A stretch of DNA of 64,000 nucleotides from the NCBI GenBank assembly GCA_012267415.1, contig JAAXGN010000053.1:1-64000 (forward strand), given 5' to 3'. The translations under genes were made by a program, and so were the position numbers. The stretch comes from Candidatus Poribacteria bacterium (GTDB taxonomy: Bacteria; Poribacteria; WGA-4E; WGA-3G). Position 1 is the stretch's first letter. Each line of letters opens with the position of its first letter. Below the pieces are notes generated by a model. It made no database searches. It was not told where the DNA came from and saw only the letters and a list, made by a program, of their open reading frames with translations. Shown here piece after piece: positions 1 through 64,000 of the stretch.

Positions 1-312
1 GTTGTTGTTTCCAGTATTCCCGTTATTCCCGTTGTTGCCTTGGTTATTCCCGTTGTTGCCTTGGTTATTCCCGTTATTATTGTTGCCTTGGTTATTCCCG
101 TTATTGCTACCCCCGTTATTCCCATTATTAGTGTTGCCTTGGTTATTTCCGTTATTGCTACCCCCGTTATTCCCGTTGTTGCCCTGGTTATTCCCGTTAT
201 TATTGTTGCCTTGGTTATTTCCGTTATTGTTGTTTCCGTTATTTCCGTTATTGCTACCCCCGTTATTCCCGTTATTCCCGTTGTTGTTTCCGTTATTGTT
301 ATTTCCACTATC
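1..312 (-). repeat. Asn/Gly low-complexity coding tract
   Basis: Simple-sequence coding region made of AAC/AAT and GGN codons with occasional CAA and AGC. It encodes runs such as G-N-N-Q-G-N-N-G-N-N. It continues past the window edge. The plus strand of this stretch reads as long Pro/Leu/Val-rich open frames that are artefacts. Confidence 0.85.
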
Positions 313-888
313 TGGTGAACCACCATTCACATCATCACGGGGACCAACCCCACTGCCACCGCTGTCTTGTTCTTTATCGTCATCAACAGGAGGATCAATG
401 ATGTCAACAGGCGGATCAATGACGTCAATAGGGGGATCAATGATGTCAATAGGCGGATCAATGACATCAACAGGTGGATCAATGACGTCAATAGGGGGAT
501 CAATGATGTCAATAGGCGGATCAATGACGTCATCTCTAGGTCTTTCAGCGCGAATAACAGCGACTCCTTTATAATAGAAAACGTAAACTACTTTTTTGGG
601 ATAGATGTGAATGACCGGTAATCTCGGCTCTCTACCATTCGGTACAAGCGTTACACATTTAGTATCATATCCGTTTGTAAGACAAAGGGTATCTGAATCA
701 GGAGCATACAAGTATCTATCCACATCTTCAGGAGTCAGCATATTTCTTGGAACATCGGAACACCCCATAATATTGATGAGTATGATAAAGATACTTGAAA
801 CTAATCCCGATAATATAACCCCGGTTCTTGCAGCAGATTTTATACTATTATGCCATAAACTATATTTATTGAGATGTTTTTTTTTCAT
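1..888 (-). CDS. Lipoprotein with DPP[IV]D repeats and Asn/Gly-rich tail (3' partial)
   Basis: The frame is open from an ATG at 888 to the window edge, so 296 residues are visible and the C-terminus is missing. The N-terminus has a basic start, a hydrophobic segment (about residues 22-40) and a lipobox-like I-M-G-C with the lipid Cys at 43. A short globular part follows, with two cysteines (C69, C78) shared with the next gene. Then come seven 7-residue repeats of the form D-P-P-[IV]-D-[IV]-I, an acidic linker, and a long tail of almost only Asn and Gly with some Gln and Ser. It was found by reading the minus strand directly because no stop lies in the window. It is a paralog of the protein at 1057-1803. 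The function is unknown; a surface-exposed lipoprotein is the likely reading. Confidence 0.8.
   Translation of the reverse strand, partial: MKKKHLNKYSLWHNSIKSAARTGVILSGLVSSIFIILINIMGCSDVPRNMLTPEDVDRYLYAPDSDTLCLTNGYDTKCVTLVPNGREPRLPVIHIYPKKVVYVFYYKGVAVIRAERPRDDVIDPPIDIIDPPIDVIDPPVDVIDPPIDIIDPPIDVIDPPVDIIDPPVDDDKEQDSGGSGVGPRDDVNGGSPDSGNNNNGNNNGNNGNNGGSNNGNNGNNNNGNNQGNNNNGNNQGNNGNNGGSNNGNNQGNTNNGNNGGSNNGNNQGNNNNGNNQGNNGNNQGNNGNNGNTGNNN
389..535 (-). repeat. Seven tandem 21-bp coding repeats
   Basis: Seven consecutive 21-bp units inside the lipoprotein gene, each encoding D-P-P-[IV]-D-[IV]-I. Units differ at a few, mostly third, codon positions and alternate between an Ile and a Val form, so the array probably grew by duplication. 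The length is an exact multiple of the codon size, so copy-number change would keep the frame. Confidence 0.9.
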
Positions 889-950
889 GATGCTACTTCT
901 TTCTAACTGCTATTTTAACGTCAGCTTGATTAATCATTTCGGATGCGTTC

Positions 951-983
951 ATTCACGCCATTTCGTATCCGAGAGGCGTGAAT
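951..983. promoter_or_regulatory. Inverted repeat in the leader of the first lipoprotein gene
   Basis: ATTCACGCC at 951-959 pairs with GGCGTGAAT at 975-983. An overlapping alternative stem (CGGAT at 940-944 with ATCCG at 967-971) cannot form at the same time. It lies 60-100 bp upstream of the ATG at 888. It could be a leader hairpin or part of the adjacent repeat element; the sequence does not decide. Confidence 0.35.
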
Positions 984-984
984 T

Positions 985-1040
985 GTAGCACAAACTTTCA
1001 GTTTGTGGCACATCTTCGCAAACTGGAAAGTTTGCGCTAC
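985..1040. repeat. Large imperfect palindrome between the lipoprotein paralogs
   Basis: GTAGCACAAACTTTCAGTTTG at 985-1005, less its last base, is matched by the reverse complement of 1019-1040 with two differences, giving a stem of about 20 bp and a loop of about 13. It starts 17 bp after the stop of the second lipoprotein gene. It may act as a transcript-end hairpin or be a REP-like dispersed element. Confidence 0.7.
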
Positions 1041-1056
1041 ATTTATCAAACTCACG

Positions 1057-1803
1057 CTATTTAGGTTTCAACTGGAGTTTGCTAATACCTCCATCAGATG
1101 CTCCACCCTCAACATCAATGTAGAATATCGCTATATGTTCTGATATTAACCCATCAACTTCTATTGTAATTATCGGAGATTCTGTTACAATTGAGAATTC
1201 AAACACACGGCTGCCATCAGGTTTATCACGCTGAAAAGGGTTTTTTATTGTGAGTTCATCCTTCTGACGAATAGAATTGATTTTTTGTCCCTCTGCTATT
1301 TTTATATTGAAGCCGCTGGTTTCAGGAGTTTCACCACGTTCTGCTTCGGGGAAGGATTCATGATAGTAGATCTGTATCGTCCAACCTTCAGTTATATTAA
1401 CGATATTCTCTGACGGTTCTGCTGTATTGTTTGTAGGCATATCAAGTTCACCCGAATCTATTAATTCCTGAACAAGATCGGATGTATCTAATGTTCTTTT
1501 AGCCTCTAAAATTAGTTTCTCGTTATAGTAAAACAGGTATGTTAAATCTTCAGGATAGATATTCAATATCGCGAGATCACTACTATCAGCTTGATTTGAT
1601 TCCACACGTTTCACACAGACTGTATCAAATCCATCATGCAGACACACGACATCTTCACCTGTTTTATCAAGAAAATTGTCTACATATTCAACGGTAATAA
1701 TCGGTCCCGTATAGGGCACATCTGTACACCCAATGACACCTACGATCAGAATGAATGCTGTAAGGTATGTAGTTAAAAGAGATAAAGACTTTTCTTTTTT
1801 CAT
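1057..1803 (-). CDS. Lipoprotein, paralog of the upstream-edge gene
   Basis: 248 residues from the ATG at 1803, chosen because it puts a normal signal sequence (M-K-K-E-K then a hydrophobic stretch) before the lipobox V-I-G-C-T-D. A TTG at 1839 would add 12 residues ahead of it. Shared with the neighbouring paralog are GC[ST]DVP, a CL-x(2)-G-[YF]-D-T-x-CV segment with two cysteines, and a [LI]-x-IYP-x(3)-[VT]-Y-x-FYY segment. It lacks the repeat array and Asn/Gly tail and instead has its own C-terminal domain of about 130 residues. The function is unknown; it is predicted to sit in the cell envelope. The gene follows nfo by about 50 bp on the same strand. Confidence 0.75.
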   Translation of the reverse strand: MKKEKSLSLLTTYLTAFILIVGVIGCTDVPYTGPIITVEYVDNFLDKTGEDVVCLHDGFDTVCVKRVESNQADSSDLAILNIYPEDLTYLFYYNEKLILEAKRTLDTSDLVQELIDSGELDMPTNNTAEPSENIVNITEGWTIQIYYHESFPEAERGETPETSGFNIKIAEGQKINSIRQKDELTIKNPFQRDKPDGSRVFEFSIVTESPIITIEVDGLISEHIAIFYIDVEGGASDGGISKLQLKPK

Positions 1804-1853
1804 AAGCTCAAAACCGGTCTCAATTTTTTCATTCTTCAATTCTTCTGCAGCAA

Positions 1854-2699
1854 TTAATGGTTTTTTACTAATCCGCGTAAAGTTTTCAGGTTCTTCCCAT
1901 GCATTGTATTCATTTTCGGTGTTTCAATAATGAGGGGTGTCTCAGAGAATCTCGGATCATTAAGTATATATGAGAATGCGGTCTCTCCTATATTGCCTTC
2001 TCCGATGTGTTCATGTCTGTCTACCCGGCTTTGAAACTCCGATTTTGCATCGTTGATATGAAATGCTTTCAATCTATCTAAACCTACAATTTCATCAAAT
2101 TTGTCAAATGTTGAATCACAATTTGCTTCAGTTCTGATATCATATCCAGCTGCAAAGACATGGCAAGTATCTAAACAGACACCGAACCTATTTGGATATT
2201 TTGACTTAGCTATCACATCCCGCAAATGTTCAAAAGTATAGCCAAGGTTTGTCCCCTGTCCTGCTGTAGTCTCAAGTAGTATTATCACATCTTCTGCATC
2301 TGTTGTTTCGAGGAGTAGGTCAAAACTCTCAGTGAGTCTCTTCAAACCAAAATCTTCACCCTCTCCGAGATGTGCGCCGAGATGTGTGACAAGATGACGT
2401 ATATCAAGCTGCTGTGCAAGTTCCATCTGTTTTTTGAACTGATTACGTGACTTTTCTAATACATCTTTTTTTGGTGATGCCAGATTACTCAGATGTATAT
2501 CATGAACGATTACATCCTGAATAGGAGAGTCGGACCAAGCGTTCCGAAATTCTTCTAATACTTCTGTTGTTGGCGGTTTAGATTCCCACCTGTTTGGATT
2601 TGCCAGGAAAATCTGTATAGCATCACACTGTAGCTCATCACCATTTTTGATGGCGTTATGGAGACCTCCAGCTGTAGAAACATGTGCACCGAGAACCAT
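1854..2699 (-). CDS. nfo: Endonuclease IV (AP endonuclease)
   Basis: 281 residues, normal for the family. Endonuclease IV cleaves DNA 5' to abasic sites in base excision repair, using three metal ions in a TIM barrel. Visible family signatures are the N-terminal G-A-H-V-S-T-A-G-G, D-I-H-L-S-N-L-A-S-P near residues 64-73, G-V-C-L-D-T-C-H-V-F-A-A-G-Y-D, F-H-I-N-D-A-K and the H-E-H-I-G-E-G-N-I-G segment that carries metal ligands, with I-I-E-T-P near the end. An AGGAG lies 8 bases before the ATG at 2699. The identification is secure. Confidence 0.96.
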   Translation of the reverse strand: MVLGAHVSTAGGLHNAIKNGDELQCDAIQIFLANPNRWESKPPTTEVLEEFRNAWSDSPIQDVIVHDIHLSNLASPKKDVLEKSRNQFKKQMELAQQLDIRHLVTHLGAHLGEGEDFGLKRLTESFDLLLETTDAEDVIILLETTAGQGTNLGYTFEHLRDVIAKSKYPNRFGVCLDTCHVFAAGYDIRTEANCDSTFDKFDEIVGLDRLKAFHINDAKSEFQSRVDRHEHIGEGNIGETAFSYILNDPRFSETPLIIETPKMNTMHGKNLKTLRGLVKNH

Positions 2700-3039
2700 A
2701 GAGGATACTCCTACAAGACTTACGCAAAGAAGTTGATTTCACGACAAATTGAACGTATATCGCAAAGAACGCACAATGAATTGTGCTTAGTGAATGCCAA
2801 ATCAACGGTATGAATCATGGCGAATGCCATGCGCGCATGCGCCCAATGGCATTCCCCGTGTAGCATCACATTAAACACTTCAACCTCTGGAAACGGATAA
2901 ATGCGTAGGTCCTGTCCTAAAGGGTTGTGTTATAGAATCGAGGTCTGTGTAGAATATAGTAAGAATATAACGACACATCTGATAATGCGTTACAGAAACG
3001 GAACACGCATATAATTGAGTTGATGTTAGGAGGGAACTT
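2700..3039. other. Intergenic region with repeat and hairpin
   Basis: 340 bp between the nfo start and the stop of the alcohol dehydrogenase gene. It holds the 40-bp dispersed repeat and its hairpin (2822-2854), plus a GACTTACGCA that also occurs in the inverted repeat at 4075-4159. No credible open reading frame was found. Confidence 0.6.
2799..2838 (+). repeat. Dispersed 40-bp repeat, copy 1
   Basis: Forty bases, starting AAATCAACGGTATGAATC, occur again as an exact reverse complement at 18726-18765. Similarity decays over roughly 20 further bases. Within this copy GAATGCCAT (2822-2830) and ATGGCATTC (2846-2854) form a hairpin. Confidence 0.85.
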
Positions 3040-4056
3040 TTAGGGGTGTAAAACTGTTTTTATGCCGCGTTGCCCAACAGCATTGTCAAATGCTTCCAAA
3101 CCTTGTGAGATGGTGAACCTATCTGTTAATAAAGGTTTGAAATTGATAGCTTTCTGCAACAAGAGTTGTCGGGATTCTTCAAGGTTTGCTCGTGAAAAAG
3201 CCCATGATGCCATCAGTTTATGTCCCATATAATGAAATTCTTCAAGATTGATGTTTAATTCTTCACCTTCTGGTGCCAGACCGAAGAAATTTATGCAACC
3301 ACCTTTGCGCACCACTTGATAAGCAAGCGATATTACCGCTGCCTTGTTTGTAGTGGCTGAGATTACTGTATCAACACCCCCTTGAGTTATGTCGATTAAG
3401 TGTTCAATTTTTTCAGGAGTGGGATCGTAAGTGGCGTCTGCACCGACGGCATTGGCTGCATCTCTGCGATGGGAGAGTGGCTCGATTACATAAGTTGCTA
3501 ATCCTTTTCTTTTTGCTAATTGTGTGAACATCAGACCGATAGGACCTGCTCCGAGTATCGCTACTGTCTGTTGAAAAATGGTCTCGTCCATTGCATTCAG
3601 ACAACAGCCTAACGGTTCAAGGAAGAGCAGTTCTTCTGGTGGGATACTGTTCGGTACTTGTATTAATTTACCTGTATCTATGCCGTGTTTTGGCATCCGT
3701 AAGTATTCTGCATAGCCACCATCAATATCGTGTCCGATCCCCTCTATTGAATTGCAGTATTTGTCTTGATCATTTTTACAGTGAATGCAAACCCCACAAG
3801 AAAGCATAGGATTCACAGTCACTTTTTCACCTACATTCACCTCCTTGTGCCTACTTTCAACAACGATACCTGCGATTTCATGTCCCATGACAACCGGTGG
3901 GTCGTAGTCTGAGACATCTCCACGGAGTGCAGCAATATCCGATGCACAGATACCGCACAACTCCATCTGAATCAGAACATCACCTGCATCCAATTTTGGA
4001 ATAGGTATATCCTGAATACTTAATTTGTGTGTTTTTTGAAAAATAACAGCTTTCAT
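3040..4056 (-). CDS. Zinc-dependent medium-chain alcohol/polyol dehydrogenase
   Basis: 338 residues from the ATG at 4056, where MKAVIF matches the usual family start. A more upstream ATG at 4092 lies inside an inverted repeat and is unlikely. The catalytic zinc region C-G-I-C-A-S-D (Cys37) and G-H-E (His59, Glu60) is present. So are the structural-zinc cysteines 87, 90, 93 and 101, and a Rossmann motif G-A-G-P-I-G. The family oxidises sugar alcohols, threonine or similar secondary alcohols with NAD(P). Sorbitol or threonine dehydrogenase-like is the best description, and the substrate cannot be read from the sequence. The neighbouring Gfo/Idh/MocA gene on the same strand suggests sugar or polyol catabolism. 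Confidence 0.88.
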   Translation of the reverse strand: MKAVIFQKTHKLSIQDIPIPKLDAGDVLIQMELCGICASDIAALRGDVSDYDPPVVMGHEIAGIVVESRHKEVNVGEKVTVNPMLSCGVCIHCKNDQDKYCNSIEGIGHDIDGGYAEYLRMPKHGIDTGKLIQVPNSIPPEELLFLEPLGCCLNAMDETIFQQTVAILGAGPIGLMFTQLAKRKGLATYVIEPLSHRRDAANAVGADATYDPTPEKIEHLIDITQGGVDTVISATTNKAAVISLAYQVVRKGGCINFFGLAPEGEELNINLEEFHYMGHKLMASWAFSRANLEESRQLLLQKAINFKPLLTDRFTISQGLEAFDNAVGQRGIKTVLHP

Positions 4057-4074
4057 ATAGGAAAGTTGTATTGC

Positions 4075-4159
4075 AGGACTTACGCAATGCATTCTTTAGT
4101 AGCATAACCTGTTAGTTTGTGCTAACAGAACGGACTACGTTCGAAACTGCGTAAGTCCT
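4075..4159. repeat. 85-bp inverted-repeat element
   Basis: AGGACTTACGCA (4075-4086) is exactly complementary to TGCGTAAGTCCT (4148-4159), and the centre holds a second stem GTTAG/CTAAC. It lies between the alcohol dehydrogenase start and the Gfo/Idh/MocA stop. A partial copy of the arm is at 2716-2725. It looks like a small palindromic mobile or REP-like unit. Confidence 0.7.
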
Positions 4160-4176
4160 ATAATGGTAGGATTTAT

Positions 4177-4200
4177 TGAGCGGAATAAATCTTCCGCTCA
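4177..4200. terminator. Hairpin 3' of the Gfo/Idh/MocA gene
   Basis: TGAGCGGA at 4177-4184 and TCCGCTCA at 4193-4200 form a perfect 8-bp stem with an 8-nt loop, about 19 bases beyond the stop of the minus-strand gene at 4219. There is no strong U-tract after it in that direction, so a terminator role is only a possibility. Confidence 0.4.
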
Positions 4201-4218
4201 TGATGAGTCCCTTAGGTT

Positions 4219-5247
4219 TTAATTAAACTCATAAGGAATAGTTTCAGCTTGATGTGTTTTTGCTGATTTCTCTGCTAAATCCATAATTGCGATGACCCGT
4301 CGTGCAGATTCAGGTGTTACGATCAAAGGAGTACCATCGTTCAAATGTGCCACGATATTCTCGTAATATCTTGGCCCTGGTCTACCTTGAAACCCGACTT
4401 TCTGTTCTTTTGGATGTCCTTCTACCTCAGATAGTACTTTATATTGTCCACCCTCAGAAACGATTGCGCCGTGTGAACCGAGGAGTTTCCATCGGTCTCC
4501 ACCGACCTTGGCGATACTTGACATTTGTATGTTTGCCGATGCGCCTTCAGCGACATATTCTGCTTCAGCAAATCGTATTACGGCTTGCACGTGGTCTTCA
4601 TTTGTAATGTCATCCCAAACAAGATTGGGTTGGAAAAAACCGGTGACATTATACATGGGTGCTTCAAGTACATTAAGTAGCCAATCGAGGAAGTGTGCCC
4701 CCCAATCGTAGAAATGTCCACCAGAGATAGCTTTTACACTTCGCCACCAATTGGGATTCGGTTTTCCGTAACCGCCGCCCCACATTTCCACACTAAAGAC
4801 TTTACCAATGATTCCTGATTGGACGAGTTCTCGTAGTGTCCAAAAATCTGCATCCCAACGTCTGTTGTGATGAACAGATAGCATAACTCCGTTCTCTTTT
4901 CCGGCATTGATCATTTCTGTGGCTTCAGCAACTGTGATACACATCGGTTTCTCAACGACGACATGCTTACCGGCATTGAGAGCTGCGACAGTTGGATCGC
5001 AGTGCAGACTGTGTGGAAGGACGTTTGCGATAAGATCAACATCCTCATCTGCGACGAGATCATCAACCGTGTTGTAAGTTCTAATGTCAGGGAAATCATT
5101 TTTTGCAGCTTTCGTTCGTTCTGGGTCAATATCACACACAGCAACACAGGTAATACCGTCTGTGTTATTCATCATGTTTGCGTGTGCTTTACCCATATTA
5201 AATGCTGCCCCGTAACCGAGAACAGCACCTTTAATAGTTTCTGCCAT
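4219..5247 (-). CDS. Gfo/Idh/MocA family NAD(P)-dependent oxidoreductase
   Basis: 342 residues. The N-terminal Rossmann domain starts with a G-Y-G-A-A-F nucleotide loop and carries the family E-K-P motif at 99-101. The C-terminal alpha/beta domain includes S-G-G-H-F-Y-D-W-G-A-H with the paired histidines usual near the active site. Members oxidise or epimerise sugars, inositols or related compounds; this substrate is unknown. A good ribosome site, GAAGGAG, precedes the ATG at 5247. The adjacent zinc dehydrogenase may act on the same class of compounds. Confidence 0.9.
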   Translation of the reverse strand: MAETIKGAVLGYGAAFNMGKAHANMMNNTDGITCVAVCDIDPERTKAAKNDFPDIRTYNTVDDLVADEDVDLIANVLPHSLHCDPTVAALNAGKHVVVEKPMCITVAEATEMINAGKENGVMLSVHHNRRWDADFWTLRELVQSGIIGKVFSVEMWGGGYGKPNPNWWRSVKAISGGHFYDWGAHFLDWLLNVLEAPMYNVTGFFQPNLVWDDITNEDHVQAVIRFAEAEYVAEGASANIQMSSIAKVGGDRWKLLGSHGAIVSEGGQYKVLSEVEGHPKEQKVGFQGRPGPRYYENIVAHLNDGTPLIVTPESARRVIAIMDLAEKSAKTHQAETIPYEFN

Positions 5248-5352
5248 TATGTGTTGGCTCCTTCTAAGTAGACGTTCGTTCCACCAAATTTTTATGCGTT
5301 ATTGTGATTATAGCGCGGGCGTGTGTGCATGTTAAAGTTAAACTTCAGAACA

Positions 5353-6123
5353 TTATTTTTTCTTGATCTGTCCCCAAGTCATTGCCAGTTTACCTGATGG
5401 TTCTACATCCAATGACTCACTGTCCATAACTGCAGCAATTTCATTTTCAGTCAGGACACGGTCATAAAGCCGTACTTCGTCGATTATACCCAAGAATCGG
5501 TAGTTATGCGATGCTGTTTCATTTGCGCCTGCCCCGATCAGTAATTCATGCACGGTATTCACGGAGATGTCAAAGTTTTCTTCACCAATAAATTCACCGT
5601 TCACATAAAATTTATGATTACCATCAGCATAAGTTCCAGCAAGATGCTCCCATTCATCAAGGTTCACTGCAGGTCCTCGAACAGGTTTCCAATGATTCGC
5701 GCCAGCACCAATCCAAAACTCCCAGGTATTTCCAGGTTCACAATAGAATATGTAGCCACGTTGCGGAAAGTCGTCCCGAGAGGAAACAACGGCTCTATGA
5801 CCTGTTCCATTTGAAGCGACATTTGCCCATGCTGTTATTGTGAAGACTTCTGGATTGAGATCTTCATGATACGGCACGTCTACTTCACTACCAACCGCAT
5901 TGAATTCCAGCGCGCCTCCGTATTTGCCGTCCTTAGTTCTTTCCGTTCCACCTATCAGTGTACCGTCGTGTCCATTTCCAGACACATCTTTTGCAGTATC
6001 ACCACTATTTCCGTTAAAATCCCAGTATGCAATAATTCCTTCTGTCAAGTCTTGGGATAGAACGGGTAGAACAAAAAGTGCAATGCAAAAGAGCATTGAC
6101 AGTGTGATCAAAATAGTCTTCAT
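5353..6123 (-). CDS. Secreted LamG (concanavalin A-like) domain protein
   Basis: 256 residues with a clear signal peptide (about 1-24) and one LamG/laminin-G-3 domain (about 30-225), shown by A-Y-W-D-F-N-G-N-S-G-D near its start, G-N-G-H-D-G-T, a central H-R-A-V-V-S-S-R-D-D-F-P-Q-R-G segment and D-E-V-R-L-Y-D-R-V-L near its end. LamG folds bind carbohydrate or protein and have no catalytic residues by themselves. The C-terminus ends in T-W-G-Q-I-K-K-K, conserved in the next gene. AAGGAG precedes the ATG. It is a tandem paralog of 6170-6934, roughly two-thirds identical by eye. Confidence 0.88.
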   Translation of the reverse strand: MKTILITLSMLFCIALFVLPVLSQDLTEGIIAYWDFNGNSGDTAKDVSGNGHDGTLIGGTERTKDGKYGGALEFNAVGSEVDVPYHEDLNPEVFTITAWANVASNGTGHRAVVSSRDDFPQRGYIFYCEPGNTWEFWIGAGANHWKPVRGPAVNLDEWEHLAGTYADGNHKFYVNGEFIGEENFDISVNTVHELLIGAGANETASHNYRFLGIIDEVRLYDRVLTENEIAAVMDSESLDVEPSGKLAMTWGQIKKK

Positions 6124-6169
6124 CGTTAACTCCTTCTTTTTTGAGTCACTGAGAAATATAATCAGTTGC

Positions 6170-6934
6170 TTATTTTGCTTTGAGTTGTCCCCAAGTTACA
6201 GCAATCTTTCCCAAACTGTCTACAGGGGTTACTTGACTTTCCATGACTAAAGCGATTTCGCTTTCATCTAAAACTCGGTCATATACACGGACATCATCTA
6301 TTTTACCGACAAAACGGTAATTGTGAGTAGCGGTTTCATTTGCCCCAGCACCTATCAGAAATTCTTGTACTGCGTTAACAACTAATGCCGAAGTTGTTTC
6401 ACCGACAAGTTCCCCGTTTACGTAGAACTTCTGTGATCCGTCAGCATAGGTACCAACGAGGTGGTCCCAGTCATCTAGATTTACGTCTGGACCTGAGATA
6501 GGTTTCCATCCACCCCCACCTGTCCAAAACTGCCATATATTGTTTGGTGTGGCATAGAAGATGTATCCGCGTTGCGGGAAATCATCACGTGAGGAAATTA
6601 CGGCGCGATGCCCGGTTCCACCCGTTCTTGCGTTTGCCCATGCCGTGATAGTAAAAGTTTCTGGATTAAGTGTTGCATGAAAGGGGATGTCAACTTCATC
6701 ACCTGTACCATCAAATTCAAGTGCCCCGTCGAAGTATCCATCTGTCCATTGTGGGTCTCCCACGAGGGTTCCTTCATGACCGTTGCCGCTTGAATCCCCT
6801 ACTGTATTACCACTTGCATCATTCAATGTCCAATGTGCCACGAGTCCATCAGTAACGCTTTGGGAATACAGTGGTTGACAGAAGACCATTATTGAAAGTA
6901 TCGGCAATATGACTAATAGATTTATAGGTTTCAT
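6170..6934 (-). CDS. Secreted LamG domain protein, tandem paralog
   Basis: 254 residues with the same plan as its neighbour: signal peptide (about 1-24), a single LamG domain with H-W-T-L-N-D-A-S-G-N-T-V, the identical H-R-A-V-[IV]-S-S-R-D-D-F-P-Q-R-G-Y-I-F core and D-D-V-R-V-Y-D-R-V-L, and a C-terminal T-W-G-Q-L-K-A-K tail. Just 46 bp separates the genes, so they form a two-gene unit. AAGGAA precedes the ATG at 6934. The product is presumably extracytoplasmic; the ligand is unknown. Confidence 0.88.
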   Translation of the reverse strand: MKPINLLVILPILSIMVFCQPLYSQSVTDGLVAHWTLNDASGNTVGDSSGNGHEGTLVGDPQWTDGYFDGALEFDGTGDEVDIPFHATLNPETFTITAWANARTGGTGHRAVISSRDDFPQRGYIFYATPNNIWQFWTGGGGWKPISGPDVNLDDWDHLVGTYADGSQKFYVNGELVGETTSALVVNAVQEFLIGAGANETATHNYRFVGKIDDVRVYDRVLDESEIALVMESQVTPVDSLGKIAVTWGQLKAK

Positions 6935-6995
6935 CTTATGTTCCTTATGTTATATGGATTGTTGTTTGTTCTGAAAAATTGCTACCTTACGGACA

Positions 6996-7022
6996 GCACA
7001 CGGCGTGTGCCTACTACTTTTA
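6996..7022. repeat. Palindromic unit GGCACACGGCGTGTGCC, copy 1
   Basis: Near-perfect 17-bp palindrome (this copy starts with A in place of the first G) followed by TACTACTTTTA. A second copy follows at 7027 and a third is at 45416. The copies share the flank as well as the palindrome, so they are homologous rather than chance palindromes. Confidence 0.8.
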
Positions 7023-7026
7023 TGAC

Positions 7027-7054
7027 GGCACACGGCGTGTGCCTACTACTTTTA
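7027..7054. repeat. Palindromic unit GGCACACGGCGTGTGCC, copy 2
   Basis: Directly repeats the unit at 6996 with a period of about 32 bp. It sits in the gap between the LamG gene start and the PhoX-type gene stop, which otherwise holds AT-rich sequence with TTGACA/TGTCAA motifs and no gene. Confidence 0.8.
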
Positions 7055-7175
7055 AAAACATATTTTGACAGTAATTGTCAAAAATAATTCTATACTTAAA
7101 ACATTCTGTTGTCAAGAAAAACTACAACGGGTGTGTTAAGCTTTTGAAAACCTCGTGGGTTGGAGGGACAATTCA

Positions 7176-8627
7176 CTAAACTAATTTTCTCTGTCTTATA
7201 TCACCCCAAGGACCCGTAATAGCAAGCGTTATTCCAGGACGCTGGATATTGACAAAGAGGGTCGTGCCATCAGGGGAGAAAACTGCACCAGCCAACTCTG
7301 AAGTGTTGCTGGCATTTCGGGCAAACTGATAGGTGTGTCCTTCGGGGGTAACACCAACTAAAAACTGTTCTTTTGAACCGTCTTCACAGATTATAACATC
7401 TCCCCAAGGGGCCACAGTTAAGTTATCTGCGTTCTCAAGGAGTTTACTATCGTTGGGTTCAATGAAGAGTTCAAGTGTTCCCGGTTCTTTATCTTCGCGA
7501 CTTGTTCCTTCGTATTGGCTCGGAATATATTTCCATATCTGTCCTTTGTTTGCAATACCACCATTCGTACAAGCGAAATAGATCGTATCTCCACTATACC
7601 AGATTCCTTCACCTCGAGCAAACTTTGCAGCATTTTTGCTTTCCGTACCTTGTAAACGTAGATCATCCTTCGGTGATTCTACATTTTCAATATCCACCCA
7701 AGCAGTTGCCATCTTCTGTGAGACGGGTATCGGATCGTAAGTCCAAGGAGCGACTTTTTGCAGACCTGTCTTCCAGTTTCGTGTGTCGGGATCGGTCATA
7801 TCTCTGATTATCAATGCTTGAAGACGTCCCCCTTTTGCGAGATTGCCGGGTTCATCAGGAATGAACCGATAAAAGAGACCGTCATTTCTGTCCTCTGTTT
7901 CGTAGACGATGCCGGTATCTGAAGCAACTGCGACGGCTTCATGATTGAAACGTCCCATTGCTTTAAGCGGTACTGCGTTGACTAGGCCTGGGGTTGTCGT
8001 AACAGGCACTTCAAAATTGTATCCGTGATCTTGCTCAAAGTCATTCTCAGCTTTCTGAACTGTTTCTTCACAAGTTATCCAGGTATTCCAAGGTGTAGGT
8101 CCACCTGCACAATTCCGTATTGTTCCAGCGAGACTCAAAAAGTGTTTTTCAAGGGTTCCTGTCCGTGTGTCATATATGAGGGTTGTTGTTGCGCCAAGGC
8201 TCGGAGACTTCCTGTTTCCCAGATCGTAAATTTTTTCTGTGTCAACAAGGTTCAGTTTCTCGTTATTCCATCCGAAGGGACCGACGATTTTGTCGTTAGC
8301 AGTCAATTCGTGATTACGTATAAGGATAGTCTTTCCTTTAGGACCTTGAAATGTTGCCATGCCATCATGCTTTCCTGGTACCCACAATCCATCGTCCATT
8401 ATCTCACCTGTGCGTGAGAAGGCATGACAAACAAAACCTTCGGGGAGATCAAGCAATTTATTAGGGCTGGGATTAAAAACATAAGGCGGATCAGGTTTAA
8501 GACCCGGTATGTGTTTAATCAGTTTACGACTCACACCAGAGAATCCGAAACCTACTGCAGCTGATCCTAAGGCTACGCCACCGTAACTAAGAAATTGTCG
8601 TCGTGAGAGTTTAGGCTTCACGTTCAC
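7176..8627 (-). CDS. PhoX-type (DUF839) Tat-exported phosphatase-like protein
   Basis: 483 residues from a GTG at 8627, chosen because TAGGAG lies just upstream and the product then begins right before a twin-arginine signal (S-R-R-Q-F-L-S-Y-G-G followed by a hydrophobic stretch). The mature part matches the DUF839/PhoX beta-propeller family: a propeller with P-E-G-F near its start, H-D-G-M, R-N-H-E, C-A-G-G-P-T-P-W-N-T-W-I-T-C-E-E, N-H-E-A-V-A-V and G-E-G-I-W. Characterised PhoX enzymes are periplasmic calcium/iron phosphomonoesterases. C-x(3)-T-P-W-x-T-x-x-T-C-E-E is a hallmark. Whether this copy is an active phosphatase is not shown. It is divergent from leuS. Confidence 0.85.
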   Translation of the reverse strand: MNVKPKLSRRQFLSYGGVALGSAAVGFGFSGVSRKLIKHIPGLKPDPPYVFNPSPNKLLDLPEGFVCHAFSRTGEIMDDGLWVPGKHDGMATFQGPKGKTILIRNHELTANDKIVGPFGWNNEKLNLVDTEKIYDLGNRKSPSLGATTTLIYDTRTGTLEKHFLSLAGTIRNCAGGPTPWNTWITCEETVQKAENDFEQDHGYNFEVPVTTTPGLVNAVPLKAMGRFNHEAVAVASDTGIVYETEDRNDGLFYRFIPDEPGNLAKGGRLQALIIRDMTDPDTRNWKTGLQKVAPWTYDPIPVSQKMATAWVDIENVESPKDDLRLQGTESKNAAKFARGEGIWYSGDTIYFACTNGGIANKGQIWKYIPSQYEGTSREDKEPGTLELFIEPNDSKLLENADNLTVAPWGDVIICEDGSKEQFLVGVTPEGHTYQFARNASNTSELAGAVFSPDGTTLFVNIQRPGITLAITGPWGDIRQRKLV

Positions 8628-8666
8628 TACGCTCCTATTGGGCAATTCCGAAAACCGATGATTTTT

Positions 8667-8696
8667 TTGACATGATATATCACTTTGTGTTAAAAT
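8667..8696 (+). promoter_or_regulatory. Sigma70-type promoter of the leuS run
   Basis: TTGACA at 8667-8672 and TAAAAT at 8691-8696 with an 18-bp spacer, about 100 bp before the leuS start. It lies in the 172-bp gap between the divergent PhoX-type gene and leuS. Confidence 0.6.
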
Positions 8697-8799
8697 TCTA
8701 CAATGGAGAAAGTATAACACAGATTTCACGTGTATGCACTAAATATTTTAGAATGAAGGATTAGATTAACCGACGGTATCTGATAGGAGGAACATGATC

Positions 8800-11370
8800 A
8801 TGGAGAACCATAGTTATACGCCGAGTGAAATTGAGCCATATTGGCAAACTGTCTGGAGTGAAAAGGAAGTTTTTAAGATACCCAACGACATTGAAACATT
8901 AGAACAGAAACCGAAATTTTACGTTCTCGGTATGTTTCCATATACTTCAGGAGCAGGACTTCACATCGGTCACGCGAAAAACTATGTGCCTACAGATGTC
9001 ATTGCAAATTACAAGCGGATGCAAGGATTCCATGTGATGCACCCAATGGGGTGGGATGCTTTCGGTCTACCGACAGAACGCACCGCAGTGCGTGAAAATG
9101 AACACCCAGCACACATAACAAAACGAAATACTGAGACGTTTCAACAGCAGATACAACGAATCGGTCTTACCTACGATTGGTCCCGCAAAATTGATACCTC
9201 ACTCCCCGATTATTACCGATGGACACAGTGGATTTTTCTGCGTCTCTATGAAAAAGATTTAGCATATCTTGCCGATGTTCCTGTCAACTGGTGCCCTGCT
9301 CTGGGTACTGTGCTATCTAATGAAGAGGTAAAGGACGGAAAATATGTTGAAACAGGTGATCCCGTTGAACGTAGGTTAATGAATCAATGGATGCTAAGAA
9401 TCACAGCTTATGCCGAACGTCTCCTGGACGACTTGGAACTTTTAGATTGGCCCGATGGTCTAAAAGAGATGCAGAGAAATTGGATAGGTAAGTCAGAAGG
9501 TGCAGAGATAACATTTGACATAAAGGATAGTGACGCAAATTTCACAGTTTTTACAACAAGACCGGACACGCTCTTCGGTGCAACCTACTGTGTGTTAGCA
9601 CCTGAACATCCACTTGTGACAGAGATAACACATGCATCATTCGCGTCAGACGTTGATTCGTACATCAGTGAAGCAACAAGCAAATCTGACCTTCAACGCA
9701 CTGACCTTGCAACTGAAAAGACAGGTGTGTTTACTGGCGCGTATGCAATCAATCCTTGCAACGACCAACCCATCCCAATATGGGTTGCTGACTATGTTCT
9801 CATGACTTACGGAACAGGTGCGATTATGGCTGTTCCAGGACACGATGAACGGGATCATGAATTTGCCTCCACGTTTGATATTCCTATCGTTGAAGTTATC
9901 AGCGGCGGCAACAAACCGATTACCGAGGAAGCTTTTGAGGGGGACGGTGTCTGTGTTAACTCCGCCTTTCACCCATACGATCTAAGTCTTAACGGTCTAA
10001 AAACCGATGAAGCAAAAAAGCGGATGATTGCATGGCTTGAAAGTAAGAAAAAGGGTAAAAGTCAAATACAGTATCGTCTGCGAGATTGGTTATTCTCAAG
10101 ACAGCGGTATTGGGGTGAACCTTTCCCGCTTGCACATCTTGATGATGGAACTATTGTTCAACTGCCAGATGAACACCTTCCGATTGAACTACCACCGATA
10201 GATGCCTATAAACCGACAGAAGATGGGAACCCTCCGCTTGCCCGCGCTGATGAATCCTGGTTAAAAGTGAGATTGCCTGATGGCAGAATTGCCACACGCG
10301 AGACTAACATCATGCCGCAGTGGGCAGGATCATGCTGGTACTATCTCCGATACTTGGATGCACATAATACAACAGCACCTTTCGATTCTCAATTAGAACA
10401 ATACTGGATGCCTGTGGACATCTATATGGGTGGAACTGAACACGCTGTGTTGCATCTCCTCTATGCACGATTTTGGCATAAAGTGTTATACGACTGCGGT
10501 TTAGTTTCTACGATTGAACCCTTTCAAGCACTGCTGAATCAAGGTACTATTCTGGCTGAGTCGTTCCAAGATGAAGCTGGAAAATACTATTACCCACATG
10601 AAGTCAAACGTGAAAATGACAAAGCATCTGTAGAGGCTTCAGGAAAACCGTTGCATGTCCAGATGGAAAAGATGTCAAAATCACGTTTTAATGTTATCAA
10701 TTCTAATGATGTCATAGAAAAATATGGTGCGGATTCTCTGAGACTCTATCTACTCTTTATCGGACCGGTTACGAAGAGCGCACCGTGGCAGGATGCCGGT
10801 GTAGAGGGTGTATATAAGTTCCTACACCGTGTCTGGAGACTCGTTGTGAACCCTCACACTGGAGAACTAAATGAGAAGTTGAAAGACGTTGATAGTACTT
10901 CAGAATCAGAACTTTGGCGAGAATTGCATAAGACGATCAAACAGGTAACAGAAGATACTGAATCTATTGACAAGATGAACACAGCTATAAGCCAGATGAT
11001 GATTTTCGTTAACACTGCGACGCAAACAGAAACACTTCCGATAGAGACAGTGAAGACATTCCTTCATCTATTGGCACCTTATGCACCTCACATTTCTCAG
11101 GAGTTGTGGCATCGTCTGGGAGAAACCGGATTTATCGCGCACAACACGTGGCCAAAACATGATGAGAGTATCCTTGAAACTGAAACGATGACGATAGTTG
11201 TTCAAGTCAACGGAAAACTCAGAAATAGGCTTCAACTTCCTGTTGATGCGCCAAAAGAACAGATTGAGGAAAGCGCGCTTGCGGATGAAAGAGTCCAAAG
11301 GTTTATTGAAGGCAAAGAAATTCGGAAAGTCATTTATGTTCCGAATCGTCTTATCAATATTGTAGTTTAG
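8800..11370 (+). CDS. leuS: Leucyl-tRNA synthetase
   Basis: 856 residues from the ATG at 8800, which sits 9 bases after AGGAGG. An ATG at 8794 is only 3 bases from it. It charges tRNA-Leu with leucine. It is class I: the HIGH box L-H-I-G-H near residue 54-57, the CP1 editing domain with T-T-R-P-D-T-L-F-G-A, and K-M-S-K-S near residue 624, followed by the anticodon-binding alpha-helical region and a C-terminal domain. The length is typical for bacterial LeuRS. It is the first gene of a plus-strand run with the PD40 protein and RNase J; its stop overlaps the next gene's ribosome site. Confidence 0.98.
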   Translation: MENHSYTPSEIEPYWQTVWSEKEVFKIPNDIETLEQKPKFYVLGMFPYTSGAGLHIGHAKNYVPTDVIANYKRMQGFHVMHPMGWDAFGLPTERTAVRENEHPAHITKRNTETFQQQIQRIGLTYDWSRKIDTSLPDYYRWTQWIFLRLYEKDLAYLADVPVNWCPALGTVLSNEEVKDGKYVETGDPVERRLMNQWMLRITAYAERLLDDLELLDWPDGLKEMQRNWIGKSEGAEITFDIKDSDANFTVFTTRPDTLFGATYCVLAPEHPLVTEITHASFASDVDSYISEATSKSDLQRTDLATEKTGVFTGAYAINPCNDQPIPIWVADYVLMTYGTGAIMAVPGHDERDHEFASTFDIPIVEVISGGNKPITEEAFEGDGVCVNSAFHPYDLSLNGLKTDEAKKRMIAWLESKKKGKSQIQYRLRDWLFSRQRYWGEPFPLAHLDDGTIVQLPDEHLPIELPPIDAYKPTEDGNPPLARADESWLKVRLPDGRIATRETNIMPQWAGSCWYYLRYLDAHNTTAPFDSQLEQYWMPVDIYMGGTEHAVLHLLYARFWHKVLYDCGLVSTIEPFQALLNQGTILAESFQDEAGKYYYPHEVKRENDKASVEASGKPLHVQMEKMSKSRFNVINSNDVIEKYGADSLRLYLLFIGPVTKSAPWQDAGVEGVYKFLHRVWRLVVNPHTGELNEKLKDVDSTSESELWRELHKTIKQVTEDTESIDKMNTAISQMMIFVNTATQTETLPIETVKTFLHLLAPYAPHISQELWHRLGETGFIAHNTWPKHDESILETETMTIVVQVNGKLRNRLQLPVDAPKEQIEESALADERVQRFIEGKEIRKVIYVPNRLINIVV

Positions 11371-11384
11371 GAAGGTTGGCAGAT

Positions 11385-12425
11385 ATGAAAATATACGCGA
11401 ATTTACACGTTATATCTCTTGTAGGTATGCTCTTTCTGTTTTCTATCGTATTTCAGTTAGAGTCTGAAGAACACAGCGGAAAGTTCGTTGTGGCAATCCG
11501 AGAACCTTTACAGAACGAAGATGGATTCCGGGCAATTACACGCACCTTGGAAAGAGGACGAGATACATCAAATTGGTGGGAATATTATCAGTATAATATC
11601 TGCTCAATGAATCCAGATGGAACAGACTTTCAACGTTTAACCGATGATGGTGTTTCTTACAACCCACGTTGGTCACCAGATAGAGAATTTATTGCCTATA
11701 TATCTGGAATTGAAAGGTCGAAATCACTCTATGTAATGTCTGCAGATGGCACTGAGAGGGTGCAATTTATTAAGAGAGCGTATGACATTCATGATTACTG
11801 GTGGTCTCCAAAAAGTAACGCAATTTTAGTGGTGGTGGAGATTGACCGCCCAAAAGACCGATTGGAGAATTGGGAGGTAACACTTGAAGGAAAAATAAAA
11901 CGGTGGCGAAGTGAACGGTGGGCAAAAGGTTGGCTCCATTGGGATCAGAATGGTGAAAAGGTTCAAGAACCGAATAGAAGATTGCTTGAGATACTACCGA
12001 AGGGAATAAGTTGGCCAGAGTGGTCACCGGACAGAAGATGGATCGCTTTTAAGACGGATGGTCTGCTGGCACTGGCAGAACCAGATGTTGTCAGTATGGG
12101 GAGGTCCTGGTTTCTACAACTTGATGAACCGCCGTGTGGCAACATTGAAGAATGGTCACCAGATGGTAAGCAGGTCCTGTTTTATACATCAGGTGAGATA
12201 TGTACGGTTTCAGTGGAAAAAGGAGAGATTCAGAACTATCGGAATCTAAGTCTGTATCCTGGTCGTGAAGCGACATGGTCACCTGATGGGAATTACGTTG
12301 CCTTTATTGGCAGTGATTCAAACAGACGGAGAACCAGTGAGATTTTTACAATACACGTTGAAAGTGGAAAAATGGAACAGATAACATCAACTATCTACGA
12401 TTTCATCAATCTTCACTGGAGATAA
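11385..12425 (+). CDS. PD40/TolB-like beta-propeller protein
   Basis: 346 residues from the ATG at 11385, with GGAAGG overlapping the leuS stop codon. The N-terminus is a signal peptide or membrane anchor (about 6-25). The rest is a series of PD40 repeats, each with the W-S-P-[DK] signature: N-P-R-W-S-P-D, Y-W-W-S-P-K, P-E-W-S-P-D, E-E-W-S-P-D-G and A-T-W-S-P-D-G. This is a TolB-like propeller, usually a protein-interaction scaffold in the envelope. There is no catalytic domain, so no specific function is claimed. It is probably cotranscribed with leuS. Confidence 0.8.
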   Translation: MKIYANLHVISLVGMLFLFSIVFQLESEEHSGKFVVAIREPLQNEDGFRAITRTLERGRDTSNWWEYYQYNICSMNPDGTDFQRLTDDGVSYNPRWSPDREFIAYISGIERSKSLYVMSADGTERVQFIKRAYDIHDYWWSPKSNAILVVVEIDRPKDRLENWEVTLEGKIKRWRSERWAKGWLHWDQNGEKVQEPNRRLLEILPKGISWPEWSPDRRWIAFKTDGLLALAEPDVVSMGRSWFLQLDEPPCGNIEEWSPDGKQVLFYTSGEICTVSVEKGEIQNYRNLSLYPGREATWSPDGNYVAFIGSDSNRRRTSEIFTIHVESGKMEQITSTIYDFINLHWR

Positions 12426-12468
12426 AGGAGACGCACAACAAACATATAGTAATAGCGAAGAAATACTT

Positions 12469-14163
12469 ATGACAAATTTAGAAAAGAATATTGGTGAAAA
12501 TGATGGGGGTAATCTATCCATCATTCCATTAGGGGGTCTAGGTGAATTTGGACTCAATATGATGGTCTATGAAACCGATCAGGATATTATTGTAATTGAT
12601 ACAGGATTCATGCTACCGAATTCAGACATGCCTGGGGTAGATCTCATATTTCCAGATATCCACTATTTGGTTGAAAGACAGGAAAAGGTACGCGGCATAC
12701 TATTGACACACGGTCATGAAGATCACACGGGTGCTTTATCTTATGTATTACAGCAGATTGATGCCCCTGTGTTCGGGACGCAGTTAACACTCTCAATAGC
12801 AAGTGGTAGATTGAGAGAATACGGGGTATTGGATAAGGCGGAATTAAACGCTATTGCTCCGGGGGATAAAGTAAGTTTAGGAGATTTCTCGGCTGAGTTT
12901 ATTCATGTCACGCACAGTATACCAGATTCGGTAGCAATTGCACTGCAAACCCCCGCAGGTGTTGTTGTCCATACAGGTGATTTCAAATTCGATGCAACCC
13001 CTGTTGATGGTAAGTTAACGGACATTCAGACTTTAGCACGACTCGGATCGGAAGGTGTACAATTGCTGCTTTCCGATAGCACAAATGCTAACTGGCCGGG
13101 ACAGACTCCTTCAGAACGTAGTATTCTTGACTCAATTGACAGTATCTTCCAAAAGACTGAACAAAGCCTCTTTCTTTGCACTTTTTCATCAAGTCTACAT
13201 CGTCTACAACAGTTTATTGATTTAGCCGTAAAACATCGCAGACTCGTTGCTGTAACAGGACGTTCCATGATAAATAATATCCGTACCGCGACAGAACTGG
13301 GTCATCTCAAGATTAATGTAGATTATCTGATTGACGCACGAGATGCTTCCTTGTATAAACCCCATGAGATAGTAATTCTTAGCACTGGTAGCCAGGGTGA
13401 ACCCCGTTCCGCTATGTCCTTAATTGCGGTTGACAATCATCCTTTCTTAAAGGTTGAACCGAATGACACTGTGGTAATCTCGGCGCGGATTATTCCAGGA
13501 AACGAAAAAACTGTAGGTAATGTCATTAACCATCTACTCAGGCGTGGTGTGACTATTTACCACGAACGGAATGCGAACGTCCATGTGTCCGGACACGGTT
13601 CAAGTGAAGACCTTAAACTCATGCTCAACCTACTCAGACCAAAGTTTTTCGTTCCTATTCATGGAGAATATCAGAATTTAGTGAGGCATGCTGAACTGGC
13701 AGAATCTGTGGGAATCGCGAGAAGTAATATCAATGTAGTTGAAGACGGTGAACGCATCAGTCTTACGTCAGAGTCTTGTGAAGTGTTTGAACGACAGGGA
13801 AGATCAGGCAGGGTTTTGGTCGATGGAAAACCAGATATTGAACTTGAGGATATTGTTTTGCGGGACCGTATCCAACTCTCTCAAGATGGTATGGTGATCC
13901 CGATAATAGTCTTACAGAGTGATGGCGGTGCGATAGCAACGGAGCCTGAGATAATTTCTCGTGGATTTGTCCATATTGATGATTCGGAGGAACTTTTCAC
14001 TGAAGCAAAGAATATCACAAGGAATGTCATTAAGAACCTAACGGATGAACAGAGACAAGAAACGGAAACTGTCCAGGATGAAGTTAGGACTGTGCTCCGT
14101 AAGTTCTTCTCTAAGCAGATGCAACGTAGTCCATTAGTTTTACCCGTCGTGATGCGAGTTTAA
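12469..14163 (+). CDS. rnj: Ribonuclease J
   Basis: 564 residues, the family's normal length. Ribonuclease J is a metallo-beta-lactamase/beta-CASP enzyme with 5'-3' exo- and endonuclease activity in RNA turnover and rRNA maturation. Evidence: N-terminal P-L-G-G-L-G-E-F-G, the zinc motif H81-G-H-E-D-H86, H-T-G-D-F, the beta-CASP segment S-T-N-A-N, and V-S-G-H-G-S-S-E-D with P-I-H-G-E-Y near residue 400. A C-terminal dimerisation domain is present. It starts 43 bp after the PD40 gene; no strong ribosome site is visible. Confidence 0.96.
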   Translation: MTNLEKNIGENDGGNLSIIPLGGLGEFGLNMMVYETDQDIIVIDTGFMLPNSDMPGVDLIFPDIHYLVERQEKVRGILLTHGHEDHTGALSYVLQQIDAPVFGTQLTLSIASGRLREYGVLDKAELNAIAPGDKVSLGDFSAEFIHVTHSIPDSVAIALQTPAGVVVHTGDFKFDATPVDGKLTDIQTLARLGSEGVQLLLSDSTNANWPGQTPSERSILDSIDSIFQKTEQSLFLCTFSSSLHRLQQFIDLAVKHRRLVAVTGRSMINNIRTATELGHLKINVDYLIDARDASLYKPHEIVILSTGSQGEPRSAMSLIAVDNHPFLKVEPNDTVVISARIIPGNEKTVGNVINHLLRRGVTIYHERNANVHVSGHGSSEDLKLMLNLLRPKFFVPIHGEYQNLVRHAELAESVGIARSNINVVEDGERISLTSESCEVFERQGRSGRVLVDGKPDIELEDIVLRDRIQLSQDGMVIPIIVLQSDGGAIATEPEIISRGFVHIDDSEELFTEAKNITRNVIKNLTDEQRQETETVQDEVRTVLRKFFSKQMQRSPLVLPVVMRV

Positions 14164-14217
14164 GTCAATGCGATCCTCAAATGCTCTAATTATCCGATTT
14201 CAAATTGTGTGCGCGTT

Positions 14218-15240
14218 TCATAAAGACACCGTTATCCAAGAACCATTGTGCGTAACCGATGTTGCCGTTATCGGTGAGATAGTCAATCCTTTTATTAATA
14301 ACTCAAGCAATTCCGTGTCTTCACGTGCAACAGTAAACCCGCCATATTCTACCTGTTCATCAAGAGCGGTAACAACGAAAGCTCCAGCAGATGCAGCCGC
14401 AGCATCTCGGTTGCCGATTTCACCGCGTGCAAGCGCATCAATCTTGTTGTCTTGTAGGCTGATTATCAATACCAGTTCTTCTGGTAGTGCGATAAGCGGT
14501 CGCAGAATCAACGGATGCAAATCTTGATTCGGCATATTCACAGGATAGTTGACTTGCGGCATATTGTCTGCGGATGGGTAGAGTGTAAACCTATTTTCTA
14601 TATTCGGTGTTGATCCCGCCGCAGTAATCTTGTAGTCCACTGTGCCGTCTGCAATAACCGAGCCTGTGGGTGTGTCGATCCGTGTGCCTGCAGCAACAAC
14701 GCCATTAGCGTCAACTATCCCTGTAATTTGAAGTAAACGTGCTTCACCGGTTGTCCCTCGTAGCACACCTACGCGGACATCACGCGTCAGATCTGTATAG
14801 TTTTGGATACGTCCTGCATCTTCAGCACGTACCAGAAGCGATTGACGAAACACAATGTGAGGTGTTGTGAATGTAACAAGCGGTGTGCCAGTTGCGTCCT
14901 TTGTCCGATCCTCAAGGATTGTGATGCCGCCACCGATAATATCATAGTTAGCAGTCGCAGCCAAAAGCCAGATATTTTCCCATTGAGAGATCGGTTTCCT
15001 TGTAAAAGACAGGTTAGGGGTTTCCATGACTTCAAGTGCAGTCAGAAGGTCTGCTTCATAACCGAGATGTGTATGTGCTAAGCTGTAACTCACAGGCGAA
15101 AAAGCGTCATAAAACCCGAGATTGAGAACACGTGTCTGCTCTGACACTCGTGTGTCATCAATGACATTTATAGCTTTTTGGTATTCACAGCCGGTTGATA
15201 GCACGCAAAGTGCTATGAAAACAATAAACAAATTTCTCAA
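14218..15240 (-). CDS. Solute-binding lipoprotein (SBP family 3-like)
   Basis: About 340 residues from a TTG at 15240, chosen so that L-R-N-L-F-I-V-F starts a lipoprotein signal ending in L-S-T-G-C. Other starts (TTG at 15312) would overlap the upstream WD40 gene. The mature part resembles periplasmic amino-acid-binding proteins (family 3): L-N-L-G-F-Y-D-A-F-S-P-V-S-Y, G-Y-E-A-D-L-L-T-A-L-E, Y-D-I-I-G-G-G-I-T-I, T-P-H-I-V-F-R-Q-S-L and V-R-V-G-V-L-R-G-T-T. No transporter permease or ATPase gene lies beside it, so it may serve a distant transporter or act as a sensor. It converges with RNase J. Confidence 0.72.
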   Translation of the reverse strand: MRNLFIVFIALCVLSTGCEYQKAINVIDDTRVSEQTRVLNLGFYDAFSPVSYSLAHTHLGYEADLLTALEVMETPNLSFTRKPISQWENIWLLAATANYDIIGGGITILEDRTKDATGTPLVTFTTPHIVFRQSLLVRAEDAGRIQNYTDLTRDVRVGVLRGTTGEARLLQITGIVDANGVVAAGTRIDTPTGSVIADGTVDYKITAAGSTPNIENRFTLYPSADNMPQVNYPVNMPNQDLHPLILRPLIALPEELVLIISLQDNKIDALARGEIGNRDAAAASAGAFVVTALDEQVEYGGFTVAREDTELLELLIKGLTISPITATSVTHNGSWITVSL

Positions 15241-15265
15241 AAGATACGCCCTATAAAATGTGTAA

Positions 15266-16180
15266 TCAACATTGCCATAGAAGCACAGAGTGGTCTTCGC
15301 TACCACTCGCAATTATACTGCCATCAGGAGAATATGCTACACTTCGGACAGAACCGATATGTCCTTTCAAGACTTTCTGAACATCTCCTGTTTCAGCATC
15401 CACCAAATGGACTGCACCATCCCTTCCACCGATAGCAATTGTTTCACCATCAGGTGAATACGTAACACCCCATACATAAAATTTGAAATCCACAAGCGTG
15501 GTTTTTCGTTTTGATGTAAATGCGTCCCACAATCGCACTGTGCCATCAGAACTTCCTGTAACGATTGTTCCACCATCGGGTGAAAAGGCGACAGAATTTA
15601 CGACATGTGTATGTCCTTTCAGCGATGCTTTTGACTGACCTGTCGCAGCTTGCCAAAGTATAACCAACTCATCCGAACTTGCAGTTGCAATAGTGCTTCC
15701 ATCAGGTGAATATGCCAAACTTCTGATGGATCCTGCATGACCTTTCAGTGTTGCTTTCGGTTCTTCAGAAGCGACATCCCACAGAATGCCAATATTATCT
15801 GCACCCCCACTTGCAAGTGTGCTTCCATCGGGGGAATACGCCAATGCTCTCACATAATCTCTATGTTCAGAGAGCGTTGCTGTCGGAAGTCCTGTAGAAC
15901 TATCCCATAACCATATCTCTTCATAACTACCGGTAGCAACAGTGTCACCATCAGGAGAATATGCCACACTCCACACATATTCTGTATGTCCTGCAAGGAG
16001 ACTAACCTCTTCTCCACTCTGTATATCATATATCCAAGTTCCAATGTCTCCTGCGACAGCGAGGCGTGTGCCATCAGCAGAAAATGCTACATTCCCAATA
16101 ATACTACTTTTTCCGAGTCGAAACTTTGCTCCTTCTGGAAGTTTTGAATGTGTACCTGTCTGTTCTTTTTCTGTGTTCAT
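15266..16180 (-). CDS. WD40 repeat protein
   Basis: 304 residues from the ATG at 16180 (AAAGGAT upstream), preferred over a TTG at 16240. It is almost entirely WD40 repeats of about 42 residues, seven by eye. They show A-Y-S-P-D-G-x-T-[ILV]-A-[ST]-G followed by L-W-[DQ] endings and G-H loops, as expected for one seven-bladed propeller. No signal peptide is seen, so a cytoplasmic scaffold is likely. The partner is unknown. Confidence 0.88.
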   Translation of the reverse strand: MNTEKEQTGTHSKLPEGAKFRLGKSSIIGNVAFSADGTRLAVAGDIGTWIYDIQSGEEVSLLAGHTEYVWSVAYSPDGDTVATGSYEEIWLWDSSTGLPTATLSEHRDYVRALAYSPDGSTLASGGADNIGILWDVASEEPKATLKGHAGSIRSLAYSPDGSTIATASSDELVILWQAATGQSKASLKGHTHVVNSVAFSPDGGTIVTGSSDGTVRLWDAFTSKRKTTLVDFKFYVWGVTYSPDGETIAIGGRDGAVHLVDAETGDVQKVLKGHIGSVRSVAYSPDGSIIASGSEDHSVLLWQC

Positions 16181-16245
16181 GAAATGTCCGATCCTTTCAT
16201 CATTTGAAGCAAGTATAACACAAGAATCAGGTTTTTTCAATTCCT

Positions 16246-16701
16246 TTAAAACACAATCTCAAACGCTTCACCAGGGGATAAAGCATCCCATTGATGAATC
16301 AGTTTCAACAACCCTTGTCGCATTTCCTGAATCTGCTCTGGTGTAGTGTTTTCAGGAAGTTCTTTACTTTCATGGTTGATTAGATTGCGTGATGGGTTGT
16401 TCCATCTTTCTGCCAGTAAGAGAGCGACAATCGGTTCAACTTCTAATGCTTCTTTAGGTATCTTGAAGGGACGTTCAGATGTAGGGAGGCTAAAATCAGG
16501 AATATTGTAACCTTGTGCAACGAGTCCAAAAAACGCGTTTTTATATCCAAGCGTTTTTTCTACGACATAGTGTGCAAAATCATGTTGTGCAAATCCACGA
16601 TGGATATGTGTCCAGGTAACGCTGCCATCTTCACGGATACAGGTTAAGGTGTCGGGTCGGTGTTTGTGCTGATTCTTGCCTTTTTTGAAACGGATGCGCA
16701 T
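16246..16701 (-). CDS. Hypothetical protein
   Basis: 151 residues; no family recognised. The N-terminus is basic (M-R-I-R-F-K-K-G-K), followed by a histidine-rich stretch with T-H-I-H-R-G-F-A-Q-H-D-F-A-H-Y. It has no signal peptide or membrane span. The gene starts 3 bp after the HEAT-repeat gene's stop, so the two are probably cotranscribed. Normal codon use and a tight junction support it being real. Confidence 0.7.
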   Translation of the reverse strand: MRIRFKKGKNQHKHRPDTLTCIREDGSVTWTHIHRGFAQHDFAHYVVEKTLGYKNAFFGLVAQGYNIPDFSLPTSERPFKIPKEALEVEPIVALLLAERWNNPSRNLINHESKELPENTTPEQIQEMRQGLLKLIHQWDALSPGEAFEIVF

Positions 16702-16704
16702 TTC

Positions 16705-17319
16705 TTATAGGTTCTGTTCCTCAATTTGGTGAAGTGCTTCGCTTATATATCTTTGCACCCATTCGCTTTCAGTCGTTTCTGCTAATGTGTTAAGGGCAGC
16801 TACTGCCTGCGGGTTACCTATTCTTCCTAACGCGACGACAGCTGCGGAACAGACCGATCTATTTGTATCTGTAATGCTGCTAATCAGTGCTTCAATCACT
16901 TGTGTAGGTGGTGCTTGATTTCTCTCTTTTGTTAAACCTAATTCACCGAGTGCAACGACTGCTGCGCATCGCATATCGGGTTCCTCATCCTGAAGGAAAG
17001 GGATGAGTCCTTCTACTGCGCGTGCATCTCTAAGGTGTCCGAGGGAAGATATAGCAAACCGACGGACAGTTGTATCTTCGTCGGACAGTGCATTAATCAA
17101 CGGTGTGATTGCATGCACATCACCGACCCCTCCTAATCCTTCAGCTGCATAGGCGCGGATATCAGCAGAGTCAGATCGCAACTTGCGGAGTAGAAATCGT
17201 GTCGGGAAGTATCTCCAATTTCTTAGGGGACCGTGTTTGTGTATCAAAATATGTACAAAACGACGGAGCTTCTGTTGCGGTGATAAATCTGAAAGTGAGT
17301 TGGAGGATTCGTTTGCCAT
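16705..17319 (-). CDS. HEAT-repeat protein
   Basis: 204 residues from the ATG at 17319 (AAGG upstream). An alternative start at 17367 adds 16 unlikely residues. It contains four or five HEAT/PBS-lyase-type helical repeats with the pattern A-x-[AG]-L-G-x-[ILV]-[GR]-D-x-[RH]-A-[VI]-x-x-L-I. Such repeats are protein-binding solenoids. Some relatives are bilin lyases, but no bilin context exists here. Cytoplasmic; function unknown. Confidence 0.82.
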   Translation of the reverse strand: MANESSNSLSDLSPQQKLRRFVHILIHKHGPLRNWRYFPTRFLLRKLRSDSADIRAYAAEGLGGVGDVHAITPLINALSDEDTTVRRFAISSLGHLRDARAVEGLIPFLQDEEPDMRCAAVVALGELGLTKERNQAPPTQVIEALISSITDTNRSVCSAAVVALGRIGNPQAVAALNTLAETTESEWVQRYISEALHQIEEQNL

Positions 17320-17415
17320 GTTTCTGCCTTGAAATATTGTGAATTGTTCACAGTATAACACAATCACTGTATTGTGGCAAATGCTGTGAAAAAGAGAGTG
17401 TGCAGCAACACTAAG

Positions 17416-18609
17416 CTACAAGGAAATCCCCAGTTCTTTCCCTATCGTATAGACATCTTTATCACCACGACCAGATAGACAGACTACGATAGTTTTGTCT
17501 GCACCGAGTTTCGGCGCAAGTTCACGAAGGTAGGCGATGGCATGCGCGGATTCTAATGCTGGAATGATACCTTCTGTCTCTGACAATAACTGAAAACCCT
17601 CTATTGCTTCAGCATCGGTGACAGGAACATATTCTGCTCTGCCTGTTTCTCTGTAATAACTATGCTCTGGTCCTACACCAGGATAGTCTAAACCTGCCGA
17701 GATTGAATGTGCGGGTGTAATCTGTCCATCATCTTCTTGTAATAGATAGCATTTTGCCCCGTGGAAAACACCGACACTTCCTGCCGTGAGTGGAGCTGCA
17801 TGCCTTCCACTACGAATACTCTCACCCGCTGCTTCAACCCCGATAAGACGTACATTTTCATCATGGTAGAACGGGTAGAACATACCGAGCGAATTACTGC
17901 CACCCCCGACACAAGCAACGACACAATCGGGTAGTTTTCCTTCCTGTTCTAAGACCTGCGCTCTTGCTTCATCACCGATGACCGCTTGAAAATCTCGGAC
18001 AATCATAGGATACGGATGTGCGCCTACGACAGAACCGAGTAGTAGATATGTTGTTCGGACATTCGTTACCCAGTCGCGAAAACAAGCATTGATAGCGTCT
18101 TTAAGGGTGCGTGAACCGGAATCTACTGGGACAACCTTGGTTCCCATCAACTGCATCCGAAAGACGTTCAGTGCTTGTCTTTCAATATCCTCTTCACCCA
18201 TATAGACTTCACATTCCATATCAAATTTTGCTGCGACGGTAGCAGTTGCAACGCCGTGTTGTCCTGCCCCCGTTTCGGCTATAATACGTTTTTTACCCAT
18301 CCAGCGTGCAAGTAGGATCTGTCCTATTGCACTGTTGATTTTATGGGCGCCTGTATGATTCAGGTCTTCTCTTTTTAGGTATATTTTCGCGCCACCGAGT
18401 GTTTGCGTGAGGCGTTCTGCGTAGTAAAGCGGATTAGGACGACCAACATATTCTCTGAGATAGTATTGAAATTCCTTTTGGAATTCAGGATTGTCTTTGA
18501 GTTCAGTATACGCATCTTCTAATTCTATGAGTGCTGGCATAAGAGTTTCGGGGACATATCGTCCTCCGAACTGTCCGAAGTGTCCTGTTGCATCAGGCAA
18601 TTGTTGCAT
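17416..18609 (-). CDS. trpB: Tryptophan synthase beta chain
   Basis: 397 residues, normal length. TrpB condenses indole with serine to make tryptophan, using PLP. Visible are G-R-Y-V-P-E-T-L near residue 16, the PLP lysine K90 in H-T-G-A-H-K-I-N-S, the phosphate-binding G-G-G-S-N-S and the C-terminal S-G-R-G-D-K-D. GGAG lies 8 bases before the ATG. No trpA or other trp gene lies next to it, so tryptophan genes are scattered or this copy works alone. The sequence is of the common TrpB1 type. Confidence 0.97.
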
Positions 18610-18725
18610 TTAAGTTCTCCAATTCAATAATGCTTAGTCAAGTTTATATTTAGGGTGAATGTCGCGATTCGGAGATCGCTCCTACAGAAAGAAGTGTCTT
18701 GTAGGCGGTGAATGCCTTTGGGCGA

Positions 18726-18765
18726 ATGCGCGCATGGCATTCGCCATGATTCATACCGTTGATTT
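18726..18765 (-). repeat. Dispersed 40-bp repeat, copy 2 (inverted)
   Basis: Exact reverse complement of 2799-2838. Just before it, at about 18661-18686, lies a further palindrome-rich stretch (ATTCGGAGATCGCTCC). The whole gap of 243 bp upstream of trpB otherwise shows no gene. Confidence 0.85.
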
Positions 18766-18852
18766 GAACTCCGATTCCCGACCATTACCGATACTCACAA
18801 TTTGAATCCTGACAAAGCAGTAGATTAACACATCATGGTCCGTCTAAAGTCT

Positions 18853-19860
18853 CTATTGTCTCAGCAATTCTGAGCGAAGGTTTGATCGGTTTAATACTGA
18901 TGGATTCACGACAGTATCTGGTAGTTTACCGCTTAATACCTCCGCAACGCAGGTTGCTGCTGTTACCTGCAATTCAAGGATTGATTCTTCAGAAATAAAG
19001 GCTGCATGAGGTGTAATGATTATGTTTTCAAGGTCTAACAACTTTTCATTCTGTTTGGGTGGTTCTGTTTCTAAGACATCTAATCCTGCACCAGCAATTT
19101 CCCTGTTTTGTAATGCTGTGAAGAGTGCCTCTGTATCTACAATCCCACCACGCGCAGTATTGATCAGATATGCAGTCGGTTTCATAGCACGAAATTCTTC
19201 CATACTGAACATGTGCTGCGTTTCAGATGATAACGGTGCATGTATTGAGATATAGTCTGATGTCTTGAGTAGTTCATCAAAAGTAACCTTATTAGCACCA
19301 TGCGATTTGATGACTTCGGATTCTGTACGTGGGGAATAAACATTCACTATAAGTCCGAATGCCTTTGCCTTTGGTATGAGTGATTTCGCGATGTTACCAA
19401 TCCCAACGATTCCTAATGTTTTACCGCGTAGTCTATACATCTTCTGTCCAATGTTCTGGTCCCAGATACCGGATTTCACGGCTTTATTGTAACGTGTGAT
19501 TTTCCGCGCGCAAGTGAGTATGAGTGCCATAGTATGGTCGGATACCTCATCAACACAGTATGTCGGGACATTCGTTACGATAATTCCGTTTTCTGTTGCA
19601 ACATTAACATCTATGTTATCAAGACCGATACCGTATCGTGCGATAATTTGACACTGTAAAGCTGCGACGATTACAGGTTCACGGACCGGTTTCCAGCATG
19701 TGAGTATGCCGCCCACCATTGGTGCATGGGTCAGGAGTTCGGTTTCATCACCGGTCTCTGCTACGATTATCTCTGATCCAGCATCCGCTAAGACCCTTCG
19801 CTCTGGTTCAAGTGAACTCCAGGCGTAATCTGTTATGAGTACTTTGAAGTTGTTTTTCAT
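18853..19860 (-). CDS. D-isomer 2-hydroxyacid dehydrogenase
   Basis: 335 residues. NAD-dependent reduction of 2-oxoacids to D-2-hydroxyacids, in the CtBP/phosphoglycerate dehydrogenase-like branch. Signatures: R-Y-G-I-G-L-D-N-I-D near residue 75, the NAD loop V-G-I-G-N-I-A (152-158), and the catalytic triad R237 (N-T-A-R-G-G), E266 (E-T-E-P-P) and H285 (T-P-H-A-A-F). There is no ACT or regulatory domain, which argues against SerA proper. It lies 21 bp downstream of an FAD-dependent D-lactate/glycolate oxidase gene, so the pair may handle the same 2-hydroxyacid. Confidence 0.9.
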   Translation of the reverse strand: MKNNFKVLITDYAWSSLEPERRVLADAGSEIIVAETGDETELLTHAPMVGGILTCWKPVREPVIVAALQCQIIARYGIGLDNIDVNVATENGIIVTNVPTYCVDEVSDHTMALILTCARKITRYNKAVKSGIWDQNIGQKMYRLRGKTLGIVGIGNIAKSLIPKAKAFGLIVNVYSPRTESEVIKSHGANKVTFDELLKTSDYISIHAPLSSETQHMFSMEEFRAMKPTAYLINTARGGIVDTEALFTALQNREIAGAGLDVLETEPPKQNEKLLDLENIIITPHAAFISEESILELQVTAATCVAEVLSGKLPDTVVNPSVLNRSNLRSELLRQ

Positions 19861-19881
19861 ACTTTTTTCGTCAAAAAATTA

Positions 19882-21264
19882 TTACAAGAATACTTTGCCG
19901 GGATTCATCAAGTTCTGTGGATCAAGTGCATTTTTTATGAGTCGCATCACATCAACAGCAGCACCATGTTCTTTTTTTAACGCACAACGTTTCCCGATGC
20001 CGATGCCGTGTTCACCTGTGCATGTTCCACCCATCTCCAAGGCAATATCCACAATCTGATTGCTAATGTTCTGTGCTTCTGCCAATTCTTCTCTGTTGTT
20101 CGGTTCAAGTGGGAAGACGACATGGAAGTTTCCATCACCCACATGTCCAAGCATAGTTGCCAATAGTTCAGAGGTATCAAGCAATACTCTGGTTCTGTTG
20201 ATACAAAGTGCTAACTGAGAAATCGGCACACAGACATCCGTAACATACCCAACTGAACCTGGACGCAAGTTGAGTGCTGCATAGTAACTATCATAACGAG
20301 CCTGCCAAAGTTGTTTGCGTTCCGTATCGTCTGTTGTCCACCGGAAATCTCCGTTACAATTGACTGACGCTATGGATCCAGCAATTTTTGAACTCTCTGT
20401 GACAGCGTTCGGTGAACCGTGAAACTCAAAGAAGAGTGTTGGTGCAACATCGTAATTGAGTCTTGAGTATTTGTTGACTGCGTCTATCTGTAATGCGTCC
20501 AACAACTCTATTCGCGCGACATTAATGCCAGTATCCATCAGTCTTATGACGGTGTTCACAGCGGCATCAACTGTTGGGAATGCACACACTGCTGCCGCGA
20601 CTGCTTCTGGCAACCGTGCTAACTTTACTGTAATCTCTGTAATAATACCTAATGTACCCTCCGACCCAATGAAGAGGCGTGTCAGATCATATCCTGCTGC
20701 TGATTTTCGCGATCTTCCACCGGTACTTATAATATTCCCATCTGCTGTTATTACTGTCAGACCGAGAACGTTGTCCGACATCGTTCCGTAGTAGACAGCA
20801 CTCGTGCCCGAAGCGCGTGTCGCTACCATTCCCCCCAAAGATGCATCCGCACCCGGATCAACAGGAAAGTGAAGTTGTGTTCCCAATTTAGCAAGATGTG
20901 TATTGAGTTCTAATCGTGTAACCCCTGCTTGCACAGTTGCATCTCTATCGCTTGGACTCACACTGAGGATGCGGTTCATTCGGTTTAGTGACATGCAGAG
21001 AGCACCTTCAGAAGAAACTACTGCACCCTCAACTCCTGTGCCAGTCCCATAAGGGATTATCGGTTTATTATATTTTGCACACATCTCAACAATTTCAGAG
21101 ACTTCTTTATTGGAGTCAGGAAAAACTACCGCATCTGGCAGTGCACCTTGGTGATATGATGCATCCTTTGCATGTGCTTCTCGAATGTTTTTGTCGATGG
21201 TGTATCGTGTTCCGAGAAGTGATTGGAATTCTCTATGGATTTGTTGACTATGGTGTTGGTTCAT
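19882..21264 (-). CDS. FAD-linked D-lactate/glycolate dehydrogenase (GlcD-like)
   Basis: 460 residues. It belongs to the PCMH-type FAD-binding oxidoreductases with an FAD-oxidase C-terminal domain. The FAD domain (about 40-220) carries P-Y-G-T-G-T-G-V-E-G and D-P-G-A-D-A-S-L-G-G-M-V-A-T-R-A-S-G. The C-terminal part has G-H-V-G-D-G-N-F-H and C-T-G-E-H-G-I-G-I-G-K-R, hallmark segments of D-lactate and glycolate dehydrogenases. It oxidises a 2-hydroxyacid to a 2-oxoacid. No GlcE/GlcF partner is adjacent, favouring a stand-alone D-lactate-type enzyme. Confidence 0.9.
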   Translation of the reverse strand: MNQHHSQQIHREFQSLLGTRYTIDKNIREAHAKDASYHQGALPDAVVFPDSNKEVSEIVEMCAKYNKPIIPYGTGTGVEGAVVSSEGALCMSLNRMNRILSVSPSDRDATVQAGVTRLELNTHLAKLGTQLHFPVDPGADASLGGMVATRASGTSAVYYGTMSDNVLGLTVITADGNIISTGGRSRKSAAGYDLTRLFIGSEGTLGIITEITVKLARLPEAVAAAVCAFPTVDAAVNTVIRLMDTGINVARIELLDALQIDAVNKYSRLNYDVAPTLFFEFHGSPNAVTESSKIAGSIASVNCNGDFRWTTDDTERKQLWQARYDSYYAALNLRPGSVGYVTDVCVPISQLALCINRTRVLLDTSELLATMLGHVGDGNFHVVFPLEPNNREELAEAQNISNQIVDIALEMGGTCTGEHGIGIGKRCALKKEHGAAVDVMRLIKNALDPQNLMNPGKVFL

Positions 21265-21331
21265 GCTATCGGTATTTTAGCATGAATTGTAGGTAGTAGC
21301 AAGGGAAAGTATAGAGACTGTCTTTGATCGT

Positions 21332-21934
21332 TTAATCTGGAAATGTTACCCTCTCATAGATTTTTTCCAAAGACAATTCGCATGCAATTGAAGCAATCGG
21401 AATCTGCTGATTAATATCCTGAAAACTGGTATAACCCCATTCATCAGGTTTACGTTGATAACGTTCCACATTCACTTTATCTTGTGAGACAATGATATAC
21501 TCTTGTAAGGATTCAATCTGACGGTAATGTGAAAATTTCTCACCCCTATCAAACGCTTCTGTGCTAGGAGAGAGTATCTCAATAATAACTATAGGATTGA
21601 GTAACGTATCAAATACATCGTCTTCAAATTCTGGATCTTGGGATACAACTACAATATCTGGATAGAAATATGATGCTATTGTCGGAGAACCCACGCGCAT
21701 TTCACCGATATATACCTCAATTTCCCTATCTCTCATTTGCGGGTGAAGCTCAGCAGCAATATTGAATGAAATAAGATTATGGGCGCGACTTGCACCTGAC
21801 ATTGATATAATCTTTCCCTTTACGTATTCATGTCTGACCGTTTCTGCATCTGGGACAAATTTACGTTCAAAACTGATGTATTCCTCTGGAGACAGAATTG
21901 TTTGTACAGCACCTGTTGCCACGGTTTCCTCCAT
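21332..21934 (-). CDS. Uma2 family (DUF820) putative endonuclease
   Basis: 200 residues from the ATG at 21934. The Uma2/DUF820 family has a PD-(D/E)XK-type restriction-endonuclease-like fold. It is common in multicopy in cyanobacteria and some environmental phyla and is of unclear role. Visible are the opening S-P-E-E-Y-[IL]-x-x-E, Y-F-Y-P-D-I-V-V-V-S, P-I-V-I-I-E-I-L-S-P-S-T and the F-D-R-G-E-K-F-x-x-Y-R-x-I-x-S-L-x-E-Y segment. It neighbours the TnpB element. Confidence 0.87.
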   Translation of the reverse strand: MEETVATGAVQTILSPEEYISFERKFVPDAETVRHEYVKGKIISMSGASRAHNLISFNIAAELHPQMRDREIEVYIGEMRVGSPTIASYFYPDIVVVSQDPEFEDDVFDTLLNPIVIIEILSPSTEAFDRGEKFSHYRQIESLQEYIIVSQDKVNVERYQRKPDEWGYTSFQDINQQIPIASIACELSLEKIYERVTFPD

Positions 21935-22067
21935 ATATAACTGATAGTCCAATTATACGTTGAGATGTCAAGTTTTAGGTTGAACTTTCTAATCTCCAAA
22001 CAGATTCAGGTGTTTCTCTAAGACAAAGAGACGATTTCGGGAATATCCTGTTATTTCCGTCATAGTA

Positions 22068-22088
22068 CCCACTACCTAAAGGTAGGGG
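22068..22088 (-). ncRNA. Right-end hairpin, part of a candidate omega RNA
   Basis: The plus-strand sequence CCCACTACC-TAAA-GGTAGGGG forms a stem with a one-base bulge, about 55 bp past the tnpB stop. In IS200/IS605 elements this position holds the right-end hairpin, which is also the scaffold end of the omega RNA that guides TnpB. The full RNA would probably start inside the 3' part of tnpB; its limits cannot be set here. Confidence 0.45.
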
Positions 22089-22142
22089 CTTGTGCTTCCT
22101 TGCGGACAGCCGATCTGAGCTACGTCTTACATCTGCTCCACT

Positions 22143-23255
22143 TTAGGCAGCTAAGCCTGCCTGTTCAATGTTGATAGCAGCGTTTATGTCTCTGTCATGC
22201 GTTGTGTTGCATTTCGGACATATCCACTGTCTATCTAAGAGAGTCAAGTCCTTGTTCTTATATCCGCAGTCACTACAAGGTTTAGTTGTGGCAGTCCACT
22301 TGCCTACTTGTTCGAACGTCTTGCCATGTTTGGCACATTTTTGTTCCATTATTAGCAAGAACTGTGCAAAAGACAAGTCGGATACTTTGCGTCCCCAAAG
22401 CCTTTTCATACCATCTATATTTAGGGTCTCAAAGACAAGGGCATCGTATTCACGACAAAGATGTGTGGCAAGTTTCCAGTGCCAATCAAGACGTTGATTA
22501 GAGATGTCACGATAGTGTCTGCACACTGCACGATACGCACGATACCAGTTGCCTGAACCTCTAATCTTGCGACTTAGAGACTTATTGAGTGATCTTAACT
22601 TATTCAAGGACTTCTTCAAAAACTGCGGGGATGCTATCTTACCACCTTCACTGCTTGTTAGAAATGTTTTCAATCCAAAATCAAAGCCTGCTCTCTTACC
22701 TGTCTTGGCAAAGAGTTCTGAATCGTCAACAGTATCACAGGAAAAGCATATCCAGTAATCGCCACATAAGTCACGCTTGATTGTGATTGTCTTGATTACA
22801 CCTTTCATTTCACGATGTTTATGAAAGGAAAACCACGTCTCAATACAGTTGATCTTGATACGATTATCTTCAAGCTTGTAGCCCGCTTGTGTGAACGTCA
22901 TTGAGTTATATTTATGACGCGGTTTGATGTGCGGTCTACCTACTTTACGCGTTGTCAAACCTGCTTCGCGTTCTTTGATATTACGAAAAAACGCATCATA
23001 AGCCTTTCCATATCGCAACACAACATCTTGCACAACTTGACTTGGTAATGACTTCCAATGTGGTTTTGTTGTATATTTCAACTTCTTGACATGTGCATTC
23101 ATACGATATGCAGATATATTCTTTTTATACCTGCGATAATACCTACGCTGCAATGTCATGATATGCACATGGATGTGCCACATATCATCAAGCATGTTGC
23201 CTAACTTGATAGTATTAGATTGATGCTGCATCTTGTATTTGTATGACTTTCTCAT
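22143..23255 (-). CDS. tnpB: TnpB, RNA-guided transposon endonuclease
   Basis: 370 residues. TnpB proteins cut DNA next to a short motif, guided by RNA made from the element's own right end. The RuvC-like catalytic residues are intact: D192 in G-F-D-F-G, E276 in V-F-E-T-L-N and D354 in H-D-R-D-I-N-A-A. The four-cysteine zinc ribbon (C327, C330, C346, C349) lies between the last two. The N-terminus Y-K-Y-K-M begins the usual HTH/OrfB region. It starts at an ATG with AGGA upstream. Full length with all catalytic residues suggests an active protein. It is too short for Cas12. Confidence 0.93.
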   Translation of the reverse strand: MRKSYKYKMQHQSNTIKLGNMLDDMWHIHVHIMTLQRRYYRRYKKNISAYRMNAHVKKLKYTTKPHWKSLPSQVVQDVVLRYGKAYDAFFRNIKEREAGLTTRKVGRPHIKPRHKYNSMTFTQAGYKLEDNRIKINCIETWFSFHKHREMKGVIKTITIKRDLCGDYWICFSCDTVDDSELFAKTGKRAGFDFGLKTFLTSSEGGKIASPQFLKKSLNKLRSLNKSLSRKIRGSGNWYRAYRAVCRHYRDISNQRLDWHWKLATHLCREYDALVFETLNIDGMKRLWGRKVSDLSFAQFLLIMEQKCAKHGKTFEQVGKWTATTKPCSDCGYKNKDLTLLDRQWICPKCNTTHDRDINAAINIEQAGLAA

Positions 23256-23339
23256 GGTATCCTACATCTATGAAGTTTCTACATCCCTTTGTGAGAGATG
23301 CGTTGATGCTCACAACACCAACGCTGATATAGTCTAAAT

Positions 23340-23368
23340 ATAATACCATATATGTATTAGATTGTCAA
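23340..23368 (-). promoter_or_regulatory. Sigma70-type promoter of tnpB
   Basis: Reading the minus strand, TTGACA (23368-23363), a 17-bp spacer, then TATTAT (23345-23340). It stands 85 bp before the tnpB start. The leader between them holds inverted repeats (GCGTTG/CAACGC at 23300-23324 and GTGAG/CTCAC at 23291-23313) that are mutually exclusive. Confidence 0.6.
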
Positions 23369-23396
23369 GTTTGCGTTTTTATCGGACACTTGGTTT

Positions 23397-23436
23397 CCGT
23401 CTACATCCCGCAAGCTAAAGCATGGGGATTTGACGG
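23397..23436. repeat. Hairpin at the left side of the TnpB element
   Basis: CCGTC (23397-23401) pairs with GACGG (23432-23436), and inside it ATCCC (23405-23409) pairs with GGGAT (23425-23429). Sequences of this kind are typical of IS200/IS605 ends. It could be this element's left end or a leftover end of another one. Confidence 0.5.
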
Positions 23437-23654
23437 AAGAGTGTTAAGTATACCAAGTTCTGTCAAGGACTTTAGGAGACGATTGGCACTTGAGAAACTT
23501 ATCTCTAACGTTTCTTCAACAGATCTTGCGGTAAGATTTGACAATCCTAAGATTCATGTTATCATAATTGTCTATTTTTGACAACGGAAAAGAAACTGTT
23601 GACATTTTTGTATTTTTCTGACAATAGAACATTTAGGCTGTCAATCAACGAACA
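23437..23654. other. AT-rich intergenic stretch
   Basis: Part of the 399-bp gap between tnpB and the next gene's stop. It contains several TTGTCA/TGACAA motifs but no open frame with coding character and no RNA gene that I can recognise. Confidence 0.4.
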
Positions 23655-24704
23655 CTACCAGTTATCTCTAGTAACATATAGCGACCGATTTTCCATCGGC
23701 AGCGAGACTCGTTGACCGCCTAACCGACTAGACTCAATTATACCCATCAATGTTTCTTGACTTCGTCTTGCCAAATGAACGGGTCCCTTAGTTTCTCTAT
23801 CTTCGTCAAGTGCTTCTGCAACATCTGTAATTCCCATCAAAGTTCCTGTAGCGCGAGATGTTTCAGGAAACGGAACTTCCTCATAGAAAGTGCCATCCTT
23901 CTTACGAAATTGGACTTCTCGACTGTTGTTCTGGATTCGGATTTTGCCCCGACTACCACATACCTCATATTCGGGTCCAGTTCCTGCGGTATTATAGCCG
24001 TGGACACCATTAGCATAGCGGATATAACCACTTGTGATTGCAGGATCAGCATTTAGACGATTGCCATCCCAATCAGTTTCTTTACAAGAAATGGTACCTT
24101 GAACGAAGTCAACTTCAGGATCACTAGCCAGAAACAAAAGCATATCAGCTGCATGTGTCAATCCCCAGAGTGCGGAACTTGCGCCGTATTGTGCGATGGT
24201 GCACTGAATATCTCCTATTTCACCAGCATCAACGAGTTCGCGCACCTTGCGATAAATCGGCATGAAACGCCGTTGTGTCCCATAGTTGAACTTTACACCG
24301 TGTTTCTGAACAATTTCAACCATGATGTCCGCCTCCTCCATAGAACAACAGAGCGGTTTTTCACAGTAGATACCTTTCACACTGTTCTCAGCAGCGTAAA
24401 CAGTTATAGCTGCATGCGGTCCAGGCCGCGTAGCAATACAGACGATATCGGGTTTCTCTTTTTCAATCATCTCTTGGTAATCTGTATATGCGCGTTCGGC
24501 ACCGTATCGTTTTCGTATGGCTTCAGCTTTCTCCTCAAAGACATCCGAGACAGCGACAAGGTCTGTTCTTTCGCATGCAACTGCAGCAGCAGCGTGTGAA
24601 AAAGGCTGCCAGATGAAGTTGTCAGGACGGTGTGCAACTTCATCATCTATGGTTGCTCCCATCCTGCCGCATCCAATTAGACATGTTTTATAGGTTCGTG
24701 GCAT
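23655..24704 (-). CDS. Gfo/Idh/MocA family oxidoreductase
   Basis: 349 residues. The Rossmann domain begins with I-G-C-G-R-M-G and carries E-K-P at 115-117. The C-terminal domain has L-T-H-A-A-D-M-L-L-F in the position of the usual catalytic histidine segment. AGGAGG precedes the ATG at 24704. It follows the sulfatase-like gene by 18 bp on the same strand, which suggests a two-gene operon for breakdown of a modified sugar. The substrate is unknown. Confidence 0.9.
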   Translation of the reverse strand: MPRTYKTCLIGCGRMGATIDDEVAHRPDNFIWQPFSHAAAAVACERTDLVAVSDVFEEKAEAIRKRYGAERAYTDYQEMIEKEKPDIVCIATRPGPHAAITVYAAENSVKGIYCEKPLCCSMEEADIMVEIVQKHGVKFNYGTQRRFMPIYRKVRELVDAGEIGDIQCTIAQYGASSALWGLTHAADMLLFLASDPEVDFVQGTISCKETDWDGNRLNADPAITSGYIRYANGVHGYNTAGTGPEYEVCGSRGKIRIQNNSREVQFRKKDGTFYEEVPFPETSRATGTLMGITDVAEALDEDRETKGPVHLARRSQETLMGIIESSRLGGQRVSLPMENRSLYVTRDNW

Positions 24705-24722
24705 GTGTTCCTCCTATGCGAA

Positions 24723-26177
24723 TTATTCTCCTGAATAGAGTTTTCCAAAATACGGTCGGTAACCGGCAGGACCCGGAAATCCATCGAAAAATACTGGATT
24801 TTCTGGGAATTCCTTCTCACCACCACTATGCAACCATTCGACCAATCCAGCATCTGTTCCCCGTTGTGAAATTTCATCGATTGCAGCAGCATGTATCTCT
24901 GCTACGATATCTTGATGCTGATCCTGAACATATTCTAATTCACCAAGTTTGACAAGTTTTGAGTTTTCAGGTTTGGCAGCTACCTCCAAACTCCACTCCT
25001 GATTAAAAGCCGTAAACAGAACGGCATTTTCTCTGTTTGCTGCCTGTCTCCATCTTTCAACACTTCCGCCGGAGAGTGCTATCTCTCTTTCACCGGATCC
25101 TCCTTCACGTGCAGGTGTCACAAAGTCATGACCATGAAGACTATCGGGCCGATCTTCACCGAGGATGTTTAGTATAGTTGGAAAGAAGTCTTGAGGCTGG
25201 ACTATCACATTGCTACGACCCGTGTCACCTTCAGGTAAACGGACAAAGAGAGGGACGTGTGCTTCCTGTTCACGTACAGGTTGTCCCTTACCAAAAGAAC
25301 CGCGTTCACCCACATTCGTACCGTGGTCAGCAGTTAGAATAACAGCAGTATTCTTATCAAGTCCTGTGGACTCAAGTGCATCTAAAAATTGTCCGAAGCA
25401 GTAGTCCATAAAAGTCAATTTCGCTGAGTATTGGTGTTTGATATGTTCCCGTGCTTCATCAGAAAGCGCACGATTGTTTCTGCCGCCGAGACTGCGCGGG
25501 TCAATTCTACCATCATATCCAGGTCGCTTATCATATTTTTTCATAAACTCAGGCGGTGCGTCCCAAGGTTCGTGCGGATCAAAGCAGTCTACCCATAAGA
25601 AAAAGTTTTCACGTTTCGCATTATCTTTCAGAAATTGCGCTGCTGTATTGAAGAGTTTAGCGCAATTCCAATCTTCCAACGATTTCCTATTTCGGTTTGC
25701 CCGCGCATAACTCCGGAGCATATTTGAACCAAATGCAGAATCATCAAGGCTATCAAAGAGTGGTTCTTTTGCCCAATTATCTGGAAGTGGTACGGAGTCC
25801 ATAATCCAATCTCTGTCTACCTCTGCACCACGTACGAATGTCCACGCATGGAAGGGCCAATCAAAGTTATGTCCACCGTTGACAAGATGCGGTGTGTCGT
25901 GAATCAATTGTGTAGCATACCCCTTTTGTGCAAGTGTCCACGGCAATGTCTGCCGTTCATGTCTTAATGGTTTCCAAGAATGGAAAGGTGAACCGTATTG
26001 ACCTGTGATAACATCTGTGCGATTAGGGATAGTAGGAAAACTGGCACAGAAAACACGATCATAAGCTATCGCCTTTGAGGCAAAACGGTCAAAGTTCGGT
26101 GTTTCTATCCAATCATTTCCATTTGCCCCGATGTGATCATATCTTAACGTATCAATGACAATATAAGCGACATTCAT
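24723..26177 (-). CDS. Sulfatase-fold hydrolase with a noncanonical active site
   Basis: 484 residues in the alkaline-phosphatase/sulfatase superfamily: N-terminal V-I-D-T-L-R-Y-D-H, P-N-F-D-R-F-A near residue 28, F-D-P-H-E-P-W, L-T-A-D-H-G-T-N-V-G-E-R-G with metal-binding D-H, and V-P-L-F-V-R-L-P. In ordinary sulfatases the formylglycine Cys or Ser begins C/S-x-P-S-R. Here the aligned segment is T49-I-P-N-R53 followed by T-D-V-I-T-G, so both the nucleophile and the Ser are changed. There is no signal peptide, so it is cytoplasmic. It may be a phospho- or sulfo-hydrolase using Thr directly, or a transferase. Confidence 0.82.
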   Translation of the reverse strand: MNVAYIVIDTLRYDHIGANGNDWIETPNFDRFASKAIAYDRVFCASFPTIPNRTDVITGQYGSPFHSWKPLRHERQTLPWTLAQKGYATQLIHDTPHLVNGGHNFDWPFHAWTFVRGAEVDRDWIMDSVPLPDNWAKEPLFDSLDDSAFGSNMLRSYARANRNRKSLEDWNCAKLFNTAAQFLKDNAKRENFFLWVDCFDPHEPWDAPPEFMKKYDKRPGYDGRIDPRSLGGRNNRALSDEAREHIKHQYSAKLTFMDYCFGQFLDALESTGLDKNTAVILTADHGTNVGERGSFGKGQPVREQEAHVPLFVRLPEGDTGRSNVIVQPQDFFPTILNILGEDRPDSLHGHDFVTPAREGGSGEREIALSGGSVERWRQAANRENAVLFTAFNQEWSLEVAAKPENSKLVKLGELEYVQDQHQDIVAEIHAAAIDEISQRGTDAGLVEWLHSGGEKEFPENPVFFDGFPGPAGYRPYFGKLYSGE

Positions 26178-26446
26178 CTATCTCCTCCTCTAATTAGTAC
26201 ACAAGAATTGTAAAATCCACTATATATTAGCAACGTAGAAAACGACTGTCAAGAAAAAAGGGGATGTAGCGTTTTTTCACTTTTTTTGTCAGAATCACGG
26301 ATATGGCAACAGCAAAGAGAGTGCTGTCGCCGCCTTCGTCTACAAAATAGTGTCGGATTGAAGATGAGTATAGCAGGAGGAGTTCGTCTGATTCGTCAAC
26401 ATAGTCTGGGGTTAGTTTTAAGGAGTGCGGTCAGCAAATCCAAACA
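26178..26446. other. Intergenic gap after the proteasome cluster
   Basis: 269 bp between pafA's stop and the sulfatase-like gene's start. It holds an AT-rich stretch with TGTCAAGAAAAAAGG near 26249 and no gene that I can support. Confidence 0.4.
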
Positions 26447-27808
26447 TTAAATTGAATAGATCATTCTGCTGGCTTCTTCAAATTCCGGTTTGAGTGGGTC
26501 TGTTGACAGATATAACTTTTGATAAGGTTCATATAGTTGGATATAACTCCAATTGACTCCACACAGCACTTTGCCGTTATTGACAAGTTTGATAAATCTA
26601 CCACGGAACTTTGCGCGGGTGTTCTCAGGAGGTGAATGCATCGCCTTGCGGATGTGTGAGTCGTCCAATATCCTCTCTATCAAACCGCGTTTTTCAGCTT
26701 TATAAAAGACGCCTAAATCCTGACGGATATTATGGTATTCTAAATCTATTCGTTTAACCTCAGCAGAATCCCACTTTATTGATCGATGTTTTACATAGGT
26801 CTCAATACACTTACGTTTGATGACCCAATCTAATTCACGGTCAAGTTGCATCGGATCTTGTTCCAATCGTGTCATCACATATTCCCAACGTTTCATCACT
26901 TCATCCGTTGTTGGGTCAGATTCAGCCTGTTCAAGATATCTTTTAGCACATTCAAAGTATCGCCATTGAAGTTCTATTGCTGTTAATCGCTTACCATTAT
27001 CAAGCTCAATCAGTCTTTTGCAGGATATATCTTCAGAAATTTCATGAATGGCTTGTACCGAATTTCGTAGAGCGAAATGTTCATTAATGAAGTGATCTTC
27101 AATCATCCGAAGAATGATTCCGGTTATGCCAACCTTTAGAAGAGTTGAGTATTCCGACATATTAGAATCCCCTACGATGACGTGCAGACGTCTATATTTT
27201 TCTCTATCAGCATGGGGTTCATCCCGGGTGTTGATGATTCCGCGTGCGGTTGTTGTTGCTATTGAGATTTCTTCTCGGATATGTTGGGCGCGTTGTGATA
27301 TTTCGTAGAAGCCTTGGTCACTTCGTTTTACTTTTCCTGCGCCAGTGTATATTTGTCGGGTAACAAAAAAGGGGATGAGTTGTGATGCAAGTTGCCGAAA
27401 ACTGACCTTTTCACGTTCCATCAGATAGTTTTCATGACAACCGTAAGTATTGCCGACTGTATCTAAGTTGTTTTTGAATATAGAGATTTTTCCTCTAAAA
27501 CCGTCCGCTTTCATCCTGCGTTCAGCAGTTGTTGCGAGTCGGGTTACGATTCGTTCTCCTGCTTTATCATGTGCGACCAGATCGATCACATCATCACATT
27601 CAGGGGTAGCATATTCTGGATGGCATCCGATATCTTGATAGAATCGTGCGCCGTTTTCCAAGAAAACATCTGGATACATCCGTCCAGAGATGATTTCACG
27701 GAACAAGTACATCACAACATTCTGGACAGTGAGTTTTTTACCTCTGTTTTTGTCGGGTGTGCAGATGATGCCGTATTCCGTTTCCAACCCATAAATTCTA
27801 CGATGCAT
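26447..27808 (-). CDS. pafA: Pup-protein ligase PafA
   Basis: 453 residues, matching the usual length of about 450. PafA uses ATP to join the C-terminal glutamate of Pup to lysines of target proteins, marking them for the proteasome. It is a glutamine-synthetase-fold enzyme. G-L-E-T-E-Y-G at 7-13 gives the Mg-ATP Glu (E9), and Y-Q-D59-I-G-C-H-P-E-Y-A-T-P-E-C gives the catalytic Asp. S-H/C-H-E-N-Y-L and N-T-R-D-E-P-H-A-D are also present. It lacks the extra loop that marks Dop, which separates the two paralogs. Its ATG overlaps the prcA stop by 11 bp, indicating translational coupling. Confidence 0.96.
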   Translation of the reverse strand: MHRRIYGLETEYGIICTPDKNRGKKLTVQNVVMYLFREIISGRMYPDVFLENGARFYQDIGCHPEYATPECDDVIDLVAHDKAGERIVTRLATTAERRMKADGFRGKISIFKNNLDTVGNTYGCHENYLMEREKVSFRQLASQLIPFFVTRQIYTGAGKVKRSDQGFYEISQRAQHIREEISIATTTARGIINTRDEPHADREKYRRLHVIVGDSNMSEYSTLLKVGITGIILRMIEDHFINEHFALRNSVQAIHEISEDISCKRLIELDNGKRLTAIELQWRYFECAKRYLEQAESDPTTDEVMKRWEYVMTRLEQDPMQLDRELDWVIKRKCIETYVKHRSIKWDSAEVKRIDLEYHNIRQDLGVFYKAEKRGLIERILDDSHIRKAMHSPPENTRAKFRGRFIKLVNNGKVLCGVNWSYIQLYEPYQKLYLSTDPLKPEFEEASRMIYSI

Positions 27809-28508
27809 GGCTCAAAATCTCAGCTATTTCTTCAATAGAAAATCTGCGAAATTTCCGTCTACCAGCAGTAGCATCCAGGCACGCAACTTCTATCGTTTGT
27901 GGGGTAATCTGATACGGTTCAGATTCTTCAGATTCTACTTTTTTAAAGGTTCGAGACGCAAGTTGCAAGGCAGCGGATAATTCTAAATCGGCGGAATAAT
28001 CTTCTTGAAGAATCTGTACAATGGCTTCTGCTCTTCCGCCAATGACTGCAAAGTTCTCCTCCTCACGGTATGTCCCATCAAAATCTATGTAATATATCTG
28101 GTTTTCCACTGATGGATCCTCATCTACCTCACATACAAGTAGTTCAATCTCAAGAGGCTTTGCATCCCATGTTTGTGATATGGAACCCATATACTGTGAA
28201 TAGAGATTAGTCAACCACTTACCGGTAACATCTTCTCGAAAATATGTGTAGCCTTTAAGCTCTGCCTCGCGAATTCCTGCTACACGTAATGTCTCATATT
28301 CAGCAATACGACCTGTTGATGCAAGTGCTATCTTGTCATATATCTCAGATATTTTATAGGTAGTTCTACGCGGGTTCTCTGCTACCATCAAGAGTCCGTT
28401 TTTATATCCTAAGACAACTACCTCTTTTGCTTGTTCAATACCGCGTCGGACAAAATCTCTTTTATCTTCCCATATCTGTTCAGGGGAAACATAATAAGGT
28501 GTTGACAT
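27798..28508 (-). CDS. prcA: Proteasome alpha subunit
   Basis: 236 residues. It forms the outer, non-catalytic rings and gate of the bacterial 20S proteasome. The N-terminus Y-Y-V-S-P-E-Q-I-W-E-D-K matches the actinobacterial gate region, and G-Y-K-N-G-L-L-M-V-A-E-N-P matches the first strand pair. There is no catalytic Thr, as expected. A gap of 116 bp to prcB is larger than other junctions in the cluster and contains no further gene. Confidence 0.95.
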   Translation of the reverse strand: MSTPYYVSPEQIWEDKRDFVRRGIEQAKEVVVLGYKNGLLMVAENPRRTTYKISEIYDKIALASTGRIAEYETLRVAGIREAELKGYTYFREDVTGKWLTNLYSQYMGSISQTWDAKPLEIELLVCEVDEDPSVENQIYYIDFDGTYREEENFAVIGGRAEAIVQILQEDYSADLELSAALQLASRTFKKVESEESEPYQITPQTIEVACLDATAGRRKFRRFSIEEIAEILSHAS

Positions 28509-28624
28509 TAAAGCTCCATATCGGTTTTAAGTAAATCTAAGCAATATTAAATAATGAATTATCAATTTTCCGATTTTCCTGCAGGCACCGAAAATATTCA
28601 AACTTGCTTACGCAATGAATAGAT

Positions 28625-29416
28625 CTACGTTTGTTCCAAACGGGAAATCAGTTCCCGGAACAACTCAGCTACGGTGTCATCCGGGAGGGTGGCTACACCT
28701 TCATCTGTAATAGTTGTTAATGTTGGAAAGATATTCCTGATAAGGTCTGGTCCACCAGTGGCGATATCCTCATCTGCCGCATCCCATAATGCTTCGGCGA
28801 TGGCATTCAAGGCTGTTATCTCCGACATCTGTGGACGATACAACTTCTTCAAAGTTGCGCGGGCATCTTTACCACCAGAACCGATAGCATAATAGGTGTC
28901 TTCCTCATATCTTCCACCCAATGCATCGTACTTGAAAATTCTGCCCTTCCCAAGTTTCTTATCGTATCCAGCAAAAATCGGCAGCACGATTAATCCCTGC
29001 ATAGCCAATCCTATGTTTGAGCGAACAAGTGTTGACAGATAGTTGGCTTGTCCGTCCAAACTTAGGGACATACCCTCAATCTTTTCATAGTATTCCACTT
29101 GAACTTGAAAGAGTTTTGCTGTTTCAATACAGGGACCCGCAACACCAGCGACAGCAATAGCGGAATGCTGATCAATTTTGTACACTTTTTGGATACGTCG
29201 TTCCCCGACTTGGTAACCTTCTGTTGCTTGTCTATCACCTGCGATGATAACACCATCATCGTAGACGAGTGCAAGAACAGTCGTACCTTCCAGATAATTA
29301 TGCGGGAGGCTGTCATTTATACCGTTCAGTTGTGTCCAGTCCCCTAACTGATCGGGGTGCCGGTTCTTCAGAACTTGTAGAAAATCGTTCGTTCCATATT
29401 CATGGAGTTTGAGCAA
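28625..29416 (-). CDS. prcB: Proteasome beta subunit
   Basis: 263 residues. This is the catalytic ring of the 20S proteasome. A 44-residue propeptide ends in Y-L-E-G and cleavage exposes T45 (T-T-V-L-A-L). Counting from it, D61 and K77 fall exactly at the Asp17 and Lys33 positions of the active site, with I-G-S-G-G later. It starts with TTG at 29416. The AGGAGGG in the last codons of pup is its ribosome site, so it is tightly coupled to pup (3 bp apart). Confidence 0.95.
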   Translation of the reverse strand: MLKLHEYGTNDFLQVLKNRHPDQLGDWTQLNGINDSLPHNYLEGTTVLALVYDDGVIIAGDRQATEGYQVGERRIQKVYKIDQHSAIAVAGVAGPCIETAKLFQVQVEYYEKIEGMSLSLDGQANYLSTLVRSNIGLAMQGLIVLPIFAGYDKKLGKGRIFKYDALGGRYEEDTYYAIGSGGKDARATLKKLYRPQMSEITALNAIAEALWDAADEDIATGGPDLIRNIFPTLTTITDEGVATLPDDTVAELFRELISRLEQT

Positions 29417-29418
29417 TC

Positions 29419-29616
29419 CTACTGCCCTCCTCGCTGGATATAATTTTCGACGAATTCCTCTGAGTCTTCCTCCAGAATCTCATCAATTTCGTCGAGTAGC
29501 GCATCGAGGTCTTCTGTTAACTCGTCAACGTTTTCATTGAGTTCAGGATTTGGATAAATCTCCTCATTTTCTTTGATGGAGTTATCTTTGTATTCTTGCT
29601 GTTTTTCGCTTGGCAT
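29419..29616 (-). CDS. pup: Prokaryotic ubiquitin-like protein Pup
   Basis: 65 residues, highly acidic and without cysteines, fitting an intrinsically disordered tag. The C-terminal half, D-L-D-A-L-L-D-E-I-D-E-I-L-E-E, forms the segment that binds the ATPase coiled coils, and the end is Y-I-Q-R-G-G-Q. The terminal Gln must be deamidated to Glu by Dop before ligation, as in mycobacteria. AAGGAG lies 6 bases before the ATG. Confidence 0.96.
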   Translation of the reverse strand: MPSEKQQEYKDNSIKENEEIYPNPELNENVDELTEDLDALLDEIDEILEEDSEEFVENYIQRGGQ

Positions 29617-29717
29617 GTCGTACTCCTTATTAGGATTTAAGGTTACGGAATTCCGTATATCTATGTAGCCTTATAAAACCAACTTTAATCAACAGGGTTT
29701 ATATCTATTAAACAAGA

Positions 29718-31205
29718 TCATTTACAGTCGTCACGAATTTGGTTCACGAGTTCATCAACTGTGCAATTGTTGAGCATTTCACCGATTATCTCTTGTGTTC
29801 CAAAGTGGGGTCGTTCCATCATAATCTTTTCAAATCCTGAAGATCCGTTGAAAATAATAGAATTCCAACTTACGCTATGGATGTGACTTGGAAATCTACG
29901 TAAACAGGTTCCTCGAAAATAGGCACGTGTATCTAATGGTGGATGTTGAATTGCATGTACGACCTCCTCATGGGTTAAGATACGTTCTACATGTCCATTC
30001 TTTTGTAGTCGTAAGTACAATCCCTTATCTGGTCTTAGATCGTGATATTGCAGATCGAGCATTCTAACTTGAGGATCTGTCCACTTAAATCCGTGGCGTG
30101 CAATATACGCATCAATGAGTTTTTTCTTGATAATCCAATCCAGGTGCCTTCCTAAAGACATCGGGTCCTTTTGTAGCCTATTTAGCACAAAATCCCACTT
30201 CTGCATTACATCATCAACAATCGGTGTCCTTTCATCATCTGACAGATGTTTTTGTGCAAGGTTAAAATACGCACGTTGAATTTCAATTGCCGTCAAGTTA
30301 CGTCCATCTTTTAGTTCAATTTTCTGATTACACATCAAATCTCTTGATATTGACTTGATTGCTGCGACAGGTTCATTTAATGCGAACTGATCACGAACAA
30401 CACGTTTTTCAATTAATTGTAAGACTATTGCCGTGATACCGACTTTCAAATAGATTGTAAACTCGGACATGTTAGAGTCGCCGACGATCACATGCAAGCG
30501 TCTATAGCGAGTTGAATCGGCGTGTGGTTCATCTCTCGTATTAATTATGGGGCGTTCCACCATTGTGCTCAGTCCGACCTCTTTTTCAAAAAAGTCTGCC
30601 CGTTGAGAGATCTGAAAATCCGCTTCGTCTGCTCCGTTTTCAGCACCTACCTTACCGCTACCGGCTATGATTTGACGCGTCACAATAAATGGTGTTAAGC
30701 CATCAACTATGTCCGAAAAATCTATTTTACGCGACATCAAATAGTTTTCATGTGAGCCGTAACTATGTCCCTTATAGTCAGTATTGTTTTTATAGATGAT
30801 AATTTCTTGATTATCCAGTAGCAACTGTTCAGCGGCAAGTCTACTTAGGTCTAAAATCAACTCTCCTGCTTTTTCATACTTAACAAGGTCTCTTGCATTT
30901 GAGCATTCAGGTGTACAGTATTCAGGGTGTGCATGGTCTACATAATAACGACCCCCGTTTACCAGTATATCATTTACGACACTGTATGTATCCTCTTCAA
31001 CGATTGGTTTTTGACTTTCATCAATGAAACCGCGAGCGTCCATTAGCGGACTTTCTTGTGCATAATCCCATGAAATAGTCGGAATATTGCGACTTCTATA
31101 TGCATTGACAACTAATGTTGAAGCTGCAATTGGGTCTTGTTCTCTTGCGTTTTTTACCGAAATACCAAATTCTGTTTCTGTTCCGATTATCGTTGGTGTA
31201 GACAT
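29718..31205 (-). CDS. dop: Pup deamidase/depupylase Dop
   Basis: 495 residues. It converts Pup-Gln to Pup-Glu and also removes Pup from substrates. It is a paralog of PafA with the same glutamine-synthetase-like fold: G-T-E-T-E-F-G with E10, and the nucleophile Asp D90 in Y-Y-V-D-H-A-H-P-E-Y. About 35 additional residues at 41-75 contain S-P-L-M-D-A-R-G-F, the Dop loop. These two features separate it from PafA. A 100-bp gap separates it from pup; a small mobile-like element lies just upstream of its start. Confidence 0.95.
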   Translation of the reverse strand: MSTPTIIGTETEFGISVKNAREQDPIAASTLVVNAYRSRNIPTISWDYAQESPLMDARGFIDESQKPIVEEDTYSVVNDILVNGGRYYVDHAHPEYCTPECSNARDLVKYEKAGELILDLSRLAAEQLLLDNQEIIIYKNNTDYKGHSYGSHENYLMSRKIDFSDIVDGLTPFIVTRQIIAGSGKVGAENGADEADFQISQRADFFEKEVGLSTMVERPIINTRDEPHADSTRYRRLHVIVGDSNMSEFTIYLKVGITAIVLQLIEKRVVRDQFALNEPVAAIKSISRDLMCNQKIELKDGRNLTAIEIQRAYFNLAQKHLSDDERTPIVDDVMQKWDFVLNRLQKDPMSLGRHLDWIIKKKLIDAYIARHGFKWTDPQVRMLDLQYHDLRPDKGLYLRLQKNGHVERILTHEEVVHAIQHPPLDTRAYFRGTCLRRFPSHIHSVSWNSIIFNGSSGFEKIMMERPHFGTQEIIGEMLNNCTVDELVNQIRDDCK

Positions 31206-31247
31206 ATTATTTTTCGGAGTGCAATACTGACGTAAAGTTACTGTATG

Positions 31248-31362
31248 TATAGTGGATTTCAGAAATAATGAAACACTTCACAACGGGCGAGGAGACCTCG
31301 CCCCTACGCGGGGTAGTTTCTATAAACGCTGAAATGTCTCTTTAATTAATGACCTAACTATA
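31248..31362 (+). mobile_element. MITE-like element, copy A
   Basis: 115 bp beginning TATAGTGGATTTCAGAA and ending CTAACTATA, with a central perfect palindrome GGGCGAGG-AGA-CCTCGCCC. Two more copies are at 55192-55314 and 62764-62898. The imperfect terminal inverted repeats start with TATAGT and the outer TA could be a target duplication. There is no gene inside. It separates dop from the ATPase gene. Confidence 0.75.
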
Positions 31363-31393
31363 ATCTCACTCATTTCAGTATGATAATGATACT

Positions 31394-33190
31394 TTATAGG
31401 TACGATCCGCCTTTGCTGACTCTCATCTCAGGTTTCTTACGTGCTTCAGGTTGATTGATGAGTGCACGAATATTGACAATCTTTTCACCTTTTCTCCCGG
31501 AAATCTTTGCCCAATCATCAGGATTAGTGGTGTTAGGTAGATCCTCATTTTCTCTGTATTCTTCCCGGATAGCAATCTTCAGATCATCCAGAGAGATACC
31601 TTTGTCTTTTCCTTCAGAACTGATGAGGCGTTTAATAGCCATTTTCTTTGCCCGTGAAACGATGTTTCTAATCATTGCACCACTGACAAAGTCTTTGAAG
31701 AAGAGCGTTTCCCGTTCACCGCGTGTATACGTTACCTCAATAAATCTGTTTCCCTCAGTCGTGGCATACATTTCCTCAACCGCTTCATTGATAAGGTGTT
31801 CTACCATCTTATCCGCATCTTCATCAAATTGTTCAATAATGTTCTTGGCAAAAGGTAGGTCTGGTGTCAAATAAATAGCAAAGATGTCCTTGGCACCATC
31901 CATATTAGGACGATCAATCTTAATTTTTATATCAAGCCTGCCGGGTCTCAAAACTGCCGGATCAAGTAAATCTTGTCGATTACTTGCCCCGATGACAATC
32001 ACGTCGCGCAGGTTATCTACACCATCAATCTCTGCAAGGAATTGCGGTACCAGTGTAGACTCCATATCAGATGAGATACCCATACCACGCGAACGGAACA
32101 GGGAATCCATTTCATCAAAGAAAATGACGACTGGATATCCTTCTCTTGACTTATCGCGTGCTTTTTGAAAAACTTCCCTTATTTTTCGTTCTGTTTCCCC
32201 GACATACTTATTGAGAAGTTCAGGTCCTTTAATGTTTATAAAATATCCTCTGATGTCTTCTCTACCATATTTCTTCCGTATCCGCTCAGCGAGACAGTTC
32301 GCTACGGCACGTGCAATTAATGTTTTCCCACATCCTGGCGGTCCATACAGAAGTACACCTTTAGGGGGTGTTAAATCAAACTCTTTATACTCATCAGGAT
32401 AGAGATATGGCATCTCAATTGCATCTCGTATCGCCTCAATCTGAGAATCTAATCCACCTATATCTGCGTAACTTATATCGGGTACTTCTTCAAGCAACAG
32501 GTCATCGAGTTCGCGCTTTGGCAGTTTTTCAAGTAGCATACCGCTGCTGTGGTTTAGCAGGACAGGGTCTCCTGTCTTTAAGGTCTCATCTTTCAATGCC
32601 GAAGAAACCCGTACGACCTGTTCTTCATCGGTCCGCAGACTAACAATTGCGCGACCGGATTCAAGTATTTCCTTTATCTTTACGACATCACCGTGTTTCT
32701 CAGGGGGTTTGACAGCTATGACATTTAAACCACTATTAACAATTACTTCTTGTCCAACATCTATTTGATCAACGACGATTGCTGGGTCAAGATTGACTCG
32801 CCATTTCTTTCCGCCGATGTCAACATCAATCGTATTGTCATCATTTTTTCCGAGAAAAATCCCATAGTTGTTCGGAGGTGCGCTCAGCTGCTTAACCTTC
32901 TCCTTCAATAATTCAAGTTTTTCTCTTGCTTCCTGAAGGGTACCTGTAAGTTTCCGATTGCGTCTGTGTGCTTGCATTAATTCGCGAGTCATTTCGTACA
33001 AACGCGCGTCAACATCTTCATCGGGTGAAGATCTGAGCTGTCTTCTCAGATCAGACACCTCGTTCTCAAGCATCTCTATCTGCCAATTGAGCTCACGAAC
33101 CATCTGAGGGTAATCAACTTTATCTGTAGCAGCCTCTTCTATATCGGAACTTTTCAATAATTCAGATGAAGTGTTTCTTTTAGTTGCCAT
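31394..33190 (-). CDS. mpa: Proteasome-associated AAA ATPase (Mpa/ARC)
   Basis: 598 residues from the ATG at 33190; a GTG at 33205 is possible. This hexameric unfoldase binds Pup and feeds substrates into the proteasome. Order: N-terminal coiled coil (about 30-105), OB domains (about 110-225), then one AAA module with Walker A G-P-P-G-C-G-K-T (about 283-290), Walker B I-F-F-D-E-M-D (about 356-362) and the arginine-finger region L-R-P-G-R-L-D. The C-terminus S-Y-L has the penultimate Tyr used to dock on the alpha ring. No membrane segment, so it is not FtsH. Confidence 0.95.
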   Translation of the reverse strand: MATKRNTSSELLKSSDIEEAATDKVDYPQMVRELNWQIEMLENEVSDLRRQLRSSPDEDVDARLYEMTRELMQAHRRNRKLTGTLQEAREKLELLKEKVKQLSAPPNNYGIFLGKNDDNTIDVDIGGKKWRVNLDPAIVVDQIDVGQEVIVNSGLNVIAVKPPEKHGDVVKIKEILESGRAIVSLRTDEEQVVRVSSALKDETLKTGDPVLLNHSSGMLLEKLPKRELDDLLLEEVPDISYADIGGLDSQIEAIRDAIEMPYLYPDEYKEFDLTPPKGVLLYGPPGCGKTLIARAVANCLAERIRKKYGREDIRGYFINIKGPELLNKYVGETERKIREVFQKARDKSREGYPVVIFFDEMDSLFRSRGMGISSDMESTLVPQFLAEIDGVDNLRDVIVIGASNRQDLLDPAVLRPGRLDIKIKIDRPNMDGAKDIFAIYLTPDLPFAKNIIEQFDEDADKMVEHLINEAVEEMYATTEGNRFIEVTYTRGERETLFFKDFVSGAMIRNIVSRAKKMAIKRLISSEGKDKGISLDDLKIAIREEYRENEDLPNTTNPDDWAKISGRKGEKIVNIRALINQPEARKKPEMRVSKGGSYL

Positions 33191-33302
33191 ACAAGATTTT
33201 CTCACTTTCTATTGAAAAGATTGATGAAATAGTCATTTTATACCGACCTGAGTGTATACAAGTATATCATGTTGCGGTTTTTACTTCAAGAGAACTAACC
33301 AA

Positions 33303-33394
33303 GGGTGTGTAAAATTTTTGTAGAAACCCTTTCAGTGTAACGCGGTTAAAAAATTGTGTAACGCGGTTAAAATGTAACCAAAACTTTACACACT
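33303..33394. repeat. Inverted and direct repeats between recA and the ATPase gene
   Basis: GGGTGTGTAAAATTTTTG at 33303-33320 faces CAAAACTTTACACACT at 33379-33394 as an inverted pair. Between them GTGTAACGCGGTTAAAA occurs twice (33335-33351 and 33356-33372). The whole unit begins 2 bp beyond the recA stop. It might terminate or regulate readthrough into the ATPase gene. Confidence 0.65.
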
Positions 33395-33395
33395 C

Positions 33396-34526
33396 TCAAG
33401 AAGAGGTATCCTCAAATTCAGTATCTACATCTTCTTCAGTATCTACTTCTTCAGCAACATCATCAAGTGAATCTGACTGAACGATTGTACTTAAATTCTC
33501 ACGAATCTTCTTCTCCAGTTCAGCAGTAATATTGGAATTCTGTTCTAAGTAGGTTTTGACATTGTTTCGTCCCTGTCCAATTCTCTCATTGTTGTATGAG
33601 AACCATGAACCCCTCTTCTGAATATAACCCGCATCAACAGCGATGTCTAGCAGGTTGCCTTCTTTTGAGATACCTTTACCGAATGTTATATCAAACTCAG
33701 CTTCTCTGAAAGGGGGAGCGACCTTATTCTTCACGACCTTTACAAGCACTCTATTTCCGAGCACATCTTGTCCTTCTTTTATCTGTGTTGACCTTCTAAT
33801 TTCCAACCTAACGGATGCATGAAATTTCAAGGCGAGTCCACCCGGTGTCGTGTCTGGATTTCCAAACATGATACCTATTTTCTGTCGTATCTGGTTCGTA
33901 AAAATTACACATGTCTTGGACTTGTTTGTAACACCAGACAATTTACGTAGTGCTTTTGACATCAACCGTGGTAATAAGCCGACATGTGCGTCACCCATCT
34001 CACCTTCAATTTCAGCTTGTGGTGTTAGCGCAGCAACTGAATCAATTATAACAATATCAATTGCTCCGCTTCGGATAAGCGTTTCAACGATCTCCAATGC
34101 TTGTTCACCTGCATCCGGTTGAGAAATCAATAAGTTCTCAAGATTCACGCCTATATTTCGTGCATAAGTAGTGTCCAGGGCGTGTTCTACATCAATAAAT
34201 GCAGCGATTCCTCCCCTTTTCTGTGCTTCAGCAACGATGTGTAATGCTAACGTTGTCTTCCCTGTTCCTTCATGTCCAAAGACTTCAACGATTCTACCGC
34301 GTGGAACACCACCAACACCTAATGCCAAATCAAGTGCAAGTGCGCCAGTAGGTATAACCTCCACTGGAACAACTTCGTCACCTGTTAAACGCATGATGGC
34401 ACCTTTTCCATAGGCACGTTCAACTTGAGAAATAGCTTGGTCTACAGCTTTTCTCTTCTCTGCTGCATTCTTCTGTTCTTCAGCACTTAATTCATTTTCC
34501 ACATTCGTTTTATCATCTTTCGCCAT
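33396..34526 (-). CDS. recA: Recombinase RecA
   Basis: 376 residues. It forms filaments on single-stranded DNA, catalyses strand exchange and triggers the SOS response. Order: N-terminal helix, core with Walker A G84-H-E-G-T-G-K-T91, [19 protein letters not shown] as Walker B, L2 region N-Q-I-R-Q-K-I-G-x-M-F-G-N-P, then the C-terminal domain with G-S-W-F-S-Y and an acidic tail. The phosphate loop reads GHEGTGKT, whereas most RecA have GPESSGKT. No other change in key residues is visible. Only 6 bp separates it from thpR. Confidence 0.97.
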
Positions 34527-34532
34527 ATTACT

Positions 34533-35108
34533 TTACTTCCTTCCAAAATGAAATTTACTAATCGGCGTATATACTGCTCCAGTTGGGCGCAATTCACTTT
34601 TGACAAGTGTAATCTCATCTACCGCCATAGATGTATTCTGTATCGTCTGATATTCCTCAAACAGATCAACGTATCCTCTCAAGTCCGCATGTTGTCTCAG
34701 TCTTGCTAATGTCACATGTGGATGAAAGCGTTCATCACTCTTAACATCACAGTGCAACAGTGCGTTGTTAATGTATTTACTTAAACCTGTCGTTATTTTT
34801 CCCCCTTGCTTTAATCCTATCCATAATACGCGTGGGCGTGACAAATTCGGAAATGTACCAATTCCACCAAATTCCAGAGAAAAAGGTTTCTGTTTTGTTG
34901 CGACCTTATCTATAGCATTACAGATATCAGAAATACTATCTTTCTTTACATCTCCAAGGAACTTCAATGTCAAATGGAAGTTTCCGATTTTTGTCCAAGA
35001 TGCTTTTCCAATTTCTGTTCTCAATTCATTCTGAATCTTCTCAAAAACTTTTTGAACATGGACTGGAATCTCAATAGCAACAAAGCATCTGATGTAAACA
35101 GTTTTCAT
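34533..35108 (-). CDS. thpR: RNA 2',3'-cyclic phosphodiesterase (ThpR/LigT family)
   Basis: 191 residues. This 2H phosphoesterase family opens 2',3'-cyclic phosphates on RNA and was first seen as tRNA ligase activity. The two catalytic H-x-T motifs are H45-L-T47 (F-H-L-T-L-K-F-L-G) and H131-V-T133 (H-P-H-V-T-L-A-R). It opens R-C-F-V-A-I-E-I-P like other members. It lies between pgsA and recA, a neighbourhood known from other bacteria in which cinA or thpR precedes recA. Confidence 0.93.
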   Translation of the reverse strand: MKTVYIRCFVAIEIPVHVQKVFEKIQNELRTEIGKASWTKIGNFHLTLKFLGDVKKDSISDICNAIDKVATKQKPFSLEFGGIGTFPNLSRPRVLWIGLKQGGKITTGLSKYINNALLHCDVKSDERFHPHVTLARLRQHADLRGYVDLFEEYQTIQNTSMAVDEITLVKSELRPTGAVYTPISKFHFGRK

Positions 35109-35131
35109 TCCATTTTTCCAACAAAACTAAC

Positions 35132-35725
35132 CTATGTCTTAACAGAAAATACTTTACGGTTTCCGTATAAGAATTCAATTCCAGATGCGACGGTTAGAAC
35201 AACCGGTAGAAGCATCATAAAAAAAATTGGACCGTACTGTTGTATAACAAACTCGGTGTCTTTAAGGAATATTAGTAGAACTAAACTGATCGTAATAATA
35301 GTCAGTTGTGTTGCCGTCTTATATTTTCCCCATTTGTTTGCAGAAATAACATCTCCATTCTTAGCAACGACGATAATACGGACTGTCGTTACGATGATCT
35401 CACGTCCGAGTATAACGACTACCATCCATATAGGAATCAGTCTGACATTATCTGCTAAAAGTTCATGTTGAAATAGACAGAAACTAATCAGTGCTGTTGC
35501 CACTAATACCTTATCAACAATAGAGTCCATGAAACTACCGAATTCTGTTATACCCTCTTTTCGTGCGATTTTCCCATCTAATAGGTCAGTTATAGCTGCT
35601 AAGCCGAAACAGACTGCTGAAGGAAGCATCATTTTCGCACGAAAGAAGAAGAAAAAAGGAACAGTTAGCAATAAACGCGTAAAAGTCAGAAGATTAGCCA
35701 AACGAAAATATTGATGAGAACTCAT
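35132..35725 (-). CDS. pgsA: CDP-diacylglycerol-glycerol-3-phosphate 3-phosphatidyltransferase
   Basis: 197 residues, an integral inner-membrane enzyme that makes phosphatidylglycerol phosphate. It opens with L-A-N-L-L-T-F-T-R and carries the CDP-alcohol phosphotransferase motif: D47-L-L-D50-G51, A54-R55, G63, D67 and D71. The spacing between A-R and G is one residue shorter than the classical pattern. About four to six hydrophobic segments are seen. It lies 6 bp after lolA. A related CDP-alcohol transferase cannot be fully excluded, but length and motif fit PgsA. Confidence 0.88.
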   Translation of the reverse strand: MSSHQYFRLANLLTFTRLLLTVPFFFFFRAKMMLPSAVCFGLAAITDLLDGKIARKEGITEFGSFMDSIVDKVLVATALISFCLFQHELLADNVRLIPIWMVVVILGREIIVTTVRIIVVAKNGDVISANKWGKYKTATQLTIITISLVLLIFLKDTEFVIQQYGPIFFMMLLPVVLTVASGIEFLYGNRKVFSVKT

Positions 35726-35731
35726 AAATGC

Positions 35732-36457
35732 CTATTTTTTTTCCGAAAAATCAATCACCTCTGCATCCTCTGGTACGTTGAACTTAAATACATCTGAAGA
35801 CAATTCTTGGTCTCGTTTTATCTTAGAGAGTGATGTGATCACGCTTCGACGACTCTTATCAGGGAACTCTATTATGTAACCAAACTGGACAGGCAGCCAA
35901 TCCTTCTCTTGAACCCAAATCTCAAGTGTCTCTTTTTCTATGTTTTCATCAGATGTCTTATTATTTGTTCTATTTAGCAGATGCGGTTTAGGTGTCAGTC
36001 TTATCTGAAATACTCCTTTTGCATTTGCAGCCTCATCTGGCACCAACTCCATATCCCAATTCTCCGATACATCTTCAAGAGATGCTCCGATACCGGGTAG
36101 AATCTCACGACGTTCAGAAGTATCCCATTTTCTTTTATTTACTTGTTTGTATAAAGGTACATAAGACCATGCGTGAGAACCATCTAAAACGATAACTTTT
36201 ACAATTTGTTTGGGATTCTTTGGTGAGACAAATTCCTTTCGCAGCAGATTTGGCTTGCCGAATGTAAAGTGTCCAGTTGTCACATTTTTGCGTGTCTTAT
36301 AAAGTGTGGTCTCCTGAAATTCTGCACTGAAGTTTTTTGACTTATTGTAAGCAGTTTTGAAATTTTCAAAAATCTCGTCCACTGTAAAACTGTGCCCGTT
36401 GACAACAATTACAAAGTTTAGACAAAATAAAATCAGCAAATATCGCAGATGTTTCAC
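35732..36457 (-). CDS. lolA: Outer-membrane lipoprotein carrier LolA
   Basis: 241 residues with a signal peptide (about 1-22). LolA carries lipoproteins across the periplasm from the inner to the outer membrane. The family pattern is seen in F-S-A-E-F-Q-E-T near residue 43, G-x-F-T-F-G-K-P-N-L-L-R-K-E, L-D-G-S-H-A-W-S-Y-V-P and the late L-E-I-W-V-Q-E-K-D-W-L-P segment. It fits the many lipoproteins in this window. It is first in the run lolA-pgsA-thpR-recA. Confidence 0.87.
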   Translation of the reverse strand: MKHLRYLLILFCLNFVIVVNGHSFTVDEIFENFKTAYNKSKNFSAEFQETTLYKTRKNVTTGHFTFGKPNLLRKEFVSPKNPKQIVKVIVLDGSHAWSYVPLYKQVNKRKWDTSERREILPGIGASLEDVSENWDMELVPDEAANAKGVFQIRLTPKPHLLNRTNNKTSDENIEKETLEIWVQEKDWLPVQFGYIIEFPDKSRRSVITSLSKIKRDQELSSDVFKFNVPEDAEVIDFSEKK

Positions 36458-36531
36458 TCTGAATCTCCTATAATGTCAAATGAGGAACACTATGTGTTAG
36501 GAAAATAGTATATCACAACCAATTATGCCTG

Positions 36532-36954
36532 TCAATCATATTTTTCTGCTTTTTCGTTTTGCACAACTTCAGAAAACTCGGCATCTGAGGCGAGTAATCG
36601 TGTCCAATCCGTTAGTTCTACCTCAATATCAATTGCATCATCCAAAGCATAATAGACAAGTCTTTCTAAAGTCTCTGCCAGGTGCGTATTCCGAAAAAGT
36701 GCTTGGAACCATATACTGAAGGATTTTATCGCATCCGCTGATTCTGAGAATACCCATAAAATCACTCTACAGAAATCCAATCCTTCGTCAACCGATTGCT
36801 GTGAAATCCACACACCCTCCGGAAACCCACGAAACAGGGGTAATAGGTCTGCTATGACAACAACCCTATCATGGTCAAGGTATGAAATCTCTGGTGATAT
36901 ATCAAATTGGATAGCGTATTTATGCGTATGGAGTTCAATGTCATTTTTTTTCAA
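36532..36954 (-). CDS. Hypothetical protein
   Basis: 140 residues, acidic, no signal peptide or membrane span, starting with TTG at 36954 (GGGAGA upstream). No family is recognised. Features are a single hydrophobic segment R-V-V-V-I-A-D-L-L-P and an aromatic stretch F-S-I-W-F-Q-A-L-F. It is collinear with lolA, 74 bp upstream. Confidence 0.6.
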   Translation of the reverse strand: MKKNDIELHTHKYAIQFDISPEISYLDHDRVVVIADLLPLFRGFPEGVWISQQSVDEGLDFCRVILWVFSESADAIKSFSIWFQALFRNTHLAETLERLVYYALDDAIDIEVELTDWTRLLASDAEFSEVVQNEKAEKYD

Positions 36955-36967
36955 TATGAACTATCTC

Positions 36968-37161
36968 CCTGTATATGAAGATTAAATTAATAATCGGGTG
37001 ATTTTGATTTCACCAGGCCGGTAGGTGCGATATCCTTATCGCACCGGGGCCTAAGCGAGAACATCAGACGAAACAGATTAGAGTAAACCCACTGCCTTGA
37101 AGGTTTCCGCGTAGGATCCGGTGCGATAAGGATATCGCACCTACCGGATCCTGTATATGAA
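36968..37161. repeat. Stem-loop element, copy 1, with flanking direct repeat
   Basis: Arms at 37018-37047 and 37118-37147 are exact inverted repeats, and each arm is itself a hairpin containing GTGCGATATCCTTATCGCAC or its complement. CCTGTATATGAA occurs at 36968-36979 and again at 37150-37161, like a 12-bp target duplication. It carries no gene. It is related to the element at 45210-45397. Confidence 0.75.
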
Positions 37162-37163
37162 AG

Positions 37164-39095
37164 TTAGAGTGAATGTCCTGCCCCTGACGATGGCATGTAT
37201 AGATTCAACGCAAAACTGATCAAACTCAAAACACTTCTCGGAATAAAGTCCCCTAATACCAACCCGAGAAAGAAAGGAATTGCTTTGCGATAGGTATGCC
37301 ACCCAGAGAACCGTAGGATCATGAATTTGAGAAACCAACTTACCATCACAGGAAACCAGAAATAGATCAGTCCACCCCACGAAGCACCTGAGAGAACATA
37401 ACCTGATGGATGCAAAGTCCACCATAGTAGACGAGTCCGCAGAAAATGCAACAGGAAGACAAAACCGAACCCTCCACTCATAAAGATGATAGAACTAACA
37501 TTCGCTTCTCTGGGATGTTGTAACCAGCTTTGAAGCGGATTGAAACTCTCCCAACCAAAATGACCAACATGTCCTTGACACCTTGCAAGTACACCGTAAT
37601 GATATGCAACTTGTAGATATGTCCAAAATGTAGCAACTGCACCGACACCGATAGCAAGAGCCATGCTCAGAACCAATGTTTTACCGGGGATCCGTGCTTG
37701 ATCTCCAATGCGCAAGGATTCTATCTGGTTTGGCATCGGATGTGAACGATTACAACGGTTAAAAGCGTATAGAAAAGTCATGACAGTTAGGTTCGGAGCA
37801 CCCAAAACTCGCGTACCGATGGTATTGACCATGATCTGACGTGGATTGATACCGATAACCTCATGGTATGGGGGACCTAACTCTGCACGCACCCGACCAA
37901 TTGCTAAGGCAAATGCGATGAAGAGTACATAGAAAACTGTGATGACCCATAGCGACATTCCGGCAAAATAGCAGAACCCGAATACACCACCAACACTAAG
38001 AATGGATAGAATTGCTGTTGTCCGATATGTCAAAGGTTCATTTGCATCATCACCCCGCTCAAGGCCTATAGCATGTCTGAGAAACCTTATTATATGTCTT
38101 CGTCCCATCCAAAGCGTTAGTGCTGCGATCCCGATCCATGCACCGGATGCACGGTCATTGAGTCCAAGTCTACTGATATTGGTTACCCCAACGGCACTTG
38201 CTATCACCCGTTCTGCCCGCGTAAGCCAGAAGAAAAACCATGTTGAGAACGATAGATCAAGCGGCATAAAATACGTCAATCCAACAATTGCAAGGTTGAA
38301 GGACATTGAGACATATCCTACAGCACTCCAAGGTCGTTCCGTAATGTGTCTGTCAAGTCTGTAACTTGATGGAAATGCGGGTATCACAGGAAACAGATCA
38401 TGTAAACCTGCTAATACACGTAACAGGGCAGCGATGCCGAAACCTATCCAGAGTGAACGTAATTTGAAAAAACTACGGTTCGTTGTCATTTGGAGCGGTA
38501 ATTGGGTTAATGGGAAGCTTAGTTTTTCGCGTTCCATCCACTGCTTGCGAAGTAGCAAACCCAGACAGAGTAAAGATCCGTATAGGATAAAGATAAAACC
38601 GGACCAGATAAGAATCGGTTTTATCCATACGGTTAGATGTTCTGACAGATAGAAACTTGATTCACCTTCATAATAGCCTGCCAACCATTCTGGGTCATGC
38701 ACTGTCAACCATTCAGGAATATGGTGTAAAAAGAGTTGCGCCCATTCGTTTTCAGCACTTTCGAACCAGAACGGATGCGCTAATGTTCCCATCAGAATTG
38801 CCATCATTGCATGACCTGAGATCGTAGAAACCATGGTCACCATGATGTAGATCAATAGCAATTCAGCACGCGTAAAAGCAGCACGCGGTGATATTCTCCC
38901 TAAGACGAAGTTCAGCGCGAGAAGGACGACTAATGTAAAAACAGCATTGGAAAAAGGGGAGACAAGTGTATAGACTGCGTACCAAAGTTCACTTGCAATA
39001 CCGACCCAGTACGCATTAACGATGACAAGGACTAAACCTACTATTATCGCTTTCTTGGAGATTACCTCACTGGACGTTGAGGGGGGTGGATGCAT
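37164..39095 (-). CDS. DUF6785-type polytopic membrane protein
   Basis: 643 residues with about 14 hydrophobic segments. The first follows a short cytoplasmic start with several Ser. The extracytoplasmic loop around residues 120-160 is rich in Trp and acidic residues. The pattern (R-A-E-L-L-L-I-Y-I-M-V-T-M, M-E-R-E-K-L-S-F-P-L-T-Q-L-P, R-V-R-A-E-L-G-P-P-Y-H-E) matches the DUF6784/DUF6785 proteins of planctomycete- and Poribacteria-like genomes, distantly reminiscent of oligopeptide transporters. Substrate unknown. Confidence 0.78.
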   Translation of the reverse strand: MHPPPSTSSEVISKKAIIVGLVLVIVNAYWVGIASELWYAVYTLVSPFSNAVFTLVVLLALNFVLGRISPRAAFTRAELLLIYIMVTMVSTISGHAMMAILMGTLAHPFWFESAENEWAQLFLHHIPEWLTVHDPEWLAGYYEGESSFYLSEHLTVWIKPILIWSGFIFILYGSLLCLGLLLRKQWMEREKLSFPLTQLPLQMTTNRSFFKLRSLWIGFGIAALLRVLAGLHDLFPVIPAFPSSYRLDRHITERPWSAVGYVSMSFNLAIVGLTYFMPLDLSFSTWFFFWLTRAERVIASAVGVTNISRLGLNDRASGAWIGIAALTLWMGRRHIIRFLRHAIGLERGDDANEPLTYRTTAILSILSVGGVFGFCYFAGMSLWVITVFYVLFIAFALAIGRVRAELGPPYHEVIGINPRQIMVNTIGTRVLGAPNLTVMTFLYAFNRCNRSHPMPNQIESLRIGDQARIPGKTLVLSMALAIGVGAVATFWTYLQVAYHYGVLARCQGHVGHFGWESFNPLQSWLQHPREANVSSIIFMSGGFGFVFLLHFLRTRLLWWTLHPSGYVLSGASWGGLIYFWFPVMVSWFLKFMILRFSGWHTYRKAIPFFLGLVLGDFIPRSVLSLISFALNLYMPSSGAGHSL

Positions 39096-39132
39096 TGATA
39101 AAGCTAACCTTACGAACCTACATTAGGAGCAA

Positions 39133-40671
39133 CTATCCTGAAATGTCTGTCAATGATTGCAGCTCTGTTCCTAAATGATCCATTATATCATCAAGTGTTT
39201 TATACAACTGAAGTGTATCTCCGACCTTGTCAGACGTGATGATACGAATTGCTTCCTGTAGTTGTGTGTCGTGTCTCAAATTTACGATCTGTTCAATGCC
39301 GACATTGAGATTAAATAGTTGTTCTGCCCGATACGTTAGCCACCGCAAACTCACACGGAAGCCATCAGTGGCAAGTTCCTGTTTAAATTGCGGTAACGTT
39401 GTTTCAAGCCGAGTAAAATCCTTTGGTAACTTGCCAGTGCGTTTGGTTTCATCTTCAATCCAGTTGGTTACATAATCTTCAATAGCATTTTTTTCTGCGA
39501 CAAGACGTTGCATGACCTGTTCAATTCTATCAGGTGGTTCAGTAGATATAGGTATGTGTGGGGAAATACCAGATTTGTCTATAGATGTTCCGTTTGGGGT
39601 ATAGTAGGATGAAATCGTAAGGGACACTGCACCGATTCCCCTTATAGGATATCGTTTCTGAACGACCCCTTTCCCGTAGGTTTTCTCACCGATGAGGATC
39701 CCTCTACCGGTATCTTTAATTGCCCCCGCAACGATTTCGGAAGCACTTGCACTATATTCATCTACGAGGATAACAAGGGGAATATCTGTATCACATAAAA
39801 CATCTGAATGTGCAGGATATAGTTCGTTAAAGGTACTTTTTCTACCCTTAGTTGAGACGATAACTCCATTGTCAATAAAAGCGTCCGCAATATGGTAAGC
39901 AGCATCAAGTAAACCACCGTGATTGTTTCTCAGATCAAGGATCAGTGCCTGCATTCCTGCATTATTGTGTGATGCCAGTGCCTTGTTGAACTCTTCCTCT
40001 GTTCCGCCTGCGCGATCAGTGCCGATAAACTTTGATATTCTGATGTAACCGATACCATCATCCAACATAGTAGAGGTAACGCTCGGTATAGAAATTTTAG
40101 CACGTTTCAACCGAATATCAAAGGGTTCAAGATATTTGCGTTGCACCGTGATTGTCACATCAGTATTCACACGACCGCGTAGCAGATCCACGACATCGTC
40201 AAGTGTCATACCTGTTCTTTCACCGAGATATATCTGCTTACCATTGACTCTTGTAATATAGTCACCTGCTTGAAGTTGTGCAGATTCGGCTGGTGTTCCC
40301 GGCATCGGTTTGGAGATTTTGACGAAACCGCGATGATCTGGATAGATACTCACACCGAGTCCACCGAACTGTGCATTGTATAGATTCTCCACAGAACGTT
40401 TATGGTCACGTTCAGACAGGAGAAATGTGTAAGGGTCGTCAAGAGCGAGTAATGCCCCTTTAATTGCGCCGTGATACATTGCATTTTTGTCTACGGGCTT
40501 ATAATAATTTTTTTCAGCAGTTTTGATGGCATCATCAAGTGCTTTATTCAATTCCTTAAGGCTTATATGGACATCATCACTTGTCGCAAATCTTTCACCT
40601 GAATTGATAATTAGCAACGGGAGACCTATTGCGATGATCAGAACGATGATTGATAAAGTAAATCTTTTCAT
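39133..40671 (-). CDS. S41 family C-terminal processing peptidase
   Basis: 512 residues: an N-terminal signal anchor (about 4-22), a PDZ domain (about 98-185, G-L-G-V-S-I, P-G-T-P-A-E-S-A-Q-L-Q-A-G-D), then the peptidase S41 core. The Ser-Lys dyad is S309 in E-Y-S-A-S-A-S-E and K334 in T-Y-G-K-G, 25 residues apart as in E. coli Prc. Such periplasmic proteases trim or degrade C-termini of envelope proteins. There is an extra C-terminal helical region of about 140 residues. Confidence 0.93.
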   Translation of the reverse strand: MKRFTLSIIVLIIAIGLPLLIINSGERFATSDDVHISLKELNKALDDAIKTAEKNYYKPVDKNAMYHGAIKGALLALDDPYTFLLSERDHKRSVENLYNAQFGGLGVSIYPDHRGFVKISKPMPGTPAESAQLQAGDYITRVNGKQIYLGERTGMTLDDVVDLLRGRVNTDVTITVQRKYLEPFDIRLKRAKISIPSVTSTMLDDGIGYIRISKFIGTDRAGGTEEEFNKALASHNNAGMQALILDLRNNHGGLLDAAYHIADAFIDNGVIVSTKGRKSTFNELYPAHSDVLCDTDIPLVILVDEYSASASEIVAGAIKDTGRGILIGEKTYGKGVVQKRYPIRGIGAVSLTISSYYTPNGTSIDKSGISPHIPISTEPPDRIEQVMQRLVAEKNAIEDYVTNWIEDETKRTGKLPKDFTRLETTLPQFKQELATDGFRVSLRWLTYRAEQLFNLNVGIEQIVNLRHDTQLQEAIRIITSDKVGDTLQLYKTLDDIMDHLGTELQSLTDISG

Positions 40672-40774
40672 GTGAGTACCCCAATGCAGATAAATTGTAT
40701 TTTATTTCAGTATCTGTTTATTTTCTCTTATTAATTCTATCATGAATCCTATATTCTTGCAACGGTAATTTGAA

Positions 40775-40792
40775 GGGTGTGTAAAGTTTTTG
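40775..40792 (+). repeat. Dispersed motif GGGTGTGTAAAGTTTTTG
   Basis: An 18-bp sequence identical to that at 48865-48882 and one base different from 33303-33320. All three lie in intergenic gaps in the same orientation, with minus-strand genes on both sides. Confidence 0.6.
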
Positions 40793-40838
40793 TTGTTCAC
40801 ACGTTCTATACACCTTTCACACCGCTAGTGTTGGTCTT

Positions 40839-41927
40839 TTACGGATTCCACAAGGTCGCTTCAATAAATCTCTCTCCATCAGGTTCTTCATTGAAATAGT
40901 ATACAGTTACCACAGTCCCATCTGATCTTTGAACAGTCCTCGGATACCCTATATCATGGTCGCCCCCGTTGTCTCGTAGGACAATCTCATCAGACCATGT
41001 GTTTCCGCCATCACTACTGAGTTTTGCACAGATACGGTACGGTGCATCCCTGAATCCGTAAGTAAGACATATTCTACCATCCATGAGTTGTGTTAACGTA
41101 GGTGGATTTCCGCCTCGCCCCGTATTTTCTACCGCACAATTCATAAACTGCCAAGTTTGCCCGTTGTCATTAGATTCGTAAAGATCAATCCAATTTTTGA
41201 GTTCCTCCCAATCTTTTTCGTTCTTCTTGCTCATGCCGCGGCACCTCACTGCGACTAACACATCACTTTCAGAGAGTCGGACACTTGCTGGCATTATTGC
41301 AAATCCATCAGGTTCAGGACCGATCTGAGAATGCAGGGAAAAGGATTTTGCACCATCCTCTGTCCGTGCACAGAATATCAGACCCTCATTGCCGTTTGCT
41401 TTTGAAGCAGTAAGAAACAGTAAACATTCTTCAGAATTAGAGACGAGATAATCCGTTCGCGCAGCAATACCTGTATAACCAAACATCGGTAGTTCATACG
41501 GACCATCCCAACTGTTACAGCGGTCTGTTGATGTATAAAACCATGAATGTGCACCCGCGCTAAGACCGGTTCTACTGCACATCATAGCGAAATCAGGATG
41601 TTCAAGATTCACGCTATGCGGTGCTTTGAAAGCAGTTTCACCTTGTAGTCTGTGTTTTCCAGCCACATGTTCATCTGCAGATAAAGTACCTAACCCTGGT
41701 AGTTCACAAGGTGTTTCCGTTACTTCCCATGTCTCACCACCATCTAAACTCCTCGCTTGCATGGCAGTAAAAGGTCTATCTCGATCTCTCCGATGAAATC
41801 CGGCATCTGATTTGTGGTATCCTACAGTAAACCCCACAACTATCTCGTTATCCCATGACCATATACCGTAGTTTGCGGGCCACCCCGCGAAACGTCCATG
41901 TTCACGATAGATTGTTATGTGTTGCAT
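40839..41927 (-). CDS. Sialidase/neuraminidase-like BNR-repeat protein
   Basis: 362 residues from the ATG at 41927, with AGGAG five bases ahead. It is a six-bladed propeller with Asp-boxes: S-L-D-G-G-E-T-W, S-N-D-N-G-Q-T-W and S-S-D-G-G-N-T-W, plus V-R-C-R-G and a final Y-P-R-T-V-Q-R-S-D-G-T-V-V-T-V-Y-Y. There is no signal peptide. Exo-sialidases need an arginine triad. Suitable arginines exist but cannot be assigned here, so the activity is unproven and another glycosidase is possible. Confidence 0.8.
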   Translation of the reverse strand: MQHITIYREHGRFAGWPANYGIWSWDNEIVVGFTVGYHKSDAGFHRRDRDRPFTAMQARSLDGGETWEVTETPCELPGLGTLSADEHVAGKHRLQGETAFKAPHSVNLEHPDFAMMCSRTGLSAGAHSWFYTSTDRCNSWDGPYELPMFGYTGIAARTDYLVSNSEECLLFLTASKANGNEGLIFCARTEDGAKSFSLHSQIGPEPDGFAIMPASVRLSESDVLVAVRCRGMSKKNEKDWEELKNWIDLYESNDNGQTWQFMNCAVENTGRGGNPPTLTQLMDGRICLTYGFRDAPYRICAKLSSDGGNTWSDEIVLRDNGGDHDIGYPRTVQRSDGTVVTVYYFNEEPDGERFIEATLWNP

Positions 41928-41985
41928 CACGTCTCCTTTGAAAATAGATTATGTTTCATTATAGTATTAGAATGTTCAACCTTTG

Positions 41986-42939
41986 TTAATCTACTATTAT
42001 CCTGTTTATTTTTCCATTTGAACCACCGACAATTATATCACTGTTTGTGGGATGCACAATCATGGCATAAATCCAGCCATCAATAGCAGGATGCACAGTA
42101 ACAACCTCAACCGTATCTGGATTTATGATATAGACATGTCCATCGTTACTGGCTGCAGCAACCATGGAGCCATCGTGTAACCACGCCACGTTGAGCAGTG
42201 CTGCTTTGACTCTGGCAAACTTCACCATGCGCCCGATACTCGGTTGCCAAAAACGCACAGTCTGATCGTCACTGACTGAAGCAACCATCGGTAATCCCGT
42301 ATTGTTAGGACGGAGTGCAAGATCATGCACACGCATCGTGTGGTTGTTGAGACTTCTCAGTAACTCGCCAGTTGTTGCATTCCAAACGCGGATGTTCTGG
42401 TCTATACCTGTACTGACCAGAGTATTACTATCGTTTAGGAAACAGAGCGAAGACACACCTTTGGAATGACCTTTAAATACTTGTATCTGTGTCTCTTTGT
42501 GTATGTCAAATATGACGATCTGTCTGTCTAAACTGCCTGATGCGATTGACGAGGAATCCCGCCAGGACAAGGCAGTAACCGAATCACGATGTCCTTTGAG
42601 AACTCGTAGCGATCTGCCTTTTGGCCATGATAGTATTTCAACTGTACCTTCTACCGAAGGATTACCACCACCGACAGCTAAGAGTTTCCCATCAGGAGAG
42701 AACGTCATATCGTGTATGTTGTGCGCTTTTACCTTTATTGTTCGTTGAAGTCTGAGCGTCGGATAGTCGTAGATATGCAATCCTGCTTGTGAAGATGCTA
42801 TGACAGATTTCCCATCCTTTGTTAGTACAAGGGCAGTTATTGGCGGCATTATGGAGGGTTGATGCACATCTTCAGAGAACAGAGACGGGGTTAAACAGAA
42901 AAGAGATATGATAATAGGAATCAGGAGTCTTTGACGCAT
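41986..42939 (-). CDS. Secreted WD40-repeat protein
   Basis: 317 residues from the ATG at 42939, which begins just past the preceding gene's stop; the ATG at 42966 would overlap that gene. It has a signal peptide (about 1-23), then about seven WD40 repeats (F-S-P-D-G-K-L-L-A-V-G-G, I-A-S-G-S-L-D-R-Q-I-V-I-F-D, G-H-x(2)-[GS]-V-[ST]). WD40 proteins beside DUF1549/DUF1553 genes are common in planctomycete-like genomes, presumably as envelope scaffolds. Confidence 0.85.
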   Translation of the reverse strand: MRQRLLIPIIISLFCLTPSLFSEDVHQPSIMPPITALVLTKDGKSVIASSQAGLHIYDYPTLRLQRTIKVKAHNIHDMTFSPDGKLLAVGGGNPSVEGTVEILSWPKGRSLRVLKGHRDSVTALSWRDSSSIASGSLDRQIVIFDIHKETQIQVFKGHSKGVSSLCFLNDSNTLVSTGIDQNIRVWNATTGELLRSLNNHTMRVHDLALRPNNTGLPMVASVSDDQTVRFWQPSIGRMVKFARVKAALLNVAWLHDGSMVAAASNDGHVYIINPDTVEVVTVHPAIDGWIYAMIVHPTNSDIIVGGSNGKINRIIVD

Positions 42940-42943
42940 GGGA

Positions 42944-45160
42944 CTAATGGTTGGTAACAAATTCATTGCAAGTTAACAGGCTCCACACCATATCCTCAAG
43001 AATGGTGCGTTGTGCATTTGCAGGTACATCAACATCTATGTGTTGCTGCCAAAATGTTTGCTCTTTATGCGTGGGATGTCGACTTAATGCCGCGAGATAG
43101 AATTCTCTAACGATCTCCATCGGTAATGTACCGCTTATTATCAATTTGTCTAAGCGACTACTGGGTACACCGATGCGCGCGTTGAGTAGGTCTCCGTTAA
43201 AAAGGTGAAGTTTCCGCTGCAGTCCATCTGCTGCACCAATTGATGTTTCGCAGGAGGTCTGCCGCGAACATCTGCCGAGTATATCAAGTGCATCGGAACG
43301 TGTATTCGGATCAATTAAAGCCACAGCGCGTGTACCTTCAGGTTCAGCACCATAAGTGTCTGGTACACCAAGTACATCAGAGATAGCATCAGCTAACACC
43401 TCTGGTGCAAGTGGTTTTTTTAAGGCATGAGAATAGAAACGGTCATCAATCCTGTTCTGTGGTATGGCATTTGCACTGCGTGCATAAGCATTGCTCAGCG
43501 CGATCTGCCGGAGTGTGTGACGTAGGTCGTAACCGTTTGCAATAAAGTCATCTGCTAATGCTGTTAATAGATCGGGATGCGTGGCAGGATTGGTTGAACG
43601 GAAGTCGTCAACAGGTTCTACTAATCCCCGTCCCATCATGGCTTTCCACAGTCGATTAACGATTGCTTTGGCAAAATATGGATTCTCTGGATCTGTCAGC
43701 CAATCTGCCAATTCTCTACGACCATCAACGGCATCAGCGGATAAGAAACGTTCCCCCGGAATACGTAATTGTGCCTTCTCGCGTGTAACAGGATGGATTA
43801 CCATGCCGGCAGGTTTTACCCTGACAATCTGTTCATTCTCTATTTTTGCAAATATCGCTGCCAATCCGTGATAATCATCTTGTGTCCATCTGTCAAGTGG
43901 ATGATTGTGGCAATTTGCACAGCGTAACCGTGCTCCCATAAACAGTTCACTCATCAATTCAGCTTGTTCACGCGGACCATTGACGGTGCGGTAGAAGTTC
44001 GCTGCACCGACTTGATGCGAATCACCTGTGGCAAGAATAACTGAACGTGCGATGTCATCATAACCAACACCGTCACGCAGCTGCTGAGAAAGCCAGTGAT
44101 GATATGCATACACACCTTGTGTGTTTCTATCACGTGAACGCACGCGAAACAACTTCACTAACTGCAATGTCCAATATACATTAAATTCTTCTGATGTAAG
44201 GAGTGTATCAACTAGCATTTCACGTTTCTTCGTATCCGTTTTGGCAAGGAATGCATTTACATTTTCTGGTGTCGGTAGTCTCGCTGTTAGGTCAAGTGTT
44301 ACTCTACGTAGGAAGGTAGCATCGTCAGCATTTGGGGAGACAGGTAATCGGAGCGTAGAAAGTAGTTTGCGTATCTCATTGTCAATGATCGCATCAGTTT
44401 TTTCTACTGCGTTGTTTGTATTGCTGCTTATGTCTGTTGTTTCGTTCAATGGCGCGATGAATTCAATCGGTATAACCTCTGTGAGATACCGGGCAATGAT
44501 GATATGCCGACCGCGACGATTCAGTTTTGCTTTAGCTGCTGTTGGATTAATTTCAATGGCGGATGTGTCTTCTGGCGTAAAGACTGTCCATCGGGTAACA
44601 TCTTCTGTTGTTCCGTCTGAGAAATGTGCTGATGCCTTGAGATGAATAGTCTGCTTGAGATTTGTGATGATCTGTTTTTTTGGTGTGATGTCAACGTTTT
44701 TTAGATGACGTTTTGTCTCATAGCGCGCACCGTGCCGTATCCAATCGTGGAGCAATTGAACGGCTTCGTCCCCATGCTCTGAATCTTCTTTGAGTACTCG
44801 ACCACCCCCGTGACGGGTCTGTGCTGTTGGTTTTAGGATGACGAGGCTTTTTTCTGGGTGTATCAGGTTGATACGTCGTCCAGCAATTTGACGCACGATA
44901 GCTGCGTAGTCTGCTTGGGGATTACCACCAAACAGTGACAACTTGAACTCCCCTCTACCAGCAGCTGAACCGTGGCATGCTCCCGCATTGCAACCGAACT
45001 TGGTAAAGATAGGAATCAGATCATTTTCGAAGCTAATACGTTCATTGGTAATATGTTCATTAGAGTCTGATACGTTCTCATTCTGTGCTGCTAACGTATT
45101 TGAAAAGACAACTACATTAAGAAATACCAGAAGTAGTATTATGTGTGTTATATGTTTCAT
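42944..45160 (-). CDS. DUF1549/DUF1553 cytochrome-like protein
   Basis: 738 residues from the ATG at 45160. It has a signal peptide (about 1-24), then a cytochrome-c-like segment with heme motif C-N-A-G-A-C-H-G, an Ig-like bacterial domain (about 155-240), and DUF1549 with D-A-T-F-L-R-R-V-T-L-D-L-T-A-R-L-P. DUF1553 follows, with R-C-A-N-C-H-N-H-P-L-D (a second CxxCH), A-D-W-L-T-D-P-E-N-P-Y-F-A-K-A and V-N-R-L-W. The spacing C-x(3)-CH at the first site is not the standard C-x(2)-CH. These are PSCyt2/PSD1-type envelope proteins of unknown function, nearly always next to a DUF1501 gene, as here. Confidence 0.88.
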   Translation of the reverse strand: MKHITHIILLLVFLNVVVFSNTLAAQNENVSDSNEHITNERISFENDLIPIFTKFGCNAGACHGSAAGRGEFKLSLFGGNPQADYAAIVRQIAGRRINLIHPEKSLVILKPTAQTRHGGGRVLKEDSEHGDEAVQLLHDWIRHGARYETKRHLKNVDITPKKQIITNLKQTIHLKASAHFSDGTTEDVTRWTVFTPEDTSAIEINPTAAKAKLNRRGRHIIIARYLTEVIPIEFIAPLNETTDISSNTNNAVEKTDAIIDNEIRKLLSTLRLPVSPNADDATFLRRVTLDLTARLPTPENVNAFLAKTDTKKREMLVDTLLTSEEFNVYWTLQLVKLFRVRSRDRNTQGVYAYHHWLSQQLRDGVGYDDIARSVILATGDSHQVGAANFYRTVNGPREQAELMSELFMGARLRCANCHNHPLDRWTQDDYHGLAAIFAKIENEQIVRVKPAGMVIHPVTREKAQLRIPGERFLSADAVDGRRELADWLTDPENPYFAKAIVNRLWKAMMGRGLVEPVDDFRSTNPATHPDLLTALADDFIANGYDLRHTLRQIALSNAYARSANAIPQNRIDDRFYSHALKKPLAPEVLADAISDVLGVPDTYGAEPEGTRAVALIDPNTRSDALDILGRCSRQTSCETSIGAADGLQRKLHLFNGDLLNARIGVPSSRLDKLIISGTLPMEIVREFYLAALSRHPTHKEQTFWQQHIDVDVPANAQRTILEDMVWSLLTCNEFVTNH

Positions 45161-45209
45161 ATTTTGATGGCACACGGATGAAGATTTAATTAATAATTTA
45201 GGTAATCTT

Positions 45210-45397
45210 GATTTCCCCAGGTCGGTGAATCAACGCCAAATGCGCGTTTGGCATTTGTCGGGTGCGATATCCTTATCGCACCGGAACTTAAGCGGAAACC
45301 TTTGATGAAGCGGGTTAACCGTAATTTGTTTCGCCCAACGTTGTCGCGTAGGATCCGGTGCGATAAGGATATCGCACCTACCGACCTGGGGAAAATC
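45210..45397. repeat. Stem-loop element, copy 2
   Basis: Outer inverted ends GATTTCCCCAGGTCGGT (45210-45226) and its near-complement (45380-45397). Inside is the GTGCGATATCC hairpin at 45259-45284 and its inverted partner from 45355. An extra palindrome GCCAAA-TGCGCG-TTTGGC (45235-45252) is present that copy 1 lacks. It lies between the DUF1549/DUF1553 and DUF1501 genes. Confidence 0.75.
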
Positions 45398-45415
45398 TGT
45401 TTTTACTTTAAGAAC

Positions 45416-45443
45416 GGCACACGGCGTGTGCCTACTACTTTTA
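45416..45443. repeat. Palindromic unit GGCACACGGCGTGTGCC, copy 3
   Basis: The same palindrome plus TACTACTTTTA flank as at 6996 and 7027, 38 kb away. It ends 3 bp before the DUF1501 stop codon. Confidence 0.8.
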
Positions 45444-45446
45444 AGT

Positions 45447-46817
45447 CTACACCTTAATTACCTTAGCACCATCGGGTGCAACACGAACAGGTCTACCGTC
45501 ATTGGTATGAAGTTCTAATGCAGGATTAATTCCGAGTAACGTGTAGATTGTTGCGGCAAGATCCGATGGTGTAATAGGATGTTCCTTCGGGAATTCTCCG
45601 AGCGAATCACTACTGCCGATTATCTGTCCTCCTTGAACACCGCCGCCTGCTAACATCACACTGAACACGTTGGGCCAATGATCACGTCCGCCTTGTGCAT
45701 TGATTTTCGGTGTGCGACCAAATTCACCCATGACCACTACGAGTGTTTCATCTAACATATTTCTATCGGTAAGGTCTTGGATTAAGGCACTCAATGCCCG
45801 ATCAAGAGACGGTAGATGCGCGTTTTGGTCAGTCGGATATCGCTCCTTTAATTGGAATATATCTTGATGTGTATCCCAACCTGTATGGTTGACGGTCACA
45901 AATGGGACTCCACGTTCAACCAACCTTCGTGCCAATAGGCAGCTCATACCGATTCCATTCACACCACCTAATCCATACCGACTTCGGACATTATGGGGTT
46001 CATCTGCAAGTGAAAATGCCCCTTTGGCTTCGGGAGATGTAATGAGATTATAGGCGCGTTCCAACTCTGGATCCGAAACGTCTCCTGCACCAGCATCTTT
46101 GGCACTGCTGAATTCGTTGAGTGCCTGGACGAATTGTCTACGTCGGGATAAACGAGGTATATCAATGCCTTGATAGAAGTCCAAGTCACGCACCTTAAAA
46201 CCGCTATTAATTTTTGAGTTTTCTTTGCCTGAACTTCCACCAACAGAAAATGGACGCGTAGCACTCGGTAAGTAACCGTTTGCGGATACCTGTCCTGTGA
46301 AGTTGGGAATAGCGATGTTCATAGGTAAAGCGGTTTGTATGGTACCTTGAGAGGTATCAACCTGTTGTGATCTGAGATAAGCAACCGTTGCCCCGTAAGC
46401 AGGATACGTCAGTGCGGGTGTCGGTTTGTATCCTGTCATAAGATACTGTGTTCCGAGGTCATGTTCACCGAGGGGTGATGTCATAGAACGGATAATCGCT
46501 ATCTTATCCATTATCTGTGCAACCCGTTCCATACATTCGCTGATACGGATACCTGTAATGTTCGTTGGAATTGTATTCAGGGGTCCGCGAACTTCTTGCG
46601 GTGCGTCAGGTTTTGGATCAAAGGTTTCAAGATGACTGGGACCCCCATCCAACCAGATGAGGATGCATGATTTTGCTTTTGCTGTCAACGTGTTCTTGGC
46701 TGCAAAGGTATTTTGCAGGTGAAAAAAGTCAGCTAAACCAAATCCGAGTGCAGTTAACCCACCTACGCGAATAAAGTCTCGCCGACTCATGCCATCACAT
46801 CGTGTTACACCGTTCAT
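45447..46817 (-). CDS. DUF1501 family protein
   Basis: 456 residues with a twin-arginine signal M-S-R-R-D-F-I-R-V-G-G-L (start residues 10-21). It is a DUF1501 protein with an alkaline-phosphatase-like fold: I-L-I-W-L-D-G-G-P-S-H-L-E-T-F-D-P-K-P, R-S-M-T-S-P-L-G-E-H-D, V-N-H-T-G-W-D-T-H and V-V-V-M-G-E-F-G-R-T-P, then G-R-D-H-W-P-N-V-F-S. Metal ligands appear conserved. The substrate is unknown. It belongs with the downstream DUF1549/DUF1553 gene. Confidence 0.92.
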   Translation of the reverse strand: MNGVTRCDGMSRRDFIRVGGLTALGFGLADFFHLQNTFAAKNTLTAKAKSCILIWLDGGPSHLETFDPKPDAPQEVRGPLNTIPTNITGIRISECMERVAQIMDKIAIIRSMTSPLGEHDLGTQYLMTGYKPTPALTYPAYGATVAYLRSQQVDTSQGTIQTALPMNIAIPNFTGQVSANGYLPSATRPFSVGGSSGKENSKINSGFKVRDLDFYQGIDIPRLSRRRQFVQALNEFSSAKDAGAGDVSDPELERAYNLITSPEAKGAFSLADEPHNVRSRYGLGGVNGIGMSCLLARRLVERGVPFVTVNHTGWDTHQDIFQLKERYPTDQNAHLPSLDRALSALIQDLTDRNMLDETLVVVMGEFGRTPKINAQGGRDHWPNVFSVMLAGGGVQGGQIIGSSDSLGEFPKEHPITPSDLAATIYTLLGINPALELHTNDGRPVRVAPDGAKVIKV

Positions 46818-46858
46818 AATGGACTCCTCTCATATCTTAGATCGTCCCTTTCATGGAC

Positions 46859-48727
46859 TCAGCGATCTTCTTTTTCGGATGGAAATTCTGCTTCAAGCCG
46901 CTTGCGCGCCTCTTCTGGAGATATTTCACCTTTCTGAACCATTTCACGTAACTTACCACCGAACTTTGCCTTTTGTTCGGATTGTGCATCCATGCGTTCA
47001 CCTTCGGGAGGCGTTTCATTCAACCACTCTTGCACCGTAGTAGGTTTCTGACCAATCAACTCAGCAACGCCACCGAGTACATACGGGTCTGGTGAGAGCA
47101 TCGGTTGCGCTAAAGCGAAGTTATGGAGTACTTTTCCATCTTTCACCGTCAGAATAGTTTGTGCAACGTTGCGATTCAATCCGTAATTTCCAGGCCCTTC
47201 ACGTCCATCGGGTGAAACAGCGAGTAGAACGTTGTCTGGGATATGCGGAACAATCCTGCTTGCTTGTTGTGTTAGCGTATCCGGTGAATCTCCTAAGAAT
47301 AGGACGTGGACGCTAATCTGCTGTTTTGACTTGCTATTGATCTGTGCAATTAATCTTGTAAAGCCAACTAATCCTCGTAGACCGAGTGGTTTTTCATCCT
47401 GAAAGATCAGAACGCGTGGTTTCTTGCCTGCTTTTGTGATGAAGTCAATAGTTTTTCCTTTAACATCTCCATTGATGGTAATTGCTTTTAGGGAAGGGAG
47501 TTTTTCTTTCGGCTGCGGACCGGAGAAGATAGTTTTCTCCCGATTTTGTTTGAACCCATCAGGATTCTTGACTTCAACCTTTCTCCGTTGTTGTCGGTTT
47601 GCCATGGCGCGCCGTGCAGCTAGCGTTTCCGCATTGTTATCCTTAAGCAGTGCTTCACCTTCCTGCCAAGTGATACCTAATTTTTTGAGTCGTTCAGCAG
47701 CTGCATTCTTGGATATTTGTTCATTGCTAACGGCTTCCCGAATTGCTTTATAACTTTCCGCAATGTATCTTTCTTTTAACGCGTCCAACTTCTCATTTAA
47801 GTCGGTCACCTTTTCTTGATACTTTTGCAGCTCCTCTTTTTTCTTTAATTCACGTTGTTTATTCAACAGATTTTCCAATGCCGTAGGTTTAACATCAATC
47901 GCTTCTGCCACACCACCGAGAACATGCGGATCGGTATAAAATGAGGCTTGTGTAAATGCGAAATTGTGGAGTACTTTACCATCCTTAGCAATCAATATGG
48001 TCTGTGATACATTGCGATTAAGTCCATAATTACCCGGTCCTTCGCGTCCATCTGGCGACTTAGCGACCTTTATGTTGTCTGACACCAGGTCCCCAAGGAA
48101 TTGGTCAGACCAGTCAGGTAGTGTGTCATCATCACCTAAGAAGAATACAATTCCTATTTGTAGCTCCTGATCTGCAATTTCAGATTCATCTACAATCGTA
48201 TCTCGTTTCAGAAACTGGTTAATTTTGGAAAGCACCTCTACATTCACATCCATCCCTTTTATACATGCGATATTATTATCTTGCAAGAATAGGATGAGTG
48301 GGTTTCCACCGATTCCAGCTGTGATATCAAATGCCTTATCTTTATACTGTCTGTTTTTTCTTTCATATAGATGCGTAACCATTAGCGATGGGAGTTTTTC
48401 ACCGGGTTGCGGTCCAGAATAGATCCTATTCTCTTGGGATTTATAGAAATCATAAGGATTGAGAACGCTAATAGCGTTTTCGTTTTTGTATTCTTTCTTC
48501 TCCTTCCCATCATCTTTTTCTGGCATCATCTTTTTCTGGTCGCCCTTTGTTTGTAACCGTTTCAGTTTGGTTTCGTCCATCTCTTTATCAGACTCTTGAG
48601 GCGTTTGAGAGAACAGATAGGATTGGACGGTATTCAACTGGGTCAAGTGTGCAGTTGAATACATTGATGTACATGTTAGAAGTAGGATTGATATACATAG
48701 TAATGAAAGTGATATTTGCTTCGTCAT
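46859..48727 (-). CDS. Secreted protein with two redoxin-like domains lacking CxxC
   Basis: 622 residues from the ATG at 48727 (AAGGAG six bases upstream). It has a signal sequence (about 1-22), then a charged linker. Domain 1 is at about 100-290 and domain 2 at about 390-580. They are internal duplicates: both open with [IF]-[YF]-S-G-P-Q-P-x-E-K-L-P-S-L and end with S-P-D-G-R-E-G-P-G-N-Y-G-L-N-R-N-V, Q-T-I-L, K-D-G-K-V-L-H-N-F-A and P-x-V-L-G-G-V-A-E. The strand pattern resembles thioredoxin/peroxiredoxin folds, but no CxxC is present, so redox activity is unlikely. A coiled-coil linker (about 290-370) joins them. Confidence 0.7.
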   Translation of the reverse strand: MTKQISLSLLCISILLLTCTSMYSTAHLTQLNTVQSYLFSQTPQESDKEMDETKLKRLQTKGDQKKMMPEKDDGKEKKEYKNENAISVLNPYDFYKSQENRIYSGPQPGEKLPSLMVTHLYERKNRQYKDKAFDITAGIGGNPLILFLQDNNIACIKGMDVNVEVLSKINQFLKRDTIVDESEIADQELQIGIVFFLGDDDTLPDWSDQFLGDLVSDNIKVAKSPDGREGPGNYGLNRNVSQTILIAKDGKVLHNFAFTQASFYTDPHVLGGVAEAIDVKPTALENLLNKQRELKKKEELQKYQEKVTDLNEKLDALKERYIAESYKAIREAVSNEQISKNAAAERLKKLGITWQEGEALLKDNNAETLAARRAMANRQQRRKVEVKNPDGFKQNREKTIFSGPQPKEKLPSLKAITINGDVKGKTIDFITKAGKKPRVLIFQDEKPLGLRGLVGFTRLIAQINSKSKQQISVHVLFLGDSPDTLTQQASRIVPHIPDNVLLAVSPDGREGPGNYGLNRNVAQTILTVKDGKVLHNFALAQPMLSPDPYVLGGVAELIGQKPTTVQEWLNETPPEGERMDAQSEQKAKFGGKLREMVQKGEISPEEARKRLEAEFPSEKEDR

Positions 48728-48864
48728 CTGCATCTCCTTAAAGTTCTTTGTTTCGGATATTCCTTCTATTTCTGTGGGGGCACTAATTCCTTTATACACA
48801 ACTGAGTTCTTAATGATTTCAGTAGTAAGTTTACCAGTCGGTTGTCAATTTGTCAAGAGGATGT

Positions 48865-48882
48865 GGGTGTGTAAAGTTTTTG
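48865..48882 (+). repeat. Dispersed motif GGGTGTGTAAAGTTTTTG
   Basis: Second exact copy of the 18-bp motif at 40775-40792, located 12 bp past the stop of the barrel-like gene. Confidence 0.6.
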
Positions 48883-48894
48883 CCACCTTTTCTG

Positions 48895-50838
48895 TTAGAA
48901 TTTCCCGAAAACTCGGACAAACATTTCCATATAGTTCTGATCGTTTATATCTCCGACTGCGCGTTGGTCTATGTAGCGTGTACCGATATGTAGGAAGAGT
49001 TCCTTCCGATATGCAAAGAAGCTTTTTTCCATTTCAGCTAAAAGAGCCTGACGGACAAAATCGCTATCGTCCTTTAAAAGGTCATTGTACAGAAGAATTT
49101 GCCCCCCGCCAGTGAGTTTTATCGTTTTCGTGAACTGATACACAATCTTGAGAATAAATGTGGGTGTCATATCTCGCACATGTGCTTGTTCTATTTGTCG
49201 CAAGCGTATGTGCCGAATGATGTCTGTATCGTCGATTCTTCCTCGTAGTGTTAGGTATTCAAGTTGATCCTCTGCCATCCTAAAACCGTTGCGGATAGTA
49301 TATTTGAGCATAGGACTAATTTCAAGTGATTTTGAAGGTCTTAATCGATAAAGTGTTTTAAAAATTCCTACTTCGTAGTGTTCATTGTCGTTGTCAAAGT
49401 CAATGTCGTATTGTAACTTTGCGCGTGCTGTAGTGACCATACGATTAATGCCATGATATTCCCAAGTAAGTTTAGCGGTGTTAATTATGTCATTCTGCAT
49501 TAAGAGAGGATCAAGCCTGCGTTTTTCTATTTCAGCACCTCCATCAACATAGAAGAATTGTAGATTTTTATCATCAATCATCTCTTGAATATCAGATCGT
49601 GCTTGATAGAGACCCATTTCTTGGTGACTGAGAAATCCACTAAAATACCAAGTTTCATCTGGGATACTATCCTTCACCCATTTAATTTCATTCTCAAATA
49701 TGAATGAGGAAGCGCGCGGTAATGCCTTTTTGTATACGATGTTTGCAAAGGCTTTCTGTGATGTTGGAAAATTTCTAAATTTTAGGTTTTTCTCTAATTG
49801 TACACCGAGTTCTAAGTCAATAACGCTTTTTGTTTGTCTCATCTTACTGTTCATGAAGAGGCGTATTCCCTGCAATCCGACATCAAATTCGTAATTTGGT
49901 TCATGATCGTTTTCCTCCTCATCTCGTATACCGTTATTATTTCGGTCTACCTCATCAAGAAAATCCTCGTCAACATCAAACAACAAAATATCATCTTCAT
50001 AGTCAAAAATTCCGTTGTTATTCTTATCAAGGTCCCCAGGTATAATTAGCGATGGTGGATCGAGAAAGGAGTTGTCAGTGTACCGATCTTGATCATCATT
50101 GTCTCCGACAGAACGTGATGCATCAAATTGCGGTCCGACGCGATAAGCCTCAGCTTGAAAGAGTGTATCTCCTACTGTTCTAAATGCTTTGAACACAGTT
50201 GTTGCTGCGTCATAACGCGATTTTAGATCTTTCCGTAGTGCGTTTTTTGGTGTAATTGCTATCTCAGCTTTCACGCCATTGTTTGCGAAATTTGTCTCCA
50301 TATCAACCGACCATACCGGTGCTTGACGGAAATACCAAGATAAACCGAGTTGCGTTTTACCAAATTTCGTTACCTCTCTTAATCCTATTCCTGATCCATC
50401 TATCATACTCTCTCTACTGTTAAGCGGATTGAGTGTCCCAGGAACCATCAGGATTGTCCAGTCAGTGCGATTTGAACGCACCTCCCAACGGATTCCGTTC
50501 AAATCAATCTGATCAAATGTAAACTGCGTAAAAGTTGTTGGCACTTCACCAAGACTTAGGATGTTTTTTACATCGCCAGCTGTTTCCTCAATTATCAGGA
50601 CACTATGAAATCCACGACGAAAAAGACGGTCAAAATCAAAATTATCTTTGCGTACTCTTTCTTCCTCAGTATCAGCAAGGAAGTTTCTTCTATTGGTGAA
50701 ATCGTATTCAACTCGACCCGATAAAAACAACTTACCGAAAAGACTGTAGGCATCTTCGGCTCGTGAGTCACCAGAAACAGAAAAGAGTAAGATAAGCAAG
50801 TAGAAGATTAAACACTTTAGGCTGTTAGGTGTGTCCAT
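48895..50838 (-). CDS. Putative outer-membrane beta-barrel with calcium-loop insert
   Basis: 647 residues with a signal peptide (about 1-27). After it come many alternating-pattern strands and a C-terminal Phe (V-F-G-K-F), the usual end of outer-membrane barrels. Around residues 270-320 two loops D-L-D-K-N-N-N-G-I-F-D and E-V-D-R-N-N-N-G-I-R-D-E resemble EF-hand-like or type-3-repeat calcium loops. No family is recognised. It is cotranscribed or at least collinear with the propeller lipoprotein upstream. Confidence 0.65.
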   Translation of the reverse strand: MDTPNSLKCLIFYLLILLFSVSGDSRAEDAYSLFGKLFLSGRVEYDFTNRRNFLADTEEERVRKDNFDFDRLFRRGFHSVLIIEETAGDVKNILSLGEVPTTFTQFTFDQIDLNGIRWEVRSNRTDWTILMVPGTLNPLNSRESMIDGSGIGLREVTKFGKTQLGLSWYFRQAPVWSVDMETNFANNGVKAEIAITPKNALRKDLKSRYDAATTVFKAFRTVGDTLFQAEAYRVGPQFDASRSVGDNDDQDRYTDNSFLDPPSLIIPGDLDKNNNGIFDYEDDILLFDVDEDFLDEVDRNNNGIRDEEENDHEPNYEFDVGLQGIRLFMNSKMRQTKSVIDLELGVQLEKNLKFRNFPTSQKAFANIVYKKALPRASSFIFENEIKWVKDSIPDETWYFSGFLSHQEMGLYQARSDIQEMIDDKNLQFFYVDGGAEIEKRRLDPLLMQNDIINTAKLTWEYHGINRMVTTARAKLQYDIDFDNDNEHYEVGIFKTLYRLRPSKSLEISPMLKYTIRNGFRMAEDQLEYLTLRGRIDDTDIIRHIRLRQIEQAHVRDMTPTFILKIVYQFTKTIKLTGGGQILLYNDLLKDDSDFVRQALLAEMEKSFFAYRKELFLHIGTRYIDQRAVGDINDQNYMEMFVRVFGKF

Positions 50839-50936
50839 ATTACGATGATATTTGGTAGATTGTACCTGTTTTTTAGGAGAAAATGGATTTTGTCTTTGGC
50901 ATTTTGAAATTGCGTTCTGATTCTGATTGCGGATGT

Positions 50937-53900
50937 CTATCTTAAAATATCTTCAGGTCCGTAAGCCTCTGTGAAGGTTGTCCAGATATTTGCTTGTTTA
51001 TCAAAACGACTCAAACCACGATAGGTACCAAACCATACATATTGACTTCCAACAGCCATTGAGAGTATGCCATTATGTGCTAAACCATCATCACGCGTGT
51101 ATGTTTTCCAACCCTTTGTGGTCTGATCAAATCGACTGATCCCAGCGTTGTAGGTTCCAATCCACACATCTGTCCCATCTACACCGATTGTAGTGACTTT
51201 ATTGCTGACAAGTCCATCCTGTGTTGTATAGGTACGCCAGTCTTCAGTTTTCTCATTATAGAAGGAAACACCCCTGTCACTGCCAAACCATATATGTTCA
51301 CCATCAACAGCGATACAACTAATCTCATCGCTTGCAAGACCATCTGCTGAAGTAATTGTCTTCCAAATATCTCGTCCGATGTTGTACTTGCTCACACCTC
51401 TCCGTGTTCCTACCCATACATTCTTCTTGCTTGCAGTCATACACCAGATTTCGTCGGCGACCAATGATTCAGCGAATTCCTTTGACACGGAAGATGGTTG
51501 AATTTCTGCACCAGAGGTATAGGCAATCCAAGCATTTAGATCATCTGCTGTTCGTGGATATTTACCTATTCCAGAATTTGTGCCGACCCAAATGTTAAAT
51601 CCATCTGTGCAGACACTGGTTACATTATTGGCAGGTAAACCGTGTTCAGTTTTGTATTGATCCCAACGCGATGCGATCTTATCAAATCGGTTTGCGCCAT
51701 CTCGTGTACCAACCCAGACATATTGTTCATCAACGACAATTGAACTTACGGCATTATCAGAAAGCATACCTCGTGATTTCGGACGGTGTCGGTGCCAGTG
51801 TCCATCGTGAGTGGCTATCTCTTCAGACCCGCCAGTCTGTCTATAGTTTTTCCATGTCCCTAAATCCTTATCATAACGAGACATACCACTGTCTGTACCT
51901 ATCCAAACATAACGTTCATCTGTATCTACAGTTCGAACAGTGCGGCCCGAAAGCGTTGGTAAAGGAATGAAAGGTGTCCAGGATTCACTATTCTTGTCAT
52001 ATCGTGATAGTCCGCGTATTGTGCCGACCCATACATACTCTTTATCAACGGCGAGACCGTATTCACCAACGTGGTTGTGAAGTAAGCCTTTCACATCTTT
52101 AAAGACTGTCCATGTGCCAGAAGCGAAATGAAATCTACGTAGTCCATCATTCGGTGCAGCTAACCATAGATAATCATCGTCTGCTGCCATTTCAAGTGTT
52201 CCTCTACCAGATGTGATTGTTGTCCATTCCTTATTACGTTTGTCGTATCGTGTGATAGCATTGTCCCAGGGTCGGTACTGTATCCACACATCATGTTCTG
52301 TTGCGATGATACGTTTAATGGTCTTAGCTGCAAGCACGTCATTTGTAGAAAATGTCGTCCATTGCTTTGTCTTCTTATCGTATCGCGATAATGGACGATT
52401 GCTGTCTCTATCATACTCAGATCGTGCTACCCACACGTATTGATCGTCAACGGTTATCCACTCTGCACCTCTCCCCGCTAAACCGTCTCTTGGTGTAAAT
52501 TCCCTCCATTTCTTAGTATCTTCGTTGTAGCGTGTGAGAGAATGGCCAGTGCTGAACCACACTTCTGGTCCGTCCACAGCAAGACTTTTCAATCTTTCAC
52601 GTTCTTCTCTTCGGTCAGGATGTGTAACAATTTTCCATGTCTTTGTTTCCTTATCATAACGGTTCAACTCCATTCCTGACATGGAAATTATCCATACCCT
52701 CTTATCACTCACAGCGATTTTGTTCAGATCATCGGAAGAAAGTCCATCTTTCATAGTAAAGTGTTGCCAAGTATCTTTCATTTTATCATAACGCAACACG
52801 CCATAATCTGTAGTAAACCAAACAGCGTCATTATCAATGAAAGTCCAACGTAATGTTGTCATCGTCCTTTGTCGTGTAGAGTTGAATATATCTAATCTGG
52901 TAAAACGTTGCCAGGTCTTTGTAGGACGATGTAATCTTAGAATACCTCCGTTACGGGAGGAAGCCCAATTTGAGAACCAGATATAATCACCATCAAATTT
53001 TATTTGGGATATACGTGTTTCAAGTAAAGGTTCACGAACCGGACGTGATTGGTGCAGGGTTTCTGTTACAGTGTTTAGGTTTCTTTCAACGAGACCTGTT
53101 GAGGTTGCTAACCAAAGCGTAGCATCCTTTGTGCAGACAATGTCGCGAATGTTGTGTTTCTCTTTTGTCTGACTCCACTTACCAGTTGCTATCGTATAAC
53201 TTCCCCATCCTTGTGGAGAACCTATCAATAGATCACCATCACGGTATGCAATTGCTTTGATATTCGGTATATCAGAGGCTTTTTCATGCTGATTCTCTAA
53301 CGGGATGGGTATCCATTTCTGTTGCGTAAAATCATATTTTGCCAAACCTTTCTGTGTTCCTGCCCACAGTATATTTTTGGCTGAGAAGAGTACATTTACA
53401 TAAGGTGTTATTAGTCCTTCATTGACCTGTAACATCTGCTTATTTTCAGGAGCATATCGCCAAATACCGCTCACACCACAAAACCAGACATATTTTTCCT
53501 GGATAAGGACAGATAGTATATGAGGATTCTTTGGTTTATCTGGTAATGCAAGTTGCGTCCATTCTTTAGTATTAGCATCATATACAGCAGGTCCCAAATT
53601 CGTTCCCATCCATATCTTGTCTGTATCTCTGATAGAATCTGTACTGTTATTAGACTTACTTACAGCAGTTATAAACGCTTCACCTTGAGATGGAAAGTGA
53701 AAAGACCATTGTCCACCAATGTCTGTGCACGAACCGAGACCGCGAGCGGTACCTATCCATATCCGGGCATGTTTTTTGGTGATTTCTGACGTTTCCGCTA
53801 AATCAGTTCTTTTTTTCGAGACATGGACTGACATAACGTACGGTGTCGGTAAACCATCTTGTTTAGAGATGACTTCCCAAGTTTTCGTTTCTGGTGTATA

Positions 53901-55142
53901 AATTGATATACCAGATACTGTTGCGATCCATAGATTTCCATCATCGTCAAGTGTAATATCTCGTATATCGTTATCTGCAAGAAAGTCCGCTTGCTTGTAA
54001 TTTGTCCATTCTCCTGTGACTTTATCAAAACGACTTACACCATCCTCTTTACTTGCAAGCCACACATCCTGACCTTGTGTCGTAATCCAACTTACATTAT
54101 CACTGCCTAGTCCGTCTGCTTTTGTGTAATGAACCCATGTGTTGACAGGTTTGATATAACGATGGACCCCGGCATTAGCCGTACCAAACCAGACCTGAAA
54201 TCCATCAGTACGAATTGAGGTGATGAAGTTACTTTTTAGCAGATCGGTTTTTGTGAAAGTCTTGATGAACGTTTGGTCAACTTGATTGTATTGACTCACC
54301 CCTCTGTGTTGTGTTCCGAACCAAACACTATCCTCATCTACGGCGATTGTCGCGATTTCATTGTCAATTAAACCGTCTGATTTTGTATAGTTGTTCCATG
54401 AATCCGTATCACGATGATATCGACTTACACCCCCTTTGCTGAATCTTGGGTCATCATCCCATCCGTGCGGGTCAGGATTTATCTCCTTATCTGTCCCAAC
54501 CCATACATACTCTGGTTCAACAGCGAGTGAGGTGATCACACGACTTACTAAACCGTCTTTTCTGGTGCGGACTGCCCAACTGTCAATAGTCTTATCATAT
54601 CGGTTCAGTCCGTTTGATGTACCGAACCAAACATAGTTGCCATCAATAGCGATGGAGGATACTTGATCACTTGCAAGTCCGTCTATGCTGCGGAAGGTCG
54701 TAAAAGAATCAGTTTCAGCATCGAATCGACTTACGCCTTCCTGTGTAGCAAACCACACCGATTGACCATCTATCGCTACAGCGTTGACTGCATCGTTTGC
54801 CAGTCCGTTTTCCATTGTATAGTGGACCCATCTATTCTCGTTGCGTTTCCAGCGGGACACCCCTTTTGCTGTTGCAATCCATACGTTGTCAGTATCTGCT
54901 GCGATACAGTTGACTTCGTTGCTAATAAGGGTGTGTTTCACTTGCCACGTTTTTTTCGTTTTTTTTCTCTGCTGAGAATCTCGGAAGGGAATATCTGATT
55001 CCGGATCGCTAATACCCAAAGGACTACAACCCAGAATCAGTAGGCATAAGATCAGCATCAGGAGACATGCTATGACTGCAGCGTTTAAGAGTCTGATCTT
55101 AAAACCTAATACGGAAGGTGGGTTTTCATCTTGTGTATACAT
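50937..55142 (-). CDS. Giant multi-propeller lipoprotein (Reg_prop repeats)
   Basis: 1401 residues. A signal anchor and lipobox L-I-L-G-C (Cys about 39) lead into about 29 repeats of about 42-47 residues. The pattern is D-G-L-[AV]-S-x-x-[IV]-x-x-[IL]-A-V-D-G-x-x-V-W-[IFV]-G-T-x-x-G-[VIL]-S-R-[FY]-D-K followed by W-x-x-[FY]-T. These are two-component-regulator-propeller (Reg_prop) blades. Unlike sensor kinases with such sensors, nothing follows them: no transmembrane segment, Y_Y_Y domain or kinase. Twenty-nine blades would make about four seven-bladed propellers. A surface-tethered binding or adhesion scaffold is plausible. Confidence 0.85.
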   Translation of the reverse strand: MYTQDENPPSVLGFKIRLLNAAVIACLLMLILCLLILGCSPLGISDPESDIPFRDSQQRKKTKKTWQVKHTLISNEVNCIAADTDNVWIATAKGVSRWKRNENRWVHYTMENGLANDAVNAVAIDGQSVWFATQEGVSRFDAETDSFTTFRSIDGLASDQVSSIAIDGNYVWFGTSNGLNRYDKTIDSWAVRTRKDGLVSRVITSLAVEPEYVWVGTDKEINPDPHGWDDDPRFSKGGVSRYHRDTDSWNNYTKSDGLIDNEIATIAVDEDSVWFGTQHRGVSQYNQVDQTFIKTFTKTDLLKSNFITSIRTDGFQVWFGTANAGVHRYIKPVNTWVHYTKADGLGSDNVSWITTQGQDVWLASKEDGVSRFDKVTGEWTNYKQADFLADNDIRDITLDDDGNLWIATVSGISIYTPETKTWEVISKQDGLPTPYVMSVHVSKKRTDLAETSEITKKHARIWIGTARGLGSCTDIGGQWSFHFPSQGEAFITAVSKSNNSTDSIRDTDKIWMGTNLGPAVYDANTKEWTQLALPDKPKNPHILSVLIQEKYVWFCGVSGIWRYAPENKQMLQVNEGLITPYVNVLFSAKNILWAGTQKGLAKYDFTQQKWIPIPLENQHEKASDIPNIKAIAYRDGDLLIGSPQGWGSYTIATGKWSQTKEKHNIRDIVCTKDATLWLATSTGLVERNLNTVTETLHQSRPVREPLLETRISQIKFDGDYIWFSNWASSRNGGILRLHRPTKTWQRFTRLDIFNSTRQRTMTTLRWTFIDNDAVWFTTDYGVLRYDKMKDTWQHFTMKDGLSSDDLNKIAVSDKRVWIISMSGMELNRYDKETKTWKIVTHPDRREERERLKSLAVDGPEVWFSTGHSLTRYNEDTKKWREFTPRDGLAGRGAEWITVDDQYVWVARSEYDRDSNRPLSRYDKKTKQWTTFSTNDVLAAKTIKRIIATEHDVWIQYRPWDNAITRYDKRNKEWTTITSGRGTLEMAADDDYLWLAAPNDGLRRFHFASGTWTVFKDVKGLLHNHVGEYGLAVDKEYVWVGTIRGLSRYDKNSESWTPFIPLPTLSGRTVRTVDTDERYVWIGTDSGMSRYDKDLGTWKNYRQTGGSEEIATHDGHWHRHRPKSRGMLSDNAVSSIVVDEQYVWVGTRDGANRFDKIASRWDQYKTEHGLPANNVTSVCTDGFNIWVGTNSGIGKYPRTADDLNAWIAYTSGAEIQPSSVSKEFAESLVADEIWCMTASKKNVWVGTRRGVSKYNIGRDIWKTITSADGLASDEISCIAVDGEHIWFGSDRGVSFYNEKTEDWRTYTTQDGLVSNKVTTIGVDGTDVWIGTYNAGISRFDQTTKGWKTYTRDDGLAHNGILSMAVGSQYVWFGTYRGLSRFDKQANIWTTFTEAYGPEDILR

Positions 55143-55191
55143 CGGTGAACAGTCTGCATTCTATCTGAATATTGAATGGGTTAACAATGAT

Positions 55192-55314
55192 TATAGTGGA
55201 CTTCAGAATTAATGATACACTCCATAACGGGCGAGGAGACCTCGCCCCTACGGGGGTGGACTTCGTCATCGGTGTATGGGATGAAATGTCTCATTAATTA
55301 TTAACTTTACTATA
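55192..55314 (+). mobile_element. MITE-like element, copy B
   Basis: 123 bp starting TATAGTGGACTTCAGAAT and ending TTTACTATA, with the same GGGCGAGG/CCTCGCCC central palindrome as copy A and a GTCATCGGTGTATGGG segment shared with copy C. It lies in the 185-bp gap upstream of the propeller gene, so it may influence that gene's promoter. Confidence 0.75.
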
Positions 55315-55327
55315 CATCCTCCGAACA

Positions 55328-56287
55328 TTACCTTCTGATGACCTGACTTTCTTTGAGGTATTTATAGAGTTCACTATCGGTTGACAGAATCAGTTTCGTG
55401 CTTGCATTATTGGTTTTGCGGTATGTTTCCAGGGTTTGGAGAAAAGCGAAGAACTCAGGGTCTTTCCCGTGCGCTTCAGCGTAAATCTGAATAGCTTGTG
55501 CATCAGCAGCACCTCTAATCTGTTCAGCTTCTTTATATGCCTCTGATTGAATCCGTTCTAACTCTTTCTTTTTTTGCCCCATAATATCTGCAGCTTCACC
55601 CTCACCTTCGGATTTATACTTTTCAGATATGCGTTGTCTTTCAGAGATCATACGGGTAAAGACTTTCTCACGTACCTCTTCTACATAGTTAATCCGTTTA
55701 ATTTGAACATCCACGAGTTCAATTCCGAATCTGGGAAGAGCTGTTTGTGCTTTAGCAAGTATCTCTTGCGTTATCTTTTCTCTCCCCATGCTAATTTCTT
55801 CTAACTTTTCTGTGGATTGTCCTGCCTCTTCTTCAAGGGTTTCCGGTTTTCGTTCTAAGACCATGTTAGAGTTTCTTACAGCTTCAATTAACAATTGTGC
55901 TGTTACTAAATCACGCGCGGCGGAATCTATAATATCGTCGAGACGAGATTGTGCCAGCACTTCTGTACCGAGTGCTTGATAGAACTTGAGTGCATCTACA
56001 ATCCGCCATCGTGCTGTGGTATCAAGCCATATAAATCGTTTGTCTTTTGTTGGGATCTGATTTGGAGAACCGTCCCATTCAAGGATACGTTTCTCAAAAC
56101 TGTGCACCTGCTGAATAAAAGGGGTTTTGATCTTTAGACCCGCATCAACTATGGGTTCTCCAACGGGTCGTCCAAACTCAGTAATAACGACCTGTTCCCC
56201 CTCTTCAACAATATAAAACATACCCGAAGACGATACAATGATCAAGAGGATAACGACAATTATGGGTATCAGTATACTTAACTTCAT
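55328..56287 (-). CDS. hflC: HflC, regulator of membrane protease FtsH
   Basis: 319 residues: an N-terminal membrane anchor (about 5-26), an SPFH/band-7 domain (about 30-220, I-V-E-E-G-E-Q-V-V-I-T-E-F-G-R-P) and a C-terminal coiled coil with E-A-Y-K-E-A-E-Q-I-R-G-A-A-D-A-Q-A. H-G-K-D-P-E-F-F-A-F near the end is an HflC signature. With HflK it forms a large periplasmic cage that modulates FtsH. It follows hflK by 15 bp. Confidence 0.93.
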   Translation of the reverse strand: MKLSILIPIIVVILLIIVSSSGMFYIVEEGEQVVITEFGRPVGEPIVDAGLKIKTPFIQQVHSFEKRILEWDGSPNQIPTKDKRFIWLDTTARWRIVDALKFYQALGTEVLAQSRLDDIIDSAARDLVTAQLLIEAVRNSNMVLERKPETLEEEAGQSTEKLEEISMGREKITQEILAKAQTALPRFGIELVDVQIKRINYVEEVREKVFTRMISERQRISEKYKSEGEGEAADIMGQKKKELERIQSEAYKEAEQIRGAADAQAIQIYAEAHGKDPEFFAFLQTLETYRKTNNASTKLILSTDSELYKYLKESQVIRR

Positions 56288-56302
56288 CCTATTTCTCCTT
56301 AC

Positions 56303-57250
56303 TTATTCCTTCAACTGCAAAATCGGTATGGGTGTGTTGGTGTTAGAATCAATTACATAGATCTCTTTTATCTTCGGTAAGATCTCCTGCATTGTTTCAA
56401 GATAGAGTCTTTGCCGTGTTACCTCTTTTGCCTTTTGATATTCTGCGCGAATTGAATTGAACTTATCAGCATCCCCCTGTGCTTCATTGACACGTTTTAG
56501 TGCATATCCTTGTGCTTCAGAAATTTGCTGAGATGCTAACCCTTTAGATTTTGGGATGGATTGGTTGTAATCGCGCCATGCTTCGTTGATAAGTCTATCT
56601 TTTTCCTGCTTCGCTTCGTTCACTGCGTTGTAGGAAGGTTTCACCTTATCTGGTGGATTTACATCCTGTAGCGTGACCGTCGCAACATCCAACCCTGTTT
56701 CGTACAGATCAAGCAGTGTCTGTAGATGTTGTTCTACCTCAGTAGCAATTTCAATCCTGCCAACTGTGAGAACTTCCGTTACAGTACGGTCTCCGATAAC
56801 ACGACTCATGACAGCTTCCGATAGATCTCGTAATGCAAACTTTGGATTTCTAACTGAAAACAGGTACTTCTCTGGGTCTTTGATTTTGTACTGAACGACC
56901 CATTCAACATCAGCGATGCTCAGGTCTGCTGTGAGTAGCAGAGATTCAGTGCTAAAATCGCGGGGATCATACTCAGTGCGTATTCCAGCTTTCAAAGTTC
57001 GAAACCCAAATTCCTCTTTAAAGACTTTTCTAACCTGAACTTTGTGTGCCTTCTCAATGCCAAAAGGCAATTTAAAGTGAAGTCCAGGATCAGTTTTTCG
57101 GACAGACTTTCCGAATAGTAAGACAACAGCGATTTCGTCTGCCTCAACCGTATAGAAACTTGTTGATAGACTTATCAAGACGATAATGCCAAGTACAATT
57201 ATCAGAATGCGTTTCGGTGTAATAAGTCTTAAAAAATCTGTTAAATCCAC
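56303..57250 (-). CDS. hflK: HflK, regulator of membrane protease FtsH
   Basis: 315 residues with a membrane anchor (about 13-33) and an SPFH domain with T-V-E-A-D-E-I-A-V-V-L-L-F-G, D-P-G-L-H-F-K-L-P-F-G-I-E. A coiled coil follows, with N-E-A-R/K-like heptads and E-A-Q-G-Y-A, typical of HflK. It lacks the Gly-rich N-terminal extension of E. coli HflK. The order hflK-hflC matches the standard operon. Start at the ATG; no alternative needed. Confidence 0.92.
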   Translation of the reverse strand: MDLTDFLRLITPKRILIIVLGIIVLISLSTSFYTVEADEIAVVLLFGKSVRKTDPGLHFKLPFGIEKAHKVQVRKVFKEEFGFRTLKAGIRTEYDPRDFSTESLLLTADLSIADVEWVVQYKIKDPEKYLFSVRNPKFALRDLSEAVMSRVIGDRTVTEVLTVGRIEIATEVEQHLQTLLDLYETGLDVATVTLQDVNPPDKVKPSYNAVNEAKQEKDRLINEAWRDYNQSIPKSKGLASQQISEAQGYALKRVNEAQGDADKFNSIRAEYQKAKEVTRQRLYLETMQEILPKIKEIYVIDSNTNTPIPILQLKE

Positions 57251-57294
57251 ATTTTTCTCCTTTCATTTTCTATGCAATCTATATTCTATGCAAT

Positions 57295-58278
57295 TTATAT
57301 CTCATATTTCACTAATTTTCGTGCTGCATCTACAATCTGTTCTGTATCAGGAATAACGAATTTTTCCATCACGGGTGCGAATGGAACAGGGACGGGTGCA
57401 GCAGCCACGCGTTCAATGGGTGCATCAAGGTAATCAAACACCTCTCGGACAACAAGTGCAGCGATTTCAGCACCGAAACCTGCTCTACCGACTGCCTCAT
57501 GTGCAATCAGTAATCGGTTCGTTTTCTTGACTGACTCAAAAATGGTATCTTTGTCAAGTGGCATAAGCGTTCTTGGGTCAACAATTTCAGCGGAGATTCC
57601 TTCTTCTGAAAGTTCCTCAGCTGCTTCAAGTGCTTTTAAGACCATACGCGATGTTGCCAAAATCGTAATATCGTCCCCCTCTCTTTTTACTTCCGCTTCA
57701 CCCAAAGGAATTGTATATTCATCTTCGGGGATTTCGCCTTCTTCAGTATAGAGGAGTTTGTGTTCAATGAACATAATAGGGTTGTCGTTTCGGATCGCAG
57801 TTTTTAGCAGTCCTTTTGCATCATAGGGTGTGGACGGCATGACAACAAGTAGACCCGGAATATGCACGAACCATGCCTCAAGACTTTGTGCATGCTGTGC
57901 AGCGGATGAACGTCCAGCACCACCTTGCGTACGGATGACAAGTGGAACATCTAACTGTCCACCGACCATATAACGGATTTTTGCTACTTGGTTGACAATT
58001 TGATCCATTCCAACTGCAGTGAAGTCAATATACATCAGTTCTGCAACGGGACGCATGCCTGTAACTGCTGCACCCAGTGCAGTGCCAATTATCGCAGATT
58101 CAGAGATGGGAGTATTTCGGATACGTTCTTTTCCAAACTGCTTATATAGACCGTCCGTAACCTTGTATGCGCCGCCATACTCAGCGATGTCTTCCCCCAT
58201 AAGGAAGACGGTTTCGTCCCGTTCCATCTCTTCTATCAGTGCCTCTTTAAGAGCATCACGATAGGTTATTGTTTTCAT
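57295..58278 (-). CDS. pdhB: 2-oxoacid dehydrogenase E1 component, beta subunit
   Basis: 327 residues. The thiamine-diphosphate E1 beta subunit decarboxylates pyruvate or a branched-chain oxoacid together with the alpha subunit. Evidence: V-F-L-M-G-E-D-I-A-E-Y-G-G-A-Y-K-V-T, the E-S-A-I-I-G-T-A-L-G-A segment, M-D-Q-I-V-N-Q-V-A-K, R-T-Q-G-G-A-G and H-A-Q-S-L-E-A-W-F-x-H-I-P-G, as in PdhB. No alpha subunit or E2/E3 gene is next to it in this window. Pyruvate as substrate is inferred from similarity to PdhB. Confidence 0.92.
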   Translation of the reverse strand: MKTITYRDALKEALIEEMERDETVFLMGEDIAEYGGAYKVTDGLYKQFGKERIRNTPISESAIIGTALGAAVTGMRPVAELMYIDFTAVGMDQIVNQVAKIRYMVGGQLDVPLVIRTQGGAGRSSAAQHAQSLEAWFVHIPGLLVVMPSTPYDAKGLLKTAIRNDNPIMFIEHKLLYTEEGEIPEDEYTIPLGEAEVKREGDDITILATSRMVLKALEAAEELSEEGISAEIVDPRTLMPLDKDTIFESVKKTNRLLIAHEAVGRAGFGAEIAALVVREVFDYLDAPIERVAAAPVPVPFAPVMEKFVIPDTEQIVDAARKLVKYEI

Positions 58279-58338
58279 TTACATTTTATCCTTTCAATCA
58301 TTACTTCCCTTGTGAACTTTCTTTCAAATACACATTAC

Positions 58339-59931
58339 CTATACGGATGAGGGATGTGTTTGCAAAACAGGAATGACGTAGCTCCGTATGGTTATATCGT
58401 CAACAGTTTCTGTTTCTACAATAGGTTCTGGTTTCTCACGATGATCAAACACGATATAATAGCCTTGCTCTGTTCCCTCTAATTTCGCGTATGTTGCGAG
58501 TTGTTTTTTACCTGAAGCATAACGTGATTTACCTTCCCATATTTTTGTTTCTACGATATATTTTCTCTGATTGTGAATAAGGAGAAGGTCCATCCTACCT
58601 CGCCCTGTCTGTACCTCAAGATACATACTTCCACCTACATTTCGGATGAAGTGTTCAAGGTAGGCATAAAGCAGAAGTTGACCAACATATTCTTGCGGTT
58701 TGTCCGGAACTTGCAGAATACGAAAACCGACACGAGCAATAAAATCTCGAAAGTTATCAAGAACTGCTTCTATATCAATATCTCCAGTTGGTGTGAGGAA
58801 GTCCAAGCTACATTCATCTTTCTCTTCAGAGAAATATTCGTTCTCCAATCCATTCATAGTTGGTCTGAATGTTTGTAGAATACGGTATAGGTAAATTGGA
58901 TTAACAATTTCACACATGCCCTCAGAATCTTCTCGGATAACACCGTAGGTTGCTAATTCACTCATGATGTCATCATCAAGGTTGAACTTTACACCTTCTT
59001 CACCAGCCATAATTTTCAATAGTATACTTTCATAACGTGGATCTTTCCGCACATTCGTTGTAAGATGTTGAATGTTGATGTTCCGTTCACGAAGGAGCGT
59101 ACTATGTGCTTGTGTAAAGTGCGATAAAGCAATGTCTTCACTCGTTGGTATATCCATTTCCTCTGTGAGAATTTGTCCAAAACGGTTAACAAGCACAGGT
59201 TGTCCCGCAGTCTGTTTATGAATAGAACTAACCACTTCTGGTGTGATTTCTTGCCCAACATCGTCCGTATACTGTCTAAATAGTTCCCTTACCTGCTCTA
59301 ATGAAAAGTTCGGTAGATGAAACTCATCTTGGATATTGAAAGGTGATACAGAACGGTCGTAATTAAGTTGGCTAATACTTTTAACACCAACTATGCCGAC
59401 ACTATGTGGATTTTTGAGTTCATCAGCGAGATATATATATCGTAGCGAATACAGAAAATCGCTCAAAACATCTTGAGGAATCCCATCAAATTCGTCAATG
59501 AGCAGTATAATCCTTTTATCGTTGAGAAACTTAGCTAATTCATCAAAGAACAAACTCATTGAGAAATGATCGCTTAACGGTGTTTTCTCGAAAAACTGCG
59601 GCAATTCATCAACCAATTTCATTTTACTCTTTTTAATAGCGTATTCAACATTGCTATAGATCATCTGTTTGAGTCTCTCATAAAAGATAGGAGGCGTTCC
59701 ATTTCGCATCATTTGGAAGTCCAACTGAATCGGAAAATAGGTTAGATCTTCTGCTATTAGTCTATCCATTGCCATTCGAAAAAAGGTGGTCTTTCCTGTC
59801 TGACGCGGCGCAAAAAGAACGATGTACCGTCCCTCTCGGACGCGGTTATTGAAATCTGCGATCTCTTCACTGCGTGGGACGACATAGTGTTTGTCTGGAT
59901 AGACACGACCTTGCGTTCCAAAACGTCTCAT
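58339..59931 (-). CDS. AAA-like ATPase fused to a PD-(D/E)XK nuclease-like domain
   Basis: 530 residues. The N-terminal AAA-like ATPase has Walker A A41-P-R-Q-T-G-K-T48 and Walker B I-I-L-L-I-D-E-F-D near residue 140-148, then a winged-helix-like middle. The C-terminal part (about 430-500) has G-R-M-D-L-L-L followed by Y-I-V-E-T-K-I-W and Y-Y-I-V-F-D, the D...ExK pattern of PD-(D/E)XK nucleases. No signal peptide. Such archaeal/bacterial ATPase families are often defence- or mobile-element-linked, but no partner gene is seen. Confidence 0.82.
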   Translation of the reverse strand: MRRFGTQGRVYPDKHYVVPRSEEIADFNNRVREGRYIVLFAPRQTGKTTFFRMAMDRLIAEDLTYFPIQLDFQMMRNGTPPIFYERLKQMIYSNVEYAIKKSKMKLVDELPQFFEKTPLSDHFSMSLFFDELAKFLNDKRIILLIDEFDGIPQDVLSDFLYSLRYIYLADELKNPHSVGIVGVKSISQLNYDRSVSPFNIQDEFHLPNFSLEQVRELFRQYTDDVGQEITPEVVSSIHKQTAGQPVLVNRFGQILTEEMDIPTSEDIALSHFTQAHSTLLRERNINIQHLTTNVRKDPRYESILLKIMAGEEGVKFNLDDDIMSELATYGVIREDSEGMCEIVNPIYLYRILQTFRPTMNGLENEYFSEEKDECSLDFLTPTGDIDIEAVLDNFRDFIARVGFRILQVPDKPQEYVGQLLLYAYLEHFIRNVGGSMYLEVQTGRGRMDLLLIHNQRKYIVETKIWEGKSRYASGKKQLATYAKLEGTEQGYYIVFDHREKPEPIVETETVDDITIRSYVIPVLQTHPSSV

Positions 59932-59984
59932 TCTAAGTTCCTTATCATAAGAGACAATGACCTATATTTAAGTATATGAAAGAA

Positions 59985-61220
59985 CTAAGCAGTCAAGTAA
60001 GTGTTACCTTCAAAGACTACTTCTGGATTGTCTTTTCCTCGAATTAATGTTGCTATACTATCACTCATAAAGGTATTGTTATAAAAATGGATATTGTGTA
60101 TATTCTCACTCCTACAGTCAACTGCTGCAGGATTTCCATTAGTTGATTTAGATGTGCTGATTCTGTTCCGATAGATTGTAGTATTTCTGATTCCACCGCT
60201 TGCACCTGTTGACCAAAAGTGGATGCCACCGTAGCAGTTTTTACGTGCATCATTCTCACTAAGATTATAGCGGACTACATTGTTGTAAAATTCTTTTGCA
60301 CCTTCAAATTGTGCTAAAAGGTATCCCGCTCCATCGTTATCGTGTGAGTGATTATACTGCACAATGGAATTCTTGACACCCCCGTCCAAATCAAATCCAC
60401 CACCATCCTTGCTGCTGCCAGTCCGGTTGTGGTGTGATCTGTTGAACTGTATTAGAACGCGGTTTGAGTCCCATGTCCAGATTCCAACTGGACCTCCGTC
60501 TTCACAACTGTTTAATTTTCCATTTTCATAAGCTTCACAGTGTTCAATAGTTGCACCGTCTACCTGTGAGAGAACAATACCGTTTCCTGTATGCCTTTCT
60601 TGATTAGGTGTGCCAAAGTTCCTGTATACGCAACAATGTCCTACGTATATATTAACATGTGAATAACCTTCATCTAAAGGATTCCAATGACCGATGATAA
60701 TTATTCCAGTGTCTCCATTATCATACACATTAGCGTGCGTAATCTTCACACCATTGAATCCGCACAAACCCCCATCAATCGGTCTTGCGGTTATGCAAAT
60801 TCCAGCATCTCTAAAACCACTAACATCAACATTATCAATGCGGATGTTTGAGAGTTTTCTACCCTCTGGTAATGCATTAACGAAAGCAATTCCAGAGCAT
60901 GAATTCTGAGATGAACCAACGAACTTTAGGTTCTCTATCCGAATATTACCACAATTCTTTGCGTAGAAACCATCACCTATACCAGCATCAATAGTCGCAA
61001 CACCGTCTCCATACGAACCGAAGGTGATAGGATTCTCATCAGTGGACGATTTTGAATCATATCTTCTTAAACTACCTTTGAAGGTATGGTTGGCATGAAA
61101 CCACACCGAATCTCCCGGTTCCAATGGGTTTATATTTACTCTATCAATGCTTTTCCAAGAGTGTTTGTGTGATTGTCCAGAGTTGGCATCATCCCCGAAT
61201 TGACTGATATAATAATCCAT
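59985..61220 (-). CDS. Right-handed parallel beta-helix protein
   Basis: 411 residues. Repeated short coils with the pattern I-x-I-x-N-x-x-[IFV], together with N-R-S-H-H-N, N-H-S-H-D-N and Y-R-N-x-I, identify a right-handed beta-helix of the pectate-lyase/NosD type. Such proteins bind or cleave polysaccharide. No signal peptide is visible at M-D-Y-Y-I-S-Q-F-G-D-D, which opens like beta-helix proteins of the G-x-D-x-N-S-G class. Catalytic residues are not assignable, so enzymatic activity is unproven. It lies 37 bp from the aminotransferase gene. Confidence 0.8.
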   Translation of the reverse strand: MDYYISQFGDDANSGQSHKHSWKSIDRVNINPLEPGDSVWFHANHTFKGSLRRYDSKSSTDENPITFGSYGDGVATIDAGIGDGFYAKNCGNIRIENLKFVGSSQNSCSGIAFVNALPEGRKLSNIRIDNVDVSGFRDAGICITARPIDGGLCGFNGVKITHANVYDNGDTGIIIIGHWNPLDEGYSHVNIYVGHCCVYRNFGTPNQERHTGNGIVLSQVDGATIEHCEAYENGKLNSCEDGGPVGIWTWDSNRVLIQFNRSHHNRTGSSKDGGGFDLDGGVKNSIVQYNHSHDNDGAGYLLAQFEGAKEFYNNVVRYNLSENDARKNCYGGIHFWSTGASGGIRNTTIYRNRISTSKSTNGNPAAVDCRSENIHNIHFYNNTFMSDSIATLIRGKDNPEVVFEGNTYLTA

Positions 61221-61257
61221 TGTGCATCACACTCTTGGGTTGTTTATTATGAATGAA

Positions 61258-62607
61258 CTAAGCAATCAACCCGTCTATTCTCATCCACTCAATTGTCTGT
61301 TCAAAAGCGTGCACGGTTGCTTCAATATCCGCTTCGGTATGTGCTGCAGTTGTCATGCCCCCATTTGTAGCAAGATCAACACCGTTAAGCAACAGACCAC
61401 ATCGGAGATGCGTCAGCAAATTTTCATCGTTTCCACCTTTTAGTTTCTTGTAGTCCCAATTATGCGGGTTAAAATCTTCTGCTTGTATATCCTTCTCACC
61501 GTGTCCTATGAGGAGTCTGATTCCTGAAAATTCTCCGTAAATTGCCCAATCTAATCCATGTTTATCAATAACTCTGTTAAGGGATTCTCGGAGCATCTTA
61601 GCAATTCTGTTTACCTGCGTATTCGGTTTTCCTGTTTTGACGATTTTGAGCATTGCTATCCCCGCTGAAGCGGATAGCGGATTTGCATTGAAAGTACCGG
61701 GATGGTGCATTTTCATACCCTCCTCCTCTGCTTCCATTGAAATTAACTTCAATATCTCTTTTTTCCCAACGAGTGCCCCACCTGGAAGTCCTCCTGCGAC
61801 GATTTTTGCAAGTGTTGTTAAATCTGGCGTGACATTGTAGTGTGCTTGTGCGCCACCGGGTGCAACCCGAAACCCCGTAATAACTTCGTCAAATATGATG
61901 AGAACACCATGCTGTTCGGTAAGGTCGCGAAGTTGTTGCAAAAACACACCATCTGTCGGAACAGTTCCGAAGGATGCACCTGTCGGTTCAAGGATAACAC
62001 ATGCGATGTCTTTATCAGTTTTTAAGTATTTCTCCACAGCGTCAATATCATTAGGGGGACAGAGAAGCGTATTATCACGTGCCTCTTTCGGAATACCCGG
62101 TATAGACATATCAAATGGTGGATACGCGCCAAATATTAGACTGTCATGCCAGCCGTGAAAGTGTCCCGCGAACTTTAGCACCTTATTCTTTTCTGTGTAA
62201 GTGCGTGCAAGACGAATCGCCATTAACGTTGCTTCTGTCCCTGAACTGACGAACCTGACGCGTTCTGCACAAGGAACGAGTCTTGTAATCAGATTACCCC
62301 ATTCTAATTCCAATGGATGGCAAGCACCGTAGTGTGTTCCGCGATGCATCTGTGTTGTTACTGCTTCGACAATTTCAGGAGGGTTATGTCCTAATAGTAG
62401 TGCACCGTGCCCTGCCCAATAATCAATGAACTTTTTGTCTTCAAGTCCCCATTTGTATGCACCATCAGCATGTGTGATGTAGATGGGGAATGGCGACATA
62501 AAACGTCCGTCATGCGTCACACCATCGGGGAATAACTGATTTGCCTTCTGTGACAATTCGCTATCTTTTGCGAAGACTTTGTGATACCGCTCCAAGATTG
62601 TAGGCAT
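61258..62607 (-). CDS. Class III aminotransferase (glutamate-1-semialdehyde aminomutase-like)
   Basis: 449 residues, PLP fold type I. S-S-G-T-E-A binds the phosphate (121-126), F-D-E-V-I-T-G-F-R (239-247) holds the cofactor Asp, and K268 in L-A-K-I-V-A-G-G-L-P forms the Schiff base. H-F-H-G-W-H-D matches HemL-like members. It is longer than usual HemL and has no other heme gene beside it, so a broad aspartate-family aminotransferase is as likely. The neighbouring beta-helix gene gives no clue. Confidence 0.88.
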   Translation of the reverse strand: MPTILERYHKVFAKDSELSQKANQLFPDGVTHDGRFMSPFPIYITHADGAYKWGLEDKKFIDYWAGHGALLLGHNPPEIVEAVTTQMHRGTHYGACHPLELEWGNLITRLVPCAERVRFVSSGTEATLMAIRLARTYTEKNKVLKFAGHFHGWHDSLIFGAYPPFDMSIPGIPKEARDNTLLCPPNDIDAVEKYLKTDKDIACVILEPTGASFGTVPTDGVFLQQLRDLTEQHGVLIIFDEVITGFRVAPGGAQAHYNVTPDLTTLAKIVAGGLPGGALVGKKEILKLISMEAEEEGMKMHHPGTFNANPLSASAGIAMLKIVKTGKPNTQVNRIAKMLRESLNRVIDKHGLDWAIYGEFSGIRLLIGHGEKDIQAEDFNPHNWDYKKLKGGNDENLLTHLRCGLLLNGVDLATNGGMTTAAHTEADIEATVHAFEQTIEWMRIDGLIA

Positions 62608-62620
62608 TTTGTCCTCTTAG

Positions 62621-62689
62621 GTCTGTGTATAAGTCTATAACATGTCTGTGTATAAGTCTATAACATGTCTGTGTATAAGTCCATAACAT
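62621..62689 (+). repeat. Three tandem 23-bp repeats
   Basis: Three units of 23 bp, beginning GTCTGTGTATAAGTC, with a single T to C difference in the third. They lie 13 bp upstream of the aminotransferase start, inside its leader or promoter region. Array length may vary between strains. Confidence 0.85.
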
Positions 62690-62763
62690 GTGGTTGCTGA
62701 GTAACTCTATAATACACTAACAGGCGATTTCTGTCAATCAAAATGAAGATTAAGTAAATAGAG

Positions 62764-62898
62764 TATAGTGAATAATTAATAAGACATTTCACCCCATACA
62801 CCGATGACGAAGAACACCCAGCGTAGGGGCGAGGTGACCTCGCCCGTTGTGAAGCCAGTCAATGTTCTAATTGGCAATTAATTCTAAAGTACACTATA
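62764..62898 (-). mobile_element. MITE-like element, copy C
   Basis: 135 bp, inverted relative to copies A and B. Reading the minus strand it begins TATAGTGTACTTTAGAATT and ends TTCACTATA, with GGGCGAGG-TCA-CCTCGCCC in the middle. The left third is slightly longer than in the other copies. Confidence 0.75.
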
Positions 62899-63188
62899 AA
62901 TGTGTGATATACGGTCAGGGAGACCCCACCCCTATGATGATTTTTATGTTCAGGATGACCGAAATTTTCTAAAATAACTATCACAAATTATCACATGAGT
63001 AGTAAATAGGTAATACAGTTATTCTTGATATTTAACATAATATGTCATACAATTACTCATAACCTACACTCTGAACTTCTGAGTTCGCGTTTTTTGACAT
63101 AAATTGATAAACCCTTGTGTTGAAGTGCCAAATATTTATGCGCACACTCACTTATTTTTTTGCCCGATAAGGGCTTAGGAGGTATCTA
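62899..63188 (+). other. Leader and promoter region of the last lipoprotein
   Basis: AT-rich stretch upstream of the TTG at 63189. It holds the promoter described next and a small hairpin GCCC-GATAA-GGGC (63162-63174) just before the ribosome site AGGAGGT (63177-63183). No separate gene is seen. Confidence 0.5.
63025..63053 (+). promoter_or_regulatory. Candidate sigma70 promoter
   Basis: TTGATA at 63025-63030 and TACAAT at 63048-63053 with an exact 17-bp spacer. A transcript from here would have a leader of about 130 bases before the lipoprotein start. Confidence 0.5.
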
Positions 63189-64000
63189 TTGAAACTGAGA
63201 AAAAACACAATCACCACAATAGCATTTTTCATATTGTGGGGAGTAACGACCCTTATGGTCACAGGATGTGACGAGGGCATGAACATAATTAACGATCCGA
63301 TTATTGATGACCCCAAAACATCCCTAGATCCAGTATTAACAATAAACACCGCAACATCAGAGGGTGACGGATCTGTTATGGTTTCCGGCACCAGTGCCAA
63401 TCTGCCTGCAGAAACGACTGTAACCATCACACTTGATGGCACTGTTACCGCAGCGACTGCTATTGACGAGCAGGGCACATGGTTAACGACCGTGCCTGCT
63501 AAAAAGGTGGCGCAGCTCACCGCGGGCACCGTGACTGTTACAGCTACTGCAGTCGGGGCGGAGGTAACAAGCTCATTTGAGTATGCGCCGCCGGAGCTTG
63601 AGCATGAAGTACCGGAGCCGGTGCCGCCGGATCCGATAGAACCTCATGAAAATGATTTTGTCGGTCAGGTGGTGGAACCATTTCTGTCTGAGGGCCACTT
63701 GAGTGACCATGCACGAGCAGTACAGGGCGTCACTCTCACCGTCATCTCCGGCGAACGAGCTGGTGAGCAGAGCATCACCGATGAACAGGGCAACTACCGC
63801 TTCTCCGATCCCGCGGGAGAGACACTCCAACTGCACCTGCGAACAGAGAAAGAAGGGTACGAGCCGAAAGAAGTGATTGTGCACAGAAATGAGCGGACCA
63901 CCACACTTGCTGATGGCGTTGCCTTTAATCGAGACAGGCTTGACCCGCAGAAAAACCCAGGAACCATATTCATGGGGCACGAGTGGCCTGATGAGGTGCG
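63189..64000 (+). CDS. Lipoprotein with CarboxypepD-regulatory-like domain (3' partial)
   Basis: Open from a TTG at 63189, five bases after AGGAGGT, to the window end (270 residues visible). It has a basic start, a hydrophobic segment (about 8-23) and lipobox V-T-G-C. An Ig-like domain (about 48-128) follows, then a Pro/Glu-rich linker (E-V-P-E-P-V-P-P-D-P), then a carboxypeptidase-regulatory-like beta sandwich with G-V-T-L-T-V-I-S-G and T-D-E-Q-G-N-Y-R-F. From about 63,300 on, the codons are markedly G/C-ending compared with other genes here. No similarity to the lipoprotein pair at the window start is seen. Confidence 0.78.
   Translation, partial: MKLRKNTITTIAFFILWGVTTLMVTGCDEGMNIINDPIIDDPKTSLDPVLTINTATSEGDGSVMVSGTSANLPAETTVTITLDGTVTAATAIDEQGTWLTTVPAKKVAQLTAGTVTVTATAVGAEVTSSFEYAPPELEHEVPEPVPPDPIEPHENDFVGQVVEPFLSEGHLSDHARAVQGVTLTVISGERAGEQSITDEQGNYRFSDPAGETLQLHLRTEKEGYEPKEVIVHRNERTTTLADGVAFNRDRLDPQKNPGTIFMGHEWPDEV

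Follow-up and report, generated by a model that had tools for sequence, protein, structure and literature searches.

A Pup-type proteasome operon behind recA in Candidatus Poribacteria and a second, UBact-type cassette in the same genome

The bacterial proteasome is treated as an actinobacterial matter in the accessible parts of two reviews (PMC6466877 and PMC8223512), of which the former names GxYx as the tail motif of the proteasomal ATPase and the latter describes RecA of M. smegmatis as pupylated and as regaining its pre-stress level only with both pupylation and the proteasome. Iyer et al. 2008 (PMC2588565), in the part available, place Pup in nitrospirae, deltaproteobacteria, planctomycetes and verrucomicrobia. 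The window analysed here (i.e., the whole stretch of 64,000 nucleotides) carries the same six components as the Pup-proteasome of Actinobacteria (Mpa/ARC, Dop, Pup, PrcB, PrcA and PafA), and the two have in common the GGQ end of Pup, the Dop, PafA, ATPase and 20S families and the GxYx tail. We read the window, with a probability of roughly 0.8, as holding a poribacterial Pup-proteasome operon that lies behind lolA-pgsA-thpR-recA, most likely has its own promoter, and is one of two tag-proteasome systems.

Gene content and conserved residues of the Pup-type locus

Ten genes, all on the minus strand and all with open reading frames, occupy positions 26447-36457 in the series lolA, pgsA, thpR, recA, arc, dop, pup, prcB, prcA and pafA (Table 1). 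Genes were named by Pfam and NCBIfam profile matches, with bit scores compared to the curated cut-offs; on this basis the original prediction of a complete, collinear Pup-proteasome locus that follows recA in a bacterium with LolA was borne out. Three products have an NCBIfam model that scores under its own cut-off, i.e., PafA (best model TIGR03686, 520.4 bits, cut-off 551.3), the pgsA-type product (TIGR00560, 100.6 bits, cut-off 109.1) and LolA (TIGR00547, 55.9 bits, cut-off 112); in the ligase tree, the window PafA falls with the Pup-type PafA. The top PDB match of Dop is the Dop structure 4b0r (E 1.3e-138). The genes prcA and pafA overlap by 11 nt, and prcB starts with TTG, 2 nt past the pup stop codon. 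An eleventh ORF of the locus precedes lolA in 43 of the 46 lolA-bearing loci from Poribacteria; no NCBIfam family matched it at E 0.001, and its single Pfam match (E 0.038) is at chance level. Of the named loci, the two closest, both from Candidatus Poribacteria, show 97% Dop identity to the window, and the order from arc to pafA is kept in all examined poribacterial Pup-type loci that are uncut by contig ends. A search of the window for RNA elements at the Rfam gathering cut-offs gave none.

Table 1. Features of the Pup-type locus and their positions in the window
Feature	Position	Strand	Evidence
pafA, Pup-protein ligase, 453 aa	26447..27808	-	PF03136 507.6 bits (cut-off 25)
prcA, 20S proteasome alpha subunit	27798..28508	-	TIGR03691 242 bits (cut-off 139)
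prcB, 20S proteasome beta subunit	28625..29416	-	TIGR03690 279 bits (cut-off 192)
pup, tag of 65 aa	29419..29616	-	PF05639 65.4 bits (cut-off 27); TIGR03687 53.3 bits (cut-off 41.5)
dop, Pup deamidase/depupylase, 495 aa	29718..31205	-	TIGR03688 575.8 bits (cut-off 492.3)
arc/mpa, proteasomal AAA ATPase	31394..33205	-	TIGR03689 709.5 bits (cut-off 504.8)
Predicted promoter of arc operon, TTGAAG-17-TATACT, TG before -10	33261..33289	-	conservation in recA-arc gap
recA, 376 aa	33396..34526	-	TIGR02012 531 bits, over cut-off
thpR, RNA 2',3'-cyclic phosphodiesterase	34533..35108	-	TIGR02258 154 bits, over cut-off
pgsA-type CDP-alcohol phosphatidyltransferase	35132..35725	-	PF01066 120 bits, over cut-off
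lolA, outer-membrane lipoprotein carrier	35732..36457	-	PF03548 35.6 bits, over cut-off
Predicted promoter of lolA-pgsA-thpR-recA unit, TTGACA-17-TATACT, TG before -10	36507..36535	-	11/12 consensus
Unnamed conserved ORF upstream of lolA, about 140 aa	36532..36954	-	conservation among poribacterial loci

The claim that the key residues are intact held when PrcB, PafA, Dop and ARC were checked on alignments. Thr45, Asp61 and Lys77 of PrcB, which we take to be the catalytic Thr1, D17 and K33, are present in all 32 Pup-type PrcB rows, and 44 residues precede the presumed Thr1. Asp59 of PafA, presumably the active-site Asp, is kept in 27/28 PafA rows and 28/28 Dop rows, Lys52 of PrcA, which we assume to belong to the pocket for the ATPase tail, in 29/29 PrcA rows, and the Walker A motif with the DE pair of ARC in 24/24 rows. 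The window ARC ends in GGSYL, matching the GxYx motif, and 4 of the 28 Pup-type ARC rows end in GGTFL or GGTFF, without Tyr; in these residue and C-terminus comparisons the ARC row of locus L055 is a faulty extraction, and loci L086 and L097 are one identical sequence. The window Pup ends in QRGGQ, in agreement with the G-G-[EQ] ending by which the Pup family is recognised.

If the locus works like the characterised system, Dop would deamidate the GGQ end of Pup to GGE, PafA would join the deamidated tag to lysines of substrates, and ARC, through its GGSYL end, would feed tagged proteins into the PrcA-PrcB core; Dop may also take the tag off again. The six genes arc-dop-pup-prcB-prcA-pafA would be transcribed from a sigma-70-type promoter in the recA-arc gap.

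The recA neighbourhood and control of the operon

Among the 54 Pup-type loci from Poribacteria, 47 have recA on the upstream side of arc; five of the others are cut by contig ends and two (L077 and L088) are without recA over 8 kb, so that the arrangement is kept in 47 of the 49 loci that could be judged. However, recA and the proteasome operon lie at separate places in eight genomes (G004, G008, G009, G011, G018, G023, G025 and G026), and in another (G006) they are 24 kb apart on one contig. By lineage, recA is apart from the operon in genomes of families f4, f5 and f7 and also in genus g8, which has two copies of recA. The original prediction had named recA and proteasome genes at separate loci in relatives as an observation that would count against it, and this is what was found in other families. 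Even where the two are neighbours, the recA-arc gap ranges from 148 to 2565 nt (190 nt in the window) and is under 50 nt in none of the 47 loci, whereas the pup-prcB gap does not exceed 2 nt in any of 50 loci; some negative gaps and a thpR-recA gap of 1602 nt in locus L031 are artefacts of start-codon choice or of a repeated stretch in L031. The five loci with a recA-arc gap over 1 kb hold an extra same-strand ORF of 243-268 aa between the two genes.

The predicted arc promoter is conserved when the gap of the window is aligned with those of 15 close loci. Of 51 regions upstream of arc in Poribacteria (those of L059, L072 and L079 being left out as too short), 46 carry a sigma-70 extended -10 pattern, as compared to 0.08% of shuffles, which preserve base content only, as did those used for terminators and for the promoter scores of arc and arc2 regions. 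The same pattern was found in 0/47 upstream regions of recA (omitting the recA-less rows L059, L060, L072, L077, L079, L088 and L089), 0/54 of dop, 0/51 of pup and 0/50 of pafA (L045, L051, L064 and L079 have no pafA, their match being dop). The arc regions without the pattern are those of L047 (both boxes, no TG), L060, L077, L088 and L089, and among order- and class-level arc regions only 7 of 16 showed it, over 400 nt. A plain promoter scan yielded 27 sites, one of them the arc promoter, against 27.2 expected by chance; as this is chance level, the predicted arc promoter rests on its conservation. Upstream of lolA, the promoter pattern occurs in 23 of 46 relatives.

Several other control elements were considered and rejected. 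The direct repeat AACCGCGTTACAC has two copies in the recA-arc gap and no others in the window; as a conserved operator it was dismissed, since L031, which is near-identical to the window, is the sole one of the 15 aligned loci to share it. SOS control was rejected, as the LexA DNA-binding domain (LexA_DNA_bind), matched in 16 of 27 genomes tested, went undetected in both G045 and the window genome. PafBC-like control was likewise rejected; a WYL domain matched in 11 of 13 genomes, the window genome and G079 being the exceptions, with no match near the pup locus, and the window shows no pafBC next to pafA. No promoter shared with the UBact operon was evident, the mean promoter score being 4.3 against 2.4 shuffled for 15 arc2 regions and 11.2 against 3.3 for 54 arc regions.

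Terminator-like sites were absent from 40 recA-arc gaps, and from shuffles as well; behind pafA, one was found in 1 of 52 regions, up to three of which actually lie behind dop. As sites are this rare behind pafA and absent in shuffles, the terminator scan says little, and with no such site in the gaps readthrough from recA into arc is possible. Readthrough is the route by which recA and the proteasome could be co-regulated, i.e., DNA damage acting on the lolA-recA unit would raise RecA together with the machinery for its later removal. The pupylation of RecA in M. smegmatis, whose recovery needs pupylation and the proteasome (PMC8223512, in the part available), and the keeping of recA upstream of arc wherever this could be judged, two loci excepted, are consistent with such a unit. 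On the other hand, arc has a conserved promoter-like element of its own, the gap is at least 148 nt and in five loci holds a further ORF, the two blocks are apart in other families, and the window genome lacks a detected LexA domain; we therefore consider co-regulation unlikely. The originally proposed fusion of recA and the proteasome genes into one unit under linked control is thus weakened, and the conserved element together with the length of the gap indicates that arc-pafA is most likely an operon separate from the recA block.

The adjacency may be historical only, the two blocks having met in part of the order and stayed together without shared function. This account is compatible with a separate arc-pafA operon, and we give it about even odds. 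The separate promoter-like elements of the two blocks and the distant placement of recA in f4, f5, f7 and g8 agree with it, as does a ppdK-like ORF (a label assigned from a sequence stretch rather than a search) that lies downstream of pafA in 32 of 50 loci, including the recA-less L077 and L088. The idea that the recA-arc pair outlasts all outer neighbours was rejected because of this ORF; recA is not the only neighbour to persist, and persistence by itself says little. Against a purely historical adjacency stands the poor retention of the outer neighbours tested in the window, the upstream gene (37164-39095) adjoining the block in L031 and L032 only and the downstream sulfatase-like gene lying beside it in no relative locus tested. 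The recA neighbour is the milder point; it recalls the mycobacterial link to DNA damage, but no pafBC was seen next to the locus.

A second, UBact-type cassette in the same genomes

The window genome holds a second full, diverged cassette on another contig (C143), outside the window, with the order arc2-dop2-ubact-prcB2-prcA2-pafA2 (locus L090). Its tag matches the UBact models NF033388 (77.2 bits, cut-off 35) and PF20513 (68.8 bits, cut-off 27.8), and the NCBIfam models for the Pup system stay under their cut-offs in this cassette (ATPase 451/505, Dop 478/492, beta 158/192 and alpha 66/139). PrcA2 matches PrcA in a profile comparison at 99.8%, and PDB alpha chains match it at 3.7e-09. The cassette encodes a UBact tag that ends in RTGE, with a ligase-family pair, an ATPase lacking the Tyr tail motif and 20S subunits of its own.

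Overall, Pup was found in 77, UBact in 75 and both in 70 of the 84 genomes of the phylum, and in the main poribacterial class both tags occur in 70 of 82 genomes. The original description of Pup-proteasomes as patchy in Gram-negative lineages may hold across phyla, but within this phylum Pup is near universal. Because the window genome is a draft of 170 contigs with an estimated contamination of 5.29%, we considered whether the UBact locus is foreign to it, through contamination or a binning error. This is extremely improbable, as each of the six genomes that consist of a single contig (G023, G045, G079, G081, G082 and G083) carries both tags on it, and most genomes of the phylum hold both.

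Trees of ARC and PrcB (careful trees) and of PrcA (quick tree) split Pup-type from UBact-type sequences with full support, long branches being flagged by Treekit in the PrcB and PrcA trees. The ligase family falls into four groups (PafA, Dop, PafA2 and Dop2), each forming one side of a branch. Within this family, PafA2 pairs with Dop2 and PafA with Dop (support values of 94 and 82 in two trees), as would be expected if the pairs arose independently in the two systems, but an AU test did not reject the alternative (P value of 0.258) and we did not adopt this origin. Homology of Pup and UBact was also rejected; a profile comparison gave 4.7% probability over nine residues, and beyond these last nine residues no homology was detectable. 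Pup-type loci have a GGQ or GGE tail and an ATPase ending in G-x-[YF]-x, and UBact-type loci have an RTGE tail and an ATPase that ends mostly in -VI; these tag C-termini pool several locus sets, and one genome may count twice.

These data lead us to favour, with some reserve, the view that most genomes of the main class have two tagging proteasomes that are not interchangeable, Pup and UBact, neither sharing its ligase, deconjugase, unfoldase or 20S core with the other, and probably apart since before the class diversified. A phylum outside Actinobacteria keeps a Pup proteasome in most genomes, plus a second version that uses a different tag. Should both be functional, the question is how the cell keeps two homologous tag-ligase-unfoldase-core systems from crossing; such natural pairs could yield testable rules for the tag tail, the ligase, the ATPase tail and the alpha-ring pocket.

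Comparison with known systems

The host of the window differs from Actinobacteria in its lolA gene, the adjacent recA, the lack of a detected pafBC beside pafA and the second, UBact-type system. The systems in the available part of PMC2588565 resemble the window in that a Pup ending in G-[EQ] stands beside PafA-family genes and in most cases also proteasome genes; that part does not name Poribacteria and describes no organism with two full systems. No paper that evidently deals with a poribacterial Pup or UBact system turned up in our literature search. All three terms (Poribacteria, Pup and UBact) are listed for PMC7203096, the first 300,000 characters of which hold neither Pup nor UBact, and nothing relevant was found in the available part of PMC3578206. 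The search, whose set did not include the founding UBact paper, also found no report of Pup and UBact paired; each kind was already known, and an earlier report of the pairing may exist.

Loci of the Rokubacteria phylum hold the nearest non-poribacterial Dop found (52-54% identity to the window). Pup was found in 83 of 95 genomes of that phylum and UBact in none of the 95, a zero that relies on the identical search matching in Poribacteria. Among 20 pup-hit regions there, 18 showed no proteasome gene, nine of these 18 being only 1.8-3.2 kb long, and none showed recA.

The UBact system was reportedly described by Lehmann et al. in 2017. That paper (BBRC 483:946-950) is cited in the accessible parts of PMC12751074 and PMC12441361. 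The second locus shares with the UBact system the UBact tag, the Pup_ligase-family pair, the ATPase and the 20S genes. Unlike the UBact system, the window locus is of the Pup type, and here UBact occurs alongside a full Pup system in one genome.

Gene content of the window locus

The window belongs to a 5.46-Mb draft genome in 170 contigs (97.6% complete, 5.29% contamination). As the original prediction had it, lolA, pgsA, thpR, recA, arc, dop, pup, prcB, prcA and pafA are collinear on one strand, every ORF is open, and all ten genes were assigned by Pfam or NCBIfam models; LolA, PgsA and PafA passed in Pfam and missed the curated cut-off of the best NCBIfam model. The prcB gene has a TTG start 2 bases 3' of the pup stop codon, prcA and pafA overlap by 11 nt, and PafA and Dop matched known Dop and PafA chains in the PDB. 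Key residues had also been expected to be intact, and in the alignment columns the beta-subunit nucleophile residues, the ligase Asp, the Walker motifs and alpha-pocket lysine 52, whose roles in the window proteins we presume, are all present.

Two further elements were observed in the window (see table), i.e., a conserved ORF upstream of lolA, present in 43 of 46 loci and with no family found, and a palindrome-like element in the arc-dop gap, which has one further full copy in the window and is perhaps a dispersed repeat.

Positions of the features discussed in the text
Feature	Record	Position	Strand	Remark
lolA-to-pafA locus	window	36457 to 26447	minus	ten genes
Conserved ORF upstream of lolA	window	36532-36954		about 140 aa
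Palindrome-like element, arc-dop gap	window	about 31281-31312		GGCGAGGTCTCCTCGCC
pgsA-thpR-recA tandem repeat	L031	3888-7810		first recA partial
ppdK-like ORF (example)	L046	15259-17895		behind pafA
arc2-dop2-tag-prcB2-prcA2-pafA2 cassette	L090, on contig C143 of the window genome	8928-15839		complete, UBact type

Neighborhood and spacing of recA and arc

Scanning the window Dop against genome contigs yielded 59 loci. Three are from Rokubacteria, one is from an actinobacterium, and the rest are from Candidatus Poribacteria, 54 of Pup type and one (L086) of UBact type. Five of the 54 Pup-type loci (L059, L060, L072, L079 and L089) are cut by contig ends; recA is located upstream of arc in 47 of the 49 that can be judged and is absent across more than 8 kb in the other two (L077 and L088). 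The adjacency observed in the window is thus kept among these loci, and in regions fetched from further genomes of the phylum recA also precedes arc in families f1 (G028, G059) and f2 (G013, G014) and, with 0.9-2.6 kb between, in three genera of family f3 (G015, G016, G017). The predicted fusion of the recA block with the proteasome genes did not hold throughout the phylum, however, as recA and the operon are apart in families f4 (G025, G026), f5 (G004) and f7 (G008, G009, G011, and G006, where 24 kb separate them on one contig) and in genus g8 of f3 (G018, G023). In G012 no arc was found within 3.6 kb of recA before the contig ends, and the G003 and G005 regions are cut by contig ends. The window locus is two gene blocks side by side, since lolA-pgsA-thpR-recA is kept, with insertions in some, in genomes that lack the recA-operon adjacency (G004, G006, G011, G012, G018, G023, G025 and G026). 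The grouping is also kept in G024, in which no Pup was found; in G007, G008 and G009 it was not observed near recA.

Both g8 genomes carry two recA genes, neither adjoining the proteasome operon (L140, L141, L156, L157). The tandem repeat in L031, a record 97% identical to the window in Dop, is either a true duplication or an assembly error.

The gap between recA and arc ranges from 148 to 2565 nt (median 264) and is under 50 nt in none of 47 loci; the thpR-recA gap has a median of 46 nt, and in none of 50 loci does the pup-prcB gap exceed 2 nt. In the window and 15 close loci, recA-arc gaps align poorly outside the stretch immediately 5' of arc and a shared promoter-like element (TTG[AT][AT]G-17-TATA[CT]T, with TG preceding the -10). 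Scanning for TTG[AT][ACT][AG], a spacer of 16-18 and TGn before TATA[ACT]T placed this pattern 83-197 nt 5' of arc in 46 of 51 usable loci, as compared to 0.08% of shuffles. It was found upstream of lolA in 23 of 46 loci and, among the 16 order- and class-level arc regions that could be used, within 400 nt in 7; none was found upstream of recA (0/47), dop (0/54), pup (0/51) or pafA (0/50). We read the locus as two putative operons, each behind a predicted housekeeping-type promoter. Readthrough from recA to arc may occur; no terminator-like hairpin was found in 40 recA-arc gaps, but the same scan gave only one in 52 regions taken as behind pafA (up to three of which are really behind dop) and none in shuffles.

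In the five loci with gaps above 1 kb (L045, L046, L055, L058 and L067), a same-strand ORF of 243-268 aa intervenes, the start of which, in our reading, resembles a signal peptide; L046 has a second ORF of 369 aa in the gap.

A functional meaning of the adjacency is plausible by analogy with mycobacteria, where, according to PMC8223512, RecA is pupylated and then removed after DNA damage, and recA is activated by PafBC, encoded beside pafA. In contrast to this arrangement, no pafBC was seen in the window locus; WYL had no match in the window genome. The LexA DNA-binding domain, detected in 16 of 27 genomes, some of them from other genera of the window's family, had no match either there or in G045, a congener assembled as a single contig.

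Set against the recA-arc pair, kept in 47 of 49 loci, flanking genes differ in how far they persist. The window's upstream gene adjoins the block only in L031 and L032 (41 loci with at least 2 kb before lolA; a distant relative sits elsewhere in L075), and its downstream sulfatase-like gene lies beside the block in no other locus (at least 2 kb behind pafA in 44 of 50). Where the window has this gene, 32 of 50 loci have a long ORF that we read as resembling pyruvate phosphate dikinase (ppdK-like), including L077 and L088, both without recA; durable neighbors are therefore not special to recA. Together with the promoter pattern at arc and the minimum gap, this weakens the proposal that recA and the proteasome are under linked control.

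A second, UBact-type system

The window genome has four Pup-ligase-family matches. A search of 31 genomes gave at least four in 20 of them, counting fragments (e.g., in G006). The window genome carries a second cassette (see table), whose 65-aa tag protein ends in RTGE and matches UBact. Among 84 genomes of the phylum, Pup was found in 77, UBact in 75 and both in 70; seven have only Pup, five only UBact, and the two with neither are the sole genomes outside the class. Several one-tag genomes are incomplete; the Pup-only G025 and G004 are approx. 95% complete. All six single-contig genomes (G023, G045, G079, G081, G082, G083) carry both tags. UBact genes are split over two contigs in G008, G009 and G011.

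Identity between the window and second loci is 39% for ARC, 42% for Dop, 41% for PafA, 40% for PrcB and 30% for PrcA. Midpoint-rooted trees, with a long-branch warning for PrcB and PrcA, separate Pup-type from UBact-type proteins (ARC and PrcB 100/100; PrcA 100, quick tree), with Poribacteria, Rokubacteria and the actinobacterium on the Pup-type side. A 35-row ligase tree gave four groups, each forming one side of a branch, and in a 90-row tree the Dop group had a support of 89. Judged by these identities and splits, the second system did not arise by recent duplication of the first.

Pup-type ARC ends in G-x-[YF]-x in 27 of 28 rows (Tyr in 23, Phe in 4; the remaining row is faulty), whereas none of the 16 UBact-type ARC rows has Tyr among its five C-terminal residues, and 15 terminate in two aliphatic residues (-VI in 12). 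The alpha-subunit lysine, which we take to receive the ATPase tails, is kept in both types (29/29 and 16/16, respectively). The 25 aligned Pups end in GGQ or GGE, and the aligned UBacts in RTGE (15/16) or RTGQ (1/16). Overall, these sequences suggest that each ATPase may serve its own core.

We found no published description of Pup or UBact in Poribacteria, or of both in one organism, in a search whose sources included neither the paper on UBact nor most journals behind subscription. In the phylum of the Rokubacteria loci, nine loci (L190-L195, L197, L198 and L200) have pup without proteasome genes nearby. Unlike Poribacteria, that phylum has Pup without UBact (83 and 0 of 95 genomes, respectively). 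UBact systems are already known, and the window locus itself is of an already known Pup-proteasome kind; the point of interest is the dual Pup and UBact arrangement rather than the recA neighbor.
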